A stretch of 64,000 bases of DNA from positions 372,001 to 436,000 of the forward strand of contig UCNE01000013.1 of NCBI GenBank assembly GCA_900473685.1. The letters run 5' to 3'. The notes under the pieces are model-generated. The model did not search any database. It saw only the letters and a list, made by a program, of their open reading frames with translations, and was not told the origin of the DNA. The translations under genes and the position numbers were made by a program. Below are positions 1 to 64,000 of the stretch, piece by piece. The number at the start of each line of letters is the position of its first letter. The stretch's first letter is position 1. Source of the stretch: Hyphomicrobiales bacterium (GTDB lineage Bacteria > Pseudomonadota > Alphaproteobacteria > Rhizobiales > Rhizobiaceae).

Positions 1-115
1 CAGGACGCAGGCAGGCGCAACGCGCGGCAATGGCATCCTGCTCGAACCATTCGGACAGCTGCCGGGTGGTCCGCTGGCAATGCTCCGGTGCCAACTGACA
101 CCTCAGAGCAACCAT
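1..115 (-). CDS. Unidentified gene, 5' fragment
   Basis: An open frame starts at the ATG complementary to 113-115, inside the last codons of the upstream ABC ATPase gene (13-base overlap), and runs off the left edge. The visible product is only 38 residues, beginning MVALRCQLAPEHC and containing several Cys and Arg. Its composition looks coding and the start-stop overlap fits translational coupling with the ABC transporter operon, so it may act on the transported substrate. I do not recognise the family and too little is visible to assign one. The gene may also be spurious. Confidence 0.4.
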   Translation of the reverse strand, partial: MVALRCQLAPEHCQRTTRQLSEWFEQDAIAARCACLRP

Positions 116-1125
116 CCCTGCCGGATGACGAACGGCTGCAGCACACCGCAGTCCAGGGCATGGGTGGAGTAGGCCCTCAGATTCTGCCCGCCTGCCGTGC
201 GCAGCGAAAGGGCAAACCGTTCGCCCTCGAACACACAGGACGTCACCTGCAGCATGACGCCCTCGGGATCGGCCACGACGTGTTCGGGGCGTACAAGGAC
301 GGGACGGCTCGGCCCTGATGTCTGGCGGAAGGCGGCCTCGATCACCGGCCAGGACAGCAGGCGCGGCCCGCGATCCGGCAGCGCCAGATCGAGAATGGCC
401 CCCTGCCCGACCAGGCCGCCAACCACCCTTCCTTCGGGGCGCGCATAAATTTCCTGCGGCGACGCGACCTGCATCAACCGCCCCTCCGACATCACGGCGA
501 TGTCAGTCGCCAGCGCCATCGCCTCGCCCTGATCGTGGGTGACGTAGATCATCGTCGCACCGGAACGGGCATGGAACTCGCGAAAGGTCTCCTCCATCGC
601 CGCCTTCAGGTGACGGTCGAGATTGGCCAGCGGCTCGTCCAGCAGCACCACGTCCGGTGAGGTGACGAGGCAGCGAGCCAGCGCCACGCGTTGTCTCTGA
701 CCGCCGGAAAGATCGGCGGGACGCCGATCGGCAAACTCCTCAAGCCGGACGACCGACAGGGCATCCTTGACGCGGGCTTGCCAGGTGGCGCCGGTGACGC
801 CGCGAACTTTCAACGGATAACCAACATTCTGCGCCACGGTCATATGCGGCCAGAGCGCATAGGACTGAAACACCATCGCCATATTGCGCTTTTCCGGCGG
901 CAGGGCGCCGCCTGCGTCCGCAAGCGTGCGCTCGCCCAACACGATCGACCCATCGGTCGGCTGCTCGAACCCGGCTATCATGCGAAGCACCGTCGTTTTG
1001 CCGCACCCAGATGGCCCAAGCAGCGCCAGGAAACCGCCTTCGCGCACGGTCAAGGACACGTCGGAGACTGCGGCCCGGCCTGTGCCAAAATCCTTGCTGA
1101 GGTGATTGAGGATCAATTGCGCCAC
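103..1125 (-). CDS. ABC transporter ATP-binding protein, FbpC/PotA-like
   Basis: This is the cytoplasmic ATPase of an importer, 340 aa. Walker A (GPSGCGKTT) lies at residues 37-45, the ABC signature is LSGGQRQRVALARC, Walker B is VVLLDEP and the switch histidine is in THDQ. A C-terminal TOBE-like regulatory part (about 240-340) follows. I place the start at a GTG at 1125, overlapping the permease stop by 13 bases. The frame stays open to 1713, but that extension is antisense-like sequence inside the permease gene and has no ATPase homology. It is cotranscribed with the permease and the binding protein. The substrate is not readable from the ATPase; ferric iron, 2-aminoethylphosphonate and other small anions are all carried by this subfamily. 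Confidence 0.9.
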   Translation of the reverse strand: MAQLILNHLSKDFGTGRAAVSDVSLTVREGGFLALLGPSGCGKTTVLRMIAGFEQPTDGSIVLGERTLADAGGALPPEKRNMAMVFQSYALWPHMTVAQNVGYPLKVRGVTGATWQARVKDALSVVRLEEFADRRPADLSGGQRQRVALARCLVTSPDVVLLDEPLANLDRHLKAAMEETFREFHARSGATMIYVTHDQGEAMALATDIAVMSEGRLMQVASPQEIYARPEGRVVGGLVGQGAILDLALPDRGPRLLSWPVIEAAFRQTSGPSRPVLVRPEHVVADPEGVMLQVTSCVFEGERFALSLRTAGGQNLRAYSTHALDCGVLQPFVIRQGWLL

Positions 1126-2807
1126 GGCAGCACGCCTTTCGGAAGGTGTTTCGCCAGCAGTTCCAGAAGCAGCATCAGGATGACCACCATAACAACGACA
1201 AGCACCGACAGGGCCGAGGCGAGATCGGAACTGCCGCTGTCGTCGAGATTGAAGATCGCCACCCCGAGCGTCTGCGTGCCTGCCGACCAGAGCAGCGCCG
1301 AAACCGTCAACTCGCTGCAGGCGATCAGGAAAACAAGAATAACGGAAGCACCGGCCGCCGGTGCAATCAGCGGAACGAGAATGTCGCGCATGCGGCAAAA
1401 GAAACCCGCGCCGGAAAGCCGGGCCGCCTCTTCCAGCGACGGATCGAGTTGCAGGAAGGCGCTGGCCACCGGCTTTAGGCTGACGGCAAAGAAACTGGAG
1501 AAATAGGCGATCAGGATGATCCAGATCGTTCCGTAGATCGACACGTTCACCAAAGGCAGCGGGGCTGCAAACAAGAGGATGAAGGCGACGGCCAGCACGA
1601 TGCCCGGAAGAGCATAGGGAATTTCGATCAGGCCGGTGATGATATCGGCCAGTTTTCCCGGACGGCGGGTCAGCAGATAGGCGGTGAAAACAGTGAACAG
1701 CAGCAGCCCGCATGCCGTCGTCCCGGAAAGGAACAGCGAATTGGCAAACGCTGTCAGCGTCACCGACTGGCGAAACAGGATTTCGCTATAGGCATGGAGC
1801 GACATAGTCTGAAAATTCAACGGTACACCGTAGGCAGGCACCAGCGAACTGGCGACAAGTGCTGCGACCGGCGCCACGAGAACAAAGAACAGGATGACCG
1901 AAAAGCCTGTTTCGGCAACCCCGCGCCAGAGACCGAGCGAGAAGGCGGCATTCTGGCCGGAAAGGCCGATGATGCGATAATCCCTGCCCCTCAGCGCCCG
2001 TTGCTGGACAACCAAGCCAAGTCCGGCGATGACGGCGATCACCATGGAAAGTTGCGACATTTCGGCAAACGTACCTGCCCCGAAACTCGAGAGGCGGCTG
2101 TAGATCAAGGTCGGCAAAACGAAAATCGATGCGGGAATGCCTAATATGGCCGGAATGCCGAAATTGCCGACGCCGGAAACGAAGGCAATCGCCGCCCCCG
2201 CAATCAGGCCCGGCACCGCCAGTGGAAAGATGATGTCGCGAAACACCCGCATCGGCGAGGCGCCGGCCAGACGTGCTGCCTCGACGCCATCGCGCGGCAA
2301 TGCGGCAAGCCCTGCCTTCAAAGCGAGAAACACCAGCGGCGCATGCTGGACACCCAGGAGCAGTGCGATACCGCCAAGCGAATAAAGCGGCTGCGGGCTG
2401 CCGAGCGGAGGCGCAATGCCGAGTGTCTTCAACAGCGGACTGGCCGGCCCCGACATCTGCACCCAGGCCAGCGCCGTCACCTGCGGCGGGATCATCATCG
2501 GCAGCACGAAGGCAAAGCTGAAAAAGCCCTTTGCGCGGATATCGGTGAGTGTGACGACAAAAGCAAAAGTGGCGCCGAGCAGAACGGCAATCAGCATGCC
2601 CCCGGTCGCGGTCACCAGCGTGTTGCGGATGGCAAACCAGGTCGAAGGTTCGGAAAAGAGGCCGGTGGCCTTTCCCTCGATCGAAAACCGTAAACCGGCA
2701 TAAAGCAGCCGTGCAAGCGGCAGCCCACTCAACAGACAGACGGCAATGATGACGAAAGGAAGCAGCCAGACCGGCTGGCTGCTTCGATTGGCGGACGATC
2801 TGGGCAT
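1113..2807 (-). CDS. ABC transporter permease, double-length (FbpB-like)
   Basis: The 564-residue inner-membrane protein carries two tandem BPD_transp_1 permease halves (about 1-280 and 290-564), each with about six membrane segments and an EAA-type loop (GVEAARLAGASPMRVFRDIIFP in the first, EEAARLSGAGFFCRMRDILVP in the second). One polypeptide therefore forms the whole translocation pathway, as in ferric-iron FbpB and 2-aminoethylphosphonate permeases. It starts 9 bases after the binding-protein gene and overlaps the ATPase gene, so the three form one operon read leftward. Confidence 0.9.
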   Translation of the reverse strand: MPRSSANRSSQPVWLLPFVIIAVCLLSGLPLARLLYAGLRFSIEGKATGLFSEPSTWFAIRNTLVTATGGMLIAVLLGATFAFVVTLTDIRAKGFFSFAFVLPMMIPPQVTALAWVQMSGPASPLLKTLGIAPPLGSPQPLYSLGGIALLLGVQHAPLVFLALKAGLAALPRDGVEAARLAGASPMRVFRDIIFPLAVPGLIAGAAIAFVSGVGNFGIPAILGIPASIFVLPTLIYSRLSSFGAGTFAEMSQLSMVIAVIAGLGLVVQQRALRGRDYRIIGLSGQNAAFSLGLWRGVAETGFSVILFFVLVAPVAALVASSLVPAYGVPLNFQTMSLHAYSEILFRQSVTLTAFANSLFLSGTTACGLLLFTVFTAYLLTRRPGKLADIITGLIEIPYALPGIVLAVAFILLFAAPLPLVNVSIYGTIWIILIAYFSSFFAVSLKPVASAFLQLDPSLEEAARLSGAGFFCRMRDILVPLIAPAAGASVILVFLIACSELTVSALLWSAGTQTLGVAIFNLDDSGSSDLASALSVLVVVMVVILMLLLELLAKHLPKGVLPWRN

Positions 2808-2816
2808 GGGAACTAA

Positions 2817-3797
2817 TCAGTTGGTCCCGAAGATACCGGAGAACGTCTTCAGGTCGCCTTCGGAATTCTTGACGGCTGCTGCCGCATCGATCGGCAGCAC
2901 CTTGATGCTGTCACGTGCCGGGAAGCCTTCCGGGAGTGCCACACCGTTGCGGGCCGGGATGTAGCCGAGCTTGACGGAAACCTGCTGGCCGGGTTCAGAC
3001 AGGAGGAAATCGACGAATTTCTTGGCCGTATCGGCATTCTTGGCGTTCTTCAGGATAGCCACCGGTTCGGTCACGGCGCTGACGCCCTCAGCCGGGAAGA
3101 CGAACTCGACCGGTGCGCCCTTGGCCTTTTCGCGGATCACCATGAAATCGACAACCATGCCATAGGCCTTCTCACCCGTGGCGACCGCCTTCAGCACACC
3201 GCCATTGCCGCCCGAAGCGGTGGCGCCGTTTTCGGCAAGCGACTTGTAATAATCCCAGCCGAAACCATTGATGCCGGTCAGCGTCTGGGCGTGGATGAGG
3301 GCAGCACCTGAGGTCAGTGGGCTCGGCATGGTCATCAGGCCCTTGGCTTCCGGCTTGGCTAGATCCTTCCAGCCCGCCGGCTTCATCGATGCCGAGGTGT
3401 TGTAGATGATGCCGGTGGTGATCATCTTGGTGGAATAATAGGCGCCGTCGGCATCATAGAGTGCCGCGTCATAATGGGCAGCTTCCGGCGACTTGTAATT
3501 CAAAAGCTGGCCGGCTTCCTTCATCCGCTGCAGCGTCACCGTGTCGGCGATCAAAAGCACGTCGGCAACCGGGTTCCCGGCCTCGATCTCGGCCATCAGC
3601 TTGGCCATGATCTTGGTGGTGCCATCGCGCACCCACTCGACATCGACGCCGGGATTGGCAGCCTTGAAGGCATCGACGGTCGCCTGTGCGTCTTCATTCG
3701 GCTGGCTGGTATAGAGCACCAGGTTTTCGGCATGCGCCGAAACGGCAAGCAGGCTGGCGGCAACAAGTGCGGTGAACGCACCAAGCAACGTCTTCAT
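2817..3797 (-). CDS. ABC substrate-binding protein, AfuA/FbpA family
   Basis: A 326-residue periplasmic binding protein with a Sec signal peptide (MKTLLGAFTALVAASLLAVSAHA, cleaved about residue 23). The mature part opens with LVLYTSQPNEDAQATVDAFKAANPG, the usual start of the Fe3+/phosphonate class of type II binding proteins. It is the first gene of the operon and would deliver substrate to the fused permease. I cannot tell iron from phosphonate or phosphoglycerate-type substrates by eye. The upstream 240 bases up to the divergent channel gene at 4038 must hold its promoter. Confidence 0.88.
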   Translation of the reverse strand: MKTLLGAFTALVAASLLAVSAHAENLVLYTSQPNEDAQATVDAFKAANPGVDVEWVRDGTTKIMAKLMAEIEAGNPVADVLLIADTVTLQRMKEAGQLLNYKSPEAAHYDAALYDADGAYYSTKMITTGIIYNTSASMKPAGWKDLAKPEAKGLMTMPSPLTSGAALIHAQTLTGINGFGWDYYKSLAENGATASGGNGGVLKAVATGEKAYGMVVDFMVIREKAKGAPVEFVFPAEGVSAVTEPVAILKNAKNADTAKKFVDFLLSEPGQQVSVKLGYIPARNGVALPEGFPARDSIKVLPIDAAAAVKNSEGDLKTFSGIFGTN

Positions 3798-4037
3798 CGG
3801 TCTTCATCCCAAGTGAACAGATGACGCGATGGATAGTGGCGTCAATTGACAGCCATGTGACACCACTCTGCATTCACCTGAGAATAAACAGCCCGCCACA
3901 AGCGTGATGTGAATAGATAGCCGGATGAGCAAATGAACATTACTGGGTGCATTCGCCCCCAGCCGCCTAAACCTGTTGAATATATTAGCTATATCTGCGA
4001 TTCGGACGAAACGCATAGGACGGGCCTGGGGAAATCG

Positions 4038-5939
4038 ATGAGCAAGAATACGTCATGGGGCGCGCGGCTGCGCTATGAATTCGACAAGAGCATGGCTGGA
4101 GGATCGATTGCCCTGATCGGCTGGCTGGCGGTCATCTCCCTGATCGTCATCATCATTGCCGGTGCCTTCCTTGCCCTCACCCAGATCGCGCCGGAAGGCG
4201 GCCAGCCGGTGAGCTTCATCGAAGGCGCCTGGGAATCGCTGATGCGTACCATGGATGCAGGCACGATGGGCGGCGACCTCGGCTGGAGTTTTCGCGGCGT
4301 CTCGCTGTTCGTCACCATCGCCGGCATCTTCGTGTTCTCGGCCTTGATCGGTGTTTTGAGCTCGGGCCTTGAAAACAAGCTGGACGACCTGCGCAAGGGC
4401 CGCTCGCAGGTGCTGGAAAACGACCACACGATCATCCTCAACTGGTCACCCTCTATCTTCGACGTGATTTCCGAGCTGGTCATCGCCAATAGCAGCCGCA
4501 AGAAGCCGCGCATCGTCATCATGGCGAGCAAGGACAAGGTCGAGATGGAAGACGAGATCGCCACCAAGGTGGCTGATCTCAAGAACACCAAGATCATCTG
4601 CCGCAGCGGCGACCCGACCGACCTCTATGACCTCAACATCGTCAACCCGGCGACATCGCGCTCGGTCATCGTGCTCTCACCCGAGGGCGACGATCCGGAT
4701 TCGCAGGTGATCAAAAGTGTACTGGCGCTGGTCAATGCGCCGGGCCGCCGTGCCAAGCCCTACCAGATTGCCGCAGAAATTCGCGACAGCAAAAACGCCG
4801 ACGTTGCCCGCATCGTCGGCGGCAACGAGTTGCAGCTGATCCTCGCCGACGACCTGATTTCCCGCATCGTCGTGCATTCCAGCCGCCAGTCCGGATTGAG
4901 CGCCGTCTATTCCGAGCTTCTCGATTTCGATGGCTGCGAGATCTATACGCTGCAACAACCCGACCTCACCGGCAAGAGCTTTGCCGCGGCCGTCATGGCC
5001 TATGAGACGTCGACGCTGATCGGTCTTTGCGACGAAAACGGCAAGGTCCACCTCAACCCGCCACCGGGCCGGATTTTCAAGCCGGGCGAGAGCGCCGTCA
5101 TCATTGCCGAGGACGATGCCGCGATCAAATCCGGAGGCAACGACATCCATATCGAGAAAGACGCAATTCTCCCGGCGCAGGCGCGCGGGCAAGGCCCGGA
5201 ACGGACACTGCTTCTCGGCTGGAACCGGCGCGGCCCGATCATCACCTTCGAACTGTCGCGCTATGTCGCGCCCGGTTCGCTGCTGACGATTGCCGCCGAT
5301 ACGCCGGAACTCGAGAATGACATCGCCGCCCTCAAGGTGGCCAACGGCAATATGGCGGTCGATTACCGCATCATCGACACCAGCAACCGCGCCGAACTCG
5401 ATGCGCTGGATATTCCGAGCTACGATCACGTCCTCGTTCTTGGCTACAGCGACCATATGGCGCCACAGCCGGCCGACACCCGCACGCTGGTAACGCTGCT
5501 TCAACTGCGCAAGATCGCCGAACATGCCGGCCGCCATATCAGCGTCGTCAGCGAGATGACAGACGTGCGCAACCGGGAACTGGCCGAAGTCACCCGCGCC
5601 GACGATTTCGTCGTCAGCAACAAGCTGGTCAGCCTGATGCTGGCGCAGGCGTCCGAAAACGAACGCATGGCGGCGATCTTCGATGAACTGCTCGATGAGG
5701 ATGGATCGGAGATCTACATGCGCCCGGTCAGCGACTATGTCGCCATCGGTGAACCCGTGACGTTCTACACGCTCTGCCTTGCCGCATTGCGCCGTGGCGA
5801 AGTCGCGATCGGTCATCGCCGCCAGCGCGACGACAGCCCGGACGCGCGTAAGCTCGGCGGCGTCACCGTCAATCCGCCGAAATCGGAAAAGCTGCTCTAC
5901 AGCGCCGCCGACCGCATCATCGTGCTCGCGAAGGACTGA
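4038..5939 (+). CDS. CASTOR/POLLUX-like ion channel with RCK/TrkA-N domains
   Basis: The 633-residue protein has two membrane helices (about 22-48 and 84-110) flanking a pore loop. The potassium-channel filter TVGYG is replaced by DAGTMGGD (residues 73-80), reminiscent of the ADAGN filter of plant CASTOR/POLLUX channels. The rest is cytoplasmic and contains two tandem Rossmann-like RCK regions (about 120-370 and 385-633), the second opening with RTLLLGWNRRG. The family conducts cations; the bacterial members are little characterised. I chose the ATG at 4038 with GGGG six bases upstream, not the longer in-frame ATG at 3933, which adds a non-homologous leader. It is a single-gene unit ending in a strong terminator at 5957. 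Confidence 0.88.
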   Translation: MSKNTSWGARLRYEFDKSMAGGSIALIGWLAVISLIVIIIAGAFLALTQIAPEGGQPVSFIEGAWESLMRTMDAGTMGGDLGWSFRGVSLFVTIAGIFVFSALIGVLSSGLENKLDDLRKGRSQVLENDHTIILNWSPSIFDVISELVIANSSRKKPRIVIMASKDKVEMEDEIATKVADLKNTKIICRSGDPTDLYDLNIVNPATSRSVIVLSPEGDDPDSQVIKSVLALVNAPGRRAKPYQIAAEIRDSKNADVARIVGGNELQLILADDLISRIVVHSSRQSGLSAVYSELLDFDGCEIYTLQQPDLTGKSFAAAVMAYETSTLIGLCDENGKVHLNPPPGRIFKPGESAVIIAEDDAAIKSGGNDIHIEKDAILPAQARGQGPERTLLLGWNRRGPIITFELSRYVAPGSLLTIAADTPELENDIAALKVANGNMAVDYRIIDTSNRAELDALDIPSYDHVLVLGYSDHMAPQPADTRTLVTLLQLRKIAEHAGRHISVVSEMTDVRNRELAEVTRADDFVVSNKLVSLMLAQASENERMAAIFDELLDEDGSEIYMRPVSDYVAIGEPVTFYTLCLAALRRGEVAIGHRRQRDDSPDARKLGGVTVNPPKSEKLLYSAADRIIVLAKD

Positions 5940-5956
5940 GCCCAGACTGCAGAATC

Positions 5957-5987
5957 GGGCTGGCCATGGCCAGCCCCTTTCCTTTTG
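5957..5987 (+). terminator. Rho-independent terminator after the channel gene
   Basis: A perfect 20-base palindrome (GGGCTGGCC/GGCCAGCCC, 5957-5976) begins 18 bases after the channel stop codon and is followed by the T-rich run CTTTCCTTTT. It fits an intrinsic terminator for the rightward channel gene. Confidence 0.75.
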
Positions 5988-6045
5988 ATGGCTCGCGACT
6001 AGCTTAGCTCTCGCTTCGCAGTTCAACCGAATCGGGAAAATCATC

Positions 6046-7092
6046 ATGGAATATCGTCTTCTCGGCCGATCCGGCCTCAAGGTCTCGACGCTGACCGTCG
6101 GCACCATGACCTTTGGCGGCAAGGGCTGGGCCAAGACCGTCGGCGACCTTGGTGCCAATGAGGCCAAGAAACTTGTCGATATGTCCCTCGACGCCGGTGT
6201 CAACATGATCGATACGGCCGATGTCTATTCGAACGGTGCCTCCGAAGAGATCGTAGGCGAAATCCTCGGCAAGCGCCGCAATGGCGTGTTGCTTGCGACC
6301 AAAGCACGGTTCCCGATGGGAGACGGCCCCAACGATGCAGGCTCGTCGCGCCACCATCTGGTGCGCGCCTGCGAGGCCAGCCTGAAACGCCTGAAGACCG
6401 ATGTCATCGACCTCTACCAGTTGCATGAATGGGATGGCCAGACACCGCTGGAAGAAACGATGGAAGCGCTGGACATGCTCGTGCGCCAGGGCAAGGTCCG
6501 CTACATCGGCTGCTCGAATTTTTCCGGCTGGCACATCATGAAGGCGCTTGGCGTCAGCGCTGCCGACCACCGCCAGCGTTTCGTCAGCCAGCAGATCCAC
6601 TATACGCTTGAATCGCGCGACGCCGAATATGAACTGCTGCCGATTTCCATCGATCAGGGCCTTGGCGTCCTGGTCTGGAGCCCGCTTGCCGGCGGGCTTT
6701 TGTCCGGCAAGCACCGGCGTGACAAGACTGCAGAAGGTTCGCGCCAACTGGCCGGCTGGGATGAACCGCCGATCCGTGACGAGGACCGTCTGTGGGATAT
6801 CGTCGATACGCTGGTCGATATCGCGGAAAGCCGCAATGTTTCTGCCGCACAAATTGCCCTTGCCTGGCTGATTGGCCGCAAGGGCATCACATCCGTGATC
6901 ATCGGCGGCCGCACCAAGGCGCAATTCAAGGACAATCTGGCCAGCGCCGACTTGGTGCTGACGGACGAAGAGCGCGAACGGCTCGATTCCGTCAGCCTGC
7001 CACCCGTCCTTTATCCCTACTGGCACCAGGTCCGCACCGCCAAGGATCGCCTGGGAGAAGCCGACCTGTCGTTGCTGGGGCCACACGCTTGA
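6046..7092 (+). CDS. Aldo/keto reductase
   Basis: A 348-residue NADPH-dependent oxidoreductase of the (beta/alpha)8 AKR fold. Visible family marks are the N-terminal MEYRLLGRSGLKVSTLTVGTM, the catalytic Asp/Tyr context DTADVYSNGASEE (about 50-62), the Lys context LLATKARF (about 82-89), and the cofactor-site motifs IGCSNFSGWH and VIIGGRTKAQ. The long insert and AQIALAWLIG region place it among the open-chain aldose/voltage-gated-channel beta-subunit-like reductases. The physiological substrate cannot be read off. It ends 19 bases from the convergent Lrp gene. Confidence 0.9.
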   Translation: MEYRLLGRSGLKVSTLTVGTMTFGGKGWAKTVGDLGANEAKKLVDMSLDAGVNMIDTADVYSNGASEEIVGEILGKRRNGVLLATKARFPMGDGPNDAGSSRHHLVRACEASLKRLKTDVIDLYQLHEWDGQTPLEETMEALDMLVRQGKVRYIGCSNFSGWHIMKALGVSAADHRQRFVSQQIHYTLESRDAEYELLPISIDQGLGVLVWSPLAGGLLSGKHRRDKTAEGSRQLAGWDEPPIRDEDRLWDIVDTLVDIAESRNVSAAQIALAWLIGRKGITSVIIGGRTKAQFKDNLASADLVLTDEERERLDSVSLPPVLYPYWHQVRTAKDRLGEADLSLLGPHA

Positions 7093-7111
7093 GGTTACAG
7101 GCGGTCGCCTT

Positions 7112-7528
7112 TTAGATCGTCGTCAGCAACAGACTGGTTTCCGACTTGGATACCCCCTCCAGAGCCCGGATATGGCGCAGCACGCGGTCGAATTCGGCAA
7201 GGTTCTCCGTTTCGATTTCGGCGACCAGATCCCAGGCACCATTGGTCGTGTGGAGCGCCCGGATTTCGGGAATACCGCGCAAGGTCTTGACCACCGCGAT
7301 GGTTTTCTGACCGGTGATCTCGATCAGCATGACGGCGCGGACCGCGTGCGGGTCCTCGGCTGCGGCGATCCGCACGGTGAAACCGGCAATGACGCCATCG
7401 GCGGTCAGCCGGTCGATCCGGTTCTGCACCGTGCCGCGTGATATTTTCAACAGCTCTGCCAGTTTCGAGATCGAGGCGCGGCCATCGGTCCTGAGGATTG
7501 CCAGCAAACGGCGGTCGGTATTGTCCAT
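7112..7528 (-). CDS. Lrp/AsnC family transcriptional regulator
   Basis: A 138-residue regulator with an N-terminal helix-turn-helix (LLAILRTDGRASISKLAELLKISRGTVQNRIDRL, residues 8-41) and a C-terminal RAM ligand-binding domain (about 62-138). It is divergent from the RocB-type peptidase gene starting 160 bases away and probably controls it and itself. The family senses amino acids, which agrees with an arginine-linked peptidase as target. Confidence 0.9.
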   Translation of the reverse strand: MDNTDRRLLAILRTDGRASISKLAELLKISRGTVQNRIDRLTADGVIAGFTVRIAAAEDPHAVRAVMLIEITGQKTIAVVKTLRGIPEIRALHTTNGAWDLVAEIETENLAEFDRVLRHIRALEGVSKSETSLLLTTI

Positions 7529-7566
7529 GACGGCAGGCCCTTGATCATTGTGCCAACAGAGACTGT

Positions 7567-7615
7567 CATTTCGCTCGAAATATCAAGCAAATTTCCATAA
7601 TATTGCCATTTCGCT
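7567..7615. promoter_or_regulatory. Candidate Lrp-type operator: repeated CATTTCGCT
   Basis: The 9-mer CATTTCGCT occurs twice as a direct repeat (7567-7575 and 7607-7615), 40 bases apart, i.e. roughly four helical turns. It lies in the AT-rich gap between the divergent Lrp gene and the M20 peptidase gene. Lrp-family proteins bind spaced, helically phased sites, so this is a plausible operator. No binding evidence is available. Confidence 0.35.
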
Positions 7616-7688
7616 TTATGGATGCGACCGCTAGAGTTCGCCAGCCTCGACACCGGGGTCCAGTCGAATCGCTAGAGGATTGCCCGAA

Positions 7689-9359
7689 ATGCCGTCTGCC
7701 GACCGTTCCTCCCTCCACAACAGCCTGTCGCGCACTGGCGAACTTTCGATCGAAATGACCCGGTGGCCGAGCGTTACGGAGAGCGATGACGAAGCAGCAT
7801 TCTCCGGCCGCCTGATGAAATTACTTGGCAGTACACCCTATTTCCGCAAGCATCCGGATAATCTGCTGGCGGTCGATAGCCACGGCTCGCCAGCCCGGCA
7901 AAACGTGCTGGCCCTCGTGCGCGGCAAGGGCCGCCGATGCCTTGTCCTTGCGGGCCATTTCGATACCGTATCGATTGCCAATTACAGTTCGCTGGTATCG
8001 CTTGCCTGCGAACCGGAAGCGCTGACCCAGGCGCTGATCGACGAACTCACGGCAAAAACCCGTAACCCGGCCGAAGACAAGGCGCTTGCCGACTTGATGA
8101 CCGGTGACTTTCTTGCGGGCCGCGGCCTGCTCGACATGAAAAGCGGCCTTGCAGCGGGAATCGCCGCACTGGAGCGCTTTGCAGAAATGGACGAACCGCC
8201 CGGCAATCTTCTGTTCGTTGCCACGCCGGATGAAGAGAACCGTTCGCGCGGTATGCGTTCCCTGCGCGACGCCCTGCCCGCCATTGCGGAAAAATTCGGT
8301 CTCGACATCATCGGCGGCATCAATCTCGATGCCAGCGGCGATGACGGCGACGGCGAAGAGGCCCGTGCCGTCTATCTCGGCTCGGTCGGCAAATTCTCGC
8401 CGTTCGCCTTTGTTGCAGGACGGCCGACCCATGCCGGGTATGCCTTCGATGGCGTCAGCGCCCATCTGATCGGCGCCGAAATCATGCGCGCCATGGAGAC
8501 CAACAGTGCACTGTGTGACGAGGCGCACAGCGAAATTTCGCCGGCACCGGTCTGCCTCGAAGCCAAGGACGTACGCCATGGCTACGAGGTGACGACACCG
8601 GCCCATGTCTGGCTGTCATTCAACTGGCTGACGCACCGGCGCACGCCGGAAGACGTTCTCGGCGAATTTCGCGCGCTTGCCGCGACCGCCATGCGCGCCG
8701 CGCTCGATAGGCAGGCGCAGAATGCGAAAAACTTCTTCGAGCGCCAGGGCTCGGGCCGCGCAGAGGCGCATCAAGGACAGGTCCTCACCTATGCCGAACT
8801 GCATGCGCTGGCCGTTTCCCACGGTGGACAGGCTGCGGCTGACCGGCTGAAGGCGCTCGATCAGTCCCTGTCCGGCGGCGAAGATCCTCTGTCGACGACC
8901 CGTCAGATCGTCGCGGCAACGCTCGCCGAAGCCGGTCTCGAAGGCCCGCTGGTCATCGTCGGTTTCTCGACGCTGCACTATCCGCGCGTGCATCTGGACA
9001 GCGCCGGAGAGGAAGGAAAAACGTTCGAGCGCAACATGATGGCAGCCGCCGAAACATGCGCAAAACGGCACGGGACAAGCATCAAGGCAAAGCAGTTCTT
9101 CGCCGGCATTTCGGATATGAGCTTTTTCGGGCATCGCCCCGCAGAGGGACAGACTGCGCTTCTGTCACGCAACACCCCCTGCTCGGCCTTTGTTGACAAG
9201 GCACCGGACGGACTTTTGTCCTATCCGGTGGTCAATATCGGCCCTTGGGGACGCGATTACCATCAGAAATGGGAGCGCGTCCACATGCCCTATACATTCG
9301 AGGTCCTGCCCGACGTGATCTACGAGGCGGCTCTCGCCTGCCTCGTAGAGGAGGGTTAA
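7689..9359 (+). CDS. M20 peptidase, RocB-like (arginine utilisation type)
   Basis: A 556-residue zinc-dependent peptidase/deacylase of family M20, of the long RocB type. The metal and catalytic motifs are all present: LAGHFDTVS, RGLLDMKSG, the Glu pair in TPDEENRSRGM, the dimerisation-lid region GRPTHAGYAFDG, and a late His in WGRDYHQKWERVH. RocB takes part in arginine/ornithine breakdown in Bacillus, but its exact reaction is uncertain. The ATG at 7689 is preceded by AGAGGA at 9 bases; a TTG at 7680 would leave no room for a ribosome site. A divergent Lrp regulator is adjacent. No other arginine catabolic gene is in the window. Confidence 0.85.
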   Translation: MPSADRSSLHNSLSRTGELSIEMTRWPSVTESDDEAAFSGRLMKLLGSTPYFRKHPDNLLAVDSHGSPARQNVLALVRGKGRRCLVLAGHFDTVSIANYSSLVSLACEPEALTQALIDELTAKTRNPAEDKALADLMTGDFLAGRGLLDMKSGLAAGIAALERFAEMDEPPGNLLFVATPDEENRSRGMRSLRDALPAIAEKFGLDIIGGINLDASGDDGDGEEARAVYLGSVGKFSPFAFVAGRPTHAGYAFDGVSAHLIGAEIMRAMETNSALCDEAHSEISPAPVCLEAKDVRHGYEVTTPAHVWLSFNWLTHRRTPEDVLGEFRALAATAMRAALDRQAQNAKNFFERQGSGRAEAHQGQVLTYAELHALAVSHGGQAAADRLKALDQSLSGGEDPLSTTRQIVAATLAEAGLEGPLVIVGFSTLHYPRVHLDSAGEEGKTFERNMMAAAETCAKRHGTSIKAKQFFAGISDMSFFGHRPAEGQTALLSRNTPCSAFVDKAPDGLLSYPVVNIGPWGRDYHQKWERVHMPYTFEVLPDVIYEAALACLVEEG

Positions 9360-9619
9360 GCGACCGCCGGTGATTTCGCGCCCAGTGTGGGCAGATCAGC
9401 AATTGAGTAAGCAGGTGAGCCCATTAGCGCTGCGTTACCGGCCGGACTTAGTGGTCTACTATATCCAATTCCCCTAGAAATCGGGATGACCTGCAGCACA
9501 CATTATTAACCAGTGTTGAGCCGAGAAATATTTTTCCGGCTGAAACTCAACCTATCGTTAGCAATCACACCATATATTCCCGCAGCACAACAACCACCCA
9601 AGATTGCGGAAACCTCACC

Positions 9620-11239
9620 ATGCTAAAACTATGGGGCTCAGATCAATCCGCGCCAACGCGCCCTTACTGGATGATCTGGGCCGCAATTTTTGCACTGACC
9701 ATCCTGAACGTCCTCGTTAAGGTCATGGACGAAGACCCGAATCTGATCTTCTACGGATTCCCGCCCCTGTTCCTGATCTTGCTTGCACTGGGCTTTGGCC
9801 GCCGGTTTGCAACCGGACAACCGGCCATGGGATGGTGGCTTCCGCTTATCCCATTAACAATGCTGATGATCTGGTGCGTTTTCATTCAGGTTTTCGGCCA
9901 CTTCTCCCTCGCCCCCATTCTGTTCCACTTTCAATACGAAATGGAATCAAACGGCGTCATGAGTTCCGTTGCTTTGCAAGTCGCGATGGAACTGCTCCCG
10001 TTCCTGCTGCTTTATATTTGCTGGCGGCAGGCCGCGCGTGGCCATCGGCGAATGCAGACGTTCGGTAGCCTATTGACCGTTCCACTTCTGGTGCTCAATC
10101 CTTTTACCTTCGGGATTGGCAACTACGTAATGCGCGCATACGCTTCCGATCAACTGGACTTGACGCGCCATTTCAGCGACCCGTCGGCGGCAACGAAGCC
10201 AAAAGGCCGGCAACCCAATCTCGTCCATATTTATCTGGAAAGTGCGGAGCGGACCCTTTTTGATGAAAGCCTGTTTGGAAAGACGGCTACGCCCTTGAAG
10301 CGTCTGGAGTCCCGCGGTTTCTCAGCAACAGGCATCGCTGAATCGGAGAAGACAAACTGGACGCTCGCTGGTCATATCGCCAGCAACTGCGGCACCCCCC
10401 TGCTCGGATTGGGTGCGACCGACCGCAATGACTTCGACCAAGTCAACGCGATGCTACCAGAAGCGGTGTGCCTCAGCGATATTCTCGCGCGTGACGGCTA
10501 TTCGCTTTCATTCATGAAAGGCGCGATGCTGCAGTTTGCGGGAACCGACGGTTTTGTTGCGGCACACAACTATCACAAGGGGATTGGTTACAGCGAAATC
10601 GGCGCCAATTACCCCGCACCGGTCACCGCGTTCGGGACACGGGTCAATCCATGGGGAATCGATGACGAAGATCTTTTCGATGCCGCATTCAAGGAAATCA
10701 CCACGCTTTCGACCGGTAAAAAGCCGTTTGGCGTAACCATGACGACCATTGGCGGGCATAGCCCACAAGGCTACATCTCGCGCAGTTGTCTCTCCGACGC
10801 GGACGTCATGTCGCTCCCAAATCGAACACTGCAGGCGTTTTACTGCACCAACAAACTCACTGAGGCCTTTATCGAGAAACTGGCCGAAGCAGGCCTTCTT
10901 GAGAACACCGTTGTCGTCGTGCAAAGCGACCATCTTGCCATGCGCAACCAGATATACCGTCAACTGAAGAGCATCGAACGCCGGAACACCTTTATTATCT
11001 TGAAAGATGGCCTCTCGCCGAATTTCAGCGCCGCAACAGCGACAATGGTCGATACGTATCCGACGCTGCTGGAGGCTCTTGGCTACACGCTTCCCAACAG
11101 AAGCGCGGGTCTCGGTGTGTCGCTTCTATCAGACCGGACGACGCTGGCCGGCCAAGTGGGTCTCAACCGGCTCAACGACGCGATTCTATCCGACTATGCC
11201 TTGCGTGATAAACTGTGGGGCATTGAACCCGATACGTAA
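9620..11239 (+). CDS. Phosphoglycerol transferase, OpgB/LTA-synthase-like sulfatase family
   Basis: The 539-residue protein has about five N-terminal membrane helices (roughly 18-36, 43-60, 72-95, 115-135, 145-165) followed by a periplasmic alkaline-phosphatase-fold domain. Motifs YLESAERTLFDE (206-216) and SEKTNWTLAGHIASNCGTPL, with the candidate catalytic Thr of the EKTNWT stretch (243-248), match OpgB, which adds phosphoglycerol to periplasmic glucans. In rhizobia the acceptor would probably be cyclic beta-1,2-glucan, which is inference. Late metal ligands appear in VVVQSDHLAMRN. Codon choice seems more AT-tolerant than in the neighbours, and it sits alone between unrelated genes, so transfer is possible. 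Confidence 0.8.
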   Translation: MLKLWGSDQSAPTRPYWMIWAAIFALTILNVLVKVMDEDPNLIFYGFPPLFLILLALGFGRRFATGQPAMGWWLPLIPLTMLMIWCVFIQVFGHFSLAPILFHFQYEMESNGVMSSVALQVAMELLPFLLLYICWRQAARGHRRMQTFGSLLTVPLLVLNPFTFGIGNYVMRAYASDQLDLTRHFSDPSAATKPKGRQPNLVHIYLESAERTLFDESLFGKTATPLKRLESRGFSATGIAESEKTNWTLAGHIASNCGTPLLGLGATDRNDFDQVNAMLPEAVCLSDILARDGYSLSFMKGAMLQFAGTDGFVAAHNYHKGIGYSEIGANYPAPVTAFGTRVNPWGIDDEDLFDAAFKEITTLSTGKKPFGVTMTTIGGHSPQGYISRSCLSDADVMSLPNRTLQAFYCTNKLTEAFIEKLAEAGLLENTVVVVQSDHLAMRNQIYRQLKSIERRNTFIILKDGLSPNFSAATATMVDTYPTLLEALGYTLPNRSAGLGVSLLSDRTTLAGQVGLNRLNDAILSDYALRDKLWGIEPDT

Positions 11240-11322
11240 AAGGCCGCGCGCATTCAAAACGGATTGCGCGACGGACTTTTTTGGTTACCGCTCTGTCCAC
11301 TTGCCAGAGCCGCTTGGCATGA

Positions 11323-12552
11323 CTAGGCGGCAATCGCTGCCGCTTCTTCGCCGATCAGGCGGGCGAGGCGGGAGATGCCCTCCTCGATCATCGTCTCGTC
11401 GGCGCAGGAGAAGCTGACGCGCAGCGTGTTGGCGCCGGAACCATCGGCGAAGAACGCCTTGCCGGGCACGAAGGCGACCTTGGCCGAGACCAGCGACTTT
11501 GCCAGAAGGTCGGCTCCATCCATGCCCGCTGGCAAGGTCAGCCAGACGAACATGCCGCCCTCCGGAACCGTCCAGCTGACGCCCTTCGGCATATATTGGC
11601 CGAGTGCTGCCAGCATGCAGTCACGCCGCTTGCTGTAGACGGCGCGGATCTTGTTGACCTGCGCATCAAAACCGCGCTCGGCAACATGGCAGATAGCCAT
11701 CTGGTTGATGGTCGAGGAATGCAGGTCGGCTGCCTGCTTCATCAGCACCAGCTTGCGGATGATCGGCATGGCCGCAACGACGAAACCGACACGCAGTCCG
11801 GGTGCCAGCGTCTTGGAAAAGCTGCCGCAATAGATCGTCCGGGTTTCGTTGATCGAACCCTTGCGGGCGATTTCCAACGCCAGCATCGGCGGAACGGCTT
11901 GCCCATCATAACGCAGCGACTGATAGGCGGCATCTTCGATGACGGCGATGTCGAGTTCATCGGCAAGATCGAGAACCTTTTCACGCGCGGCAAGATCCAG
12001 CGTTTCGCCGGTCGGGTTGGCGAATTCGGCCGACATATAGGCGAATTTTACCCGGCCGCCGGCTTCCGCTGCGGCATCGCGGTAGGCCTGCGGCGTCCGG
12101 TTGCCACCAGTCGACAGCTGGTCATAGGACGGCTCATAGGCATTGAATGCCTGCAGCGCTCCGAGATAGGTCGGCCAGGTGACAAGTGCCGTATCATTCG
12201 GCGACAGGAACAGCTTGCCGAGATAGTCCAGCGCCTGCTGCGAACCCGAGGTGATCAGGATGTTTTCCGGCTCACAGGGAATGCCGATCGCTTCCATGCG
12301 GCCCGCAAGCCATTGGCGCAGCGGCAGATAGCCTTCGCTGACCGAATATTGCAGCGCGGCACTCACCGTCGGGCCACCGAAGATGTCAGCATAGGCAGCC
12401 TTGAATTCTTCATCCGGAAACAGCGCCGGATCCGGGATGCCACCGGCAAAGGAGATGATGTCCGGCCGGTCCAAAAGTTTCAGCAGTTCGCGGATTTCCG
12501 AGGCGCGCATCCGTGAAGACCGCGTCGCGAAGATATTTTCCCAATCGAGCAT
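11323..12552 (-). CDS. PLP-dependent aminotransferase (fold I, LysN/2-aminoadipate-like)
   Basis: The 409-residue protein is a class I/II aminotransferase. It opens with SRMRASEIRELLKLLDRPDIISFAGGIPDP, as in 2-aminoadipate and alanine-type transaminases of the MocR/LysN group but without a wHTH domain. The pyridoxal-binding lysine is in SFSKTLAPGLRVGF (about 245-258), and the cofactor Asp/Tyr in VIEDAAYQSLRYDG. It is read leftward behind the BetI-like regulator gene, about 100 bases apart. Together with the divergent binding protein and alcohol dehydrogenase it suggests a small amine or amino-acid catabolic cluster. Confidence 0.88.
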   Translation of the reverse strand: MLDWENIFATRSSRMRASEIRELLKLLDRPDIISFAGGIPDPALFPDEEFKAAYADIFGGPTVSAALQYSVSEGYLPLRQWLAGRMEAIGIPCEPENILITSGSQQALDYLGKLFLSPNDTALVTWPTYLGALQAFNAYEPSYDQLSTGGNRTPQAYRDAAAEAGGRVKFAYMSAEFANPTGETLDLAAREKVLDLADELDIAVIEDAAYQSLRYDGQAVPPMLALEIARKGSINETRTIYCGSFSKTLAPGLRVGFVVAAMPIIRKLVLMKQAADLHSSTINQMAICHVAERGFDAQVNKIRAVYSKRRDCMLAALGQYMPKGVSWTVPEGGMFVWLTLPAGMDGADLLAKSLVSAKVAFVPGKAFFADGSGANTLRVSFSCADETMIEEGISRLARLIGEEAAAIAA

Positions 12553-12654
12553 GGAAGTTTCCTCAGATTATGCTTTTTCCGGAGCACATCACGCCGCGCT
12601 TATTAAGTCAACAATGCTGACCTATACTTTGATGCGCAAGCGCATTTTCTGCAG

Positions 12655-13290
12655 TCATTCGGCAGCGGGAAGCGACTGCAGGCGACCAACGATTGCTGGC
12701 CCCAGACTATTCTCCGTGTAACGCGTAAGCAACTGCTTGCCCTGCGCCAGCGATATATCCGCTTCCGAATGCCCGCGTCTCAGCCAGATTCCGTCGAGCA
12801 TGGCGGCAAAGCCGAGCACGAACGGATCGATTTCCGCCCTGTTCACCGCGGGCACCAGCGCCGATGCCAGATTGGAATGAAGCCGCCGGTAGAACAGCCG
12901 CTGCAGCCGGGCATAGCGCCGATTGTGCGCCGCCTCGGCGTAAAACGACACCCAGGCATTGGCGGTGTTGCGATCAAAGCGGGTCTCCGGAAAATTACCG
13001 TCGATCACGGCGATGATCCGGTCCCAGTGCGTCCGGGCGCCACGCAGCCGCATGACGACTTCATCCATCAGGATGCGGTTTGCATGGCGGACCATTTCGA
13101 ACAGGACCTCGTCCTTGTCCTTGAAGTAATAGGTGAGAATCCCCTGCGACATGCCCGCTTCGTTGCATATCCGCGTGGTCGTCAGCCCCTTCAATCCATC
13201 CCGGATGAAGATCCGGTGCGCCGCCTCGATCAATTCGATCCGCCGGATTTCCTCGATGCGTTTCTTCTGTTTTTTCGTCTGCGTGCCCAT
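12655..13290 (-). CDS. TetR-family regulator, BetI-like
   Basis: A 211-residue regulator with a Lys-rich start (MGTQTKKQKKRIEEIRR) and a TetR helix-turn-helix (TTTRICNEAGMSQGILTYYFKDKDEVL, about 38-64). The ligand domain keeps BetI landmarks: a GNFPETRFDRNTANAWVSFY stretch, a YARLQRLFYRRLHSNL helix and the ending AAMLDGIWLRRG. BetI is the choline-sensing repressor of betaine synthesis genes. Here it faces a choline-type binding protein gene across about 107 bases of AT-rich DNA, so a choline or other quaternary amine signal is likely. No betA/betB genes are adjacent. Confidence 0.85.
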   Translation of the reverse strand: MGTQTKKQKKRIEEIRRIELIEAAHRIFIRDGLKGLTTTRICNEAGMSQGILTYYFKDKDEVLFEMVRHANRILMDEVVMRLRGARTHWDRIIAVIDGNFPETRFDRNTANAWVSFYAEAAHNRRYARLQRLFYRRLHSNLASALVPAVNRAEIDPFVLGFAAMLDGIWLRRGHSEADISLAQGKQLLTRYTENSLGPAIVGRLQSLPAAE

Positions 13291-13340
13291 GTATTTTCAA
13301 TAGCTGGAAAATTTTTTGTACGCTCTAACAAATTTTTATT

Positions 13341-13368
13341 TTGACAAAAAATAGCGATCACCTATCGT
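13341..13368 (+). promoter_or_regulatory. Candidate sigma70 promoter of the choline-type binding protein gene
   Basis: TTGACA (13341-13346) and TATCGT (13363-13368) are separated by 16 bases in the AT-rich gap before the binding-protein gene. The start of transcription would be near 13375, about 20 bases before the start codon. The divergent BetI-like regulator could bind here. Confidence 0.5.
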
Positions 13369-13397
13369 TTCTCCAATACAAAAAAAGGGGAATGAAC

Positions 13398-14339
13398 ATG
13401 AACGCATGCAAGCTTGCCCTCGCCGCGCTCGGCGCAACCCTGTTGCCGCTGACGGCCCATGCTGGCGAGCCGGAATCCTGCCGTGCCGTGCGCATGTCGG
13501 ATCTTGGCTGGACGGACATCGCGCTGACCAACACGACAGCATCGGTAATCCTGACGGCACTCGGCTATCAACCGGCCCAGACGCTGCTCGGCCTCAACGT
13601 CACCTTTGAAATGCTCAAGAGCAAGCAACTGGATGTGTTTCTCGGCAACTGGCGTCCGGTTCAGGATGAACAGTTCAAGGCTTATTTCGACGACAAATCG
13701 GTCGAGCCGCTGGCAACCAATCTCGAAGGCGCCAAGTTCACCCTCGCCGTACCCAAATACGTCGCCGACGCGGGCGTGAAATCCTATGACGATCTCGCCG
13801 CCCATGCGGATAAATTCGACAGGAAGATCTACGGCATCGAGCCGGGGTCGAACCAGCCCTTGCTCGACATGATTACCGCCGGAAACCACCAGCTTGCCGG
13901 CTGGGAAGTCGTTGAATCCAGCGAGGCGGCAATGCTGATGCAAGTCGCCAAGACCACGAAGGCCAAGGACTGGCTGGTTTTCCTCGGATGGGAACCACAC
14001 CCGATGAACCTGATGTATGACCTTGCCTATCTTTCCGGAGGCGACAAGGAATACGGCCCGAATTTCGGCGGCGCGACCGTGCGCACCATTGTCCGCGGCG
14101 GTTACGCAGCGGAATGCCCGAATGCGGCCAAGCTGTTCGGCAATCTTGTGTTCGATCTCAACTATGAAAACATCGGCATGGACATGATTTCCAATAAGGG
14201 ACTGTCCGCCGAAGACGCCGCTAAACAGATGATCAAGGATCATCCGGAAAAGCTGGACAGCTGGCTTGCCGGTGTCACCGCTTTCGACGGCTCGCCTGCC
14301 CTTCCTATCGTTCAGGCAGCATTGGGTATCCAGCCGTGA
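13398..14339 (+). CDS. Choline/betaine-type substrate-binding protein, ChoX/ProX-like
   Basis: A 313-residue periplasmic binding protein with a signal peptide ending TAHAGE. The mature part shows the ChoX/OpuAC pattern: VRMSDLGWTDIALTNTTAS, a DVFLGNWRPVQDEQ block, GIEPGSNQPLLDM and LVFLGWEPHPMN. These Trp residues sit where ChoX forms its aromatic cage for the trimethylammonium group. I start at the ATG 13398, seven bases after AAGGGGA; ATG 13392 is too close to that site. It overlaps the alcohol dehydrogenase region and has no permease or ATPase partner here, which is unusual. It could serve a ChoWV system elsewhere or act as a sensor. Confidence 0.85.
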   Translation: MNACKLALAALGATLLPLTAHAGEPESCRAVRMSDLGWTDIALTNTTASVILTALGYQPAQTLLGLNVTFEMLKSKQLDVFLGNWRPVQDEQFKAYFDDKSVEPLATNLEGAKFTLAVPKYVADAGVKSYDDLAAHADKFDRKIYGIEPGSNQPLLDMITAGNHQLAGWEVVESSEAAMLMQVAKTTKAKDWLVFLGWEPHPMNLMYDLAYLSGGDKEYGPNFGGATVRTIVRGGYAAECPNAAKLFGNLVFDLNYENIGMDMISNKGLSAEDAAKQMIKDHPEKLDSWLAGVTAFDGSPALPIVQAALGIQP

Positions 14340-14356
14340 GCGCCATTCAGGATTTC

Positions 14357-15367
14357 ATGAACGCAGCCGTGCTTGAAACGTATGGCGCACCGCTTCAACA
14401 GCGCAAAGTCCCTGTCCCGCAACCCGGACCCGGCCAGATCCTTATCAAGCTGAAAGCCTGCGGCGTCTGCCATTCGGATGTGCACATCTGGAAGGGGTAT
14501 GTGCGCCCGCCCTCCGATCCCTCTCCCTTCATTCCCGGTCACGAGGGTGTCGGTACTGTCGTCGCCATCGGGCCGCATGTGACCGGCTGGAACATCGGCG
14601 CAGGCGCCGGTGTTCCCTGGCTGCACGACACCTGCCGCCATTGCGACGAATGCAACGACGGCATGGAATCCTTCTGCCAGAACCAGCGGGCGCATGGCCT
14701 GAACGTGCCCGGAGCCTTTGCCGAATATGTGGTGGCCGATGCTGCCTACGCCGTGCCGCTACCCGATCACCTCGATCCGGTCGCACTGGCGCCGATCATG
14801 TGCGCCGGGGTCACCGCCTATGGCGCCGTCAAACGCTCTGCGCTGCGCGCCGGCGAAACCTGCGCCATTTTCGGCTGTGGCGGCCTTGGCCTCTACGCAG
14901 TGCAGATTGCTGCCCGGCTCGGCGCACACGTCATTGCCATCGACCGCGATGCCGCGAAACTGGAGCTCGCCCGAAGCTACGGCGCCGCTACAACACTCCT
15001 CGCCGACGGCATGTTTGCGGAAACACTGAGCACGGAGCCGTACCGGAGCCATGTCTGCATCAATTTTGCCCCGACCGTGGCCACATGGGCGCCGATGATC
15101 GCCGCCATCCGGCCAAGGGGCCGTATCGTCGCGGCAGCCCTGGTTTCGGACCCGGTCCCGGTCAGCCAGGAATGGCTGACGGCAACGGGCGTGGTCATCA
15201 CCGGAACAAGTGTGGGAACGCGCAAGGAGATGCAGGAAGTCGTGGACCTCCATGCGGCCAAGCCGCTGGAAAATGATATCGTCGCGATTACGCTCGGCGG
15301 CGTATCCGGCGCATTGCATGACCTCAACCAAGGCAAGGCCGCCGGCCGCTTCGTCATCACCTACTAA
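14357..15367 (+). CDS. Zinc-dependent alcohol dehydrogenase
   Basis: The 336-residue protein belongs to the medium-chain dehydrogenases. Catalytic zinc ligands are in CGVCHSDVHIW and GHEGVG, and the structural zinc site is a four-Cys lobe (CRHCDECNDGMESFC). The NAD(P) site is AIFGCGGLGLYAVQIA. The ATG 14357 gives the canonical family start (MNAAVLETYGAPL); an upstream GTG at 14336 overlaps the binding-protein stop in a GTGA and would give 343 residues, so coupling is likely either way. It presumably oxidises an alcohol derived from, or delivered with, the quaternary amine, e.g. a choline-like compound. That role is inference. Confidence 0.88.
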   Translation: MNAAVLETYGAPLQQRKVPVPQPGPGQILIKLKACGVCHSDVHIWKGYVRPPSDPSPFIPGHEGVGTVVAIGPHVTGWNIGAGAGVPWLHDTCRHCDECNDGMESFCQNQRAHGLNVPGAFAEYVVADAAYAVPLPDHLDPVALAPIMCAGVTAYGAVKRSALRAGETCAIFGCGGLGLYAVQIAARLGAHVIAIDRDAAKLELARSYGAATTLLADGMFAETLSTEPYRSHVCINFAPTVATWAPMIAAIRPRGRIVAAALVSDPVPVSQEWLTATGVVITGTSVGTRKEMQEVVDLHAAKPLENDIVAITLGGVSGALHDLNQGKAAGRFVITY

Positions 15368-15402
15368 CCCTCCGAAACCGCATCAATTCCGGAAGAAAGC
15401 CG

Positions 15403-15504
15403 TCACGCTTCGTGATGTCCAAACATGCTCAAGCCGACGAGCAGCACGATGGCCCCGACGATGAAAGCATCAAAAATGGCGAAATGGTAGAAGAACGTTG
15501 TCAT
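15403..15504 (-). CDS. Small membrane protein, 33 aa
   Basis: An ATG at 15504 is preceded by a perfect AGGAGG eight bases upstream and opens a 33-codon frame, MTTFFYHFAIFDAFIVGAIV continuing LLVGLSMFGHHEA. A single membrane helix covers about residues 8-27 and the C-terminus is His-rich (GHHEA). The consensus ribosome site and hydrophobicity make it a credible gene although it is far below usual length limits. It is read leftward after the ilvC terminator, tail-to-tail with the alcohol dehydrogenase gene. I know of no assigned function. Confidence 0.65.
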   Translation of the reverse strand: MTTFFYHFAIFDAFIVGAIVLLVGLSMFGHHEA

Positions 15505-15572
15505 CGCAGTATCCTCCTGACGAATAGAATACTCCAAAAGCGATAATGTTCCAAATATTACTTGCAGACACG

Positions 15573-15605
15573 AAAAAGGCCCGGACATTGTCCCGGCCTT
15601 TTCAG
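15573..15605 (-). terminator. Rho-independent terminator after ilvC
   Basis: On the minus strand, AAAAGGCCGGGAC, a three-base loop and GTCCGGGCCTTTTT form a nine-pair stem with one mismatch and a T run. It lies 44 bases after the ilvC stop codon. Confidence 0.75.
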
Positions 15606-15648
15606 TATTACGCAAGTGCAATGTGCTAATTTTGCTCTGCAGCAAATA

Positions 15649-16722
<1,074 letters not shown>

Positions 16723-17367
16723 CTACGCCGAACTCTTTTCACTGCCGTAGAGGCGGAGGAAGGCGGACACTGCCTTCTCTGCCCTGCGGCCGAAATCCTT
16801 GACCATACGGCCGCTATCTTCACCGAGCAGCATGCGCAGATGCAGGTCGGAAACGATCAGGCCGTACAGCGTATCATAGGCGTCGTCGCGGTCGCCGAAC
16901 ACCAGAAGTCCGGCATCGCGCCCCGCTTCGAGCAGCGCCCCTGCCCGTTTGCCGATCTGGCGGCGGCCGCGCTCCTGCAGCATCGAGCCGAGCTTGGAAC
17001 CGTCGCGGCTCGCCTGCCCGATCGCCAGCCGGTTGAGCGCCAGCGAAACATCACCAGCCAGAACCTCCAGCAGATCGCGGGCAAACAGCACCAGGTGCTC
17101 CTGCAACGTCTCGGCCGTCAGTGTTTCAGCGGTGTCATCAAACGTGCGGACCTTGCTCGCCTGAAAGCCAATCATTGCCGACAAAAGGCCGTCGCGATCG
17201 CCAAACCATTTGTACAGGCTTTCCTTCGAGCAGTTGGCGGCGCGCGCCACACCGGCCGTCGTCAGCGCCTTCTCGCCACCATCGACCAGCAGGCGCAACG
17301 CGCTGTCCAGAACGTCGTTCTGGCGCGGCGAATAATCCGGCTGGTGTGGGTGGGCGGCAAGCTGCAA
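16723..17367 (-). CDS. TetR-family transcriptional regulator
   Basis: A 214-residue regulator with an N-terminal helix-turn-helix (LTTAGVARAANCSKESLYKWFGDRDGLL, about 35-62) and an all-helical ligand domain resembling TetR_C groups with unknown effectors. A perfect 14-base palindrome lies 19 bases upstream of its start, which points to autoregulation. It could also affect ilvC downstream or the small secreted protein genes on the other side. Confidence 0.88.
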   Translation of the reverse strand: MQLAAHPHQPDYSPRQNDVLDSALRLLVDGGEKALTTAGVARAANCSKESLYKWFGDRDGLLSAMIGFQASKVRTFDDTAETLTAETLQEHLVLFARDLLEVLAGDVSLALNRLAIGQASRDGSKLGSMLQERGRRQIGKRAGALLEAGRDAGLLVFGDRDDAYDTLYGLIVSDLHLRMLLGEDSGRMVKDFGRRAEKAVSAFLRLYGSEKSSA

Positions 17368-17385
17368 GAAATCTCTCCATTCACA

Positions 17386-17399
17386 GTACCGTACGGTAC
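17386..17399. promoter_or_regulatory. Palindromic operator, probably of the adjacent TetR regulator
   Basis: GTACCGTACGGTAC is a perfect 14-base inverted repeat 19 bases upstream of the TetR start codon. TetR proteins usually bind such short palindromes in their own promoters, and no other copy is apparent nearby. Confidence 0.55.
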
Positions 17400-17637
17400 G
17401 GTTCGCCGCTTATGCCGCAAAGCCGAGAGCCGGTCAAGCCTGTTGAAGAAGGAATTTGATCGGCAGCGATGCGCAAAACAAACCCTGGTTACCGCGAAGA
17501 CCCGCGCCGCGCCAAACGTTGAGACAATAATGGATACCAGCACCAAAAATGGACACATCCGCGCAATCCGCTCCCGTTCCGTTTCAAGATGCGGTCAGCT
17601 AGTGTGCGGTTTCAGACACCCCCATCCCGGAGTTTTC

Positions 17638-18087
17638 ATGCCGCGCCTGCGTACCCTCGCCTTGCTCCTGTCCGCCACGCTTGCATTCTTCCCCGTGGCT
17701 GCTGCCGCGCAGTCCGATGAAGAAGTCTACAATCGGATCGAATCCCTGCATGGCAATGCCGGCGACCTGAGCGAGCCGCTGCTAAGCCTCGTTGAAGCGA
17801 TGGGCAACGATGATGCGGCAACGATTGCCGGCCTTGCCGAATATCCGCTGCGGGTGGCGGCCAATGGCGAAAGCTACGAAATCCAGAACGCCGACGATTT
17901 TATCGAGAATTTCGACACGCTGGTGACACAGGATACGCGGGATGCGGTTGCCGGCCAGACTTTTGGCCAGCTTTTCGTCAACAGCGACGGCGTCATGCTG
18001 GCAGATGGCGCGGTCTGGATGAGCAATGTCTGCGAAAACAGCGATTGCAGTTCGTCCCACTGGGCGGTGATCAGCATCAACAATTGA
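17638..18087 (+). CDS. Secreted protein, 149 aa, unknown
   Basis: The protein has a clear Sec signal peptide (cleaved after VAAAAQ, about residue 25). Its soluble part has an alternating helix/strand look that resembles NTF2-like proteins, and it ends with two close cysteines (VCENSDC) before SSSHWAVISINN. The ATG 17638 has GGAG seven bases upstream. It is the first of three small secreted-protein genes in a row (21 and 32 bases apart), so probably one operon. The frame is open on the left far into the antisense of ilvC, but only this part looks coding. Function unknown. Confidence 0.75.
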   Translation: MPRLRTLALLLSATLAFFPVAAAAQSDEEVYNRIESLHGNAGDLSEPLLSLVEAMGNDDAATIAGLAEYPLRVAANGESYEIQNADDFIENFDTLVTQDTRDAVAGQTFGQLFVNSDGVMLADGAVWMSNVCENSDCSSSHWAVISINN

Positions 18088-18108
18088 TCGGCGGCGGAGG
18101 AGGAAACC

Positions 18109-18420
18109 ATGCGCTTTGACGTCATCGCAGTGGCAGCCACCATTGCCTTTGCAACCGCTTCGCCCAGCCTTGCGAGCGACGACGTTCCCTATGCGGGCAG
18201 CTGGGATTGCGGCGTCGCCACGTTCAGTTTCACCAAGGACACGTATGATTCAGGCGAAGGGCCGATGCCGGTCCGCAAGGTCGAGAAGGAGGATGGCAAC
18301 TACATCCTGACCTTCGACGATAACTACCAGATCGGCCTGTCGAGCGTCAAACCAGCATCGATGCAATGGCTGTCGATGGCAAGCGGCGACATGTTCGACT
18401 GCAAGCGCGTAAAACCCTGA
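18109..18420 (+). CDS. Small secreted protein, 103 aa, unknown
   Basis: It has a signal peptide (cut near PSLAS-DD) and a short beta-rich mature domain with one Cys near each end (SWDCGVATFSF and MFDCKRVKP), suggesting a disulphide-closed barrel of lysozyme-inhibitor or lipocalin type. That fold idea is only a pattern impression. GGAGGAGG lies just upstream of the ATG. It is the middle gene of the three-gene secreted-protein set. Confidence 0.72.
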   Translation: MRFDVIAVAATIAFATASPSLASDDVPYAGSWDCGVATFSFTKDTYDSGEGPMPVRKVEKEDGNYILTFDDNYQIGLSSVKPASMQWLSMASGDMFDCKRVKP

Positions 18421-18452
18421 TCTCTCGTCGCCTGCCGTCAAAGGACATATCC

Positions 18453-18812
18453 ATGAAACTCGTCATCGCAACGTTCATGCTCTGCCTTGCCGCCTCATCG
18501 CCGCTTATGGCTGCTGAAACCCGCTGTGGCTGGCTGCAAAACCCGACACCCGCCAACTGGTGGCTGGATGATGCCAACGGCAGCTGGACGATCATGTCGC
18601 AAGGCGGCGGCGAAGGGCCTCCCGGCATGGACCTGATCCCGGACATTTCCGAGCGTGACTACGTCACGACCAATGGCAACTATGGTTATGCCTGCGCCTG
18701 CCTGTCGGTCGAGACTGACGATAATGACCAGTCAATCACCGAAATCCTCTCGTTCCGGCAACTGGCGCTGTCGAAATGCGAAAATGACGGCAAGCTGCCA
18801 CGGCCGGACTAA
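18453..18812 (+). CDS. DUF4087 family secreted protein
   Basis: The 119-residue protein starts with a signal peptide (MKLVIATFMLCLAASSPLMAA) and then the DUF4087 signature: RCGWLQNPTPANWWLDDANG, SWTIMSQGG and a Cys pair in YACACLSVE. An AAGGA site precedes the ATG 18453. Members are small periplasmic proteins with unknown role. It closes the secreted-protein set and nearly touches the convergent LysR gene (3 bases). Confidence 0.82.
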   Translation: MKLVIATFMLCLAASSPLMAAETRCGWLQNPTPANWWLDDANGSWTIMSQGGGEGPPGMDLIPDISERDYVTTNGNYGYACACLSVETDDNDQSITEILSFRQLALSKCENDGKLPRPD

Positions 18813-18815
18813 AGC

Positions 18816-19721
18816 TCAGCCCACACGGCACCGCTCGGCGAGGAAATCGAGGAAAACCCGCACCCGCGCCGGCATATGGCCACCCTGGCCGAGAAAGATC
18901 GCGTGAACCTCTTCGCTATCGGATGCCGTAAATGTTTCCAGCACCGGAACCAGCGTGCCGCGGCTGAAATCGTCCCGTACCTGAAAACCGGCGAGCCGTG
19001 CCAATCCTGCACCGGCCAGCGCCAGTTCCCGCAACGCTTCACCGTCGCTTGCCTGGATGCTGCCGGCCGGCTTGACCGTTATTTCCGCGCCGTCAACCGA
19101 AAACGGCCAGCCACCGCTGGCGCGGACATAGTTGGGACCGAGCAGGTTGTGCCCGGCCAGATCATCCGGATGGCTTGGCATGCCCTTGCGCGCGAGATAG
19201 GCGGGTGCTGCGGCGATGTGCAGTTTCACCGTACCCAGTTTTCGCGCCATCAGCGCCGAACTCTTCAGCGGCCCCGCCCGGATGGCGATATCGGTGCGAT
19301 CCTCCATGAGATCGACGATATGATCGGTCAGCACCAGGTCGAATGACACATCCGGAAACTGCGCCAAAAAATCAGGCAGAACCGGCAACAGCAGATGGCG
19401 GCCAAACGGGACATTGGTGCTAACGCGAATGCGCCCGCTCGGGCTGTCGTCATTAGCAGCCGCGCGCTCGGCCTCGTCGAGATTAGCCAGCACCTGCACG
19501 CCATGTTCATAGTATCGGCAACCTTCCGGCGTCAGTTGCAGCTTGCGGGTCGAGCGGTTGACCAGCCGCGCGTTCAGCCGGTTTTCCAGCCGGGTCACCA
19601 GCTTGCTGACCGCCGAAGGCGTCATGGCGAAATCGCGTGCAGCAGCTGAAAAGCCGCCGAGATCGACCACCCGGACAAACACTTCCATCTCGCCGGAGCG
19701 ATTGATATCCAGCCGCGCCAT
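18816..19721 (-). CDS. LysR-family transcriptional regulator
   Basis: A 301-residue LysR protein. The N-terminal helix-turn-helix (GGFSAAARDFAMTPSAVSKLVTRLENRL, about 22-49) is followed by a periplasmic-binding-like effector domain starting near IRVSTNVPFGRHLLLPVLPDFL. It belongs to the group with VSKLVTRLE and a C-terminal HARVRVFLDFL-like end. It is divergent from the PRISE-like reductase gene (96-base gap) and most likely controls it. Confidence 0.92.
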   Translation of the reverse strand: MARLDINRSGEMEVFVRVVDLGGFSAAARDFAMTPSAVSKLVTRLENRLNARLVNRSTRKLQLTPEGCRYYEHGVQVLANLDEAERAAANDDSPSGRIRVSTNVPFGRHLLLPVLPDFLAQFPDVSFDLVLTDHIVDLMEDRTDIAIRAGPLKSSALMARKLGTVKLHIAAAPAYLARKGMPSHPDDLAGHNLLGPNYVRASGGWPFSVDGAEITVKPAGSIQASDGEALRELALAGAGLARLAGFQVRDDFSRGTLVPVLETFTASDSEEVHAIFLGQGGHMPARVRVFLDFLAERCRVG

Positions 19722-19817
19722 TGTGCCCTCACCTCACAAATCCTGTGCCTTATCGTTGTCTAGTTCTCAAATCGGTGCGCGTCCATATCTGAAACATCGA
19801 CACATCAGGAGACTGTC

Positions 19818-20873
19818 ATGAACCAGCACAAAACCGCCCTTATCGTCGGCGCCCAGGGCGTCATCGGCGGCAATCTCGCCCGCCATCTCGAAACACTGGA
19901 GGACTGGTCGGTCATCGGCCTCTCCCGGCGCGGCGGCACCTCGACCGGGAAGATGCGGCACATTTCCGTCGATCTGCTCGACCCGGCAGATTGCTTCAAC
20001 AAACTCTCCGATCTCACGGATGTGACTCACATTTTCTACGCCGCCTATCAGGATCGCCCGACCTGGGCGGAACTGGTCGCGCCCAACCTCGCCATGCTGG
20101 TCAATGTCGTCACCGCCGTCGAGAAGGCAGCGCCAAACCTTGCCCATGTCAGCCTGATGCAGGGCTACAAGGTCTATGGCGCCCATCTAGGCCCGTTCAA
20201 GACGCCAGCGCGCGAGGATGAAGACAATCATATGCCGCCCGAATTCAACATGGACCAGCAGGCCTTTCTGCAGAAGCAACAGCAGGGGAAATTCTGGACC
20301 TGGTCGGCGCTGCGGCCTTCCGTCGTCATCGGCGTTGCGACCGGCAATCCGATGAACCTGGCGATGGTCATCGGTCTCTATGCGTCGATGTCGAAGGAAC
20401 TCGGACTGCCCCTGCGCTTTCCCGGCAAACTCGGCGCCTATGACACGTTGCTTGAAATGACCGACGCCGGCCTGCTCGCAAGAGCTACCGTCTGGGCCGC
20501 CACCAATCCGCAATGTGCCAACCAGGCCTTCAACATCACCAATGGCGACCTGTTCCGCTGGAACGAGATGTGGCCAAAGATCGCCCGGTTCTTCGAGATG
20601 GAGACGGCAACACCACTGCCGATGTCGCTCAATGTCGTGATGGCCGACAAGGCAGCGCTCTGGTCGACGATGAAGGAGAAATACGGGCTCGCCGATCATC
20701 CCTACGAGGCTGTCTCTTCCTGGGGGTTCGGCGATGCGGTGTTCAGCTGGAACTATGATTTCTTCGCCGACGGCACCAAGGCACGGCGGCTGGGCTTTCA
20801 TGACTATGTGCAAACCGACGAGATGTTCCTGTCGGTGTTTCGCGAGATGCGTGCCCAGCGGATCATTCCGTAA
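19818..20873 (+). CDS. SDR reductase, PRISE-like (enone reductase / iridoid synthase fold)
   Basis: The 351-residue NAD(P)-binding short-chain reductase begins KTALIVGAQGVIGGNLARHLE and then LSRRGG, the NADP-preferring motif of the PRISE class (progesterone 5-beta-reductase, iridoid synthase). The stretch HVSLMQGYKVYGAHLGPF corresponds to the catalytic Lys block, and WSALRPSVVIG with W, R, P is the conserved substrate loop. Bacterial relatives reduce activated C=C bonds. GGAG lies upstream of the ATG. A LysR regulator is divergent. The natural substrate is unknown. Confidence 0.82.
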   Translation: MNQHKTALIVGAQGVIGGNLARHLETLEDWSVIGLSRRGGTSTGKMRHISVDLLDPADCFNKLSDLTDVTHIFYAAYQDRPTWAELVAPNLAMLVNVVTAVEKAAPNLAHVSLMQGYKVYGAHLGPFKTPAREDEDNHMPPEFNMDQQAFLQKQQQGKFWTWSALRPSVVIGVATGNPMNLAMVIGLYASMSKELGLPLRFPGKLGAYDTLLEMTDAGLLARATVWAATNPQCANQAFNITNGDLFRWNEMWPKIARFFEMETATPLPMSLNVVMADKAALWSTMKEKYGLADHPYEAVSSWGFGDAVFSWNYDFFADGTKARRLGFHDYVQTDEMFLSVFREMRAQRIIP

Positions 20874-20882
20874 TAGCCAATT

Positions 20883-20916
20883 GCTTGCGGCCGTCCATCA
20901 CCGGATGGCCGCAAGC
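20883..20916. terminator. Strong hairpin between convergent genes
   Basis: Two 14-base arms (GCTTGCGGCCGTCC and GGATGGCCGCAAGC) pair with a single G-U-type exception around a six-base loop. It lies between the stops of the rightward reductase and the leftward NDH-2, so it may serve both. It lacks a clear T run. Confidence 0.55.
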
Positions 20917-20942
20917 GCCACGGTTACATATCCGGATCAGGT

Positions 20943-22238
20943 TTATCCGGCTTTGCCACCTTCCCGCGGGGCAGCCTGCAAAGTTTCCTTCTGGGTGATC
21001 AGCCGGGCGGTGTGCTGGCCGCTGAGATAGATCCACAGCCAACTCCAGGCGACGACGAAGCGGCTGCGCGTGCCGATCAGGAAGTAGATATGGGCTATCC
21101 CCCATATCCACCACGCCAAGGCGCCTTTCAGCTTGAACCGGCCGAAATCGATGATCGCCGACCGGCGCCCGATGGTCGCAAGGCTTCCCTGATGGCGGTA
21201 GCTGAAAGATGGCAGCGCCGGTTTTTGCGTCAGCCGTGCCTGGATGACCTTTGCCACATAGGCGCCCTGCTGCTTGGCGGCAGGCGCGATACCCGGCACC
21301 GGCTTGCCATCGTCCTGAACGACGGAGGCGGTGTCGCCAACGACAAAGACATCCGGAAAGCCCGGTGCACTCAAATCTTTCCCGACAATGACGCGGCCCG
21401 CCCTGTCGGCGGCAACACCGAGCCATTCAGCGGCCGGAGAGGCCTGAACACCAGCCGCCCAGACGATGGTGCGGCTGCCGATAAAACGTTCGCCGATCAT
21501 CACTCCCTGTGCCGTGCAGTCCGTTACCCGCTCACCGAGATGAACCTCGACACCAAGCTTTTCGAGCGCAGTCTGCGCATAAGCCGACAGCTCCTCGGCA
21601 AAGCCCGCCAGCACCCGCGACCCCGCCTCAACCAAGATCACCCGGGTCTTGCGCGTATCGATGTAGCGGAATTCCTGCGGCAGGGTGACATGCGCCAGTT
21701 CGGCAATGATGCCCGCGAGCTCGACGCCGGTCGGTCCTGCACCAACGATGGTAAAGGTCAAAAGCGCGGCCCGTGCGTCAGGATCGGTTTCCATCTCGGC
21801 CTGCTCGAAAGCCAGCAGCAGGCGGCGGCGAATGGTGGTGGCATCCTCCAGCGTCTTCAGCCCCGGCGCGACCGGCTCCCATTCGTCGCGGCCGAAATAG
21901 GCATGCGTCGCCCCGGTTGCCAGCACCAGCGTATCGTAGCCAATGCTCTCGCCGCCCCTCAGCGCAAGCGTCTTCGCCGCCGGATCAACACTGTCCACCT
22001 CAGCCAGAAGCGTGGTGACCTCCGGCCGGTCGCGAAACACCCGGCGGATCGGCCAGGCAATTTCGGATGTGGCCAGAAGGGTGGTTGCCACTTGATAGAG
22101 CAGCGGCTGGAAGAGATGATGATTGCGCCGGTCGATCAGGGTGATCCTGACGGGCGCGCCCTTGAGATCCTTGGCCAGCTGCAGGCCACCGAACCCGCCA
22201 CCGACGACAACGACATGGTGCAGGTTTTCGTGCGGCAT
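20943..22238 (-). CDS. ndh: Type II NADH dehydrogenase (NDH-2)
   Basis: The 431-residue flavoprotein oxidises NADH and reduces quinone without proton pumping at the membrane face. It shows the FAD motif VVVVGGGFGGLQLA, the NADH motif IVGAGPTGVELAG, the quinone-site motif APAAKQQGAYVA and amphipathic/hydrophobic C-terminal helices (LAWWIWGIAHIYFLIG, WLWIYLSGQ). I place the start at the ATG 22238, preceded by AGGAG at eight bases; the frame is open to 22334 without homology. It could balance NADH for the oxidative enzymes nearby. Confidence 0.9.
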   Translation of the reverse strand: MPHENLHHVVVVGGGFGGLQLAKDLKGAPVRITLIDRRNHHLFQPLLYQVATTLLATSEIAWPIRRVFRDRPEVTTLLAEVDSVDPAAKTLALRGGESIGYDTLVLATGATHAYFGRDEWEPVAPGLKTLEDATTIRRRLLLAFEQAEMETDPDARAALLTFTIVGAGPTGVELAGIIAELAHVTLPQEFRYIDTRKTRVILVEAGSRVLAGFAEELSAYAQTALEKLGVEVHLGERVTDCTAQGVMIGERFIGSRTIVWAAGVQASPAAEWLGVAADRAGRVIVGKDLSAPGFPDVFVVGDTASVVQDDGKPVPGIAPAAKQQGAYVAKVIQARLTQKPALPSFSYRHQGSLATIGRRSAIIDFGRFKLKGALAWWIWGIAHIYFLIGTRSRFVVAWSWLWIYLSGQHTARLITQKETLQAAPREGGKAG

Positions 22239-22347
22239 GATCGTATCTCCTGTTTCGGGTACAATTTCTACGCTGCCGCAGCCGATACACAACTGCGCTT
22301 TCGGCATGACACCCCTGCATAGGTGACGGCGCACTCACCGCCTTCAT

Positions 22348-22812
22348 CTAGCGCGCATATTCCACCGGCAAGGCCATGCCACTTTTGAGGATTTCCATCG
22401 AGATGGAAGCCGAAACGTCGAACAGCTCGACCTTGCGGACAATCTGCTTGTAGATGACGTCATAGTGCTCGACACGCGGCAGCACGACCTTGAGGATATA
22501 GTCGTAATTTCCGGTCAGCCGATGCGCCTCGACGATCTCGGGAATATCGGCGATCACCTTGCGGAAGGTGTCGATCCAGTCGTCGGCATGATGGGCCGTC
22601 TTGATCAGCGCATAGACCGTGGTCGGAACGCCCATCCTTTCCCGGTCGAGCACCGCGATCCGGCGGGCGACATAGCCAGTCTCTTCCAGCCGCTGGATGC
22701 GGCGCGAACAGGCGGAGATCGACAGGCTGACCTTGTCGGCGAGATCGCCGACCGACAGACTGGCATCCTCCTGCAGCAAAGACAGAATCTTCCGGTCTCT
22801 TTCATCCAACAC
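22348..22812 (-). CDS. Lrp/AsnC family transcriptional regulator
   Basis: A 154-residue regulator with an N-terminal helix-turn-helix (LLQEDASLSVGDLADKVSLSISACSRRIQRLE) and a RAM domain (about 70-145). It starts with GTG after GAGGAG. It is divergent from an aspartate/glutamate racemase gene 172 bases away, which is its probable target. Its helix-turn-helix differs clearly from the Lrp at 7.1-7.5 kb, so the two are not a recent duplication. Confidence 0.9.
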   Translation of the reverse strand: MLDERDRKILSLLQEDASLSVGDLADKVSLSISACSRRIQRLEETGYVARRIAVLDRERMGVPTTVYALIKTAHHADDWIDTFRKVIADIPEIVEAHRLTGNYDYILKVVLPRVEHYDVIYKQIVRKVELFDVSASISMEILKSGMALPVEYAR

Positions 22813-22984
22813 GCCCTACGCTCCTCACTTCAACGACGCACTCAAGAAATATTTGCGTCAATGACCATAACCGTGCAAAAAATACGCGTAAACCATCACG
22901 ATGTCACCCAACAAAGCGAACTCTTTCCGCGCCATCTCGGCGACAATCACGGCATCAACAAACACAGGGAACAGGAACGGCATC

Positions 22985-23704
22985 ATGCGCAAGATCGGCC
23001 TCATCGGTGGAATGAGCTTTGAAAGCTCGGCAGTCTATTACCGGATGATCAACGAGGCCGTGCGCACGCATCTCGGAGCCTTGCATTCCGCCGAAGTCAT
23101 GCTGCATTCCGTCGATTTCCAGACCATCGTCGACATGCAGAAGGCCGGCCGCTGGGACGACGCCGCCAAGCGCCTGTCCGAAGTGGCTCAGGGCCTGGAA
23201 GCGTCGGGTGCGTCTTGCGTATTGATCTGCACCAACACGATGCACCTGATCGCCGATGAGGTTCAGGCGTCGATTACGGTACCGCTGATCAACATCATCG
23301 ACGAAACGGCCGCCTCGATGAAGGCCGCCGGTATCAAGCGTCCGCTGTTGCTTGCCACGCGCTACACGATGGAACACGGCTTCTATACAAGCCGCATGGC
23401 CGCAGACGGTCTCGATGTCATGGTACCGAATGCCGAGGATCGGACGCTCGTCCACGATATCATCTTCAACGAACTCTGCGCCGGCTCGGTTCTCGATTCC
23501 TCACGGCAGGCGCTGATGGCCGTCATCGAACGGGCGAAAAAAGACGGAGCCGACGCGATCATCCTCGGCTGCACCGAAATCTGCCTGATTCTCGATCCGA
23601 AAAACCTGCCTCTGCCCGGCTTCGATTCCACCGCGATCCACGCCGATGCGGCCGTCGACTTTGCGCTGGAAGGCGTGTCGCAGAGCGGCAAGCGGGCTGC
23701 CTGA
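22985..23704 (+). CDS. Aspartate/glutamate racemase family protein
   Basis: A 239-residue PLP-independent racemase. The opening MRKIGLIGGMSFESSAVYYRMIN is diagnostic for aspartate racemases. The two catalytic cysteines are in VLICTNTMHLIAD (about residues 80-90) and AIILGCTEICLIL (about 195-205). It interconverts L- and D-aspartate or a related amino acid. The ATG 22985 has AGGA upstream; an earlier ATG at 22901 adds an unrelated leader. The divergent Lrp regulator suggests amino-acid-dependent control. Confidence 0.9.
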   Translation: MRKIGLIGGMSFESSAVYYRMINEAVRTHLGALHSAEVMLHSVDFQTIVDMQKAGRWDDAAKRLSEVAQGLEASGASCVLICTNTMHLIADEVQASITVPLINIIDETAASMKAAGIKRPLLLATRYTMEHGFYTSRMAADGLDVMVPNAEDRTLVHDIIFNELCAGSVLDSSRQALMAVIERAKKDGADAIILGCTEICLILDPKNLPLPGFDSTAIHADAAVDFALEGVSQSGKRAA

Positions 23705-23721
23705 GCCTCACTCGATAATAC

Positions 23722-23734
23722 TTGACTCAGTCAA
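23722..23734. promoter_or_regulatory. MarR-type palindrome before the MarR-GNAT gene
   Basis: TTGACTCAGTCAA is a perfect 6+1+6 palindrome 36 bases before the MarR-GNAT start codon. It overlaps a possible -35 element (TTGACT), so binding would block transcription. Autoregulation by the N-terminal MarR part is the simplest reading. Confidence 0.5.
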
Positions 23735-23769
23735 ATAAATTGTGATCATGGCATTCAAAGGAGAATGCC

Positions 23770-24771
23770 ATGCCGCACTCAGTCTTGCCATATCCGGTCT
23801 TGTCACACCCCGCCTTTGCCGAAATCGGTGACGACGACGTCGAGGCGATCCGCGCTTTCAACCGGTTCTACACCAACCGGATCGGCGTGCTCGACCGTGC
23901 CTTCATGGACACGCCTTATACCCTCACCGAGGCGCGCGTCATCTATGAACTCGCGGCCCACGGCACCACCTCGGCGTCCCGGCTGACGGAGGAGCTTTCG
24001 CTCGATCCGGCCTATCTCAGCCGCATGCTCAAATCCTTCAGCGATACCGGCCTTCTCGAAACGATGCGAGATCCGGCTGACGGCCGTGGCCGCCTGCTGC
24101 AATTGACGCTGCGCGGCCGCGCTGTTGCCACCGATCTGGCACAGCGCTCGCGCCAGCGCATCGTCGCCCTGCTGGAACCGATCGCCGAAAACGACCGCCG
24201 GGAATTGGGTACAGCCATGGCCTCGGTACAGGCACTGCTGTCCGGCAGCACCGCCGCACCGATCATCATCCGGCCGCACCGGATCGGTGACATGGGCATG
24301 GTCATCTCCAGCCAGGCAAAGGCCTATGCCGAAACCTATGGCTGGAACGGCGAATACGAAGCGCTCGTCGCAGAAATCTGCGCCGCCTTCATCCGCAATT
24401 TCGATCCCGCCGGCGAACGTTGCTGGGTTGCCGAACGCAACGGTACGTTCCTGGGCAGCATTTTTCTCGTCAAAGGCAGCAGCGAAGGAACTGCAAAGCT
24501 TCGCCTTCTGCACGTCGATGCCGCAGCACGCGGACATGGTCTCGGTTCAAAGCTGGTCAACGAATGTATCGGTTTTGCCAGAGACTGTGGCTACCGGCGG
24601 CTCGAACTCTGGACCAACGATATCCTCACCGCTGCACGCCGCATCTACATCGCTGCCGGGTTTACGCTGGAGAAGGAAGAGACGCACCATTCGTTCGGCA
24701 AGGACTTGAACGGTCAGACCTGGGCGCTCGATCTGACCGCAACAGCGTCCGGTAACGCGCTGCCGGCCTGA
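23770..24771 (+). CDS. Bifunctional MarR regulator / GNAT acetyltransferase
   Basis: The 333-residue protein fuses a MarR wHTH domain (about 20-160; VIYELAAHGTTSASRLTEELSLDPAYLSRMLKSF) to a GNAT acetyltransferase domain (about 165-330; LLHVDAAARGHGLGSKLVNECI is the acetyl-CoA motif A). This architecture is known in actinobacteria and rhizobia; acetyl-CoA or the acetylated ligand could tune DNA binding. The GGAG site six bases before ATG 23770 is clear. Its last 58 bases overlap the convergent FAD monooxygenase gene. Confidence 0.9.
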   Translation: MPHSVLPYPVLSHPAFAEIGDDDVEAIRAFNRFYTNRIGVLDRAFMDTPYTLTEARVIYELAAHGTTSASRLTEELSLDPAYLSRMLKSFSDTGLLETMRDPADGRGRLLQLTLRGRAVATDLAQRSRQRIVALLEPIAENDRRELGTAMASVQALLSGSTAAPIIIRPHRIGDMGMVISSQAKAYAETYGWNGEYEALVAEICAAFIRNFDPAGERCWVAERNGTFLGSIFLVKGSSEGTAKLRLLHVDAAARGHGLGSKLVNECIGFARDCGYRRLELWTNDILTAARRIYIAAGFTLEKEETHHSFGKDLNGQTWALDLTATASGNALPA

Positions 24772-26003
24772 GGCGGCAGGGAAAGCCAGTCATGCTCCGT
24801 CAAACCCGCAGATTTGAACGGATCGATCACCGTGCCCGCAACGATCGCAGCCAGAAACCCGGGCATCGGCGGCACTTTGGCGATGGTCGAAACCAGCCGG
24901 TCTCGCACCCAGGCAATCGCGGTTGAATCCGACTGGTAGAACGGCGTGAAGGCCAGCGACAGCATCTGGAACAGCCTAACATGATTGCGCCTGGCGCGCG
25001 CATAGGCCGCAAGGGCAGAGGGGATGTCGGCGGAACTGGCCAGCGCATGGCTGAGTGCCGCCGCATCGAGCAGGGCCATGTTGGCGCCCTGCCCCAGTTG
25101 TGGACTGGTCGAATGGGCGCTGTCGCCGATGAAGACGACATTACCGCTATAGGGCGGCAGAGTCGTCCGGTGGGCATAACGTGCCAGCGTCAGCTGGTCC
25201 CAATCATCAATCTGGTCAAGAAAAGGCTGGCATTCTGGCCAATAATCACGAATGACCGTCTTCCACCCCGCAAGCCCGGCAGCCTTGACCGCCTCGACAT
25301 CGGCGATCTTCAGGCTCCAGAAGAATGCCACCTTATCCTGTCCGCCCACGGTGGCGCGGCCGGAAGGCAGCAGCCCGATCATCACCTTGGCCTTGTCGTA
25401 GCGCTGCGACAGTGCTGTTCGATCATAAGTGGCTCCCGCGCCATTCAGCGTCGCCCAGAAGGCGCCGTAGGTCAGGTCGCGAACGCGCGGTGCCGATGTA
25501 GACCCCGCCGCCAGGAGCGAACGCGCGCCGCTGGCATCGATAACCAGATCGTAATCGCCGGTATCCTGAGATCTCTGATCCTTCAGCACGGCACGATTTC
25601 CGCGCTGCAGGGCCGAGGTCAGATTGACGCCCGTACGAATCGGAATGCCACCGGCAACCGCCGCATCATGCAGCGTATTGAACAGCGCTGCCCGCTGCAC
25701 CGCAAGGCCATAGCGCCCGCCCGGTGCCGCATCATAGCGCACGTCAAGCACCGTCCGGCCACTGATCGCATCGGCGCCATGCAAGCGGTCGATGCGATTG
25801 CCGAGTGTCTGGATGGTGTCGAACAGGCCAAGCGCGGCAAGGACCGTCAGGCCGGTCGGCTGCATCAACAGGCCTGAGCCAACGGGCGCCGGCGTATCGA
25901 AGCGTTCGAGGATTTCAACCCGGTGACCAGCGCGGGACAGGAAAAGTGCCGCCGCCAATCCCGCAGGACCCGCGCCCACCACGCCAATATCGAGCTGTTT
26001 CAT
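24714..26003 (-). CDS. FAD-dependent monooxygenase (aromatic hydroxylase type)
   Basis: The 429-residue flavoprotein has the group A monooxygenase motifs: GVVGAGPAGLAAALFLSRAGH (FAD), a DG-type region YDLVIDASGARS and GDSAHSTSPQLGQGANMALLDA (second FAD motif). Such enzymes hydroxylate phenolics or similar rings with NAD(P)H and O2; the substrate is unknown. The ATG 26003 is preferred over a TTG one codon earlier. Its 3' end overlaps the convergent MarR-GNAT gene by 58 bases. Confidence 0.87.
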   Translation of the reverse strand: MKQLDIGVVGAGPAGLAAALFLSRAGHRVEILERFDTPAPVGSGLLMQPTGLTVLAALGLFDTIQTLGNRIDRLHGADAISGRTVLDVRYDAAPGGRYGLAVQRAALFNTLHDAAVAGGIPIRTGVNLTSALQRGNRAVLKDQRSQDTGDYDLVIDASGARSLLAAGSTSAPRVRDLTYGAFWATLNGAGATYDRTALSQRYDKAKVMIGLLPSGRATVGGQDKVAFFWSLKIADVEAVKAAGLAGWKTVIRDYWPECQPFLDQIDDWDQLTLARYAHRTTLPPYSGNVVFIGDSAHSTSPQLGQGANMALLDAAALSHALASSADIPSALAAYARARRNHVRLFQMLSLAFTPFYQSDSTAIAWVRDRLVSTIAKVPPMPGFLAAIVAGTVIDPFKSAGLTEHDWLSLPPQAGSALPDAVAVRSSAQV

Positions 26004-26087
26004 CAAGGCCTATCCGGATATCGTTTCCGGCTGCATCTCTACCAGCGGGCGCGACAGTCAGTCCAGCCGATTAAAGCTGCACCGCCG

Positions 26088-26492
26088 TTACGCTGCTGCG
26101 TCATACGCGGCACGGGCGGCCCGGATCGCCTGATGATGCTCGACCGACCATTTTACCAGGCCTTTGACCAACACGAGAAAAGACTGGCCAAGCGGCGTCA
26201 AGCTGTATTCGACGCTGGGCGGCTGAGTCGGAAAGACCTGCCGGCCGATATAGCCATCGCGCTGCAGATCACGCAGCGTCTGCGTCAGCATGCGCTGGGA
26301 AATATCCGGGATCAGGCGGCGCAGCGCCGAAAACCGCATCGGCCCATCAGCCAGCGCCAGGATCATCAGCGTGTTCCACTTGCCGCCAATATTATCGACA
26401 ACGTCGCGAACCGGGCAGTCCTGCCCTGTGAACATCATGCCTGCGAAGACGGTTACCTGCTCGCCCTCGGTCTTTGCGGTCATCTTGTTCAT
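26088..26492 (-). CDS. HxlR-family transcriptional regulator (YtfH-like)
   Basis: A 134-residue HxlR/DUF24 winged helix protein. It shows the redox-sensing type Cys in DCPVRDVVDNIGGKWNTLMILAL, then FSALRRLIPDISQRMLTQTLRDLQRDGYI and EYSLTPLGQSF. It is divergent from a QorB-like quinone reductase gene, the same arrangement as E. coli ytfH/ytfG and the QorR/qor2 pair, where the regulator represses the reductase and reacts to quinones or oxidants. The same control is likely here. Confidence 0.92.
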   Translation of the reverse strand: MNKMTAKTEGEQVTVFAGMMFTGQDCPVRDVVDNIGGKWNTLMILALADGPMRFSALRRLIPDISQRMLTQTLRDLQRDGYIGRQVFPTQPPSVEYSLTPLGQSFLVLVKGLVKWSVEHHQAIRAARAAYDAAA

Positions 26493-26648
26493 AGGTCGGT
26501 TCCCTTCACGTAACCACCAGAGAAATTACTGCCTCCTTTACATCCGTTTCCAGATAACGAAATAAGAGAAGGTCTCATTTAGGAACCATATCTCAAACGG
26601 GATGCTTCGGCAACAAACCGGGCGCCATTTGACAGCAAAGGAACCACC

Positions 26649-27536
26649 ATGTCCGAAACTCTCCTCGTCACCGGCGCGACCGGCAAACTCGGCAGCCTCA
26701 TCCTTGATGAACTGCTGGCCTCCGGCAAGGTCGCGCCCGCCGATATCATCGCAACCAGCCGCGACACCGCAAAGCTCGCCGGCTATGCAGCCAAGGGTGT
26801 TCAGACACGCGCTGCCGATTTCGACGATGCCGCATCGCTGGATGCCGCCTTCAAGGGTGCCGACCGCATCCTGATCGTTTCCACCGATGCCCTCGACGAG
26901 CCGGGCAAACGCCTGCGCCAGCATCTTGCCGCCGTTGCCGCCGCCAAGAAGGCCGGCGCCAAGCATATTCTCTACACATCGATGCCGAACCCGGAAACCT
27001 CGGTCATCCCCTTCGCGCCCGACCATCTCGGCACCGAAAATGCGATCAAGGCAACCGGCATCGCCTACACGATCCTGCGCAATGGCTGGTACATGGAAAA
27101 CCTGTTCATGGCCCTGCCGCATGCGCTTTCCGAAGGCAAATGGTACAGCGCTTCCGGCAAGGGAAAGCTCGCTCATATCGCCCGTGCCGACATTGCCAGG
27201 GCGGCGGCGAACGCACTCGCATCAGGCTCCACCGGAAATGCCACCTATACGCTGACCGGAGAAACGACGCGTACGGTCGATGAAATCGCCGCCCTCGTCT
27301 CGAACGTCACCGGTAAGCCGCTTGAGGTCGTGCATGTCACCGACGAGCAGCTCGCAGGCGGCCTGAAAGCGGCGGGCCTTCCCGATTTCATCATTCCCGT
27401 CGTCGTGTCGTTCGACACCAACACCCGCGAAGGCCATATCGACATGGTGACAGCCGATGCGGGTAAGCTTTCGGGCCAGAAACTGACCAGCCTCGAAGAC
27501 TTCCTGTCAGCCAGCAAACCGGTTTTGCTCGGTTAA
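26649..27536 (+). CDS. NAD(P)H quinone reductase, QorB-like SDR
   Basis: A 295-residue NmrA-type short-chain reductase with VTGATGKLGSLILDELL and SRDTAKLA, the C-terminal YTLTGETTRTVDEIAALVSNVTGKPL and a DTNTREGHIDMVT block as in QorB/YtfG. Such enzymes reduce quinones with NADPH and protect against oxidative stress. The divergent HxlR gene supports this. A Rho-independent terminator follows at 27545. Confidence 0.88.
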   Translation: MSETLLVTGATGKLGSLILDELLASGKVAPADIIATSRDTAKLAGYAAKGVQTRAADFDDAASLDAAFKGADRILIVSTDALDEPGKRLRQHLAAVAAAKKAGAKHILYTSMPNPETSVIPFAPDHLGTENAIKATGIAYTILRNGWYMENLFMALPHALSEGKWYSASGKGKLAHIARADIARAAANALASGSTGNATYTLTGETTRTVDEIAALVSNVTGKPLEVVHVTDEQLAGGLKAAGLPDFIIPVVVSFDTNTREGHIDMVTADAGKLSGQKLTSLEDFLSASKPVLLG

Positions 27537-27544
27537 ACGGCAGA

Positions 27545-27573
27545 GGGCTCCGTGCAGACGGAGCCCCCTCTTT
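27545..27573 (+). terminator. Rho-independent terminator after qorB-like gene
   Basis: GGGCTCCGT (27545-27553), a four-base loop and ACGGAGCCC (27558-27566) form a perfect nine-pair stem followed by CCTCTTT. It sits nine bases past the stop codon and faces the convergent pdxJ end. Confidence 0.7.
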
Positions 27574-27588
27574 ATCTTTAAGGCTATA

Positions 27589-28341
27589 TCAAACGTCCTG
27601 ACCGCAGGCGCGGCAGAAGCGGCGGACGGTTTCCGCCATGCCATATTCCAGCGCATCCGCCGTCAGGCCGTGGCCGATCGAGACTTCGGCCAGATTGGAA
27701 ATCCGTGCCGCCAGTGCCGGCAGGTTGGCAACCGTCAGGTCGTGGCCAGCATTGACGTCGAGCCCCAAGGTCGCCGCAAGATCGGCGGTCTTGCCCAGTT
27801 CCTCCAGAAGAACCGCACCACGCTCGGGATCGTCGTAGCACCCGCCATAAGGCCCGGTGTAAAGCTCGATCCGGTCGGCGCCAATTTCCTTGGCAATTGT
27901 CAGCGCCTCGAGGTCTGGATCGCCATCGGCAAACAGCGAAACGCGAAAACCACCCTTTTTCAATCGCCCAACGACGTTGCCGAGCAGATTGTGGTTCTTG
28001 CGAAAATCCCAACCATGATCGGATGTTGCCTGAGCCGGATCGTCGGGTACCAGCGTTACCTGCTCTGGCTGGTGCCGCTCGACAAGCTGAAGGAACTCCT
28101 CGTTCGGAAATCCTTCCATGTTGAATTCGGTCTGAGGATAGAGATCGTCGATCAGCGCACGGATCGGCGCCAGATCGGAAAAACGGATATGCCGCTGGTC
28201 CGGCCGCGGGTGCACGGTAAGGCCACTTGCTCCAGCGTCCAGCGCAATCTGGCCAAGCCCCGTAACGGACGGCCAGGGAAGATCACGCCGGTTTCGCAGC
28301 ATCGCGACCGCATTCAGGTTCACGGAGAGTTTCGCAGCCAT
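27589..28341 (-). CDS. pdxJ: Pyridoxine 5'-phosphate synthase
   Basis: The 250-residue TIM-barrel enzyme condenses 3-amino-2-oxopropyl phosphate with deoxyxylulose 5-phosphate to form pyridoxine 5'-phosphate. It has [16 protein letters not shown], the phosphate-binding [31 protein letters not shown] and [13 protein letters not shown] motifs. The start is the ATG 28341, with GGAAGG seven bases upstream; the longer open frame to 28485 has no homology. It is alone here; pdxA is not in the window. Product PLP serves the aminotransferase nearby. Confidence 0.93.
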
Positions 28342-28715
28342 TTCAGCACCTTCCAAGGATACCGCCGTCATTACGGCGCCCTTTTCTAACGGTTCATCCG
28401 CCGCCCCGCAACAAATCTGCAGCAGAGAAAGCGTCTCCGTTACAATATTCGTCAGAAGCCCGTTCAACGTCTTTATTTCAGACAAAACTCACGTTAAATG
28501 AGTGCAGTACCTGACAAACTGATAAAACTTCGATTTAATAGAGACTCACAGTACACGCCATGCGCTCCCGATGGTGAGCGGCACTGCTGAAAACCAAGTG
28601 AATCACCCAAGCCGGAACCGATGAACGCTCGTTTTTGCCTCGACACCATTCAATCGACACTCGCTCCTGACAGGGAAGCGCTGGTCTTGATGGTATTTTC
28701 GGGGAGAACACGTTA
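28342..28715. other. Intergenic region (374 bases)
   Basis: No gene or RNA is recognisable. The stretch is AT-richer than its surroundings and holds the promoters of pdxJ (leftward) and of the wHTH-like gene (rightward). GGGGAG stands 11 bases before the latter's ATG. I see no repeat or operator that stands out. Confidence 0.4.
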
Positions 28716-29831
28716 ATGCCGCAACGTGCGAGGCCAGACGACGACGCCATCCGTCAATCCCTTGATGGCGTGCTGTCGAGCGCTCTTTTTGCCCGCTCCG
28801 AGCGATTGCGCGCCTTCCTGAAATATGTCGTCGACAAGGAGATGGAGGGCACCGGTCACCAGCTGAAGGGGTATACGATCGGCATCGATGTCTTTGACCG
28901 GCCGCAGGCCTTCAATGCCGATAGCGATCCCCTGGTGCGCGTCCATGCCGGCAAGCTGCGAAAGCTGCTGGCCGCCTATTACGCTGAGGAAGGCGCACAG
29001 GATCCCTGGCGCATCGACATCCCGAAGGGAACCTACGTACCCGAATACAAGCGCCAGCGCGTTTCGCCGGCCATCTCGGCAGATGCGTCGCGTATCCCGG
29101 CATCGCCACGCCGGGCCGCCAACAGGCGTTTCGCCTGGCTGCCTGCGCCCCTGTCTTCGCCCCTGGCTGTGCTGTCGGTCCTGCCGCTGCTGATTTTCGT
29201 TCCCTTGTCGTCCCCGGCTTTGAGCGTCAACGTTTCGGAACAATCAAGCCTGCATGGCGCAGTTCTTGAACGCAAATTTGCCGACGACCTGCCGAAGATT
29301 TCCGTACGTTCGCAATGGCCGCGCAGCGGAACGGCGGCGCGCTTTGCCGACGCATTCCGCAATGCCGCATCGCATTACCGGACGATCGCCGCCGTGCCTG
29401 GTGCCGTGCTGTGGAAACGGCCGACACGCCCGGTTTCCGACCCCCTGGCGTTTACCGTTTCCATTCTGCCTCAGAAAGCACCCGCAGGGCTTCGTGTTCT
29501 GATCAAGAATGATGCGTCGTCGGACATTCTCTACGACCAGGTCATTATTGGCACTCGATTGGCCAATGAAGCCGATATTCTCTATGAGAGCCTTGCACTT
29601 GCGGCCAAGGTGCTGTCTTCGGACGGCAATATCTTCCGCTATGCCAGTGCGACGAAGACCGACAGTCCGCTGATGGAATGCATGGTGTTGACCGACACAT
29701 ATCGCTACCAGCAGACCCGCGAGGCTTTTCAGGAGGCCAAGTCCTGCCAGGAAAAATTGTCGATCAACCACCAGCGCAAGCTGAAATTCGTCATCAATGC
29801 CGGATCCCTGCCGTTGACCCTTATTCGCTAA
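28716..29831 (+). CDS. wHTH-like/adenylate-cyclase-associated N-terminal domain membrane protein
   Basis: The 371-residue protein opens with a domain often found at the start of rhizobial and acidobacterial adenylate-cyclase or TPR regulators (residues 10-115; RSERLRAFLKYVVDKEMEG, LKGYTIGIDVFDRPQAFNAD and PLVRVHAGKLRKLLAAYYAEEG). A single membrane segment follows (about 137-165), then a 200-residue extracytoplasmic part with three Cys (MECMV, AKSCQEK) and no catalytic motif I can name. No cyclase domain is present. I infer a cytoplasmic wHTH-like or protein-binding domain joined to a periplasmic sensor, a one-component membrane regulator; unproven. Confidence 0.7.
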   Translation: MPQRARPDDDAIRQSLDGVLSSALFARSERLRAFLKYVVDKEMEGTGHQLKGYTIGIDVFDRPQAFNADSDPLVRVHAGKLRKLLAAYYAEEGAQDPWRIDIPKGTYVPEYKRQRVSPAISADASRIPASPRRAANRRFAWLPAPLSSPLAVLSVLPLLIFVPLSSPALSVNVSEQSSLHGAVLERKFADDLPKISVRSQWPRSGTAARFADAFRNAASHYRTIAAVPGAVLWKRPTRPVSDPLAFTVSILPQKAPAGLRVLIKNDASSDILYDQVIIGTRLANEADILYESLALAAKVLSSDGNIFRYASATKTDSPLMECMVLTDTYRYQQTREAFQEAKSCQEKLSINHQRKLKFVINAGSLPLTLIR

Positions 29832-30168
29832 CGCGGACGACTGTTGCCATCAACGGAACAAGAGTTGCGTGGAAAACAGTATTTTTCGGCTTGGTATAGC
29901 CAAAATCGCTGAAAAACCTTAGATTTCATCCCCAAAGTTACTAGCTGTTCATTGTCACGCCGCGCGTGTATTCTAAGTGTGCAAGTGGGAGAAAGCCTGG
30001 TCGCTCATCAGGCAAGCACGATGGTTGCGAGTATCCTTCCCGCCGGGATGGCGTGCATGACCTCGAGGAACAGCCCAAGGAGACATGCGGCGCATCCTGA
30101 TGCGTCACAGGCAGATTGACGTCTCCAGGATATCTCCCGCAGGTTAACCAGCGGGGTTATGTCAAAGA
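29832..30168. other. Intergenic region (337 bases), no gene seen
   Basis: No open frame with coding character is visible. The part 29900-30000 is AT-rich and may hold a promoter. A short weak hairpin GCCTG(9)CAGGC is present about 29995-30013. I find no tRNA, repeat or riboswitch pattern. Confidence 0.4.
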
Positions 30169-30849
30169 ATGCCAGAACAAGGTAAGACACATCCTTCTCA
30201 ACCGGGCAGCCGGCAATCGCCCGGCTTTCTTCCTCACCTCCCCTTGCCGGGAACCATCGCCGGCAATCATGTTGCCATCGCCGACATGGCGGATGCCTTC
30301 GGCGTCACCCACCGGACCCTGCATTTCTATGAGGAAAAGGGCCTGCTCTCGGCCGATCGAATGGGGCCGATGCGGGTCTACGGACTGGACGACATCCGGC
30401 GCATGACCGTCATCAATGCCTGCCGCGAAATCGACATGCCGATCGCGGCCATCCAGGACCTGATGTCGGCCCTCAGCGCCTCGTCCAGCCAAAAGCACGC
30501 AGCACAGATATTCGAGGATGCGCTGCATGCGCGAAAACGCGAACTCGCAGCCCAGCAATCCATCCTGCGGCGCCAGATGCAGCGGATCGGCGAACTCTTG
30601 GAATCTGCTGCCGACGGCGACAACCCGGAGCGCATCGCCCTGCCCCCGATCCATCTTTCACCGATCGAGACGAGATGCCTGATGTTCATGGCCGAAGGCT
30701 ATCCGGCAAACCGCATCGCCACGATGATGGACATGGACCTGACGGCCGTGTTGACGCTGGAATCCGATATCATCCGCAAATTCAACGGCCATAACCGCTT
30801 TCAGGCGGTCGCAAAGGCTGTGCTGATGGGGTTTGTGTCTGCGGAATAG
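30169..30849 (+). CDS. MerR-LuxR hybrid transcriptional regulator
   Basis: The 226-residue protein has a MerR helix-turn-helix (about 36-105; VAIADMADAFGVTHRTLHFYEEKGLLSADR), a coiled-coil linker (about 105-145) and a second, C-terminal helix-turn-helix resembling the LuxR/GerE fold (LSPIETRCLMFMAEGYPANRIATMMDMDLTAVLTLESDII, about 160-200). Two DNA-binding domains in one short chain without an obvious ligand domain is unusual. The start is uncertain: no strong ribosome site precedes ATG 30169 and homology begins near residue 35. It is convergent with the helicase gene. Targets unknown. Confidence 0.75.
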   Translation: MPEQGKTHPSQPGSRQSPGFLPHLPLPGTIAGNHVAIADMADAFGVTHRTLHFYEEKGLLSADRMGPMRVYGLDDIRRMTVINACREIDMPIAAIQDLMSALSASSSQKHAAQIFEDALHARKRELAAQQSILRRQMQRIGELLESAADGDNPERIALPPIHLSPIETRCLMFMAEGYPANRIATMMDMDLTAVLTLESDIIRKFNGHNRFQAVAKAVLMGFVSAE

Positions 30850-30852
30850 GCG

Positions 30853-31983
30853 TCAGCGGACGATCGTCAGCGTCTCGGCCGCGCGCGTGATTGCGGTATA
30901 GAGCCAGCGTTCGCGGGTATCGCGAAAAGCCCAGCTCTCATCGAACAGGACAACATTGTTCCACTGCGAGCCCTGCGCCTTGTGCACCGTCAGCGCATAG
31001 CCATAATCGAACTCGTCGTAACGCTTGCGCGTCGACCACGGAATTTCCCCTTCGACATCCTCAAAGGCGGTTTTCAAGAGCTTGATCTTGGCCGCACCAC
31101 GATCCATGTCGTCATCTTCCGGGCGGATCATCAGGTTGATGCCGGGCTTCACCGTTTCCTTGGACGAGGTCATCACCTGCCAGAGCGAGCCATTGAGCAG
31201 GCCCTTGGCGGGGTCGTTACGCAGGCAGACGAGCTTGTCGCCGGATTGCGGATATTCGGTGGTAAAGCCCTTCAGTTCACGCAGCCGCGTATTGTAGCGG
31301 CGGCGGGTCTTGTTGGTCCCCACCAGAACCTGATCGGCCCCAAGCACCAGGTCCTGCGTCACCTCGTTCTTGGAGATGATCCTGGCCGTCGAGCCGTAGT
31401 CGCCGTGCATGATCTCCTTGCCTTCGCGCACATGCATGGCAAGCTGGATGATCGGATTGTCACGTGCCTGCCGGTGAATGTCGGTCAGCAGGTAATCCGG
31501 CTCCTCATTGGTGAAGTAACCGCCGCCCGAGACCGGTGGCAGCTGGCCGGGATCACCCAGCACCAGGATAGGCGTGCCAAAGCTCATCAGGTCGCGGCCG
31601 AGCGCCTCATCGACCATCGAGCATTCATCGATGATGATCAGCGCCGCCTTGGCGACAGGAGACTGCCGGTTGATCGAAAACATCGGCGCGATCGAGGTCT
31701 TGCCGGTCTCTTCGTCCGACACTTCTTCCTCGCCGCGCGGCCGGTAGATCAGCGAATGGATGGTCTTGGCGTTCTTTGCGCCCTTGGAGCGCAGCACCTG
31801 CGCCGCCTTGCCGGTAAAGGCCGCGAAGAGAACGTCGCCATCGACATGCTCGGCAAAATGCCGGGCAAGCGTCGTCTTTCCGGTTCCAGCATAGCCGAAA
31901 AGCCGGAACAGCGGCGAACGCCCTTCCTTCAACCAGCGCGAAACGGCCTTGAGGGCCTCATCCTGTTGCGGTGCGAATTCCAT
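30853..31983 (-). CDS. RecD/Dda-like ATP-dependent DNA helicase
   Basis: A 376-residue SF1 helicase with Walker A FGYAGTGKTTLARHFAEH (motif I, about 28-38), Walker B IIIDECSMVDE, motif III LVLGDPGQLPPV, and the C-terminal UvrD-type motif VHKAQGSQWNNVVLFDE and YTAITRA. It has the size and motif order of phage-T4 Dda/RecD2-type helicases, without the long N-terminal region of RecD2. A role in DNA repair or replication-fork restart is plausible. It is divergent from the AbrB-type permease gene; the start at 31983 is a normal ATG. Confidence 0.88.
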   Translation of the reverse strand: MEFAPQQDEALKAVSRWLKEGRSPLFRLFGYAGTGKTTLARHFAEHVDGDVLFAAFTGKAAQVLRSKGAKNAKTIHSLIYRPRGEEEVSDEETGKTSIAPMFSINRQSPVAKAALIIIDECSMVDEALGRDLMSFGTPILVLGDPGQLPPVSGGGYFTNEEPDYLLTDIHRQARDNPIIQLAMHVREGKEIMHGDYGSTARIISKNEVTQDLVLGADQVLVGTNKTRRRYNTRLRELKGFTTEYPQSGDKLVCLRNDPAKGLLNGSLWQVMTSSKETVKPGINLMIRPEDDDMDRGAAKIKLLKTAFEDVEGEIPWSTRKRYDEFDYGYALTVHKAQGSQWNNVVLFDESWAFRDTRERWLYTAITRAAETLTIVR

Positions 31984-32135
31984 GTTTGTTCTATTGCCCG
32001 ATTCGGGTGTTCCTGTCGCGTCCCGCCGTGCTGATCGATGATTTGCCGCAACGGCGGGTCTATGAATGCTTACCTAAAAATACGGCCGATTGTCAGAATC
32101 TGCCTCATGCAGCGCGTATCGCTGTGGCGGAACCC

Positions 32136-33302
32136 ATGTTAAAACCGCGCCGGGCCAGCCTCCCAAGCGCGGCCTTTTGCTGCCATCCGAAAGTGCTCAC
32201 TGTGACGTCTGAACCTTCCGAAGACCCGTCCGCTCCCGTGGCCTCGGGCATCGGCCGCTGGAATATCGCATCTCAATGGGGCTTTCTGCTCCTGTTGTCC
32301 GCAGTCCTTGCGGGCTTGCTCGAACTCACCGGCATTCCGGCCGCGCTCTTGATGGGGCCGATGGTGGCCGGCGCCATCGTCGGCATGAACGGCGGCACGA
32401 TCCGCTTGCCGCGTCCGGCCTTTCTCTGCGCGCAGGCGTTGATCGGCACGATGATCGCCGAAACCATCCGTCCGGGCATTCTAGCGACCTTCTTTTCGAA
32501 CTGGCCACTGTTCCTCGCCGTTGTGCTCTCGGTCATTGCCATGAGCACGCTGAGCGGCTTCGTCATCAGCAAGCTCAATATCCTGCCCGGCACGACGGCG
32601 ATCTGGGGCTCGTCGGCGGGCGCCGCCACCTCGATGCTGGTCATGGCCGATGCCTATGGCGCCGATGTCCGGCTGGTCGCCTTCATGCAATATCTGCGCG
32701 TCGTTTTCGTCGCCGCCGCCGCCTCGATCGTGGCGCGTTACTCGGCTGGCATCGATGGCCCCGGACCGGAAATCGTCTGGTTCGGGCCTATCCACCTGGT
32801 GCCGTTCCTCGAAACGCTTGCCCTTGCCCTCTTCGGCGGCCTGCTCGGCAAATGGCTACGCATCCCGGCCGGGGTGTTTCTGGTGCCGTTCCTGCTCGGC
32901 TCGGCGCTCAGCGTCAGCGGTTTGCTGGTGATCGAGATTCCTGAATGGCTGCTGGCGCTCAGCTACGCCATGCTCGGCTGGAACATCGGGCTCGGCTTTA
33001 CCCGGCCGATCCTTGCCCATGCCCGCCGCGCGCTGGTGCCGACGATCATTTCCATCCTTGTCCTGATCGGCTTTTCCGGGCTGCTTGCCTATATCCTCGT
33101 GCATGCCGCAGGCATTGATCCGCTGACCGCCTATCTCGCCACCAGCCCCGGAGGCATGGATTCGATTGCCATCATCGCCGCCTCCAGCAATGTCGACGTG
33201 CCGTTCGTCATGGCGCTGCAGACGGCCCGGTTGCTGATGATCATGGCAATCGGCCCCTCGCTTGCCCGCTTCGTTGCTTCAAAAGCATTGCCGCCGCGAT
33301 AA
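32136..33302 (+). CDS. AbrB family membrane protein (putative transporter)
   Basis: The protein has two repeats of the AbrB_dup membrane domain (TIGR03082), about five helices each, with motifs GAATSMLVMADAYGADVRL and SPGGMDSIAIIAASSNVDVPFVMALQTAR. The E. coli relative AbrB is a putative regulator of aidB; others are called ammonia-monooxygenase-like permeases. The substrate is unknown. The start is uncertain: ATG 32136 gives 388 residues, GTG 32193 and 32202 would trim a non-membrane N-terminus. The frame is open to 31971. Confidence 0.75.
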   Translation: MLKPRRASLPSAAFCCHPKVLTVTSEPSEDPSAPVASGIGRWNIASQWGFLLLLSAVLAGLLELTGIPAALLMGPMVAGAIVGMNGGTIRLPRPAFLCAQALIGTMIAETIRPGILATFFSNWPLFLAVVLSVIAMSTLSGFVISKLNILPGTTAIWGSSAGAATSMLVMADAYGADVRLVAFMQYLRVVFVAAAASIVARYSAGIDGPGPEIVWFGPIHLVPFLETLALALFGGLLGKWLRIPAGVFLVPFLLGSALSVSGLLVIEIPEWLLALSYAMLGWNIGLGFTRPILAHARRALVPTIISILVLIGFSGLLAYILVHAAGIDPLTAYLATSPGGMDSIAIIAASSNVDVPFVMALQTARLLMIMAIGPSLARFVASKALPPR

Positions 33303-33350
33303 ATATTTGCACGCGGCCTGGGAATAAGAAGCGGCCCAGATGTGTCTTAC

Positions 33351-33381
33351 GTTCGAACCGGCTGAAAGGGCGGTTCGAACG
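33351..33381. repeat. Perfect inverted repeat in the leader of the sigma-factor operon
   Basis: CGTTCGAACCG (33351-33361) and CGGTTCGAACG (33371-33381) form 11-base arms around nine bases. It is 25 bases before the COG4315 gene start. It can form a hairpin in the leader RNA or act as an operator. Each arm itself contains a TTCGAA palindrome. Confidence 0.6.
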
Positions 33382-33405
33382 GGAACTCCAGAGAGGACAT
33401 ATCCA

Positions 33406-33780
33406 ATGCGATTTCTACCGCTCGTCACAGCTTTTTCCCTGATATCAGCCGCATCCGCCTTTGCGGCCCCCGCAGTCCAGACTGTGGAAACAGGCAAGGG
33501 CAAGGTCGTTGCCGCCGAGAACGGCATGACGCTCTATACCTACAAGAAGGATGAAAAGGGCGAATCCTACTGCTATGATAAATGCGCCACCAACTGGCCG
33601 CCTTATCTTGCCGAAGGCGCCGCTGCGGCCGATGGCGATTATACACTGGTCGAGCGCAAGGATGGCAAGAAGCAATGGGCTCTCAAGGGCATGCCGCTCT
33701 ACTTCTTCGTCAAGGACGCGAAAAAGGGCGATGCCACCGGCGACGGTGTAGGAAAGGTCTGGGATGCCGCACGCCCCTGA
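33406..33780 (+). CDS. Secreted COG4315-type lipoprotein-like repeat protein
   Basis: The 124-residue protein has a signal peptide (MRFLPLVTAFSLISAASAFAA) and a mature part with two copies of the COG4315 motif, LYTYKKDEKGESYCYDKCATNWPPYL and MPLYFFVKDAKKGDATGDGVGKVW. The Cys pair around CYDKC may bind heme or metal; the family is functionally undefined. The ATG is 33406, after GAGAGGA. It overlaps the sigma factor gene by 17 bases and is thus in one operon with the ECF pair. Confidence 0.8.
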   Translation: MRFLPLVTAFSLISAASAFAAPAVQTVETGKGKVVAAENGMTLYTYKKDEKGESYCYDKCATNWPPYLAEGAAAADGDYTLVERKDGKKQWALKGMPLYFFVKDAKKGDATGDGVGKVWDAARP

Positions 33781-34318
33781 TCAGGATATCCGCGTGAAGG
33801 GGGCATCCCCCCCTTCCGCGGAGACGTTTGAAAACCAGATCCTGTCGCTGGTGCCGTCGTTGCGGCGCTATTCCCGCAGCTTGGCCAAATCCGATAGCGA
33901 CGGCGAAGACCTGTTGCAGGATTGCGTCGAGAAGGTGCTCGTGCGCCGCAGCCAATGGCGCGGCGTCAACCTGCGCTCCTGGGCCTTCACGATCATGACC
34001 AATCTCTACCGCGACCGCTATCGGCGCGTGACCCAGCATCCTTCGGTCGAGTTCAATGACACGCTGGGGCTGACGGCAGAGGACGTGTCAGGCGACCCTT
34101 TGGAAAAGACGCGGCTGCACAGGGCGCTGAATGCGCTGAGCCCGGATCATCGCTCGGTGTTGATGCTGGTGGCCATTGAGGGATACGGCTACCAGGATGT
34201 CGCCGACATGCTGGCGATCCCGATCGGCACCGTGATGTCCCGCCTGTCGCGCGCGCGCCGCCAGATGGCAGCGCATCTGGCCGAAAACAACATCGTCACC
34301 CTGCGGAGACCGAAATGA
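33764..34318 (+). CDS. ECF-family RNA polymerase sigma factor
   Basis: A 184-residue extracytoplasmic-function sigma factor. Region 2 is about 15-80 (LRRYSRSLAKSDSDGEDLLQDCVEKVL, SWAFTIMTNLYRDRYRR) and region 4 about 120-178 (LNALSPDHRSVLMLVAIEGYGYQDVADMLAIPIGTVMSRLSRARRQM). Its start overlaps the secreted-protein stop by 17 bases and its stop overlaps the anti-sigma gene (ATGA). No long C-terminal extension is present. Confidence 0.93.
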   Translation: MPHAPDQDIRVKGASPPSAETFENQILSLVPSLRRYSRSLAKSDSDGEDLLQDCVEKVLVRRSQWRGVNLRSWAFTIMTNLYRDRYRRVTQHPSVEFNDTLGLTAEDVSGDPLEKTRLHRALNALSPDHRSVLMLVAIEGYGYQDVADMLAIPIGTVMSRLSRARRQMAAHLAENNIVTLRRPK

Positions 34319-35106
34319 CAGACGCCCACAAACCGGTCACCGAGGCAGATCTGCACGCCTATGTCGATGGGTTCCTTGACGAGGAACGCCGGCGTGCAGT
34401 CGAACTCTGGATGAGCGAACATCCGCAAGAGGAGGCCGAGGTCCGCCAATGGCAGGCGCAGGCGGCCGAGTTGCAGGCCGCGTTCTCAGGTTATGCGCAA
34501 TCGAGCGAACGCGACCGCATGCTCTTGAGCACTGCGGCAACACCATCCTCCCCCTCCCCGTGGCGCAAGACGGCCCTGATTGCCGCCTCATTGACGCTCT
34601 TCCTGTCAGGCACGGCAGTGGGCGTCTATGGCGAGAGATTGCTGGCCAGCCCCGTGACGATCGAGACAGCGACCGCACTCGACAACCTGCCCGGCCAGTC
34701 GAAGACGGCATACCTTGTTTACGCCAGCGAAAAACGCCATCCGGTCGAGGTCGGCGCTGATCAGCAGGAGCATCTTGTCACCTGGCTCGGCAAGCGACTG
34801 GACTACAAGCTGGTTGCCCCTGACCTCAAGGGCCTCGGCTTCTCCCTCGTCGGTGGCCGACTCCTGCCGGTCAACGGCAAGGCCGGTGCGATGCTGATGT
34901 ATCAGGATACGGCGGGACAGCGGCTGACTGTTCTTCTCGGCAAAAACCCGGAAAACGCCGAAACCAGCTTCCGCTTCGAATCAACAGGTTCGCTGGAAAC
35001 CTTTTATTGGATCGATGGCTCCATCGGCTACGCAGTGACTGGTGAAGTCAGCCGCGCCCGGTTGCAGCAAATTGCCGAGGAATGTTACCGGCAGTTCGAA
35101 ACCTAA
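34315..35106 (+). CDS. Anti-sigma factor (membrane, zinc-less type)
   Basis: A 263-residue regulator: a cytoplasmic N-terminal anti-sigma domain (about 8-70; EADLHAYVDGFLDEERRRAVELWMSEHP), a membrane helix (about 82-104) and a periplasmic part of 150 residues. The typical zinc motif HxxxCxxC is absent, so it is not a redox-type ZAS protein. It begins in the stop of the sigma gene, ensuring coupling and balanced amounts. It probably holds the sigma factor inactive until an envelope signal. Confidence 0.88.
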   Translation: MTDAHKPVTEADLHAYVDGFLDEERRRAVELWMSEHPQEEAEVRQWQAQAAELQAAFSGYAQSSERDRMLLSTAATPSSPSPWRKTALIAASLTLFLSGTAVGVYGERLLASPVTIETATALDNLPGQSKTAYLVYASEKRHPVEVGADQQEHLVTWLGKRLDYKLVAPDLKGLGFSLVGGRLLPVNGKAGAMLMYQDTAGQRLTVLLGKNPENAETSFRFESTGSLETFYWIDGSIGYAVTGEVSRARLQQIAEECYRQFET

Positions 35107-35183
35107 GGGCGACCTCGTATAGCAGGGCAGGATGCAAACGCAGCCTGCCCTGACCAAGCTTCAGCCGGAATTTCACGGCACGT

Positions 35184-35549
35184 TCAGCGCCCGGGGTCGT
35201 TTTCCAGCAAGATAGGCTTGCCGTGCGGCGTCGCCTCCGCCGCCCTCTGCCAGCTTTGCGTCAGATCGTTGAGGTGCGCCTGCGAGGTGATCGACAATTC
35301 GGTGACGAGGCGCGACAGTGCTGCCACCCAGCAATCGAAATAGTCGCCTGCATCGGCCCGCCGCCCCGGCTTGTAGAGTTCATGCGACAATGCCTCGGCC
35401 CATTCGCTCCAGGAAAACACGCCCTTCTCATGCAGCCGCACCGTCATGACAAAGGCTTCGGCCTGCCAGGGTTCGGCAAAAACCGGATCGCCCTCATGCG
35501 ATTTCGGCAGACCGGGAGATGCAGCCAGTGTCGGTTCAAATGCGTTCAA
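35184..35549 (-). CDS. Nitrile hydratase accessory protein
   Basis: This is a 121-residue relative of the nitrile hydratase beta subunit N-terminal part (P14K/NhlE type activator). It helps to load cobalt into the alpha subunit. PGLPKSHEGDPVFAEPWQAEAFVMTVRLHEKGVFSWSEWAEAL is the family signature. The best start is TTG at 35549, six bases after GGGAGG and 14 bases inside the beta subunit gene; no usable ATG is near. It is the last gene of the nitrile hydratase operon. Confidence 0.82.
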   Translation of the reverse strand: MNAFEPTLAASPGLPKSHEGDPVFAEPWQAEAFVMTVRLHEKGVFSWSEWAEALSHELYKPGRRADAGDYFDCWVAALSRLVTELSITSQAHLNDLTQSWQRAAEATPHGKPILLENDPGR

Positions 35550-36195
35550 GATAACCCTCCCAGGCATCGATCGAGACGGTGAGCGCCGGGTCGGCACCCT
35601 CGCCCCAGATTTCACCGGCATCGAATACGACCGTATAGACCCATTGCGGATTCTCGCCCTTGCCATGGGCGTTGTCGTCAGGAAAAACGAACGAGCCCTG
35701 CACGGCTTCAACAATGCCCTGCTTGGCGCGCGCATACCGCGGCAGCCGCGTATGGGTCTCGGGATTGAAGTTTTTCGTCCGCACCCGGTCGCCGGCGGCA
35801 AATCGCGGCCCATCCGGCACCGGGCGGTCACATGGGCCGCCTTTGGCAAGGACGCCCGCCACCGTGTCCGCCGTTAGAATGCGCTTCGGCTCCCTACCCT
35901 TTTCCAGCATATGACCTGCCGCCAATTCAGCGGCCGAAACGAAGCCATGCCGCTTCAACAGGATCTCCAGCCCACGGGTCCAGATTTCGTAATAGCTGGC
36001 AGACAGATACGTGGCAGGCGGAAGACTTTCCCGGGCATGCCGGCTCTCATCAATGTTCCATGCGCCAAAGGCACCGCAGGAGAGCGTCAGGCCGAGCGCC
36101 CTCTTTTCCCATTCGGCGTGGAAATACGGCTCGTCCGTCTCCGGCGCCACCGGACCCATCCCATGCTGCCCACCAAGATCCTGCGCGCCGTTCAT
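35536..36195 (-). CDS. nthB: Nitrile hydratase beta subunit
   Basis: A 219-residue beta chain of nitrile hydratase, which hydrates nitriles to amides. It opens [16 protein letters not shown] and contains [32 protein letters not shown] and [28 protein letters not shown], as in the family. The start overlaps the alpha-subunit stop (ATGA). It forms the alpha/beta heterotetramer with the neighbouring product. Confidence 0.93.
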
Positions 36196-36833
36196 CGGCC
36201 TTCTTCCGTTGACCTGGCCAGTCCCGTACCAATCATCGAATCGCGCGTCACGAGATCGGCGAGCGCCTCTTGATCAAGGCCATCGGTGCCGGCAGGGCGC
36301 TCCGGAATGACGATGTAGCGAAGCTCCGCCGTCGAATCCCAGACCCGGATTTTTTGCCCCTCCGGTAAAGTTACGCCGAATTCAGCAAGTACGCCGCGCG
36401 GATCGATCACCGCCCGCGACCGGTACGGCGGCGCCTTGTACCAGACGGGCGGCAGGCCAAGCACCGACCACGGATAGCAGGAGCAGAGCGTGCAGACGAC
36501 AAGATTGTGGGTTTCCGCCGTATTGAACACCGCGCGCATATGCTCGCCCTGACGCCCGGTATAACCAAGGCTGGCGATCGCCGCCGTCGCATCGTTGCGC
36601 AACCAGTCGGCAAAATCCGGCTCGCTCCAGGCCTTGGCGACGACACGCGCACCATTGCGAGGGCCAATCTTCGTCTCATAGGTATCAACGATCGCATCGA
36701 TCGCCGCCGGATCGATCAGGCCTTTTTGCGTCAGCACGGTTTCGAGCGCCTTCACCCGGGCCTGCATCTCGGAGAAATGGTTGTCGTGGTGATCGTGGTC
36801 GTGATGATCGCCGTCGCTGGAGTGGGAAGTCAT
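36192..36833 (-). CDS. nthA: Nitrile hydratase alpha subunit, cobalt type
   Basis: A 213-residue catalytic subunit. The metal claw CTLCSC lies at residues 114-119; the Thr in the second place is typical for cobalt enzymes, Ser for iron. The N-terminus is His/Asp-rich ([11 protein letters not shown]), possibly metal storing. Its product with beta converts nitriles to amides; in rhizobia this can feed indole-3-acetamide/auxin routes. No amidase gene is adjacent, which is unusual for such operons. A LysE-type exporter gene lies 22 bases upstream. Confidence 0.93.
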
Positions 36834-36855
36834 AGTGCTGATCCCTTTGTCCTGA

Positions 36856-37449
36856 TTATTTCAACATCGGCCAAAGGCTGAGAACGAGCAAGACCGCCAT
36901 GGTGATATTGAACCATTTCAGCCGTACCGGCTCTGACAGCCATTGCCGCAGCGCAGAGCCGAAACCGGCCCATGTCGAGACGCTCGGAACATTGACGATG
37001 GCGAAGATGGCCCCGACGATGAAAACGCTGGTGATATAGGTTTGCTCGCTCGTGTAGGTCGCCATCGCCGTCACGGCCATCACCCAGGCCTTTGGATTGA
37101 TCCACTGAAACGCCGCAGCCTGCAGAAAGGACATCGGCACAGCGCCCGCCTTGCCTTCCGACAGCGTCCGCGACGACCCGATCTTCCAGGCGATCCAGAC
37201 GAGATAGGCGCCACCAGCGAATTTCAGCACGATGTAGAGCATTGGCACGGAATGCAGCAGCGCCCCCAGCCCGAGCCCGACGGCAATCAGCAGCGACAGG
37301 AAACCCGCGCCAATGCCGAACATATGCGGAATGGTCCGGGAGAACCCGAAATTCACGCCCGACGCAAACAGCATCATGTTGTTCGGACCGGGCGTGATCG
37401 ATGTCGTGAACGCAAAAAGAAACAGCGCCAGAAGCGTGTCGGCCTGCAT
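36856..37449 (-). CDS. LysE family translocator
   Basis: The 197-residue exporter has six membrane helices and the LysE/RhtB motifs ([34 protein letters not shown]). It exports amino acids or other small metabolites. It is first in line with the nitrile hydratase genes (22-base gap), so it may export a product of the hydratase or just share a transcript. Confidence 0.9.
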
Positions 37450-37642
37450 GAAGTCCTCCCGATATTTAGGTCAGGATAATTGACCTATTTTCAAAGACCA
37501 CCCGAAACTTGTCAGGGTGACAAGAACAGCCCTCCGCACCAAGGCTTTTGACATCCGGACTTCGCCCCGCCACGATACGCCTTAAATGAGACATCGACCG
37601 TTCATAGGAATGGTCCGACATGCCGCCGAAAAAGGTTTTCCG

Positions 37643-38488
37643 ATGCAAGACGCCATTTTGACCACCACCTTCCCCTCGGGCAAGGCCGTCCCCGTGATCG
37701 GCCAGGGTACCTGGCATATGGGCGAGCGCAAGGCGAGCGCTGCGGAAGAGGCAAAGTGCCTGCGTCATGGCCTCGATCTCGGCATGACGCTGATCGATAC
37801 CGCCGAAATGTATGCCGATGGCGGCGCCGAGCGGGTCGTCGGCGACGCCGTCAAGGGCCGCCGTAGCGACGCCTTCATCGTCAGCAAGGTGCTACCGACC
37901 AATGCCAGCCGCGATGGCACGATCAAGGCTTGCGAAGCCAGCCTGAAACGGCTCGGCACCGACCATATCGATCTCTATCTCCTGCACTGGCGCGGACGCT
38001 ACCGCCTGGCGGAAACTGTCGAAGCTTTCGAGAGCTTGCGCCAGTCCGGCAAGATCGGTGCCTGGGGTGTCTCCAATTTCGATGCCGATGATATGGAAGA
38101 GCTTCTCGGCGTACCCGATGGCGGCAATGTCGCCGCCAACCAGGTGCTCTACAACCTCGCCCGCCGTGGCATCGAATACGATCTCCTGAAAGACAGCCAG
38201 GCGCGTGGCATTCCGGTCATGGCCTATTCACCGCTCGACGAGGGCCGGCTGATGCGCCATCCGGATCTCATCCACATCGCCAAGGCGCACCAGGCAACCG
38301 TCGCGCAGATCGCCCTCGCCTTCCTGATCCGCAACCCCGGCGTCATCGTCATCCCAAAAACTGCGATGCCCGAGCGGGTCCGGGAAAACCGGGCAACGGT
38401 AGAAATTCAGCTGACAGACGACGATCTCGCCATCCTCGACAAAGCCTTCCCGCCGCCGGGAAGAAAAATGCCGCTGGAAATGATTTGA
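37643..38488 (+). CDS. Aldo/keto reductase (YakC/2,5-diketo-D-gluconate reductase-like)
   Basis: The 281-residue reductase has the AKR pattern: catalytic Asp-Tyr [19 protein letters not shown], Lys in [12 protein letters not shown], His in [12 protein letters not shown], and the cofactor motif [20 protein letters not shown]. It is the shorter, YafB/DkgB-like class, unlike the 348-residue paralogue at 6 kb. The ATG 37643 has AAGG upstream. A bidirectional terminator follows. Confidence 0.88.
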
Positions 38489-38506
38489 GCGGCTGGTTGG
38501 ATGAAT

Positions 38507-38539
38507 TGAAAAAGGGCGCTCGCGGCGCCCTTTTTCAAT
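38507..38539. terminator. Bidirectional Rho-independent terminator
   Basis: Perfect 14-base arms (38507-38520 and 38526-38539) with a five-base loop; the stem carries A runs on one side and T runs on the other. It serves the rightward reductase and the leftward ilvH. Confidence 0.9.
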
Positions 38540-38554
38540 CATATTCGTAATCCG

Positions 38555-39127
38555 TTACATGCCTTGCGGACCGCGGTTCATGGCTGCGATGCCAGTACGG
38601 CAGACTTCGAGCACGCCAAGCGGCTTCAGGATCGCCACGAACTGGTCGATCTTGGAGGATTTTCCGGTGATTTCGAGGATGAAGTGCTCGAGCGTCGCGT
38701 CGATCACCTTGGCGTGGAAAGCATCGGCAAGGCGCAGCGTTTCCGCCCGGGTCTCACCCTCCCCCGAAACCTTGACCAAGGCCACTTCGCGTTCGATCGG
38801 CCGGTCATGACCGAGTTCGGCGGCGCGCACCGTCAGATCGACGACGCGGTGGACCGGAACGATGCGTTCCAGCTGCGCCTTGATCTGTTCGAGCACGTGC
38901 GGCGTGCCGCGCGTGACGATGGTGATGCGCGACAGGTGCGACTGGTGCTCGGTCTCGGAAACTGTCAGGCTTTCGATGTTGTAGCCGCGGCCGGAAAACA
39001 GGCCGATGACGCGGGCAAGGACGCCCGGTTCGTTATCGACGAGAACCGAAAGCGTGTGGTTTTCCGCCTTCTCTGTTTCCTTGGCGATGAAATAGGCGGA
39101 GCCGGTCGGCTGAAGATGTGCGTTCAT
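38555..39127 (-). CDS. ilvH: Acetolactate synthase small (regulatory) subunit
   Basis: The 190-residue protein begins a valine-binding ACT domain (about 20-95; HTLSVLVDNEPGVLARVIGLFSGRGYNIESLTV) and a C-terminal ALS_ss_C domain (to about 180). It gives feedback inhibition by valine and stabilises the catalytic subunit. It lies 22 bases downstream of the large-subunit gene and shares its attenuated promoter. Also named ilvN in some annotations. Confidence 0.97.
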   Translation of the reverse strand: MNAHLQPTGSAYFIAKETEKAENHTLSVLVDNEPGVLARVIGLFSGRGYNIESLTVSETEHQSHLSRITIVTRGTPHVLEQIKAQLERIVPVHRVVDLTVRAAELGHDRPIEREVALVKVSGEGETRAETLRLADAFHAKVIDATLEHFILEITGKSSKIDQFVAILKPLGVLEVCRTGIAAMNRGPQGM

Positions 39128-39149
39128 GATCGTATCCTTTTCCTATCCA

Positions 39150-40943
39150 TCAAACCAGTGCGCGGCCCTTGGCGTCGATCGCATTGGCAACCGCTTCGTC
39201 CGTGGCTTCGTCTGGCAAAAGCATCTCGTTATGGGCCTTGCCCGATGGGATCATCGGGAAGCAGTTGGCGAGATTGGCGACGCGGCAATCAAAGATCACC
39301 GGCGCCGGGCTGTCGATCATCTGCTGGATTGCAGCATCCAGATCAGCCGGCTTGTCGCAACGGATGCCGACGCCGCCATAGGCTTCGGCCAGCTTGACGA
39401 AGTCGGGCATGGCTTCGGTATAGGAATTGGACAGACGGTTGCCGTGCAGCAATTGCTGCCACTGGCGCACCATGCCCATATACTGGTTGTTGAGGATGAA
39501 GATCTTGACCGGCAGGTTATGCTGCACGGCGCAGGACATTTCCTGGATGCACATCTGGATCGAGGCGTCGCCGGCAATGTCGATGACCAGCGCATCGGGA
39601 TGGGCGACCTGGACGCCGATTGCTGCCGGGAAACCGTAACCCATGGTGCCGAGGCCACCCGAGGTCATCCAGCGGTTCGGATGCTCAAAACCATAGAACT
39701 GGGCCGCCCACATCTGGTGCTGGCCGACTTCCGTGGTGATGTAGGTGTCGCGATGCTTGGTCAGCTCGTACAGGCGCTGGATGGCATATTGCGGCATGAT
39801 GACATCGTCGTTCATCTTGTAGGCCAGCGAATTGCGGCCGCGCCAGCGGACGATGCCCTCCCACCAGTCTGCCAGCTGGCTCTTGTCCGGCTTTCCGGCC
39901 GAGGCCCGCCAGACGCGAACCATGTCTTCCAGAACGTTACCGACGTCGCCGATGATCGGAACATCGACGCGCACGGTCTTGTTGATCGAGGACGGATCGA
40001 TATCGATGTGGATCTTCTTGGAATTCGGCGAAAAGGCATTGAGACGGCCGGTAATGCGGTCGTCGAAACGGGCGCCGATGCAGACCATGACGTCGCAATC
40101 GTGCATGGCCATATTGGCTTCGAAGGTGCCGTGCATGCCCAGCATACCGAGCCAGTTCTTGCCGGAGGCCGGATAGGAGCCCAGTCCCATCAGTGTCGAG
40201 GTGATCGGGAAATTGGTCAGCTCAACCAGTTCGCGCAGCAGTTTCGATGCTTCCGGACCGGAGTTGACGACACCGCCACCGGAATAGATGACCGGACGGC
40301 GCGCGCCCTTCATCAGCTCGATCGCCTGCTCGATCTGGCGCATGTCGCCCTGCAGCTTCGGCTGATAGCTCTTCTGGACCTTGGAAGCCGACGGCGGCGT
40401 ATACGTGCCGGTAGCGAACTGAACGTCCTTCGGAATATCGACGACGACCGGGCCAGGACGGCCGGACTGGGCGATGCGGAACGCCTCATGGATGATGCTA
40501 GCCAGCTCGTTGACGTCCTTGACCAGCCAGTTGTGCTTGGTGCAGGGCCGCGTGATGCCGACGGTATCGCATTCCTGGAAAGCGTCCGAGCCGATCAGCG
40601 ATGTCGGAACCTGGCCGGTCAGGCAAACCAGCGGAATGCTGTCCATCAGTGCGTCCTGCAGCGGCGTAACGGCATTGGTCGCACCCGGACCGGAGGTGAC
40701 CAGCAAAACGCCGACCTTGCCTGTCGAGCGGGCATAACCTTCGGCCATGTGGCCGGCGCCCTGCTCGTGGCGAACGAGGATGTGCTGGATATCGTCCTGC
40801 TGGAAGATTTCATCATAGATCGGCAGAACGGCACCGCCCGGATAACCGAAGATATGCTCCACACCATTGTCCCTCAATGCTTGAAGAACAATTTCCGCCC
40901 CTGTCATCTGGTTTGCTTGCGTCTGGTTGTCTGTACCGCTCAT
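39150..40943 (-). CDS. ilvB: Acetolactate synthase large (catalytic) subunit
   Basis: A 597-residue ThDP/FAD enzyme that condenses pyruvate to acetolactate or with 2-oxobutyrate to acetohydroxybutyrate. It has the catalytic Glu region AEIVLQALRDNGVEHIFGYPGGAVLP, LVTSGPGATN, FAD region and the ThDP motif GDASIQMCIQEMSCAVQHNLPVKIFILNN. I start at ATG 40943 (MSGTDNQTQ); the in-frame ATGs 40961 and 41036 are in the leader RNA. The first codon lies about 170 bases after the leader peptide start, downstream of the attenuator terminator. Often named ilvI. Confidence 0.97.
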   Translation of the reverse strand: MSGTDNQTQANQMTGAEIVLQALRDNGVEHIFGYPGGAVLPIYDEIFQQDDIQHILVRHEQGAGHMAEGYARSTGKVGVLLVTSGPGATNAVTPLQDALMDSIPLVCLTGQVPTSLIGSDAFQECDTVGITRPCTKHNWLVKDVNELASIIHEAFRIAQSGRPGPVVVDIPKDVQFATGTYTPPSASKVQKSYQPKLQGDMRQIEQAIELMKGARRPVIYSGGGVVNSGPEASKLLRELVELTNFPITSTLMGLGSYPASGKNWLGMLGMHGTFEANMAMHDCDVMVCIGARFDDRITGRLNAFSPNSKKIHIDIDPSSINKTVRVDVPIIGDVGNVLEDMVRVWRASAGKPDKSQLADWWEGIVRWRGRNSLAYKMNDDVIMPQYAIQRLYELTKHRDTYITTEVGQHQMWAAQFYGFEHPNRWMTSGGLGTMGYGFPAAIGVQVAHPDALVIDIAGDASIQMCIQEMSCAVQHNLPVKIFILNNQYMGMVRQWQQLLHGNRLSNSYTEAMPDFVKLAEAYGGVGIRCDKPADLDAAIQQMIDSPAPVIFDCRVANLANCFPMIPSGKAHNEMLLPDEATDEAVANAIDAKGRALV

Positions 40944-40998
40944 TGGCCTGTTTCCGTCCATGTTCGCGTTTTGGCTGTGAGTATCGTGTTTGAAGGCA

Positions 40999-41022
40999 TA
41001 AAAAAAGGCCCCTTGAGGGCCT
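40999..41022 (-). terminator. Attenuator terminator before ilvB
   Basis: On the minus strand, AGGCCC, loop TCAAG and GGGCCT form a six-pair GC-rich stem followed by TTTTTT. It is inside the ilvB leader, 34 bases after the leader-peptide stop codon, and 56 bases before ilvB. It is the terminating hairpin expected for ilv attenuation. Confidence 0.85.
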
Positions 41023-41030
41023 CGTGTTTT

Positions 41031-41078
41031 GCGCATGGGTGGCTATCGCCGGATGGTTACACCATCCTGCCCATGCGC
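41031..41078 (-). promoter_or_regulatory. Nested stem-loop of the ilv leader
   Basis: Outer arms GCGCATGGG (41070-41078) and CCCATGCGC (41031-41039) are perfectly complementary. Inside them, GGATGG (41062-41067) and CCATCC (41051-41056) pair. The ascending strand lies within the leader reading frame, so ribosome position would decide its formation. I cannot resolve the competing antiterminator by eye. Confidence 0.7.
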
Positions 41079-41113
41079 CGTCCCACCACAAGAATAACTG
41101 CGATATTGATCAT
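41057..41113 (-). CDS. ilv leader peptide (18 aa), nearly leaderless
   Basis: A small frame reads MINIAVILVVGRRMGRMV and then TAA. Codons 2 to 10 include two Ile (ATC), one Val (GTT), Ile (ATT), Leu (CTT) and two Val (GTG GTG), i.e. seven of nine are branched-chain control codons. A sigma70-type promoter ends right before it and no Shine-Dalgarno sequence is apparent, so the transcript would begin within about three bases of the ATG. A terminator lies downstream, and ilvB-ilvH follow. This matches ribosome-mediated attenuation by branched-chain aminoacyl-tRNA. Confidence 0.85.
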   Translation of the reverse strand: MINIAVILVVGRRMGRMV

Positions 41114-41121
41114 GGGCGGGA

Positions 41122-41150
41122 TTGATAAACAGAAATACTTGTTCCGTCAA
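41122..41150 (-). promoter_or_regulatory. Sigma70 promoter of the ilvL-ilvB-ilvH operon
   Basis: On the minus strand, TTGACG (complement of 41145-41150), a 17-base spacer and TATCAA (complement of 41122-41127). Transcription should start about 41114-41116, immediately before the leader peptide ATG at 41113. Confidence 0.75.
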
Positions 41151-41250
41151 CGTCTTTCCCGAAAACAACCATAGCAGGTACAAATCCACAAAAACACGCT
41201 CAAGTCCAAGAAACCACTTATTAAATCCCTTTGGGTAATATGGTGTATTC

Positions 41251-43314
41251 GTGACCAGAGGTTTCCCATTGCTGAACAATGAGCTCCATTCTTCGATCAG
41301 CGCCGGAGAACAGGATCGACGCGATGCCCTGAAACGCGGCAACCGTTTCCTCGGCCGCGTCGTCGCGTGCAGCGGTTCGCGGGCGACGATTGCAGCTATT
41401 GCCGAAAACGGCGAGACATCGCTGACTGAACTCTGGTCCGTTGGCAGGCTCATTTCCATCACGGTCGGCAAAAACCGCGTCGTTGCACTTGTGTATTCAA
41501 TGCAGACGGCCACCAACGAATGGGGCGAAGAACTCGACAACACGTTCCGCATCGAAGTGGAACTGATGGGCGAAGTTCATCTGAGCCCAAACGGCCGCGA
41601 AGAATTCTCCGCCGGCATTACCCAATATCCCTATCTCGGCGCTATCGCCCACCGCATCCGCTCGGCCGACCTTGCCCGCATCTACGATACCGGCAAGAAC
41701 GACACCTGCGTCATCGGCAAGCTCACCCAGGATGACAGCCTCGACGCGACCATCCATGTCCCCTCGATGCTGTCGAAGCATTTTGCCATCGTCGGCACCA
41801 CTGGCGTCGGCAAGTCGACGGCGGTCAGCCTGTTGCTGCACAAGGCCATCGCCTCCGATCCGAAGCTGCGCGTCCTGATCCTCGACCCGCACAACGAATT
41901 CGCCGCCGCCTTTCCCGATATCGCCGTGGTCATCGATACCGACAATCTCGACCTGCCCTTCTGGCTGATGCGACTGGAAGAATTCGCCGAGGTGATTTTC
42001 CGTGGCCGGCCGCCGGTTCCCGAAGAACTCGATATCTTGCGCGATGTCGTTCCGGAGGCAAAACGGGCCTTCAAAGGCTCGGCCGACTCCGGTGTGGCGC
42101 GCCGTACCAGCGAGAAAAGCTCAATTACCGCCGATACACCGGTTCCCTACCGCATGGCAGACCTGTTGGCGATGATCGACGAGCGCATCGGACGCCTCGA
42201 AGGCCGCAATGACAAGCCGCACCTGCGCTCCCTGAAGGTCAAGGTGATGGGCGCCATCAACGATCCGCGCTACAATTTCATGTTCTCCTCGAACACGATC
42301 ACCGACACCATTCTGGAAACCATCGCCAAGATTTTCCGTATTCCGGGCGACGGGCGGCCGGTTACGACCTTTCAGCTCGCCGGAATTCCGTCGGAGGTCG
42401 TCAACTCGGTTGCCTCCGTGCTTTGCCGCATGGCGTTTGAAATCGCGCTCTGGAGCAATGGCGGCGTTCATATGCTGGTCGTCTGCGAAGAGGCCCACCG
42501 TTACGTTCCCGCCGATGCCAGCCTGGGTTTCGTGCCGACTCGCCAGGCCATCGCCCGCATCGCCAAGGAAGGCCGGAAATACGGTGTTTCGCTGGGGATT
42601 ATTACACAGCGCCCCGGTGAACTTGACCCGACCATCCTGTCGCAGTGCTCGACCGTCTTTGCCATGCGGCTCTCCAACGACCGCGACCAGGAAATCATCC
42701 GCTCGGCGATCCCCAATTCGTCGATTTCGACCACCAGCTTTATCTCTTCGATCGGCAATGGAGAAGCCATCGCCTTCGGTGAGGCCGTGGCCGTGCCGAT
42801 GCGCATGCGCTTTACCCGCGTCGATGAAAAGAGCCTGCCCAAGGCCAACGGCGTCGCCGTCAAGGTCACCGACGAAACCCCGGATACCGTCGATCTGCGC
42901 AACGTCGTTTCGCGTATGCGCGCCATGAGCGGTCCGGATATTTCCGGCTTTCAGAACGCTTATATGGCAAGCGCCGGCGCACAGGAGCAGGGTGCGGTCC
43001 CGGCGGACGACGACCTTCGCGACATCCGTGCCTTTAACGCTGACCTTGCCGAAGACCATGAAGCGGCGGCGTCCCAACCTTACAACCCGGGCATGCTGCC
43101 ACGCAACGAGCCGCCCAATCCGCAGCTTGAACGGTTCAACCAGATCCGCAGTCAATTGCTGTCGGATGAGCCGCCGGCCCCCTCGCTGTCAGATCCCTAC
43201 CGTACACCCGCCCGCCCCGCGCCGAGCTTCGCGCAACCCAATCCGGACCAACCCCGGCCATCGCTGCGCGAGAGCCTGCTGAAGAAGCCGCTGAGCAGCA
43301 TCATCCGCAAGTAA
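41251..43314 (+). CDS. HerA-like ATPase/DNA translocase (DUF87)
   Basis: A 687-residue HerA/FtsK-type hexameric ATPase. N-terminal HAS-barrel-like beta region (about 30-130), Walker A GTTGVGKST (182-190), LILDPHNEF, Walker B MLVVCEEAHRY and the signature LGIITQRPGELDPTILSQCSTVFAMRL. The C-terminal 130 residues are Pro/Ala-rich and look disordered. HerA normally works with the NurA nuclease in end resection; no nurA is nearby, as in other alphaproteobacteria. The start codon is GTG 41251; it faces away from the ilv operon. Confidence 0.88.
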   Translation: MTRGFPLLNNELHSSISAGEQDRRDALKRGNRFLGRVVACSGSRATIAAIAENGETSLTELWSVGRLISITVGKNRVVALVYSMQTATNEWGEELDNTFRIEVELMGEVHLSPNGREEFSAGITQYPYLGAIAHRIRSADLARIYDTGKNDTCVIGKLTQDDSLDATIHVPSMLSKHFAIVGTTGVGKSTAVSLLLHKAIASDPKLRVLILDPHNEFAAAFPDIAVVIDTDNLDLPFWLMRLEEFAEVIFRGRPPVPEELDILRDVVPEAKRAFKGSADSGVARRTSEKSSITADTPVPYRMADLLAMIDERIGRLEGRNDKPHLRSLKVKVMGAINDPRYNFMFSSNTITDTILETIAKIFRIPGDGRPVTTFQLAGIPSEVVNSVASVLCRMAFEIALWSNGGVHMLVVCEEAHRYVPADASLGFVPTRQAIARIAKEGRKYGVSLGIITQRPGELDPTILSQCSTVFAMRLSNDRDQEIIRSAIPNSSISTTSFISSIGNGEAIAFGEAVAVPMRMRFTRVDEKSLPKANGVAVKVTDETPDTVDLRNVVSRMRAMSGPDISGFQNAYMASAGAQEQGAVPADDDLRDIRAFNADLAEDHEAAASQPYNPGMLPRNEPPNPQLERFNQIRSQLLSDEPPAPSLSDPYRTPARPAPSFAQPNPDQPRPSLRESLLKKPLSSIIRK

Positions 43315-43331
43315 TTTGAAGACCGGTGGCC

Positions 43332-44234
43332 TCAGGCACCCGCCGGATCCCAGCGTTGCCAGCTGTCATCCAGTTGATTACGAAACCACGTCATTTGCCG
43401 CTTGGCATATTGCCGTGTTGCAGCCGATGACGTTTCGATCACCTCGGCATTGCTCATGGTGCCAGACAGAAGTGCGGCAATCTGCGGCACGCCGATCGCC
43501 TTCATTGCCGGCATTTCCGGTTTCAAACCAAGCGACAGCAGAGCCTCGACCTCCTCGACCGCACCGCTCTCCAGCATGCCTGCAAAGCGCCGGTCAATCC
43601 GCTGACGCAGCAACGCCCGGTCCGGCAGAACGACGATCTTCATGGCGCGTTCGGGATCAATGGCCACAGGGCCCTGGCGCGCCTGGAAAGCCCGGATGGA
43701 CTGGCCGGTGGCCTCGAATATTTCCAGCGCACGGGCGATGCGCTGCCCGTCACCTGACCGCAGCAGCGCAGCGGTTTCCGGGTCTTTCTCCGACAGGGTC
43801 GCATGAAGAGCCTCCGCCCCCTCGGCCAGCAAGCGGCCACGCACATGGTCGCGTATCGCCGCAGGTACGGCCGGCATATCCGACAGTCCGCCGGTCAGAG
43901 CCTTGAAATAAAGCCCGGTACCGCCGACGAAAACAGGAATGCGCCCTTCGCCACGCACGGCCTGCAAAACCGCCACCGCATCGCGAAACCATTCACCGGT
44001 CGAATAATGCTGCGATGCCGGAACATGGCCATAGAGGCGATGTACGATACCCTGCATATCGGCTTCGAACGGCCGCGCCGTCAGCACATGCAGGGTATCG
44101 TAGACCTGCATGCTGTCGGCATTAACAACCACACCATTGTGCCGTTTGGCCAGCGCAACGGCGAGAGCGGACTTGCCGCTGGCAGTCGGCCCGGTTATCA
44201 GGATTGCATCCTGTCCAATCTCAAGGTTTTTCAT
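43332..44234 (-). CDS. miaA: tRNA dimethylallyltransferase
   Basis: A 300-residue enzyme that adds a dimethylallyl group to A37 of tRNAs reading UNN codons. It has the P-loop TGPTASGKSALAVALAKRH, NADSMQVYDTLHVLTARP and GGTGLYFKALTGGLSDMP. ATG 44234 has AAGG at five bases; an ATG at 44237 is adjacent. The gene is head-to-head with serB with only one base between the start codons. Confidence 0.93.
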   Translation of the reverse strand: MKNLEIGQDAILITGPTASGKSALAVALAKRHNGVVVNADSMQVYDTLHVLTARPFEADMQGIVHRLYGHVPASQHYSTGEWFRDAVAVLQAVRGEGRIPVFVGGTGLYFKALTGGLSDMPAVPAAIRDHVRGRLLAEGAEALHATLSEKDPETAALLRSGDGQRIARALEIFEATGQSIRAFQARQGPVAIDPERAMKIVVLPDRALLRQRIDRRFAGMLESGAVEEVEALLSLGLKPEMPAMKAIGVPQIAALLSGTMSNAEVIETSSAATRQYAKRQMTWFRNQLDDSWQRWDPAGA

Positions 44235-44235
44235 C

Positions 44236-45123
44236 ATGGCCTTCGTTGCCACGCTTGTTGCCAATCCGTCAAATCCCGTTCTGACCACAGCGCTCGCCGA
44301 GGAGGCCGCAGCCGCAGTCGACGCATCCGGCCTCTACTGGCTGGCCGACGGCGTCGCCTGCGATATCGCGCTGAGGGATGGCGCCAACCCGGACTGGCAG
44401 GAAGCCCTGCTGCGTGGCGTGATCGGCGACGCCCCGATCGACGTCATCGTCCAGAACGCCGAGACGCGCCGCAAGAAACTGCTGATTGCCGATATGGATT
44501 CCACCATGATCGGCCAGGAGTGCATCGATGAACTCGCTGCCGAGGTCGGCCTGAAGGACAAGGTCGCTGCGATTACGGCCCGGGCGATGAACGGCGAGAT
44601 CGCCTTCGAACCTGCTTTGATCGAGCGCGTCGCCCTGCTCAAGGGCCTGCCGCTCAGCGTCGTCGGCGATGTCATTGAAAAGCGCATCACGCTGACCCCC
44701 GGCGGCCTGGAACTGGTGGCGACGATGAAGGCCAAGGGCTATTACACGGCGCTCGTCTCCGGCGGCTTTACTGTCTTTACCGGCCCGATTGCCGCGACAC
44801 TCGGCTTCAACGAAAACCGCGCCAACATCCTGCTGGAAAAAGACGGGTACCTCACCGGCGCTGTCGCAGAGCCGATCCTCGGCAAGCAGGCCAAGGTGGA
44901 TGCACTGGTCGATATCACCACACGGCTCGGCATTTCGACCGCTGACGCCTTGGCCGTCGGCGATGGCGCCAACGATCTCGGCATGCTGCATCTGGCCGGC
45001 GCCGGTGTTGCCCTGCATGCCAAACCGGTCGTCTCTTCCCAGGTCAAGATCCGCATCGACCACAGTGATCTCACCGCCCTCCTCTATATCCAGGGGTATC
45101 GCAAGACGGATTTCATTCGATGA
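44236..45123 (+). CDS. serB: Phosphoserine phosphatase
   Basis: A 295-residue HAD-superfamily enzyme that makes serine from phosphoserine. An N-terminal ACT-like domain (about 1-75) is followed by the nucleophile motif LIADMDSTMIGQECIDELA, LVSGGFTVF and ALAVGDGANDLGMLHLAGAGVAL. I use ATG 44236. Start codons of serB and miaA overlap or are one base apart, so each promoter must lie within the other gene. Its stop overlaps the start of the acetyltransferase gene (ATGA). Confidence 0.95.
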   Translation: MAFVATLVANPSNPVLTTALAEEAAAAVDASGLYWLADGVACDIALRDGANPDWQEALLRGVIGDAPIDVIVQNAETRRKKLLIADMDSTMIGQECIDELAAEVGLKDKVAAITARAMNGEIAFEPALIERVALLKGLPLSVVGDVIEKRITLTPGGLELVATMKAKGYYTALVSGGFTVFTGPIAATLGFNENRANILLEKDGYLTGAVAEPILGKQAKVDALVDITTRLGISTADALAVGDGANDLGMLHLAGAGVALHAKPVVSSQVKIRIDHSDLTALLYIQGYRKTDFIR

Positions 45124-45677
45124 TTATCCTGGAAACGGATCGCTTGCGCATCCGCAATTGGCAGGAGAGCGACCGGCCTCTGTTTGCCGAAATCAATGCC
45201 GACCCGAAGGTGATGGAATTTTTTCCACGCCAACGTTCGCGGGAAGAATCCGACGCTCTGATGGACGAAGCGCGGCAGCGGATCAGCGAAACCGGATTTG
45301 GTTTTTTCGCGCTGGCACTGAAAGAGAGCGATGAGCCGATTGGCTTTCTCGGTTTGGCCCGCACCGATCTCGCCCCCTTCCTGCCGCAGGGCACGGTCGA
45401 GATCGGCTGGCGGCTGGCCGTGCGTTTCTGGCGTCAGGGCTTTGTCACCGAAGCCGGAAAAGCGATGCTCCGGCATGGCTTCGATCAACACGGCCTTGCG
45501 GAAATCGTCTCCTTTGCGGTGAAGAATAATGCGCGCTCGACGGCCGTGATGACCCGCATCGGCCTGCGCCGCGATCCGTCCCGCGACTTCGCGCATCCGC
45601 GCGTGCCCGACACCACGCCGCATCTCAAGCAGCATGTCGTCTATGCCCTCAGCCGCGAGCAATGGCTGACACCATAA
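45120..45677 (+). CDS. GNAT family N-acetyltransferase (RimJ-like)
   Basis: The 185-residue protein is of the Acetyltransf_3/RimJ type: METDRLRIRNWQESDRPLFAEINADPKVMEFFPR-like start, EIGWRLAVRFWRQGFVTEAGKAMLRHGFD and NARSTAVMTRIGLRR. It starts in the serB stop. It probably acetylates an amine substrate or a protein N-terminus; substrate unknown. Confidence 0.9.
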   Translation: MIILETDRLRIRNWQESDRPLFAEINADPKVMEFFPRQRSREESDALMDEARQRISETGFGFFALALKESDEPIGFLGLARTDLAPFLPQGTVEIGWRLAVRFWRQGFVTEAGKAMLRHGFDQHGLAEIVSFAVKNNARSTAVMTRIGLRRDPSRDFAHPRVPDTTPHLKQHVVYALSREQWLTP

Positions 45678-45699
45678 AGGCGGGCCTTTCAGCCCGCCT
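45678..45699. terminator. Hairpin between convergent genes
   Basis: AGGCGGGC and GCCCGCCT (eight-base perfect arms) with a six-base loop CTTTCA, one base past the acetyltransferase stop and 30 bases before the degP stop. Probably terminates both. Confidence 0.65.
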
Positions 45700-45728
45700 C
45701 CAAGTCCATCATCCCTTGCGAGGACGAA

Positions 45729-47264
45729 CTATTCCATCCGCACGGTGACAAACCGCAATTCACCGGTCTTGTTGGCGATCATCAGCAGCGCATTGCGGCG
45801 TCCGTCCGCCTTCAGTTCCTCGACCCGCGCCGCCACATCCTCCGGCGTCTTCATCGCTTCCTGGCCGATCTCGACGATCACGTCGCCCGAAGCGATCCGC
45901 CGTTCGGCGGCTGCCGATTGCGGCTGAACCTCGGCAATAACCACGCCTTCGACATCCTCTGAAATACCGTAGGTCTTGCGGCTATCGGCATCGAGTACGG
46001 CAAGCTTCATGCCGAGCACCAGGTCGGACGCAGGCAGTTCGGCTGCCGGCGGCTCGGCCTGATCGGTGCCTTCATCAGCCTGCGGGGTCTTTGCCGCCTC
46101 TGCCTCGGCGAGGTTCTCACCGTCCTCCAGACGGCCGAGCGTCACCTTGACGGTCATTTCCTTGCCATCGCGAACGATCAGCACGTCGACAGCCTTGCCG
46201 ACCGGGCTTTCGGCAACCACACGCGGCAGATCGCGCATCTCGACAACATCGCGGCCGTCGAATTTCAGGATCACGTCACCGGTCTTGATCGCCCCGCCGT
46301 CGACGGGACCGCCCTTGATGATCCCGGCCACGAGCGCGCCCTTCGGGGTGTCCATTTTCAGGCTTTCGGCAATATCGGCCGTCACCGGCTGAATGCGCAC
46401 ACCAAGCCAGCCGCGATGGGTTTCGCCAAATTCCCGAAGCTGCGAAATGACGTTGGAAGCAAGTTCCGTCGGAACCGAGAAGCCGATGCCGATCGAGCCG
46501 CCGGTGGGCGAAATGATCGCCGTGTTGATGCCGATGACCTCCCCCTTCATGTTGAACAGCGGGCCGCCGGAATTGCCCTTGTTGATCGCGGCGTCGGTCT
46601 GGATGAAATTGTCATAGGGGCCGGCATTGATATTGCGGCCGCGCGCCGAAATGATGCCGACCGTCACCGTGCCGCCGAGACCGAACGGATTGCCGATCGC
46701 CATCACCCAGTCGCCAATCCGCATCTGCCTGGAATCGCCGATCGGCACAGCCGTCAAAGGTTTCTTCGGCTCAACCTTCAAGACGGCAAGGTCGGTCTTG
46801 GTATCGGTACCGATCAGCTTGGCCTTGAGCTTGGAGCCATTGGCGAAATTGATCTCGATATCATCGGCGCCCTCGATCACATGATTGTTGGTGACGATGA
46901 TGCCGGAGGGATCGATGACGAAGCCTGAACCGAGTGAATCGACCGTGCGCTGGCGCCCGCCGCCTTCGCCGCCTTGCCCCTTGAAGAACTCATCGAAGAA
47001 ATCCTGGAATGGCGATCCCTCCGGCACCTGCGGCATCGGCGCCTCGTCGTCGTTCTTCACCTTCTGCGAAGTCGAGATATTGACGACCGCATCAAGTAGG
47101 CCGGCGGCGAGATCTGCCACCGACTCGGGGCCTTGTTGCGTCGCTGCCGGCGCCTTGGTCTGCGCATGCGCCACGGACAGGACCGGAACGGAATTCAATA
47201 AGAGAGCAGCGCTTGCAGCGAGCGTGACGGACCGGAAGAAGGAAGCGCGGATGGACAAGCCCAT
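45729..47264 (-). CDS. degP: Do-family periplasmic serine protease
   Basis: A 511-residue periplasmic chaperone-protease. It has a signal peptide (cut near VAHAQ), the trypsin-like catalytic triad (His in TNNHVIEG, Asp in TKTDLAVLK, Ser in KGNSGGPLF) and two PDZ domains (about 290-390 and 420-505). The ATG 47264 has GAGAGGA upstream; longer ATG 47303 would spoil the signal peptide. It degrades misfolded envelope proteins. It follows the hflKC set after a 206-base gap, suggesting its own promoter. Also called mucD/htrA. Confidence 0.95.
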   Translation of the reverse strand: MGLSIRASFFRSVTLAASAALLLNSVPVLSVAHAQTKAPAATQQGPESVADLAAGLLDAVVNISTSQKVKNDDEAPMPQVPEGSPFQDFFDEFFKGQGGEGGGRQRTVDSLGSGFVIDPSGIIVTNNHVIEGADDIEINFANGSKLKAKLIGTDTKTDLAVLKVEPKKPLTAVPIGDSRQMRIGDWVMAIGNPFGLGGTVTVGIISARGRNINAGPYDNFIQTDAAINKGNSGGPLFNMKGEVIGINTAIISPTGGSIGIGFSVPTELASNVISQLREFGETHRGWLGVRIQPVTADIAESLKMDTPKGALVAGIIKGGPVDGGAIKTGDVILKFDGRDVVEMRDLPRVVAESPVGKAVDVLIVRDGKEMTVKVTLGRLEDGENLAEAEAAKTPQADEGTDQAEPPAAELPASDLVLGMKLAVLDADSRKTYGISEDVEGVVIAEVQPQSAAAERRIASGDVIVEIGQEAMKTPEDVAARVEELKADGRRNALLMIANKTGELRFVTVRME

Positions 47265-47470
47265 GGGGTCCTCTCGATTTGGGAAGGCATGCCGCTGCAA
47301 CAACGGCCGGCAGAAAAATATTCGTCATACAGACGTGCACAGCGACGAGGTTGGCTATTCGTCAACCTCTATGCCGGCAAGGTGGCGTAGAATCTGTTCG
47401 AAGATAAGGCGGATTTGGGACGCGTCCAGTCATCTTTTCGTTAGCGTCGCCAGGGCACTCGGCCGTCCCG

Positions 47471-47857
47471 TCAATTCATCAGTTCGTGACCATGCGCCTT
47501 CAACGCCGCCACGGCCTTGTCGAGGTCGGAGGCGATGATAAAGATGTAATCGGTGCTGAAGGTTGAATTGGCGAAAATGCCGACACCGGCCTCGGAGAGC
47601 GGGTTCAGCACCGAGGCAAGAATGCCGGCGACCTCGAAGGTGAAATGCTGCTCAATGCGGAAACAGCGCCAGCCGCCGGATGACTGGACATTGGAGGGAA
47701 TGCGCGCCGCCCGGCAGACAAGCGTCATTTCCTCGCGGGAACTCGAGACGGCCCAGAAACCCGCTCCCGGCAGCCAATCCGGCAGCGGCGTTCCGATGTT
47801 GAGCCTTGTGATCGCATATTCCGCGTCCACCAAACGAATAAGCAGTTTATGTGTCAT
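47471..47857 (-). CDS. ACT domain protein (ACT_7/COG3603)
   Basis: The 128-residue protein has two ACT-like folds: a divergent N-terminal half and a clear C-terminal ACT_7 (about 62-125; FTFEVAGILASVLNPLSEAGVGIFANSTFSTDYIFI). It resembles CASTOR-like arginine-sensing ACT modules of eukaryotes, but ligand is unknown here. It is the last gene of the hflK operon, four bases after the DUF2065 stop. Confidence 0.85.
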   Translation of the reverse strand: MTHKLLIRLVDAEYAITRLNIGTPLPDWLPGAGFWAVSSSREEMTLVCRAARIPSNVQSSGGWRCFRIEQHFTFEVAGILASVLNPLSEAGVGIFANSTFSTDYIFIIASDLDKAVAALKAHGHELMN

Positions 47858-47860
47858 GTC

Positions 47861-48046
47861 CTATCCTCGCACCATCCAGACAAGTGCGACGCCGATGACG
47901 ACGGAAACGAGCCCGAACAACCGCAACTGTTGTTCTGGTATATGCGGCAAACGCTTTGCCATTTCCACCAAAACCAAAGGGGCCAGTGCGTACACTAGCC
48001 CCTCGATGATCAGGAAAAAAGCAATTCCCGTCAGAAAGTCACTCAT
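47861..48046 (-). CDS. DUF2065 family small membrane protein
   Basis: A 61-residue protein with two membrane helices (FLTGIAFFLIIEGLVYALAPLV and LFGLVSVVIGVALVWMV). It is of the DUF2065 family (YjeT), often linked to hflKC, and has the typical spacing (eight bases) behind hflC. Function unknown. Confidence 0.9.
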   Translation of the reverse strand: MSDFLTGIAFFLIIEGLVYALAPLVLVEMAKRLPHIPEQQLRLFGLVSVVIGVALVWMVRG

Positions 48047-48054
48047 TTCGCCAA

Positions 48055-48972
48055 TCAGTTTCCTGCAGCGGGCTGAGTGGCGGACGGAGCCGGAGCACCA
48101 TCCGAACTGTTGAAATAACGGAAGAATTCCGAGTCCGGCGACAGGACAAGTGTCGTGTCCGGGCTGCCGATTGCCTGATCGTAGGCCGACATCGAGCGGT
48201 AGAACTCGAAGAACTTCGGATCGCGGGAAAACGCATCGGCAAACACGGAAGTCCGCTCGGCTTCGCCTTCACCGCGCAGGATTTCCGAATCACGCTGCGC
48301 TTCGGCAACGAACTCGACAACCTGACGGTCGGCAACGGCACGGCGGGTCTGGCCCTTTTCGTTACCCCGGGCCCGGATCAGTTCCGCTTCTGCCAGGCGT
48401 TCCGCCTTCATTCGCTCAAACGTCTGCTGCGAGACTTCCTGCGTCAGGTCCGTCCGCTGGATGCGGACATCCTCGATGTTGAGACCGAGCGATTCAGCAT
48501 CGGTCTTCAGGTCGGCCCGAACTTCGCGCATCATCGATGCACGCTCTTCTGAAAGAGCCGATTCGAAACCACGCAGACCGTAAACCCGGCGCAACGAGGC
48601 ATCGAGACGGGTGCGAAGACGCGATTCGGCCGAGGCACGATCACCGGATACAGTTTCGCGGAAACGGCGGGCATCGGCGATCTTGTAGATCACGAAAGCA
48701 TCGACTTCATAGAACTTGCCGCCGGAGACCTGAACGCGGATGTTGTCGAGGTCGAAGCGCAGAGCCTGCTTTTCGACATACTGGACGCGGTCGGCATCCA
48801 TGAACGCGAACGGCAGCTTGAAATAGAGGCCCGGCTCGGTCTTGACGTCCTTGATCTGACCGAAGCGCACGACGATGGCCTGCTGGCGCTGGTTGACGAT
48901 GAACACGGAGGAATAAATAGCCATCAGCACGAGTGCCAGGCCAATAACGATATAGGGAAGACGATTGGTCAT
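48055..48972 (-). CDS. hflC: FtsH modulator HflC
   Basis: The 305-residue SPFH/band-7 protein has one N-terminal membrane anchor (about 7-24) and the band-7 domain (about 25-210), with coiled-coil and C-terminal region. Together with HflK it forms a periplasmic vault around the FtsH protease and limits its access to substrates. Its start overlaps the hflK stop (one base). Confidence 0.95.
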   Translation of the reverse strand: MTNRLPYIVIGLALVLMAIYSSVFIVNQRQQAIVVRFGQIKDVKTEPGLYFKLPFAFMDADRVQYVEKQALRFDLDNIRVQVSGGKFYEVDAFVIYKIADARRFRETVSGDRASAESRLRTRLDASLRRVYGLRGFESALSEERASMMREVRADLKTDAESLGLNIEDVRIQRTDLTQEVSQQTFERMKAERLAEAELIRARGNEKGQTRRAVADRQVVEFVAEAQRDSEILRGEGEAERTSVFADAFSRDPKFFEFYRSMSAYDQAIGSPDTTLVLSPDSEFFRYFNSSDGAPAPSATQPAAGN

Positions 48973-50093
48973 TACTGAGCCCCTCCCGACTGCGCGGGCT
49001 TGACGATTTCATTGAGCGGCAGATAAGGCAAAACGCCCTGGCCGTTCTTTTCGTCGAGAATGACCTTCTTGGACTTGCCGAGAACGCTCTGCATCGTTTC
49101 GAGATAGAGACGTCTGCGCGTCACGTCCGGTGCCTTCGCATAGGCGTCATAGACCGAGATGAAGCGCTGAGCCTCACCCTGTGCTTCCTTGACGACCCGG
49201 TCCTTATAAGCGGCCGCTTCTTCGCGCAACTGGGCTGCCTGACCGCGGGCCTTACCAAGCACCTGGTTGGCATACTGGTTGGCTTCTTCGACAAACCGGT
49301 CTTCGTCCTGCTCGGCGCGCTGTACTTCGTCGAACGCATCGGCCACTTCGCGCGGCGGTGCTGCGTCTTCGATGGCGACCGTGTTGACGGAGACGCCGGC
49401 ACCATAGGTGTCCATCGTCGCCTGGATCGTCGTCTTCACGTCGGCTGCGATCGCCTGACGATTGTCACGGAAGATGTCCTGTGCCGGACGGCGGCCGACG
49501 ACTTCGCGCATGGCGCTTTCGGCAACCTGCTGCAGCGTATCGGACGGATCCTCGACGTTGAAGAGATAAGCCTTCGGATCGGTCACGGAAAACAGGACGG
49601 AGAACTGAACGTTGACGATGTTCTGGTCGCCGGTCAGCATCAAGCCCGAGCCGGACTGGTCGCCGACACCTGCCTTGCTGCCGATATTCTGCTGCTGTTC
49701 GGTGATCTTGACCATTTCGACCGTTTCAAGCGGCCAGAAATGATAGTGCAGGCCCGGCATGGAAATCTCTTCCTTGGGCTTGCCGAACCGCATTTCGACG
49801 CCACGCTCGTCCGGCTGGACAGTGTAGATCGAATTCATCAGCACGAAGCCGACAATCAGCAGGCCGATGATAGCGACGACACCGCCGTTAAAACCGCCCG
49901 GAACCACGCCCTTCAGCTGGTCCTGTCCCCGGCGGAAAATTTCCTCGAGATCCGGAGGGCCACCATTGCCACGGCCACCGCCGCCGCCGCGCGGCCGGTT
50001 CGGCCCCTGACCCCAAGGGCCCTTATTTCCACCGCCGCCGCTGCCGCCGCCCCAAGGACCACCGCCGCCGCCGTTCTGATTGCTCCAGGGCAT
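48972..50093 (-). CDS. hflK: FtsH modulator HflK
   Basis: A 373-residue SPFH protein. The N-terminal 55 residues are Gly/Pro/Asn-rich (WGGGSGGGGNKGPWGQGPNRPRG region), then a membrane helix (about 77-96) and the band-7 domain. It partners HflC. It is first in the operon hflK-hflC-DUF2065-ACT. Confidence 0.95.
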   Translation of the reverse strand: MPWSNQNGGGGGPWGGGSGGGGNKGPWGQGPNRPRGGGGGRGNGGPPDLEEIFRRGQDQLKGVVPGGFNGGVVAIIGLLIVGFVLMNSIYTVQPDERGVEMRFGKPKEEISMPGLHYHFWPLETVEMVKITEQQQNIGSKAGVGDQSGSGLMLTGDQNIVNVQFSVLFSVTDPKAYLFNVEDPSDTLQQVAESAMREVVGRRPAQDIFRDNRQAIAADVKTTIQATMDTYGAGVSVNTVAIEDAAPPREVADAFDEVQRAEQDEDRFVEEANQYANQVLGKARGQAAQLREEAAAYKDRVVKEAQGEAQRFISVYDAYAKAPDVTRRRLYLETMQSVLGKSKKVILDEKNGQGVLPYLPLNEIVKPAQSGGAQ

Positions 50094-50242
50094 TCATACC
50101 TCTTCTATAGAAAAAATTCCGAGATCATTTCCCCGCAGACGAGCCGCAGGCATGATGTGAAACCGTTATAGGTATGTCCAGAACGGCTTTCAACGCAACG
50201 CATCCAACTTCACCGTAAATCCGGCAAAATAGTTAGCATTGC

Positions 50243-50758
50243 TCAGCTTTTCCGCCGCCAGGTCGAGAAATGCATGGTGTGGCTGTCTTTCTCTCCGCGC
50301 GGCAGGGGTTCATCGACGATCTTTTCGAAGATAGCCGGATCGATCACGGGAAACCGCGTATCCCCATCCACTTCGGCGGCGACCGTGGTGACATGCAGGA
50401 GATCGGCCTGGCCAATGGCCTGCCGATAGATCTCGCCGCCGCCAATCACGCAGACCTCATCGATACCGAGATCGACGGCCAGCCTGCGCGCCTGATCCAG
50501 TGCCGTCTCCAGCGATTGAACAACAATTGCCCCCTCCGCCACGAAATGCGTGTCCCGGCTGATGACGATATTGGGACGGCCCGGAAGCGGCCTGCCGATC
50601 GAAGCCCAGGTCTTTCGACCCATGATCACCGGCTTGCCGAGCGTCAGCGCCTTGAAGCGCTTGAGATCGCTGGGCAGGTGCCAGGGCAGCCCGCCGTCCC
50701 TGCCGATGACGCCATTGGCGGATACAGCGACGACGATACTGATGTTCGGCTCAGTCAT
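50243..50758 (-). CDS. folA: Dihydrofolate reductase
   Basis: A 171-residue enzyme that regenerates tetrahydrofolate with NADPH. It shows VVAVSANGVIGRDGGLPWHLPSDLKRFKALTLGKPVIMGRKTWASIGRPLPGR and CVIGGGEIYRQAI. The start is ATG 50758, inside the last codons of the glutathione transferase gene. With thyA two genes upstream it completes the thymidylate cycle. Confidence 0.96.
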   Translation of the reverse strand: MTEPNISIVVAVSANGVIGRDGGLPWHLPSDLKRFKALTLGKPVIMGRKTWASIGRPLPGRPNIVISRDTHFVAEGAIVVQSLETALDQARRLAVDLGIDEVCVIGGGEIYRQAIGQADLLHVTTVAAEVDGDTRFPVIDPAIFEKIVDEPLPRGEKDSHTMHFSTWRRKS

Positions 50759-51356
50759 GAAAACCATCCGGCTTGGAGTCGACGGCGCGGGCACGGGCAA
50801 GCGCCGGACGTGCGGTCATGGACTGGACATATTGATCGACCACCGAACTGTCCGGCAGCAGCTTGCGCATCCAGGTCAGCGCGCTGACCAGCAAAAGGTC
50901 GACGGCACTGACCTTCTTGCCGAGCAGGAACGGCTGCTTCGTCAGCGTCTCGACGACATGCAGGCACATGTCCTCGTATATCTTCAAAAGCGGCGGATGA
51001 CCTGCGGCAACGCCGGAGAGAAAGGCGCTGCCGGACGGCTCTATCACGCCGGCATAATAGGCAAGCCAGGACAGATAGGCACCGCGCTCAGGATGCCCCG
51101 GCGGACGGGCGAGCTCCGATTTCGGATAGAGCTCGGTCAGATACTGGACGACGGCCGTCGATTCCGTGACCAGTGCACCATTGTGCAGGAGCGCCGGGAC
51201 CTGCTTGTGCGGATGCGGATTGTTGTCGTCCGGGCCGCCCGAACCATCCCGCCGGCGGATCGAGACATAGCGGACCTCATACTCCGCCCCGAGTTCCTCA
51301 AGCAGCCAGATGATGCGCGACGAGCGCGACTGTGGCGCGTGGATCAATGTCAGCAT
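50751..51356 (-). CDS. Glutathione S-transferase
   Basis: The 201-residue GST has a thioredoxin-like N-terminal domain (SRSSRIIWLLEELG, QVPALLHNGALVTESTAVVQYL) and an all-helical C-terminal domain (AVDLLLVSALTWMRKLL). Substrate unknown. It lies between thyA and folA and overlaps folA by eight bases, hence translationally coupled. Confidence 0.93.
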   Translation of the reverse strand: MLTLIHAPQSRSSRIIWLLEELGAEYEVRYVSIRRRDGSGGPDDNNPHPHKQVPALLHNGALVTESTAVVQYLTELYPKSELARPPGHPERGAYLSWLAYYAGVIEPSGSAFLSGVAAGHPPLLKIYEDMCLHVVETLTKQPFLLGKKVSAVDLLLVSALTWMRKLLPDSSVVDQYVQSMTARPALARARAVDSKPDGFHD

Positions 51357-51416
51357 GGGGCCCTCCTCGACCGTTCACGCAAGTCATCCCGTCCGGTGAC
51401 AGTGTCACCATTGCGC

Positions 51417-52211
51417 CTACACCGCAACCGGCGCCTTGATATGTGAATCAGGTTCGTAGCCGACGAGCTCAAAGTCCTCGAAACAAAAGGAAAACAGGTC
51501 CTTCACATCCGGATTGATGACCATTTTCGGCAGTGCCTTCGGTGTACGGGCCAGCTGTTCGCGGACCTGGTCGAAATGGTTGTGATAGATATGCGTATCG
51601 CCGAACGTATGGACGAAATCACCCGGCTGAAGCCCGCAGACCTGCGCCACCATCAGGGTCAGCAGCGCATAGGAGGCGATGTTGAAGGGTACGCCGAGGA
51701 AGACATCGCCGGACCGCTGATAGAGCTGGCAGGACAGTTTGCCGTCGGACACATAGAACTGGAACAGGCAGTGGCACGGCGGCAGCGCCATCTCCTCGAT
51801 CAGCGCCGGGTTCCAGGCCGAAACGATATGGCGGCGCGAATTCGGGTTTTTCTTCAGGCCTTCGACGAGGGCGACGATCTGATCGAGATGCCGGCCGTCA
51901 TGAGTTGGCCAGGAGCGCCACTGGTAACCGTAGACCGGCCCGAGATCACCGTTCGCATCGGCCCATTCGTCCCAGATGTGGACGCCGTTTTGCTTGAGAT
52001 AGGCGATATTTGTATCGCCCTTCAGGAACCACAGCAGCTCATGGATAATCGACTTGAGATGCAGCTTCTTGGTTGTCAGGACCGGAAAACCATCAGCCAG
52101 ATTGAAACGCATCTGATGACCGAAAACCGAACGCGTGCCGGTGCCCGTGCGATCGCCACGGTCCGAGCCGGTCTCCATCACGTGACGCAAGAGGTCGAGA
52201 TACTGTTTCAT
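51417..52211 (-). CDS. thyA: Thymidylate synthase
   Basis: The 264-residue enzyme methylates dUMP to dTMP with methylene-tetrahydrofolate. It has the catalytic Cys in [31 protein letters not shown] and the N-terminal [26 protein letters not shown]. Start ATG 52211. It begins the thyA-GST-folA set. Confidence 0.97.
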
Positions 52212-52319
52212 AGGGTCCGCCGCCGATTCGTTTCGCGCTAAAATAGGCGCAAGGCGGCGGCGAACCAATCGGTAAATCCCGGGTTTCCCCAAGCGCGACT
52301 ACTCAAGAGGCGCGAGCGA

Positions 52320-52628
52320 TCAAAGCGTCGCGAGCTTGCCGAGGTGTTTTGCCACCAGATAGTAGAAGGTCACGCGCGACTTCGAACGGTCGCCAGCCAT
52401 CGTCTTGGCAACGGCGTCAACAGCCGCGTCGGCGTCCGGTCCGGTCACGCCGAGCTTCTTGCCACACCACTTTTCCTTGACCCGGTCGAGTTCTGTCGGA
52501 TCCGATGCAGAGACGAGCGAGGAATCCCTGTTGCGCAATGCGATGCCCAGATGCTTGACGATCTTGTTCACAGCGGCTTCGTCGGCGGCGCTGTCGTATT
52601 TTTTCACATCTGCGAGATAATCCGTCAT
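52320..52628 (-). CDS. DUF2853 family protein
   Basis: A 102-residue helical cytoplasmic protein with the DUF2853 signature (YLADVKKYDSAADEAAVNKIVKHLGIAL and SRVTFYYLVAKHLGKL). Structures exist for this family but no function is assigned. It is a lone gene next to the tmRNA gene. Confidence 0.85.
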   Translation of the reverse strand: MTDYLADVKKYDSAADEAAVNKIVKHLGIALRNRDSSLVSASDPTELDRVKEKWCGKKLGVTGPDADAAVDAVAKTMAGDRSKSRVTFYYLVAKHLGKLATL

Positions 52629-52799
52629 GGTGTCTCCTCACGCGGTTTGGCTTCAGCCGCCCACCTTTCCTGATGAAAGATGCGCAACACGAGTTTTTTC
52701 ACGCTTGGCGAGCATGTCAAGAGCCAACCGGCCCGAATGAACACGAAGCCGCACCCGGTATTTTCGAAAAGGCCCTTTTCTTGGCGCAGTTTAGGACCT

Positions 52800-53150
52800 A
52801 TATGACAGTTGCCGTCTTCGGGCGGCTATGGCGATAAACAGGCGATGAAATAAACCTATTGGACCCGGGGGCGGTACCCGGCGCCTCCACCAAAAACCGG
52901 TCGAAACGGCGTGCATGCCGCAAATGACAGACCGGCTTTTGATGGGGGCGAAATAGGATCGACAAGGGCGTAAAGATCGACTTTTTGCTCGGCATTGTAC
53001 CACCGTTATCGGGCTAAAATTGTAGTTGCAAACGACAACTATGCGGAAGCTCGTCTCGCTGCTTAATCGCAGTGTGACACTTCAAATCAAGTCCTAAGGG
53101 GTCGCACCTTTAGGCGGGGTTCGGAGGTACCTGGCAACAGAAACCTCCAC
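52800..53150 (+). ncRNA. ssrA: Transfer-messenger RNA, permuted two-piece
   Basis: The gene is circularly permuted, as in other alphaproteobacteria. The acceptor half comes first and ends at CCA 52890-52892 (GCGCCTCCACCA). A 51-base spacer (52893-52943) follows, with self-complementary arms CCGGTC/GACCGG and an inner hairpin. The coding half starts GGGGGCG (52944-52950), which pairs in seven pairs with CGCCTCC of the acceptor half. The tag frame reads from GCA 53028 to TAA 53066: ANDNYAEARLAA. A terminal hairpin GGAGGT/ACCTCC lies near 53123-53148. The 5' and 3' ends are approximate. tmRNA rescues stalled ribosomes and tags products for ClpXP, with sspB directly downstream. Confidence 0.95.
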
Positions 53151-53313
53151 TTCTTCCCTTTCTGTGCGCCCCTCGCCCATCCAACGCCGCCTTCTCGGTT
53201 GCCTTGAAATGGTCTATAGATGATGCAAATGACTCGTATGTCAGGACTTTCCTGCGTACAGAGCAGATGGCATAAGTGTGACAGAGTTGAGTTACAAGAA
53301 AGACGGGGATCTT

Positions 53314-53844
53314 ATGGGCCAAGACCATATCCGCTACGACATTCTGGCGCAGGATGCGCTTCGCAGCGTCATTCGCAAGGTCCTGATCGAAGTCGCAGCC
53401 ACCGGTGCCCTTCCCGGCGACCATCATTTTTTCATCACCTTTCTCACCGGCGCACCTGGTGTGCGCATTTCCCAGCATCTGAAAGCCAAATATGCCGAGC
53501 AGATGACTATCGTCGTGCAGCACCAGTTCTGGGACCTGAAGGTCACCGAGACACTGTTCGAGATCGGCCTGTCCTTCTCCGACACGCCGGAAAAGCTGGT
53601 CATTCCGTTCAACGCCATCCGCGGCTTCTATGACCCCTCCGTCAATTTCGAGCTTGAGTTCGACGTGGCGGCGGTCGATGAGGAAGAAACCGCCGAAATC
53701 ACCGCCTATCCTGTCGCAACGGCGGAAAAATCCAGCGAGCAGGACACTGAAGCCAAGACCGGCGACAGTGGCAAGACCGGCGACGACGGCAAGAAGGAAG
53801 GCGGATCGGTGGTTTCGCTGGACTCCTTCCGCAAGAAAAACTGA
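53314..53844 (+). CDS. sspB: ClpXP adaptor SspB
   Basis: The 176-residue adaptor tethers ssrA-tagged proteins to ClpXP. The SspB-fold domain (about 1-125; HHFFITFLTGAPGVRISQHL, PFNAIRGFYDPSVNFELEF) is followed by an acidic, flexible linker and the C-terminal ClpX-binding tail VVSLDSFRKKN. The ATG 53314 has GGGGA upstream. It lies 160 bases after the tmRNA gene, whose product it recognises. Confidence 0.95.
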   Translation: MGQDHIRYDILAQDALRSVIRKVLIEVAATGALPGDHHFFITFLTGAPGVRISQHLKAKYAEQMTIVVQHQFWDLKVTETLFEIGLSFSDTPEKLVIPFNAIRGFYDPSVNFELEFDVAAVDEEETAEITAYPVATAEKSSEQDTEAKTGDSGKTGDDGKKEGGSVVSLDSFRKKN

Positions 53845-53862
53845 CAATCGGACAGGCTCATC

Positions 53863-54066
53863 ATGACCGGCGACGTCGTCAATCTCCGTCAGTTCCGCAA
53901 GCAGAAGGCGCGGACGGAGAAAGACAGCGCGGCGGATCAGAATCGTATTTCCTACGGGCGGACGAAAGCTGAAAAACAGCTGACCAAGACGCTCAACGAC
54001 AAGGCCAGCAAGGCGCTCGACCAGGGAAAACGCGAGACACCGGCTGAGCCGGACGACGCCAAATAA
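53863..54066 (+). CDS. DUF4169 family protein
   Basis: A 67-residue highly charged protein typical of DUF4169: MTGDVVNLRQFRKQKARTEKD and a Lys/Glu/Ala-rich rest. It starts 18 bases after sspB, hence probably one transcript. Its beginning VVNLRQFRKQ resembles the ClpX-binding tail of SspB (VVSLDSFRKK). Function unknown. Confidence 0.82.
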   Translation: MTGDVVNLRQFRKQKARTEKDSAADQNRISYGRTKAEKQLTKTLNDKASKALDQGKRETPAEPDDAK

Positions 54067-54164
54067 GAACCGAACCGAAACCAGCAATCCATTTAGAATC
54101 AACAGATAAGCCCGGCTTCCGGAATCACTTTGAGACGAAGCTGATTCATTTTCTGAGGCGCATT

Positions 54165-54380
54165 GTGATCCGCAAGCATTCGGCGACGCTGCATGGCCAT
54201 CGCACCAGCTTCTCGCTGGAAGAACCGTTCTGGCTGGAACTGAAGGCAATCGCCGATATCCGCCAGATCCCGCTTGCCCAGCTGATTGCCGAGATCGATG
54301 ATGGCCGGGCCGAAGGCAGCAACCTCTCCTCGGCACTCAGGGTTCATGTCCTGACCTGGATCAAGACCAACGGAGCCTGA
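54165..54380 (+). CDS. Ribbon-helix-helix domain protein
   Basis: A 71-residue protein of the RHH_4 type (HSATLHGHRTSFSLEEPFWLELKAIADIRQIPLAQLIAEIDDGR). It starts with GTG after GAGG. It has a DNA-binding fold and could act as a regulator of the neighbouring sspB set; conserved in alphaproteobacteria next to DUF4169. Target unknown. Confidence 0.85.
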   Translation: MIRKHSATLHGHRTSFSLEEPFWLELKAIADIRQIPLAQLIAEIDDGRAEGSNLSSALRVHVLTWIKTNGA

Positions 54381-54425
54381 GCCCGGCATCGCATAGCCTT
54401 CGCCTATCCCGAACCTTCAGAAATC

Positions 54426-57400
54426 TTACTGCGGCCGCACGCCCGGCAATGCTTCAAAATTGAGCCCTTGCTGCGGCGTCTGGATGACCGGTTGCTGTCC
54501 GGCCGGTTGCTGGGTCGCGCCGCCTTGCGGTGCCGTGAGCTCCTCGCCCCGGATCACGCCGCCGGTAGGGTCGAACGGCAACAGGTTCTGGTTTTTCTGC
54601 TCATCGGCCTTGCGCGCAGCCTCGGCTGCCGCCTTGGCCGCTTTATCCTCCTCGGCGGCCTTCTTTTCAGCCTGCGCCCTTGCGGCATCCTCTGCCTTTT
54701 GCCGCGCGGCCTCCTTTGCCGCCAACGCGCGCCGGCGCTGCTCTTCCTCGGCTCGCAGGCGCGCCGCCTCGCGCTCAACCGCATTGGCATTGTAGAGCGC
54801 CACTTCGCGGCGCAGCCGCTGTTTTTCAAGTACGTTGGCCTGCAGCGTCTCGACACGCCGCCGCTCGCGCTCGAACGCCCTGAGCGACAGGAAATTCGAC
54901 AGGTCGGTGGCGTCGAATGTCAGGCCGGGCGCATGCAGAAGCCCGGCATATTCAAGGCTTACCTGCGCCTCAGCACCTGTCAGCGCTTCCTCGCCCGGGC
55001 GGAAATCAACGGTCACGCCGGCGGTCATTCGTTCGTCCGGAAAGCTGATTTCCAGATTTCCGGACAGATTGGCAGCGGCATCACCCGCGGTGACGTTTTG
55101 CGCCCGCAATGTGCCACCGGCAATGCTGAACGGCACCGTTACCGCGCCCAAAGCCGTCTGCCCCGAAAGCACCGCCTTCTGGGATGCGGACGTCACCGAC
55201 GCGGGAGTGATATCGCCGTCGATCCGGTCCGCGGCCGCCAAGATATCCGGCAGCGCTGCGCTGTTCAGACCGTGCACGATGGTATCGCGCAGCGTCGCCG
55301 TCCCCGAGCCGCTGGCCGATTCAGCCATGGCCTGCACCGTCTTGCCGGAAGCCTCAAGCGCAAGCGTCAGGTCGAACTTACCCGCGGCAACGGCCGCACC
55401 ACCCGTTTTCCAGACGGCAGCCGCGAGATCGCCGTCCTTGAGGTTGAGCCGCGTCTGGAAGAAGCCGGAACCATCGCCGTTGCCGAGCAGCAGGCGTCCG
55501 TCGATCTTGCCGCCCATCCAGTTACCGGCAATCGTGTCGATCGAAATCTGGTCGCCCTTCCAGGCAAGCTTGCCGGACATATCGGAAACCGCGCCATAGA
55601 CGCCCGGCCAGAACTGTTTGGCGGAAATATCGACCGCAACATCGAACCCGCTCCAGGCCGGCTGAACGACAGGCTCGACTGACAGATCGCCGCTGGCAGC
55701 ATCCTGCACGGCGCCCAAAATCCCCTCCCCCATCCAGGCCAGATCAAGCGTGTCGAGCGCAATCTGACCGCTCGCCTTGCCCGGCGTTTTGCGGTCGATC
55801 GCAAACGTGCCGGAAAATGCGTTGCCGTCCGCCTTGCCGTCGATCGCCGAAAGGGTCACCGCGTCGGCCGTCGTCGTGATATCCGCCTTCAGCGCCAAAG
55901 GCAGGCCGGTGCCCATCTGCGGCAGACCGATCCCCTGCAACAGCAGGAACGGTTCGAAATCCTGGCTTTCCAGCGAAATCTTCGATTGGCCGGACAGAAA
56001 ATTGTCCCGCGACAGGTCGATGTCACCATTGGCCGAAAGCGCCGTGCGGGCCGTCGTGAAGGTCAGCCCGGCATTGGCCTTCTGACCATCGGCGCCCTGC
56101 AGCTTGACCGACAGGATGGCATTTTCATCGGCATCGAACGGCAGGGGATCAAATCCAACCTGCCCGAGCAGAACCGGAGCCGACGGATTTTCCATCGTCG
56201 CTTCCAGAAGGATGCCCTGCCCGGCCAACGCCTGCGCAATGTCCGGCGCTTGGTAATTGGCGGCGATCTTGGTACCGTTGGCCGAGCCGATAATGCCGAA
56301 CGTCACCGGCGCCTTGCCATCCTGGCTACCGGCAGACAACGTCAGGTCCAGCGCCGCATTGCTATAATAGGGGCCGCTCCGCACCAGCCGCTCCAGCGCC
56401 GGGTGCGCTTCGGCGTGGCGCTCGATCATCTTCAGGAACGGAGTCAGATCCGGCGAGGCCAGCTTCATCTTGGCCGAGATCACCGGCGCTGTCATTTCGC
56501 CGCTCATCCGGCCCGACAAGGCAAGCTGCGTGCCGGCGATATCGCCGATCGACACGCGCTCTGCCTGCAATTGTCCATTCTTCAGCGTTGCCACCAGCTG
56601 CACGTCGCTGGCATCCTCATCAAACGCGGAAAACTTATCCGCCGAGAGATCCGCCGCGATCGTGTGCGACAGCAATGTCGAGATCGAAGCATCTCCGGCC
56701 ACCAGCCCAGCCAGCGCCTGCAGCGCTTCCAGATCGATGCTGTTGCCCTTGAGTTGCAGCGACAGATTCGGTTGTGCGCCCTCCAGCGCCTGCCGCTCGA
56801 TCCGGCCGCGCAGCACGGCGGGACCGGCTGCCACTTCAAGCCGCTCGAATTGTTGCAGCGTATCGGTGAGGTTCACCGTCGCTGAAAAACCGGCCGTCTT
56901 CAGTTTGCGGATCGACGGATCGACGGAGCCCGCAAGCCAGGTCGCAAGCCCCGAAGGCTGGTTGGACGCAACCAGCATCTCGCCACGAAAGGCCCGCAGC
57001 CCGGTCAGTTGCAGCCGTCCCTTTGCCTCGAATTGCGTGCGGCCGGGCAGTTGCGCGACGGCATTATCGACCATCCAGCCTGCCCCGTCGGGCCGCAGAT
57101 CGAGACGCACGTCGCGCACCGTCGTATCGCCGATGACGATTGCCGGAAGTTTCAGGCTTGCCCGCCCCGGCACCTGCGGGATCGGGATGTCGGCAGCGAT
57201 CGCCATGATGGCGGCAAGCCTCTGACGGATCGAAATGGCGGGATCGCGGCCGGTCTTGCCGGCAGTACCTGCATTGCCGATCCGGCTGACATCGATCTGC
57301 TGTCCATCGGCCAGAAGCAGGAATTCCTGCTCCTTGCCGGTATCGAGCGTCGCCTCGCCGGTGACCAGATAAGGGTCGTCCTTCGGACCGATCTCCAAGC

Positions 57401-58235
57401 GGTAATCGGGAACACGGATGCGCTCATTGGTCAGCTCAAAACCACCCGTCACCCGCAAGGCGGCCGATTTGTCCTGGTTTTTCTGCGCCTCGGCCGGCTT
57501 GTTTTCCGTCAGGGTGAATTTGCCTTGATAGACCGGCTTGAAATCGACGATTTTCAGATCACCGTCGAGTTCCACACCGAAGGGCCGCTTGTCGGGCGTC
57601 AGCCGCGACCGCAGGCCGAGCGTGCCACTCTGGTCGGCTTCGCTGCTGGAAAAGGCAAAACTGCCGGCTTCACCGTCCAGTGCCGCGCGGCCTTCCATTT
57701 TCCAGGGACCGGCAAGCGAGCGGGCCGAAAGATCAGCCTCAAGCCCGGTGACATGCCGGGTCCGGCCCGTCTGTTCGTCGATGAAATCGATCTGGCCGCC
57801 GGTGATGGCGACGTTTTCAAGAATCACCGTCTTGGCCGGGATAGAAGCCTTTCGCCCGCGCGCCCAATCGAGCGTGCCATCCGGCAAAAGCCGAATCTTT
57901 GCCTTCGGCTGCTCCAGCCGCATGTCGAAGATCAGCGCCTCGCCGGACAGGAACGGTGCAAGCTCGGCATTCATCTTGAAGCGCTCGACCTGAATCAGCG
58001 GCTCGCCCGTTTCCGACTGGCCGACACGGACGTCATTGAGGGTTACCGAAGGAAAGGGAAGAAGGCGGGCATCGACGCTGCCGTGAACGACCACGGGCTT
58101 GCCCATGATCCGGCTTGCCTCACGTTCGAAATCCTTGCGGAAGTCCGTCCAGTCCACGAACAGTGGGGCAATCAGCGCGGCAAACAGTGCCACGACCAGA
58201 AGACCACCGACAAAAACCAGAATTCGCGAAAGCAC
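54426..58235 (-). CDS. AsmA family protein (giant, 1269 aa)
   Basis: A very long envelope protein: N-terminal membrane anchor (about 5-27), AsmA N-domain (VVVHGSVDARLLPFPSVTLNDVRVG), long beta-rich repeats typical of bridge-like AsmA/TamB lipid-transfer proteins, and an AsmA_2 C-domain about 950-1110. The last 170 residues are a charged Ala/Lys/Glu coiled coil and a Gln/Pro-rich tail. It likely moves phospholipids to the outer membrane or helps envelope assembly. Own transcription unit, tail-to-tail with the RHH gene. Confidence 0.9.
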   Translation of the reverse strand: MLSRILVFVGGLLVVALFAALIAPLFVDWTDFRKDFEREASRIMGKPVVVHGSVDARLLPFPSVTLNDVRVGQSETGEPLIQVERFKMNAELAPFLSGEALIFDMRLEQPKAKIRLLPDGTLDWARGRKASIPAKTVILENVAITGGQIDFIDEQTGRTRHVTGLEADLSARSLAGPWKMEGRAALDGEAGSFAFSSSEADQSGTLGLRSRLTPDKRPFGVELDGDLKIVDFKPVYQGKFTLTENKPAEAQKNQDKSAALRVTGGFELTNERIRVPDYRLEIGPKDDPYLVTGEATLDTGKEQEFLLLADGQQIDVSRIGNAGTAGKTGRDPAISIRQRLAAIMAIAADIPIPQVPGRASLKLPAIVIGDTTVRDVRLDLRPDGAGWMVDNAVAQLPGRTQFEAKGRLQLTGLRAFRGEMLVASNQPSGLATWLAGSVDPSIRKLKTAGFSATVNLTDTLQQFERLEVAAGPAVLRGRIERQALEGAQPNLSLQLKGNSIDLEALQALAGLVAGDASISTLLSHTIAADLSADKFSAFDEDASDVQLVATLKNGQLQAERVSIGDIAGTQLALSGRMSGEMTAPVISAKMKLASPDLTPFLKMIERHAEAHPALERLVRSGPYYSNAALDLTLSAGSQDGKAPVTFGIIGSANGTKIAANYQAPDIAQALAGQGILLEATMENPSAPVLLGQVGFDPLPFDADENAILSVKLQGADGQKANAGLTFTTARTALSANGDIDLSRDNFLSGQSKISLESQDFEPFLLLQGIGLPQMGTGLPLALKADITTTADAVTLSAIDGKADGNAFSGTFAIDRKTPGKASGQIALDTLDLAWMGEGILGAVQDAASGDLSVEPVVQPAWSGFDVAVDISAKQFWPGVYGAVSDMSGKLAWKGDQISIDTIAGNWMGGKIDGRLLLGNGDGSGFFQTRLNLKDGDLAAAVWKTGGAAVAAGKFDLTLALEASGKTVQAMAESASGSGTATLRDTIVHGLNSAALPDILAAADRIDGDITPASVTSASQKAVLSGQTALGAVTVPFSIAGGTLRAQNVTAGDAAANLSGNLEISFPDERMTAGVTVDFRPGEEALTGAEAQVSLEYAGLLHAPGLTFDATDLSNFLSLRAFERERRRVETLQANVLEKQRLRREVALYNANAVEREAARLRAEEEQRRRALAAKEAARQKAEDAARAQAEKKAAEEDKAAKAAAEAARKADEQKNQNLLPFDPTGGVIRGEELTAPQGGATQQPAGQQPVIQTPQQGLNFEALPGVRPQ

Positions 58236-58317
58236 CAGTTGAAAGCCCTATCCTTTTGGCCGCGCAAGAGAGTGCTCCTGGCGGCGTCTATCACTCCTTA
58301 ACATCCGTTCAGCGTTT

Positions 58318-59727
58318 TCACATGGCAAAAATCTTGCCGGGATTGAAGATGTTGCCCGGATCGAGCGCCCGCTTGACCTGCCGCATCAGATCGAGCGCAT
58401 CGCCAAGCTCATCTTCAAGAAACGGCATCTTGCCCTGGCCGATCCCATGTTCGCCGGTGCAGGTGCCGTCCATCGCCAGCGCCCGCGCATTCAACCGTGC
58501 GACAAAAGCCTCCGCCTTGGCGATATCGGCATCATCCTTGTCATCAAACAGCAGCCCGACATGGAAATTGCCGTCACCGGCATGGCCGACGATCGGCGCG
58601 ATCAGACCATGCGCGGCAATGTCCTCATGAGTTGCTTCGACGCAATCGGCAAGCCGGGAAATCGGTACGCAGACATCGGTGGACAGGATTGCCAGACCCG
58701 GCGCCAGGCTCTTCTGCGCCCAATAGGCATTGTGCCGCGCCTTCCACAGCGCATTGCGCTCCTCGGTATTGGCGGTCCACTGAAATTCAGAACTGCCGAA
58801 TTCCGCGGCAATTTCGGCAAACTGCTTCGATTGCAGCGCGACGCTTTCGGCGTTTCCGTGAAACTCTACGAACAATGTCGGCGCTTCGGGAAATGTCAGG
58901 CCTGAATAGGCATTGCTCGCCGTCATCTGCAAGGCGTCGAGCAGTTCGATGCGGGCGACTGGAATGCCCGACTGGATGGTCAGGATGACCGTGTTGCAGG
59001 CATCGCCAACCGAGGGAAACGAGCAGACGCCGCCGGCAATCAGTTCGGGGATACCCTGCAGTTTCAGCGTGATCGACGTGAGAATGCCAAGTGTTCCCTC
59101 GGCACCGACGAACAGGCGGGTGAGATCGTACCCCGCCGACGACTTCTTGGCGCGATGAGCCGTGCGGATTTCCTTGCCGCCTGCGGTAACCGCAGTCACC
59201 GCCAGTACATTGTCCTTCATCGTGCCGTAGCGCACCGCATTGGTGCCCGAAGCGCGGGTCGATGCCATGCCGCCGATCGAGGCGTTGGCACCGGGATCGA
59301 TAGGAAAGAACAGGCCGGTGTCGCGCAGATAGACGTTCAGCGCTTCGCGGGTGATGCCCGGCTGCACGGTACAATCGAAATCGCTGGCATTGACCTCCAG
59401 CACCCTGTCCATCCGGCTGGTATCGACGCTGATGCCGCCATGCGGGGCGTTGATATGTCCCTCCAGCGACGAGCCGGTACCGAACGCGATCAACGGGACG
59501 CCGTGCGCGCTGGCGAGGGCGACGATCTCTTCAACCTCTTTCGAACTCTCCGGAAACACCACGCCATCGGGCAGCTGCGCCGGAATATAGGTCGTGGTAT
59601 GGGCGTGCTGGGCGCGAATGGCTTGCCCGGTCTGGAATCGGTCGCCGAACCGCTCCCGCATCAGCTTTGACGCTGCTTCAATACCGGTTTCGTTGCGGAT
59701 ACCCGCCTTGATCGCCTTCAGTGCCAT
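58318..59727 (-). CDS. FAD-linked oxidase, D-lactate/glycolate dehydrogenase type
   Basis: A 469-residue VAO/PCMH flavoprotein. The FAD-binding domain (about 55-230; FGTGSSLEGHINAPHGGISVDTSRMDRVLEVN, GANASIGGMASTRASGTNAVRYG) precedes the C-terminal oxidase domain ending with GHAGDGNFHVGLL and TCTGEHGIGQGKM. It is close to D-lactate dehydrogenase (cytochrome) and GlcD. No GlcE/F partners are seen. Substrate D-lactate or glycolate is inferred. Confidence 0.9.
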   Translation of the reverse strand: MALKAIKAGIRNETGIEAASKLMRERFGDRFQTGQAIRAQHAHTTTYIPAQLPDGVVFPESSKEVEEIVALASAHGVPLIAFGTGSSLEGHINAPHGGISVDTSRMDRVLEVNASDFDCTVQPGITREALNVYLRDTGLFFPIDPGANASIGGMASTRASGTNAVRYGTMKDNVLAVTAVTAGGKEIRTAHRAKKSSAGYDLTRLFVGAEGTLGILTSITLKLQGIPELIAGGVCSFPSVGDACNTVILTIQSGIPVARIELLDALQMTASNAYSGLTFPEAPTLFVEFHGNAESVALQSKQFAEIAAEFGSSEFQWTANTEERNALWKARHNAYWAQKSLAPGLAILSTDVCVPISRLADCVEATHEDIAAHGLIAPIVGHAGDGNFHVGLLFDDKDDADIAKAEAFVARLNARALAMDGTCTGEHGIGQGKMPFLEDELGDALDLMRQVKRALDPGNIFNPGKIFAM

Positions 59728-59800
59728 GCCTCTCCCCCGAACCTCCGCCCAGTGCAGCGGAAATTCTTAGATTTCAACGCTCTACTGTGCAAATCGGAAT

Positions 59801-59902
59801 CACTTTGTCCAGAACCTCATCCGGCAAGCGATGGGTCTAGCAAAGAATTGCGACAAAGTGAGACTGTCCGGACACAGGGGAAAAATAGCCTGTGAGCGGA
59901 CA
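59801..59902. repeat. Two inverted repeats in the oxidase-efflux gap
   Basis: CACTTTGTC (59801-59809) and GACAAAGTG (59852-59860) are exact nine-base complements, 42 bases apart. Just right, TGTCCGGACACAGG (59865-59878) and CCTGTGAGCGGACA (59889-59902) pair except for two middle bases. The second hairpin may end efflux gene transcription (read leftward). Their purpose is not known. Confidence 0.45.
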
Positions 59903-59953
59903 CCTGGAGGAACAGAAAACGTACGGCGACGGACCAATGCCGCCGCCGGCTGA

Positions 59954-62900
59954 TTATTCGGCCGCCTGCGCCAACTGCAGCGTCTCGGCATGCTGCATCT
60001 CGGTCTGCAGCCGGCGCTCTTCGTCGACATGCGGCTTGGTAAAGCGGGCAATGACCAGATAGGCGACCGGCGTCAGATAGAGCGTCACGACGGTTGCAAG
60101 CCCGAGACCACCGACCAGCACCCAGCCAAGGGCGATGCGGGCCTCAGCGCCTGCTCCACTTGCCAGCACCAGCGGCACGGCGCCAACGATGGTGGCGATC
60201 ATCGTCATCATCACCGGCCGCAGCCGGATATTGGCCGCATTCTCGATGGCCGAGCGCAGGTCTTCACCACGGTCGCGCAACTGGTTGGCAAATTCCACGA
60301 TCAGGATGCCGTTCTTCGCCATGATGCCGACAAGCAATACCAACCCGATCTGGCTGTAGATGTTGAGCGTATTGCCGGTGAGCAGCATGGCAAACACAGC
60401 GCAGGCAAGGCCCAGCGGCACGGTCGACATGATGATCAGGCCGCTGATCAGGCTTTCGAACTGCGCAGCCAGAACCAAGAAGATGATGACGAGCGCAAAC
60501 CCGAAGGTCACAAACATGCCGTTGGCATTCTCGTCCAGGGTCGCAGCTTCCGCCAGCGGCACGACACGCGAGCCGGGCGGCAACAGCGGCTCGGCCATTT
60601 GCTCGACCATGGTGAGCGCGTCGCCAAGCGCGATGCCGGAGGTCAGCCCAGCCGACAGCGACACGGAGCGAAGCTGTTGCTCGCGCGACAATTGCGGCGC
60701 AACGGCTTTTTCTTCAACCGTCGCAATGGTCGACATCGGCACGATCTTGCCGTCGCCAGTCTTCAGGAAGATGTTTTGCAGGTCGGTCGGATCGTTGACC
60801 GGATTGGTCGTCGACAACAGTTTGACCGGATAGGATTCGCCGTCGACATAGACATCGAGCACGCTGTTGCCATCAAGCATCGCCTGCAGCGCCGATGACA
60901 GACCGACAATATCGATGCCGAGATCGGACGCCCGTTCGCGGTCGATCGTTACGGACAATTGCGCCTGGTTGGCCTCATAGTTCAACCGCACGTTTTCGAA
61001 GCGGCCGCTGTCTTCCATCTGCCGCACCAGCTTTGAGGCGGCATCGCCAAGTTTCGCATAGTCGTTTCCAACCAGCGCCACCTGTAGGCCGTTGCCCGCA
61101 CCGCGAATGCCAAGGCTGTTCGGCTGGATCGGGAAGGCGCGGATCGAGGGAATATTCGCGGTTATCTTGGTGATATCGGCGGAAATCTGCTGCTGTGTGC
61201 GGTCGCGGTCGCCCCAAGGGGCGAGCGTCAGCACCATGAAGCCGGTATTCACCGATCCGCCCTGGCCGGACACCGAGAAGACATTGGCGATTTCGCCATT
61301 GTCGACCAGCGGCTTCAGGCCTTCCTCGACCCGGCGCATCTGCGCCTGGGTATATTCCAGGGACACGCCCTGCGGCGCCTGGATCCGCACCATGATGCGC
61401 GAGCGATCCTCGGTCGGCGTCAACTCGGATTTCAGCAGCGTGAAGGCGCCGGCACCGGCCGCCGTCACCATGATGGCCACCATGAAGACGATCAGTGGTG
61501 AATTGAGGCAGGCCCGAAGCGTCCTCTTGTAGAACGCAGCCGCGAACGCACCGATCTTACCCATGAAGCCGGTATGGCCATGGTTTTCGCTATGGGGCTT
61601 CAGCATCCGCGATGCGAGCATCGGGCAGAGCGTCAACGACACGAAGGCGGAGAGGAGAATGGCAAAGGCGAGCACGAAACCGAACTCGCGGAACAGCCCG
61701 CCCGTCTGCCCCGGCAGGAACGACAGCGGCACGAACACGGCCGCGAGCGTCGCCGTGGTGGCGATGACGGCAAAGAACACTTCGAGCGTACCGAGCACGG
61801 CGGCAGCCCGCGGCCCCATCCCCTCGCCGCGTCGCCGCACGATGTTTTCCAACACCACGATCGCGTCGTCCACCACCAGACCCGTTGCCAGAACGATGGC
61901 GAGAAGCGTCAGGATGTTGATCGAGAAACCGGCGAGATAGATCGCAGCACAGGTGCCGATCAGCGCGATCGGCATGGTCAGCGTCGGAATGAGCGTCGCT
62001 CGCCAATCGAGCAGGAACATGTAGATCACCAAAGTCACGATGATCACCGAGGCGACCAGCGCGATCTCGACCTCATGGATCGCACCTTCGATGAACACCG
62101 CGTCATCGCTGGTCACTTTCAGCTGCGTTCCCTTCGGCAGAATTTCGGCAATGGTCGTCACCGCCTTCTTCACGCCCTCGGAAATATCGAGCGTATTCGA
62201 CTGTGCCTGACGGATGATGCCAAGCCCAATGCCCTGACGGCCGTCCGAACGCAGCGACGACGTGCCTATGTCCGGGCCAAGCGTCACGGTGGCGATATCA
62301 CCGAGCCGGACATTGTTGCCGAGGATGAGGTTTTCAAACTGTTCAGGCGTCTGTAGGTCGGCGGTTGCGCGTACCGAAATATCCTGGTTGGCGCTGGTCA
62401 GTGACCCCGCCGGCACATCGAGCGACGCGCTGGCCAGGCTCGAGCGCAGATTGGCAACGGTCAGGCCGCGGCTGGCCAGCTTCGACTGATTGATGTCGAT
62501 GCGGAAAATCTTCTCCTGATCGCCATTGATCTGCACGTCGGCAACGCCCTCGACAGCCGCAAGCCGGTCGGTGATCTCGTTTTCGGCCAGAAGCGTCAGG
62601 TCTTCCATCGACAGCGTGTCGGACGTCAGCGCCAGCCGCATGATCGGCTGGCTGTCGGCATCGGCCTTGACGATGCGCGGCTCGTCGGCATCGTCGGGCA
62701 GCTGGTTGCTGACCCGCCCCAGCGCATCGCGGATATCGTTCGAGGCCTGACCGATGTCGGTGGTGTCGGAAAATTGCAGCGTGACGCGGCTTTGGGCATA
62801 TTGCGAGGTCGAGGAAATATCCTTGATGCCCTGCACCCGCGAAACGGCACCCTCGATCACCGAGGTCAGCTCACGATCCACCGTTTCCGGGGACGCGCCG

Positions 62901-63109
62901 TCAAACTGGGTGTTGACCGAGACCACCGGCTGATCGACCTGCGGCAGCTCGCGGATTTCGATGCCGTTCAGCGCCGCAAGCCCGGCAACGATGATCAGGG
63001 TGTTGACGACAAGCGCAAAAATCGGCCGGCGGATGAAAAGCGCGGTAAAACCGGCTGTACGGCCCACCCCCTTGTGATCAGCGCCGTGATGCCCGGAGCC
63101 GCCGCTCAT
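59954..63109 (-). CDS. RND efflux transporter, inner-membrane pump
   Basis: The 1051-residue pump of the AcrB/MexB-related HAE-1 family has twelve membrane helices and two large periplasmic loops. Visible marks: FIRRPIFALVVNTLIIVAGLAAL (TM1), GLVVDDAIVVLENIVRRRGEGMG (proton-relay Asp pair in TM4), and the second-half GIMAKNGILIVEFANQLRDRG. It exports drugs or other hydrophobic compounds in a tripartite complex. Its start overlaps the adaptor gene (ATGA). No outer-membrane factor is in this window. Confidence 0.95.
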   Translation of the reverse strand: MSGGSGHHGADHKGVGRTAGFTALFIRRPIFALVVNTLIIVAGLAALNGIEIRELPQVDQPVVSVNTQFDGASPETVDRELTSVIEGAVSRVQGIKDISSTSQYAQSRVTLQFSDTTDIGQASNDIRDALGRVSNQLPDDADEPRIVKADADSQPIMRLALTSDTLSMEDLTLLAENEITDRLAAVEGVADVQINGDQEKIFRIDINQSKLASRGLTVANLRSSLASASLDVPAGSLTSANQDISVRATADLQTPEQFENLILGNNVRLGDIATVTLGPDIGTSSLRSDGRQGIGLGIIRQAQSNTLDISEGVKKAVTTIAEILPKGTQLKVTSDDAVFIEGAIHEVEIALVASVIIVTLVIYMFLLDWRATLIPTLTMPIALIGTCAAIYLAGFSINILTLLAIVLATGLVVDDAIVVLENIVRRRGEGMGPRAAAVLGTLEVFFAVIATTATLAAVFVPLSFLPGQTGGLFREFGFVLAFAILLSAFVSLTLCPMLASRMLKPHSENHGHTGFMGKIGAFAAAFYKRTLRACLNSPLIVFMVAIMVTAAGAGAFTLLKSELTPTEDRSRIMVRIQAPQGVSLEYTQAQMRRVEEGLKPLVDNGEIANVFSVSGQGGSVNTGFMVLTLAPWGDRDRTQQQISADITKITANIPSIRAFPIQPNSLGIRGAGNGLQVALVGNDYAKLGDAASKLVRQMEDSGRFENVRLNYEANQAQLSVTIDRERASDLGIDIVGLSSALQAMLDGNSVLDVYVDGESYPVKLLSTTNPVNDPTDLQNIFLKTGDGKIVPMSTIATVEEKAVAPQLSREQQLRSVSLSAGLTSGIALGDALTMVEQMAEPLLPPGSRVVPLAEAATLDENANGMFVTFGFALVIIFLVLAAQFESLISGLIIMSTVPLGLACAVFAMLLTGNTLNIYSQIGLVLLVGIMAKNGILIVEFANQLRDRGEDLRSAIENAANIRLRPVMMTMIATIVGAVPLVLASGAGAEARIALGWVLVGGLGLATVVTLYLTPVAYLVIARFTKPHVDEERRLQTEMQHAETLQLAQAAE

Positions 63110-64000
63110 TTCGTGGCCTCCGCCTCGGAGACCTTCTGTTCCTGGTTATCCGGCTGCGGCTTCTGCCTTTCCTTGCCCGGTTCACTGGCGATGCGGACCG
63201 CTCCGCCGTCGCGCAGGCGCTGCACGCCTTCGATCGCCACGGCATCGCCCTTGGCAAGCTCGGCATCGACCAACACCTTGTCGGAATTGCGTTGGATGAT
63301 CTTCACCGGAACGCGCTGCGATTTCTCCGCCTCGACACGCCAAACGAACGATCCATCGGCGCTCCACTGGATCGCCAGCGGATTGACCGTCGGATAGATA
63401 TCGCCGGGGAAGCGGACGGAAACCGAAAACGACATCCCGGCCCGCAGCGTGTCGTCGGGATTGTCGATCCGTGCCCGCACCCTCAGCGTCCGGCTCGCCT
63501 GATCGACACGGTTGTCGATGGCGTCGATGACGCCGGTGAGCTCAGAGGTTGGCAGTGCGATGGCGTTTGCGGAAACATCCTGACCGACCGAGACCTTGGT
63601 GGAAAACCGCTCCGGCACCCAGAAATCAACGAGGATCTGCGACCGGTCATCGACGACCGCAATCGATGTCGAGGTAGTGACATAGTCTCCGGGATGGGCT
63701 GTGATAATGCCGACGATACCGCCGGAGGGCGCCGCAATATCGCGGCGCTTCAAATCCAGTTCCGCCGTCTGCAGCGCCAGTTCGGCTGCCTGCATGGCAA
63801 ATTCGGCTTCGCGCAGGATGGCAACCGAGACGGCATTGCCGAGCTTGCGGTTGCGCTCGACCTTTTCCCGGGCGCTGTCCAGCGCGACCTTGGCCTGGGC
63901 AGCGGCAATCTTCTGCTCGTCGCTGTCGAGCTTGGCGATGACCTGGCCCTTCTCGATGCGATCGCCGGATTTCACCAGTATTTCCGTCAGATTGCCGGTC
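63106..64000 (-). CDS. RND efflux periplasmic adaptor, 5' end beyond the window
   Basis: A membrane-fusion (HlyD/AcrA-type) protein; 298 residues visible. It shows the lipoyl half (GDRIEKGQVIAKLDSDEQKI), helical hairpin (about 30-80), second lipoyl half (IAAPSGGIVGIITAHPGDYV) and beta-barrel (VDFWVPERFSTKVSVGQDVS). The reading frame runs across the right edge at 64000 so the N-terminus and signal peptide are missing. It links the RND pump to an outer-membrane channel. Confidence 0.93.
   Translation of the reverse strand, partial: TGNLTEILVKSGDRIEKGQVIAKLDSDEQKIAAAQAKVALDSAREKVERNRKLGNAVSVAILREAEFAMQAAELALQTAELDLKRRDIAAPSGGIVGIITAHPGDYVTTSTSIAVVDDRSQILVDFWVPERFSTKVSVGQDVSANAIALPTSELTGVIDAIDNRVDQASRTLRVRARIDNPDDTLRAGMSFSVSVRFPGDIYPTVNPLAIQWSADGSFVWRVEAEKSQRVPVKIIQRNSDKVLVDAELAKGDAVAIEGVQRLRDGGAVRIASEPGKERQKPQPDNQEQKVSEAEATK

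Follow-up and report, generated by a model that had tools for sequence, protein, structure and literature searches.

What controls the acetolactate synthase genes of this locus, and how could a short reading frame upstream of them do so? On the minus strand of the window (the whole 64,000-nucleotide stretch of contig UCNE01000013.1 analysed here), positions 39150 to 40943 encode the large subunit, ilvB (ilvI; NF006581, 1226.5 bits against a cut-off of 974), whose start codon is likely to be the ATG at 40943, and positions 38555 to 39127 encode the small subunit, ilvH (NF008864, 226.3 bits, cut-off 119). The neighbour on the other side, a HerA-type (DUF87) ATPase gene at 41251-43314, is divergent and lies on the plus strand (Pfam PF01935, 161.9 bits). 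An earlier note, made from the sequence alone, had placed a branched-chain amino acid attenuator with an almost leaderless leader peptide just upstream of ilvB. Farther along the plus strand, at 52772-53151, the window also carries an alphaproteobacterial tmRNA (RF01849, 312.7 bits), which the permuted tmRNA family RF04321 matches as well.

Direct reading of the minus strand bore out the promoter and the peptide that the note had described. The -35 box TTGACG (41150-41145) is followed after 17 nt by the -10 box TATCAA (41127-41122), and the ATG, said to lie within a few bases, begins after a gap of 8 nt (41113-41111; AUG in the RNA). It opens the leader frame MINIAVILVVGRRMGRMV (41113 to 41057), 18 codons closed by a TAA stop at 41059-41057, with seven branched-chain codons (I, I, V, I, L, V, V) among codons 2-10. 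Codons 7-10, Ile-Leu-Val-Val (ATT CTT GTG GTG, 41095 to 41084), are the proposed stall codons; this I/L/V run ends 5 nt before a helix that we call P1. The nested stem-loops and the GC stem with a T run that the note had seen were likewise recovered, by folding and by a terminator scan. The stem-loops span 41078-41031: P1 pairs GCGCATGGG (41078 to 41070) with CCCATGCGC (41039 to 41031), the P2 hairpin (41067 to 41051) has a loop that, together with the first 3' base, contains the stop codon, and P3, a short GGC-GATA-GCC hairpin (41050 to 41041), completes a three-way junction in both the window fold and the Rfam consensus structure. The stem of the intrinsic terminator, GAGGCCCTCAAGGGGCCTT, occupies 41023-41005 and its T run 41006 to 41000. 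The stretch 40993-41113 has a folding energy of -51.1 kcal/mol. Shuffled versions average -36.4 (sd 3.5, z -4.16), and none of 200 dinucleotide shuffles folded as well.

The same element is already present in Rfam. The family RF02502, "Rhizobiales sRNA Atu_C8", matched at 40990 to 41111 over its full model (positions 1-122) with 113.8 bits, above the gathering score of 50. Its entry line types it as a small RNA and leaves attenuation unmentioned; the reading frame, the codons and the ilvB context are added here. The name C8 reportedly comes from an RNA-seq study of A. tumefaciens. At E ≤ 0.001, RF02502 matched in 217 of 397 genomes of the window's order, 72 of which scored over the cut-off, and in none of 14 control genomes. 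A class-wide draw gave matches in 6 of 385 genomes (2 over the cut-off), two of the six, the window's own genome and G082, being supplied by the window's order. Our own model, R1, for which 12 candidates per genome were scored in a first pass, found the element in 4 of 289 class genomes, and 3 of these belong to that order. From among the matches listed, to about E 3e-6, we chose a sample of 113 leaders (110 loci, 21 families) in which weak RF02502 matches are under-represented; 80 of 84 planned stretches were retrieved, and removal of near-duplicates left 76 leaders for alignment A1. Frames and starts were assigned to all 113 by a single rule, which considers I/L/V runs first, then ATG, then nearness to the Rfam start. 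Because the sequences are related, the leader counts that follow are not independent.

An IlvB-like frame, 67-100% identical to the window IlvB, begins within 300 nt downstream of 102 of the 113 leaders; ten others precede a transporter gene and one lies at a contig end. The note had suggested looking among relatives for a conserved small frame and for covarying stems, and both were found. An I/L/V frame is present in all 21 families, with four consecutive I/L/V codons in 102/113 leaders and three in 112/113, compared with 0.9% and 4.4% of 1695 dinucleotide-shuffled leaders put through the same rule. Any qualifying frame at all was obtained from every real leader and from 41% of the shuffled ones. 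The frame ends within the hairpin region in 113/113, and the I/L/V run stops exactly 5 nt short of P1 in 92/113 sampled and 74/76 aligned leaders. Ile-Leu-Val-Val, the run end of the window, is the commonest among leaders without a transporter link (31/103). P1 covaries strongly: its pairs (columns 47-57 with 96-104) head the APC covariation ranking of the 76-leader alignment, and at column pairs 52/99, 53/98 and 57/96 pairing is kept through changes on both sides in 33, 24 and 24 of 76 sequences, respectively. The distance from P1 to P1 is 43-53 nt and the linker from P1 to the terminator 3-9 nt (mean 6.0) across the alignment. Where the leader's own fold closes P1, the stop codon lies in the terminal loop or has at least 2 bases unpaired in 85 of 107 cases. 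Lastly, a terminator was found in 113/113, in 102 of them ahead of the IlvB-like frame, with its two arms (T5 and T3) kept paired across relatives.

Clustered codons for the amino acids that an operon makes, in a short frame conserved in relatives, are a mark of an attenuator, and the ilvB leader has them. The RF02502 element is real, conserved and already catalogued, and its copy in the window is very probably a ribosome-mediated attenuator, judging by these sequence comparisons. A chance origin of the window's features was ruled out by the fold z-score, the I/L/V shuffle controls and the TTGAC spacing described below. Two further observations were made on the set. A GCC lies within a few bases of the T run (40997-40995 in the window) in 62/113 leaders, against a background of 0.10, and falls beyond the expected end of the terminated RNA. 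Some genomes hold more than one leader: L032 (G023:C1049) is a second leader, MKIAMVLAVVIGRMGRMV, before another ilvB-like gene, which has about 70% identity to the window IlvB, and at L042, L043 and L044 two leaders stand about 2.7 kb apart, each with its own ilvB-like frame downstream and the second one downstream of an ilvH-like frame.

The distance from TTGAC to the chosen start codon divides the sample in two: it is 35-38 nt in 51/113 leaders and 53-75 nt in 41/113, with none at 39-52 nt. Of the remaining 21, 18 lack a TTGAC in the 80 nt upstream; the other 3 carry it at 25 or 29 nt, and in these the chosen start codon may be wrong. From the upstream background, 1.7 leaders would be expected to carry TTGAC 34-41 nt before the start; 51 do. 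An anti-Shine-Dalgarno duplex of -4 kcal/mol or better is available to 2% of the short class, compared with 76% of the long class and 62% of the 21 unassigned leaders, in keeping with the note's proposal that initiation here occurs without a Shine-Dalgarno site. Every short-class leader starts with ATG (51/51), as against 30/41 in the long class, where 11/41 start with GTG, a contrast that is partly built in because the start rule prefers ATG. Short-class leaders come from 6 of the 21 families and long-class leaders from 14; membership of L055 in the 35-38 nt class is doubtful, since it depends on a rule-chosen upstream ATG and its relatives in the same family, with GTG starts, belong to the long class.

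In the window the distance is 37 nt, which supports a leaderless start, and the window's own family falls wholly into the short class (25 of 25 leaders sampled). The distance gap and the Shine-Dalgarno contrast are hard to explain otherwise. Transcription most likely begins at the leader ATG or no more than 3 nt away from it. The A of this codon (41113) is the likeliest first base, with 41114-41116 as possible alternatives, and a 5' end in this interval is probable. The RF02502 model starts two bases past the same A, a possible sign that the 5' end is close to the ATG. A generic promoter scan of 40700-41400 returned no sigma-70 site, because TATCAA, a weak -10 box by that scan, fails its rule. 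The note's leaderless start is well supported but unproven. Taken together, an attenuator of ilvB-ilvH with a near-leaderless start is the reading that we favour, with a probability of roughly 0.8; this figure excludes the docking step proposed below.

In the enteric model, a stalled ribosome frees an upstream segment to capture the 5' arm of the terminator, T5. The earlier note had taken such a competing antiterminator to exist and left its pairing unresolved; here, covariation, partner swaps, upstream complementarity and a comparison of stalled with finished ribosomes all failed to reveal a conserved one. In the 76-leader alignment, the T5 and linker columns showed no excess pairing covariation with any upstream column, and the column pair 81/117, which does covary with the terminator arm, pairs less than expected. 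The 3' strand of P1 complements T5 more weakly than swapped partners do: 2000/2000 swaps were at least as good, and a mean of 99.6% were so when one sequence per family was used (21 families, 20 draws), compared with 0/2000 for each of the positive controls, P1 and the terminator itself. Other upstream segments against T5 gave 605 to 2000 of 2000 swaps as good. Fourteen tests of segments against the terminator 3' arm or loop yielded nothing convincing, the best, the P2 3' strand with T3, being marginal (112/2000), though on the side of a classical antiterminator. A specific candidate in the window, pairing of the Leu-Val codons CUUGUG with CACGAG, was rejected, as 1057/2000 swaps of the codon segment against T5 were as good. 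Scored for upstream complementarity to T5, the seven E. coli control leaders gave z-scores between -0.41 and -4.62, and the 113 averaged +0.29; z was -2 or below in 6/113, a result that favours a classical antiterminator.

Ribosome position was then modelled by folding the leader before the terminator 3' arm is made. In the E. coli controls T5 was sequestered to 0.66 under stalling (mean of maxima) and to 0.09 with the ribosome at the stop codon, hisL (0.60 at stop) being the exception. The alphaproteobacterial leaders lacked this contrast: the maximum over all I/L/V stall positions averaged 0.54 (40/113 at 0.6 or above), against 0.42 at the stop and 0.40 for the full leader without a ribosome. 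Codon by codon along the run, in the 92 leaders with 5-nt spacing (21 dropped), sequestration was 0.11, 0.10, 0.23 and 0.45, then 0.47 at the stop codon (n=87), and 0.11 when folding began at P1 with nothing upstream. In these models partial sequestration of T5 is common, yet it does not distinguish a stalled ribosome from one that has finished. T5 being mostly free at the first two run codons, pairing alone predicts no derepression on Ile or Leu starvation. The equilibrium stability of the terminator was discarded as a test because it did not discriminate the E. coli controls, five of seven of which kept a terminator probability above 0.8 under stalling (pheL 0.00, ivbL 0.63); the 10/113 alphaproteobacterial leaders that fell below 0.5 favour a classical antiterminator.

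A classical three-segment attenuator, with an antiterminator mutually exclusive with the terminator, could nevertheless exist here if its pairing were weak or lineage-dependent, so that no single covarying helix would emerge. A ribosome footprint reaches about 12 nt ahead. With the last Val codon in the A site and a spacing of 5 nt, this reach would just cover the GCGC of P1, and the freed P1 3' strand could pair with T5. The 45% sequestration at that position, 0.54 in the window leader, and the 40 leaders that reach 0.6 speak for such pairing. The equal value at the stop codon, the avoidance of complementarity between P1 3' strand and T5 relative to swapped or shuffled controls, the lack of covariation and the very poor sensing of Ile or Leu that it would predict speak against it. 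T5 pairing in these leaders may be weak or lineage-specific; we regard the full enteric scheme as unlikely, about as probable as the docking proposed below, and consider that the ilvB leader rather lacks a classical antiterminator than has one. Termination here may therefore differ from the enteric scheme.

As no conserved antiterminator was found, we propose that a stalled ribosome would dock against the terminator. In this proposal the leader is an attenuator of ilvB-ilvH that would sense charged Ile-, Leu- and Val-tRNA, with ribosomes loading onto the bare 5' AUG. With an ample supply of branched-chain amino acids, the ribosome would pass codons 7-10 and arrive at the stop codon in the P2 loop; P1 and P2 would open, the terminator would fold and a short RNA, the Atu_C8 "sRNA", would be released. 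Avoidance of pairing between the P1 3' strand and T5 is sensible if termination has to take place in this state of plenty, with P1 held open by a ribosome at the stop codon. Folded P1, formed while the ribosome waits on the codons, should then correspond to the ON state. Scarcity of any one of the three amino acids would stall the ribosome on Ile-Leu-Val-Val, and P1/P2 could close 5 nt downstream. The 5-nt spacing on one side of P1 and the linker of 3-9 nt on the other mean that the folded helix would loop out the intervening RNA and place the stalled ribosome beside the terminator, within about 6 nt of its stem, where it would hinder folding. The outcome would resemble that at E. coli pyrBI, where a ribosome close behind RNA polymerase hinders the terminator without an antiterminator. 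There, UTP is sensed through the speed of the polymerase; in the ilvB leader the distance would instead be set by the stall and the looping hairpin. Docking is the most speculative step of the scheme, and we hold it to be doubtful.

Three other explanations bear on the element as a whole. The first is a trans role for the leader peptide or for the released RNA, about 120 nt long, of the kind played by peTrpL and rnTrpL in S. meliloti; such a role would account for the conservation better than cis attenuation does. Rfam files Atu_C8 as a small RNA, and the leaderless attenuator RNA rnTrpL of S. meliloti is described as having trans functions (PMC7298713, PMC10117765); the downstream IlvB-like frame in 102/113, the conserved I/L/V run and P1 pairing maintained despite sequence change are cis features, and the available portion of PMC3738593 regards 32 A. 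tumefaciens sRNAs of an earlier study as apparent parts of long 5' UTRs, naming neither Atu_C8 nor ilv. Trans roles can coexist with these cis features, but as the main explanation they seem improbable. Somewhat less probable again is a start well upstream, or a normally translated 5' UTR, to which the TTGAC box would be incidental. The poor -10 box fits this, as does the long-UTR form, mostly with a Shine-Dalgarno site, in 14 families, by which the family as a whole has no need of leaderless starts. It is at odds with TTGAC at 35-38 nt in all 25 leaders of the window's family and in 51 overall, nearly all without a Shine-Dalgarno site, and with the divergent HerA-like frame beginning at 41251. 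Finally, the three-way junction with its GNRA-like P3, in the window and in the Rfam consensus, could be read as a ligand-binding riboswitch with an incidental frame. This we consider very unlikely, since the sequence of P1/P2 varies across the 76 aligned leaders, and what is conserved is the I/L/V frame, the 5-nt spacing and the terminator.

The attenuator that we favour has known relatives. PMC1273637 refers to an alphaproteobacterial ilvB leader peptide already described, citing Vitreschak 2004; PMC2573895, which cites that work too, has "ilvIH cis regulatory" among its S. meliloti entries, and PMC4117421 describes attenuation of Caulobacter ilvBN, citing Tarleton 1994. As cited there, the ilvIH/ilvBN attenuators share with ours the operon, a branched-chain leader peptide, a rho-independent terminator and the proposed signal. 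With the RF02502 entry and alphaproteobacterial attenuation of the same operon in print, the basic attenuator claim is not new. Leaderless attenuators also have a precedent, as the S. meliloti trp attenuator RNA (trpL/rnTrpL) begins with its AUG according to the two papers cited for it above; it resembles the form inferred for the window leader and differs in amino acid and operon. A trpL leader was sought in the window's genome with two sequence patterns and not found: the one match to the first was not trpL, and among 18 listed matches to the second one was the window leader and none was recognised as trpL. E. coli hisL, thrL, leuL, trpL, ilvL, ivbL and pheL have in common with our leaders a leader peptide, hairpins and an intrinsic terminator before a biosynthetic gene. 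A term search of the main texts of PMC3616915 and PMC10469942, both on start sites, met no ilv gene name, and in the accessible part of PMC5913331 RF02502 appears as a test family only. A literature search that covered few subscription papers, and its sources in part, found no description of the ilvB leader as leaderless, of Atu_C8 as an attenuator or of the transporter link.

This link concerns the 10 of 113 sampled leaders that precede a gene for a Bcr/CflA-like transporter. Val-rich leader copies before such an MFS transporter were recorded at L007 (= L136), L019-L022, L025, L031, L033, L035, L036, L112, L135, L137-L141 and L164, in genomes of Rhizobium, Mesorhizobium and Devosia type (the Rhizobium- and Devosia-type labels being inferred from named relatives) and in one genome of another order. 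This outlier, L112 (G502), has both leader and transporter too. Four of the proteins were compared with TIGR00710: those at L112 and L025 score above the cut-off, those at L031 and L036 below it. A scan of named genomes gave 479 relatives of the transporter, of which the best 80 were retained. Eight of these 80, with 84 to 51% identity to the query, have a leader just upstream: Rhizobium lusitanum, R. sullae, Rhizobium sp. R634, Mesorhizobium sp. WSM4311 (apparently the same record as L007), two Devosia and two "Rhizobiales bacterium" isolates. No leader at E ≤ 0.1 accompanies the remaining 72, one of which is L194, with 53% identity along a part of its length.

The transporter-linked leaders differ in their codons. 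Three consecutive Val codons occur in the last four run positions of 15/18 distinct transporter leaders versus 12/103 others, and Ile occurs in these positions in 7/18 versus 77/103. Over P1-P2, the transporter leader L025 has a similarity of 0.77 to the Rhizobium-type L031 and of 0.57 to the ilvB leader of its own genome, L037; for L019, of the same family as L025, the values are 0.74 and 0.59. Joint transfer of leader and transporter gene is therefore plausible. In E. coli K-12, ivbL (L120) happens to lie about 0.9 kb from emrD, which encodes a multidrug MFS transporter, and the rhizobial pumps also resemble EmrD (NF008654, 130 bits for L031, below the cut-off of 479); the E. coli proximity is probably a coincidence.

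Based on all of the above, one could envisage a widespread and portable class of attenuators without an antiterminator, in which a stall-triggered hairpin docks the ribosome, which exists in leaderless and Shine-Dalgarno forms and of which a Val-tuned copy accompanies a Bcr/CflA-type transporter; as a whole this picture is unlikely, and slightly less probable than docking in the ilvB leader. The findings supply a straightforward function for an RNA whose Rfam type is just small RNA, and they suggest that one attenuator occurs in leaderless and leadered forms across an order. The missing evident antiterminator and the transporter copies are the parts that most deserve specialist attention: a natural set of leaders without an evident textbook antiterminator offers a direct test bed for the termination step, and the transporter copies point to possible recruitment of amino acid attenuators by efflux-type genes, which, if true, would place a pump under the control of amino acid starvation.
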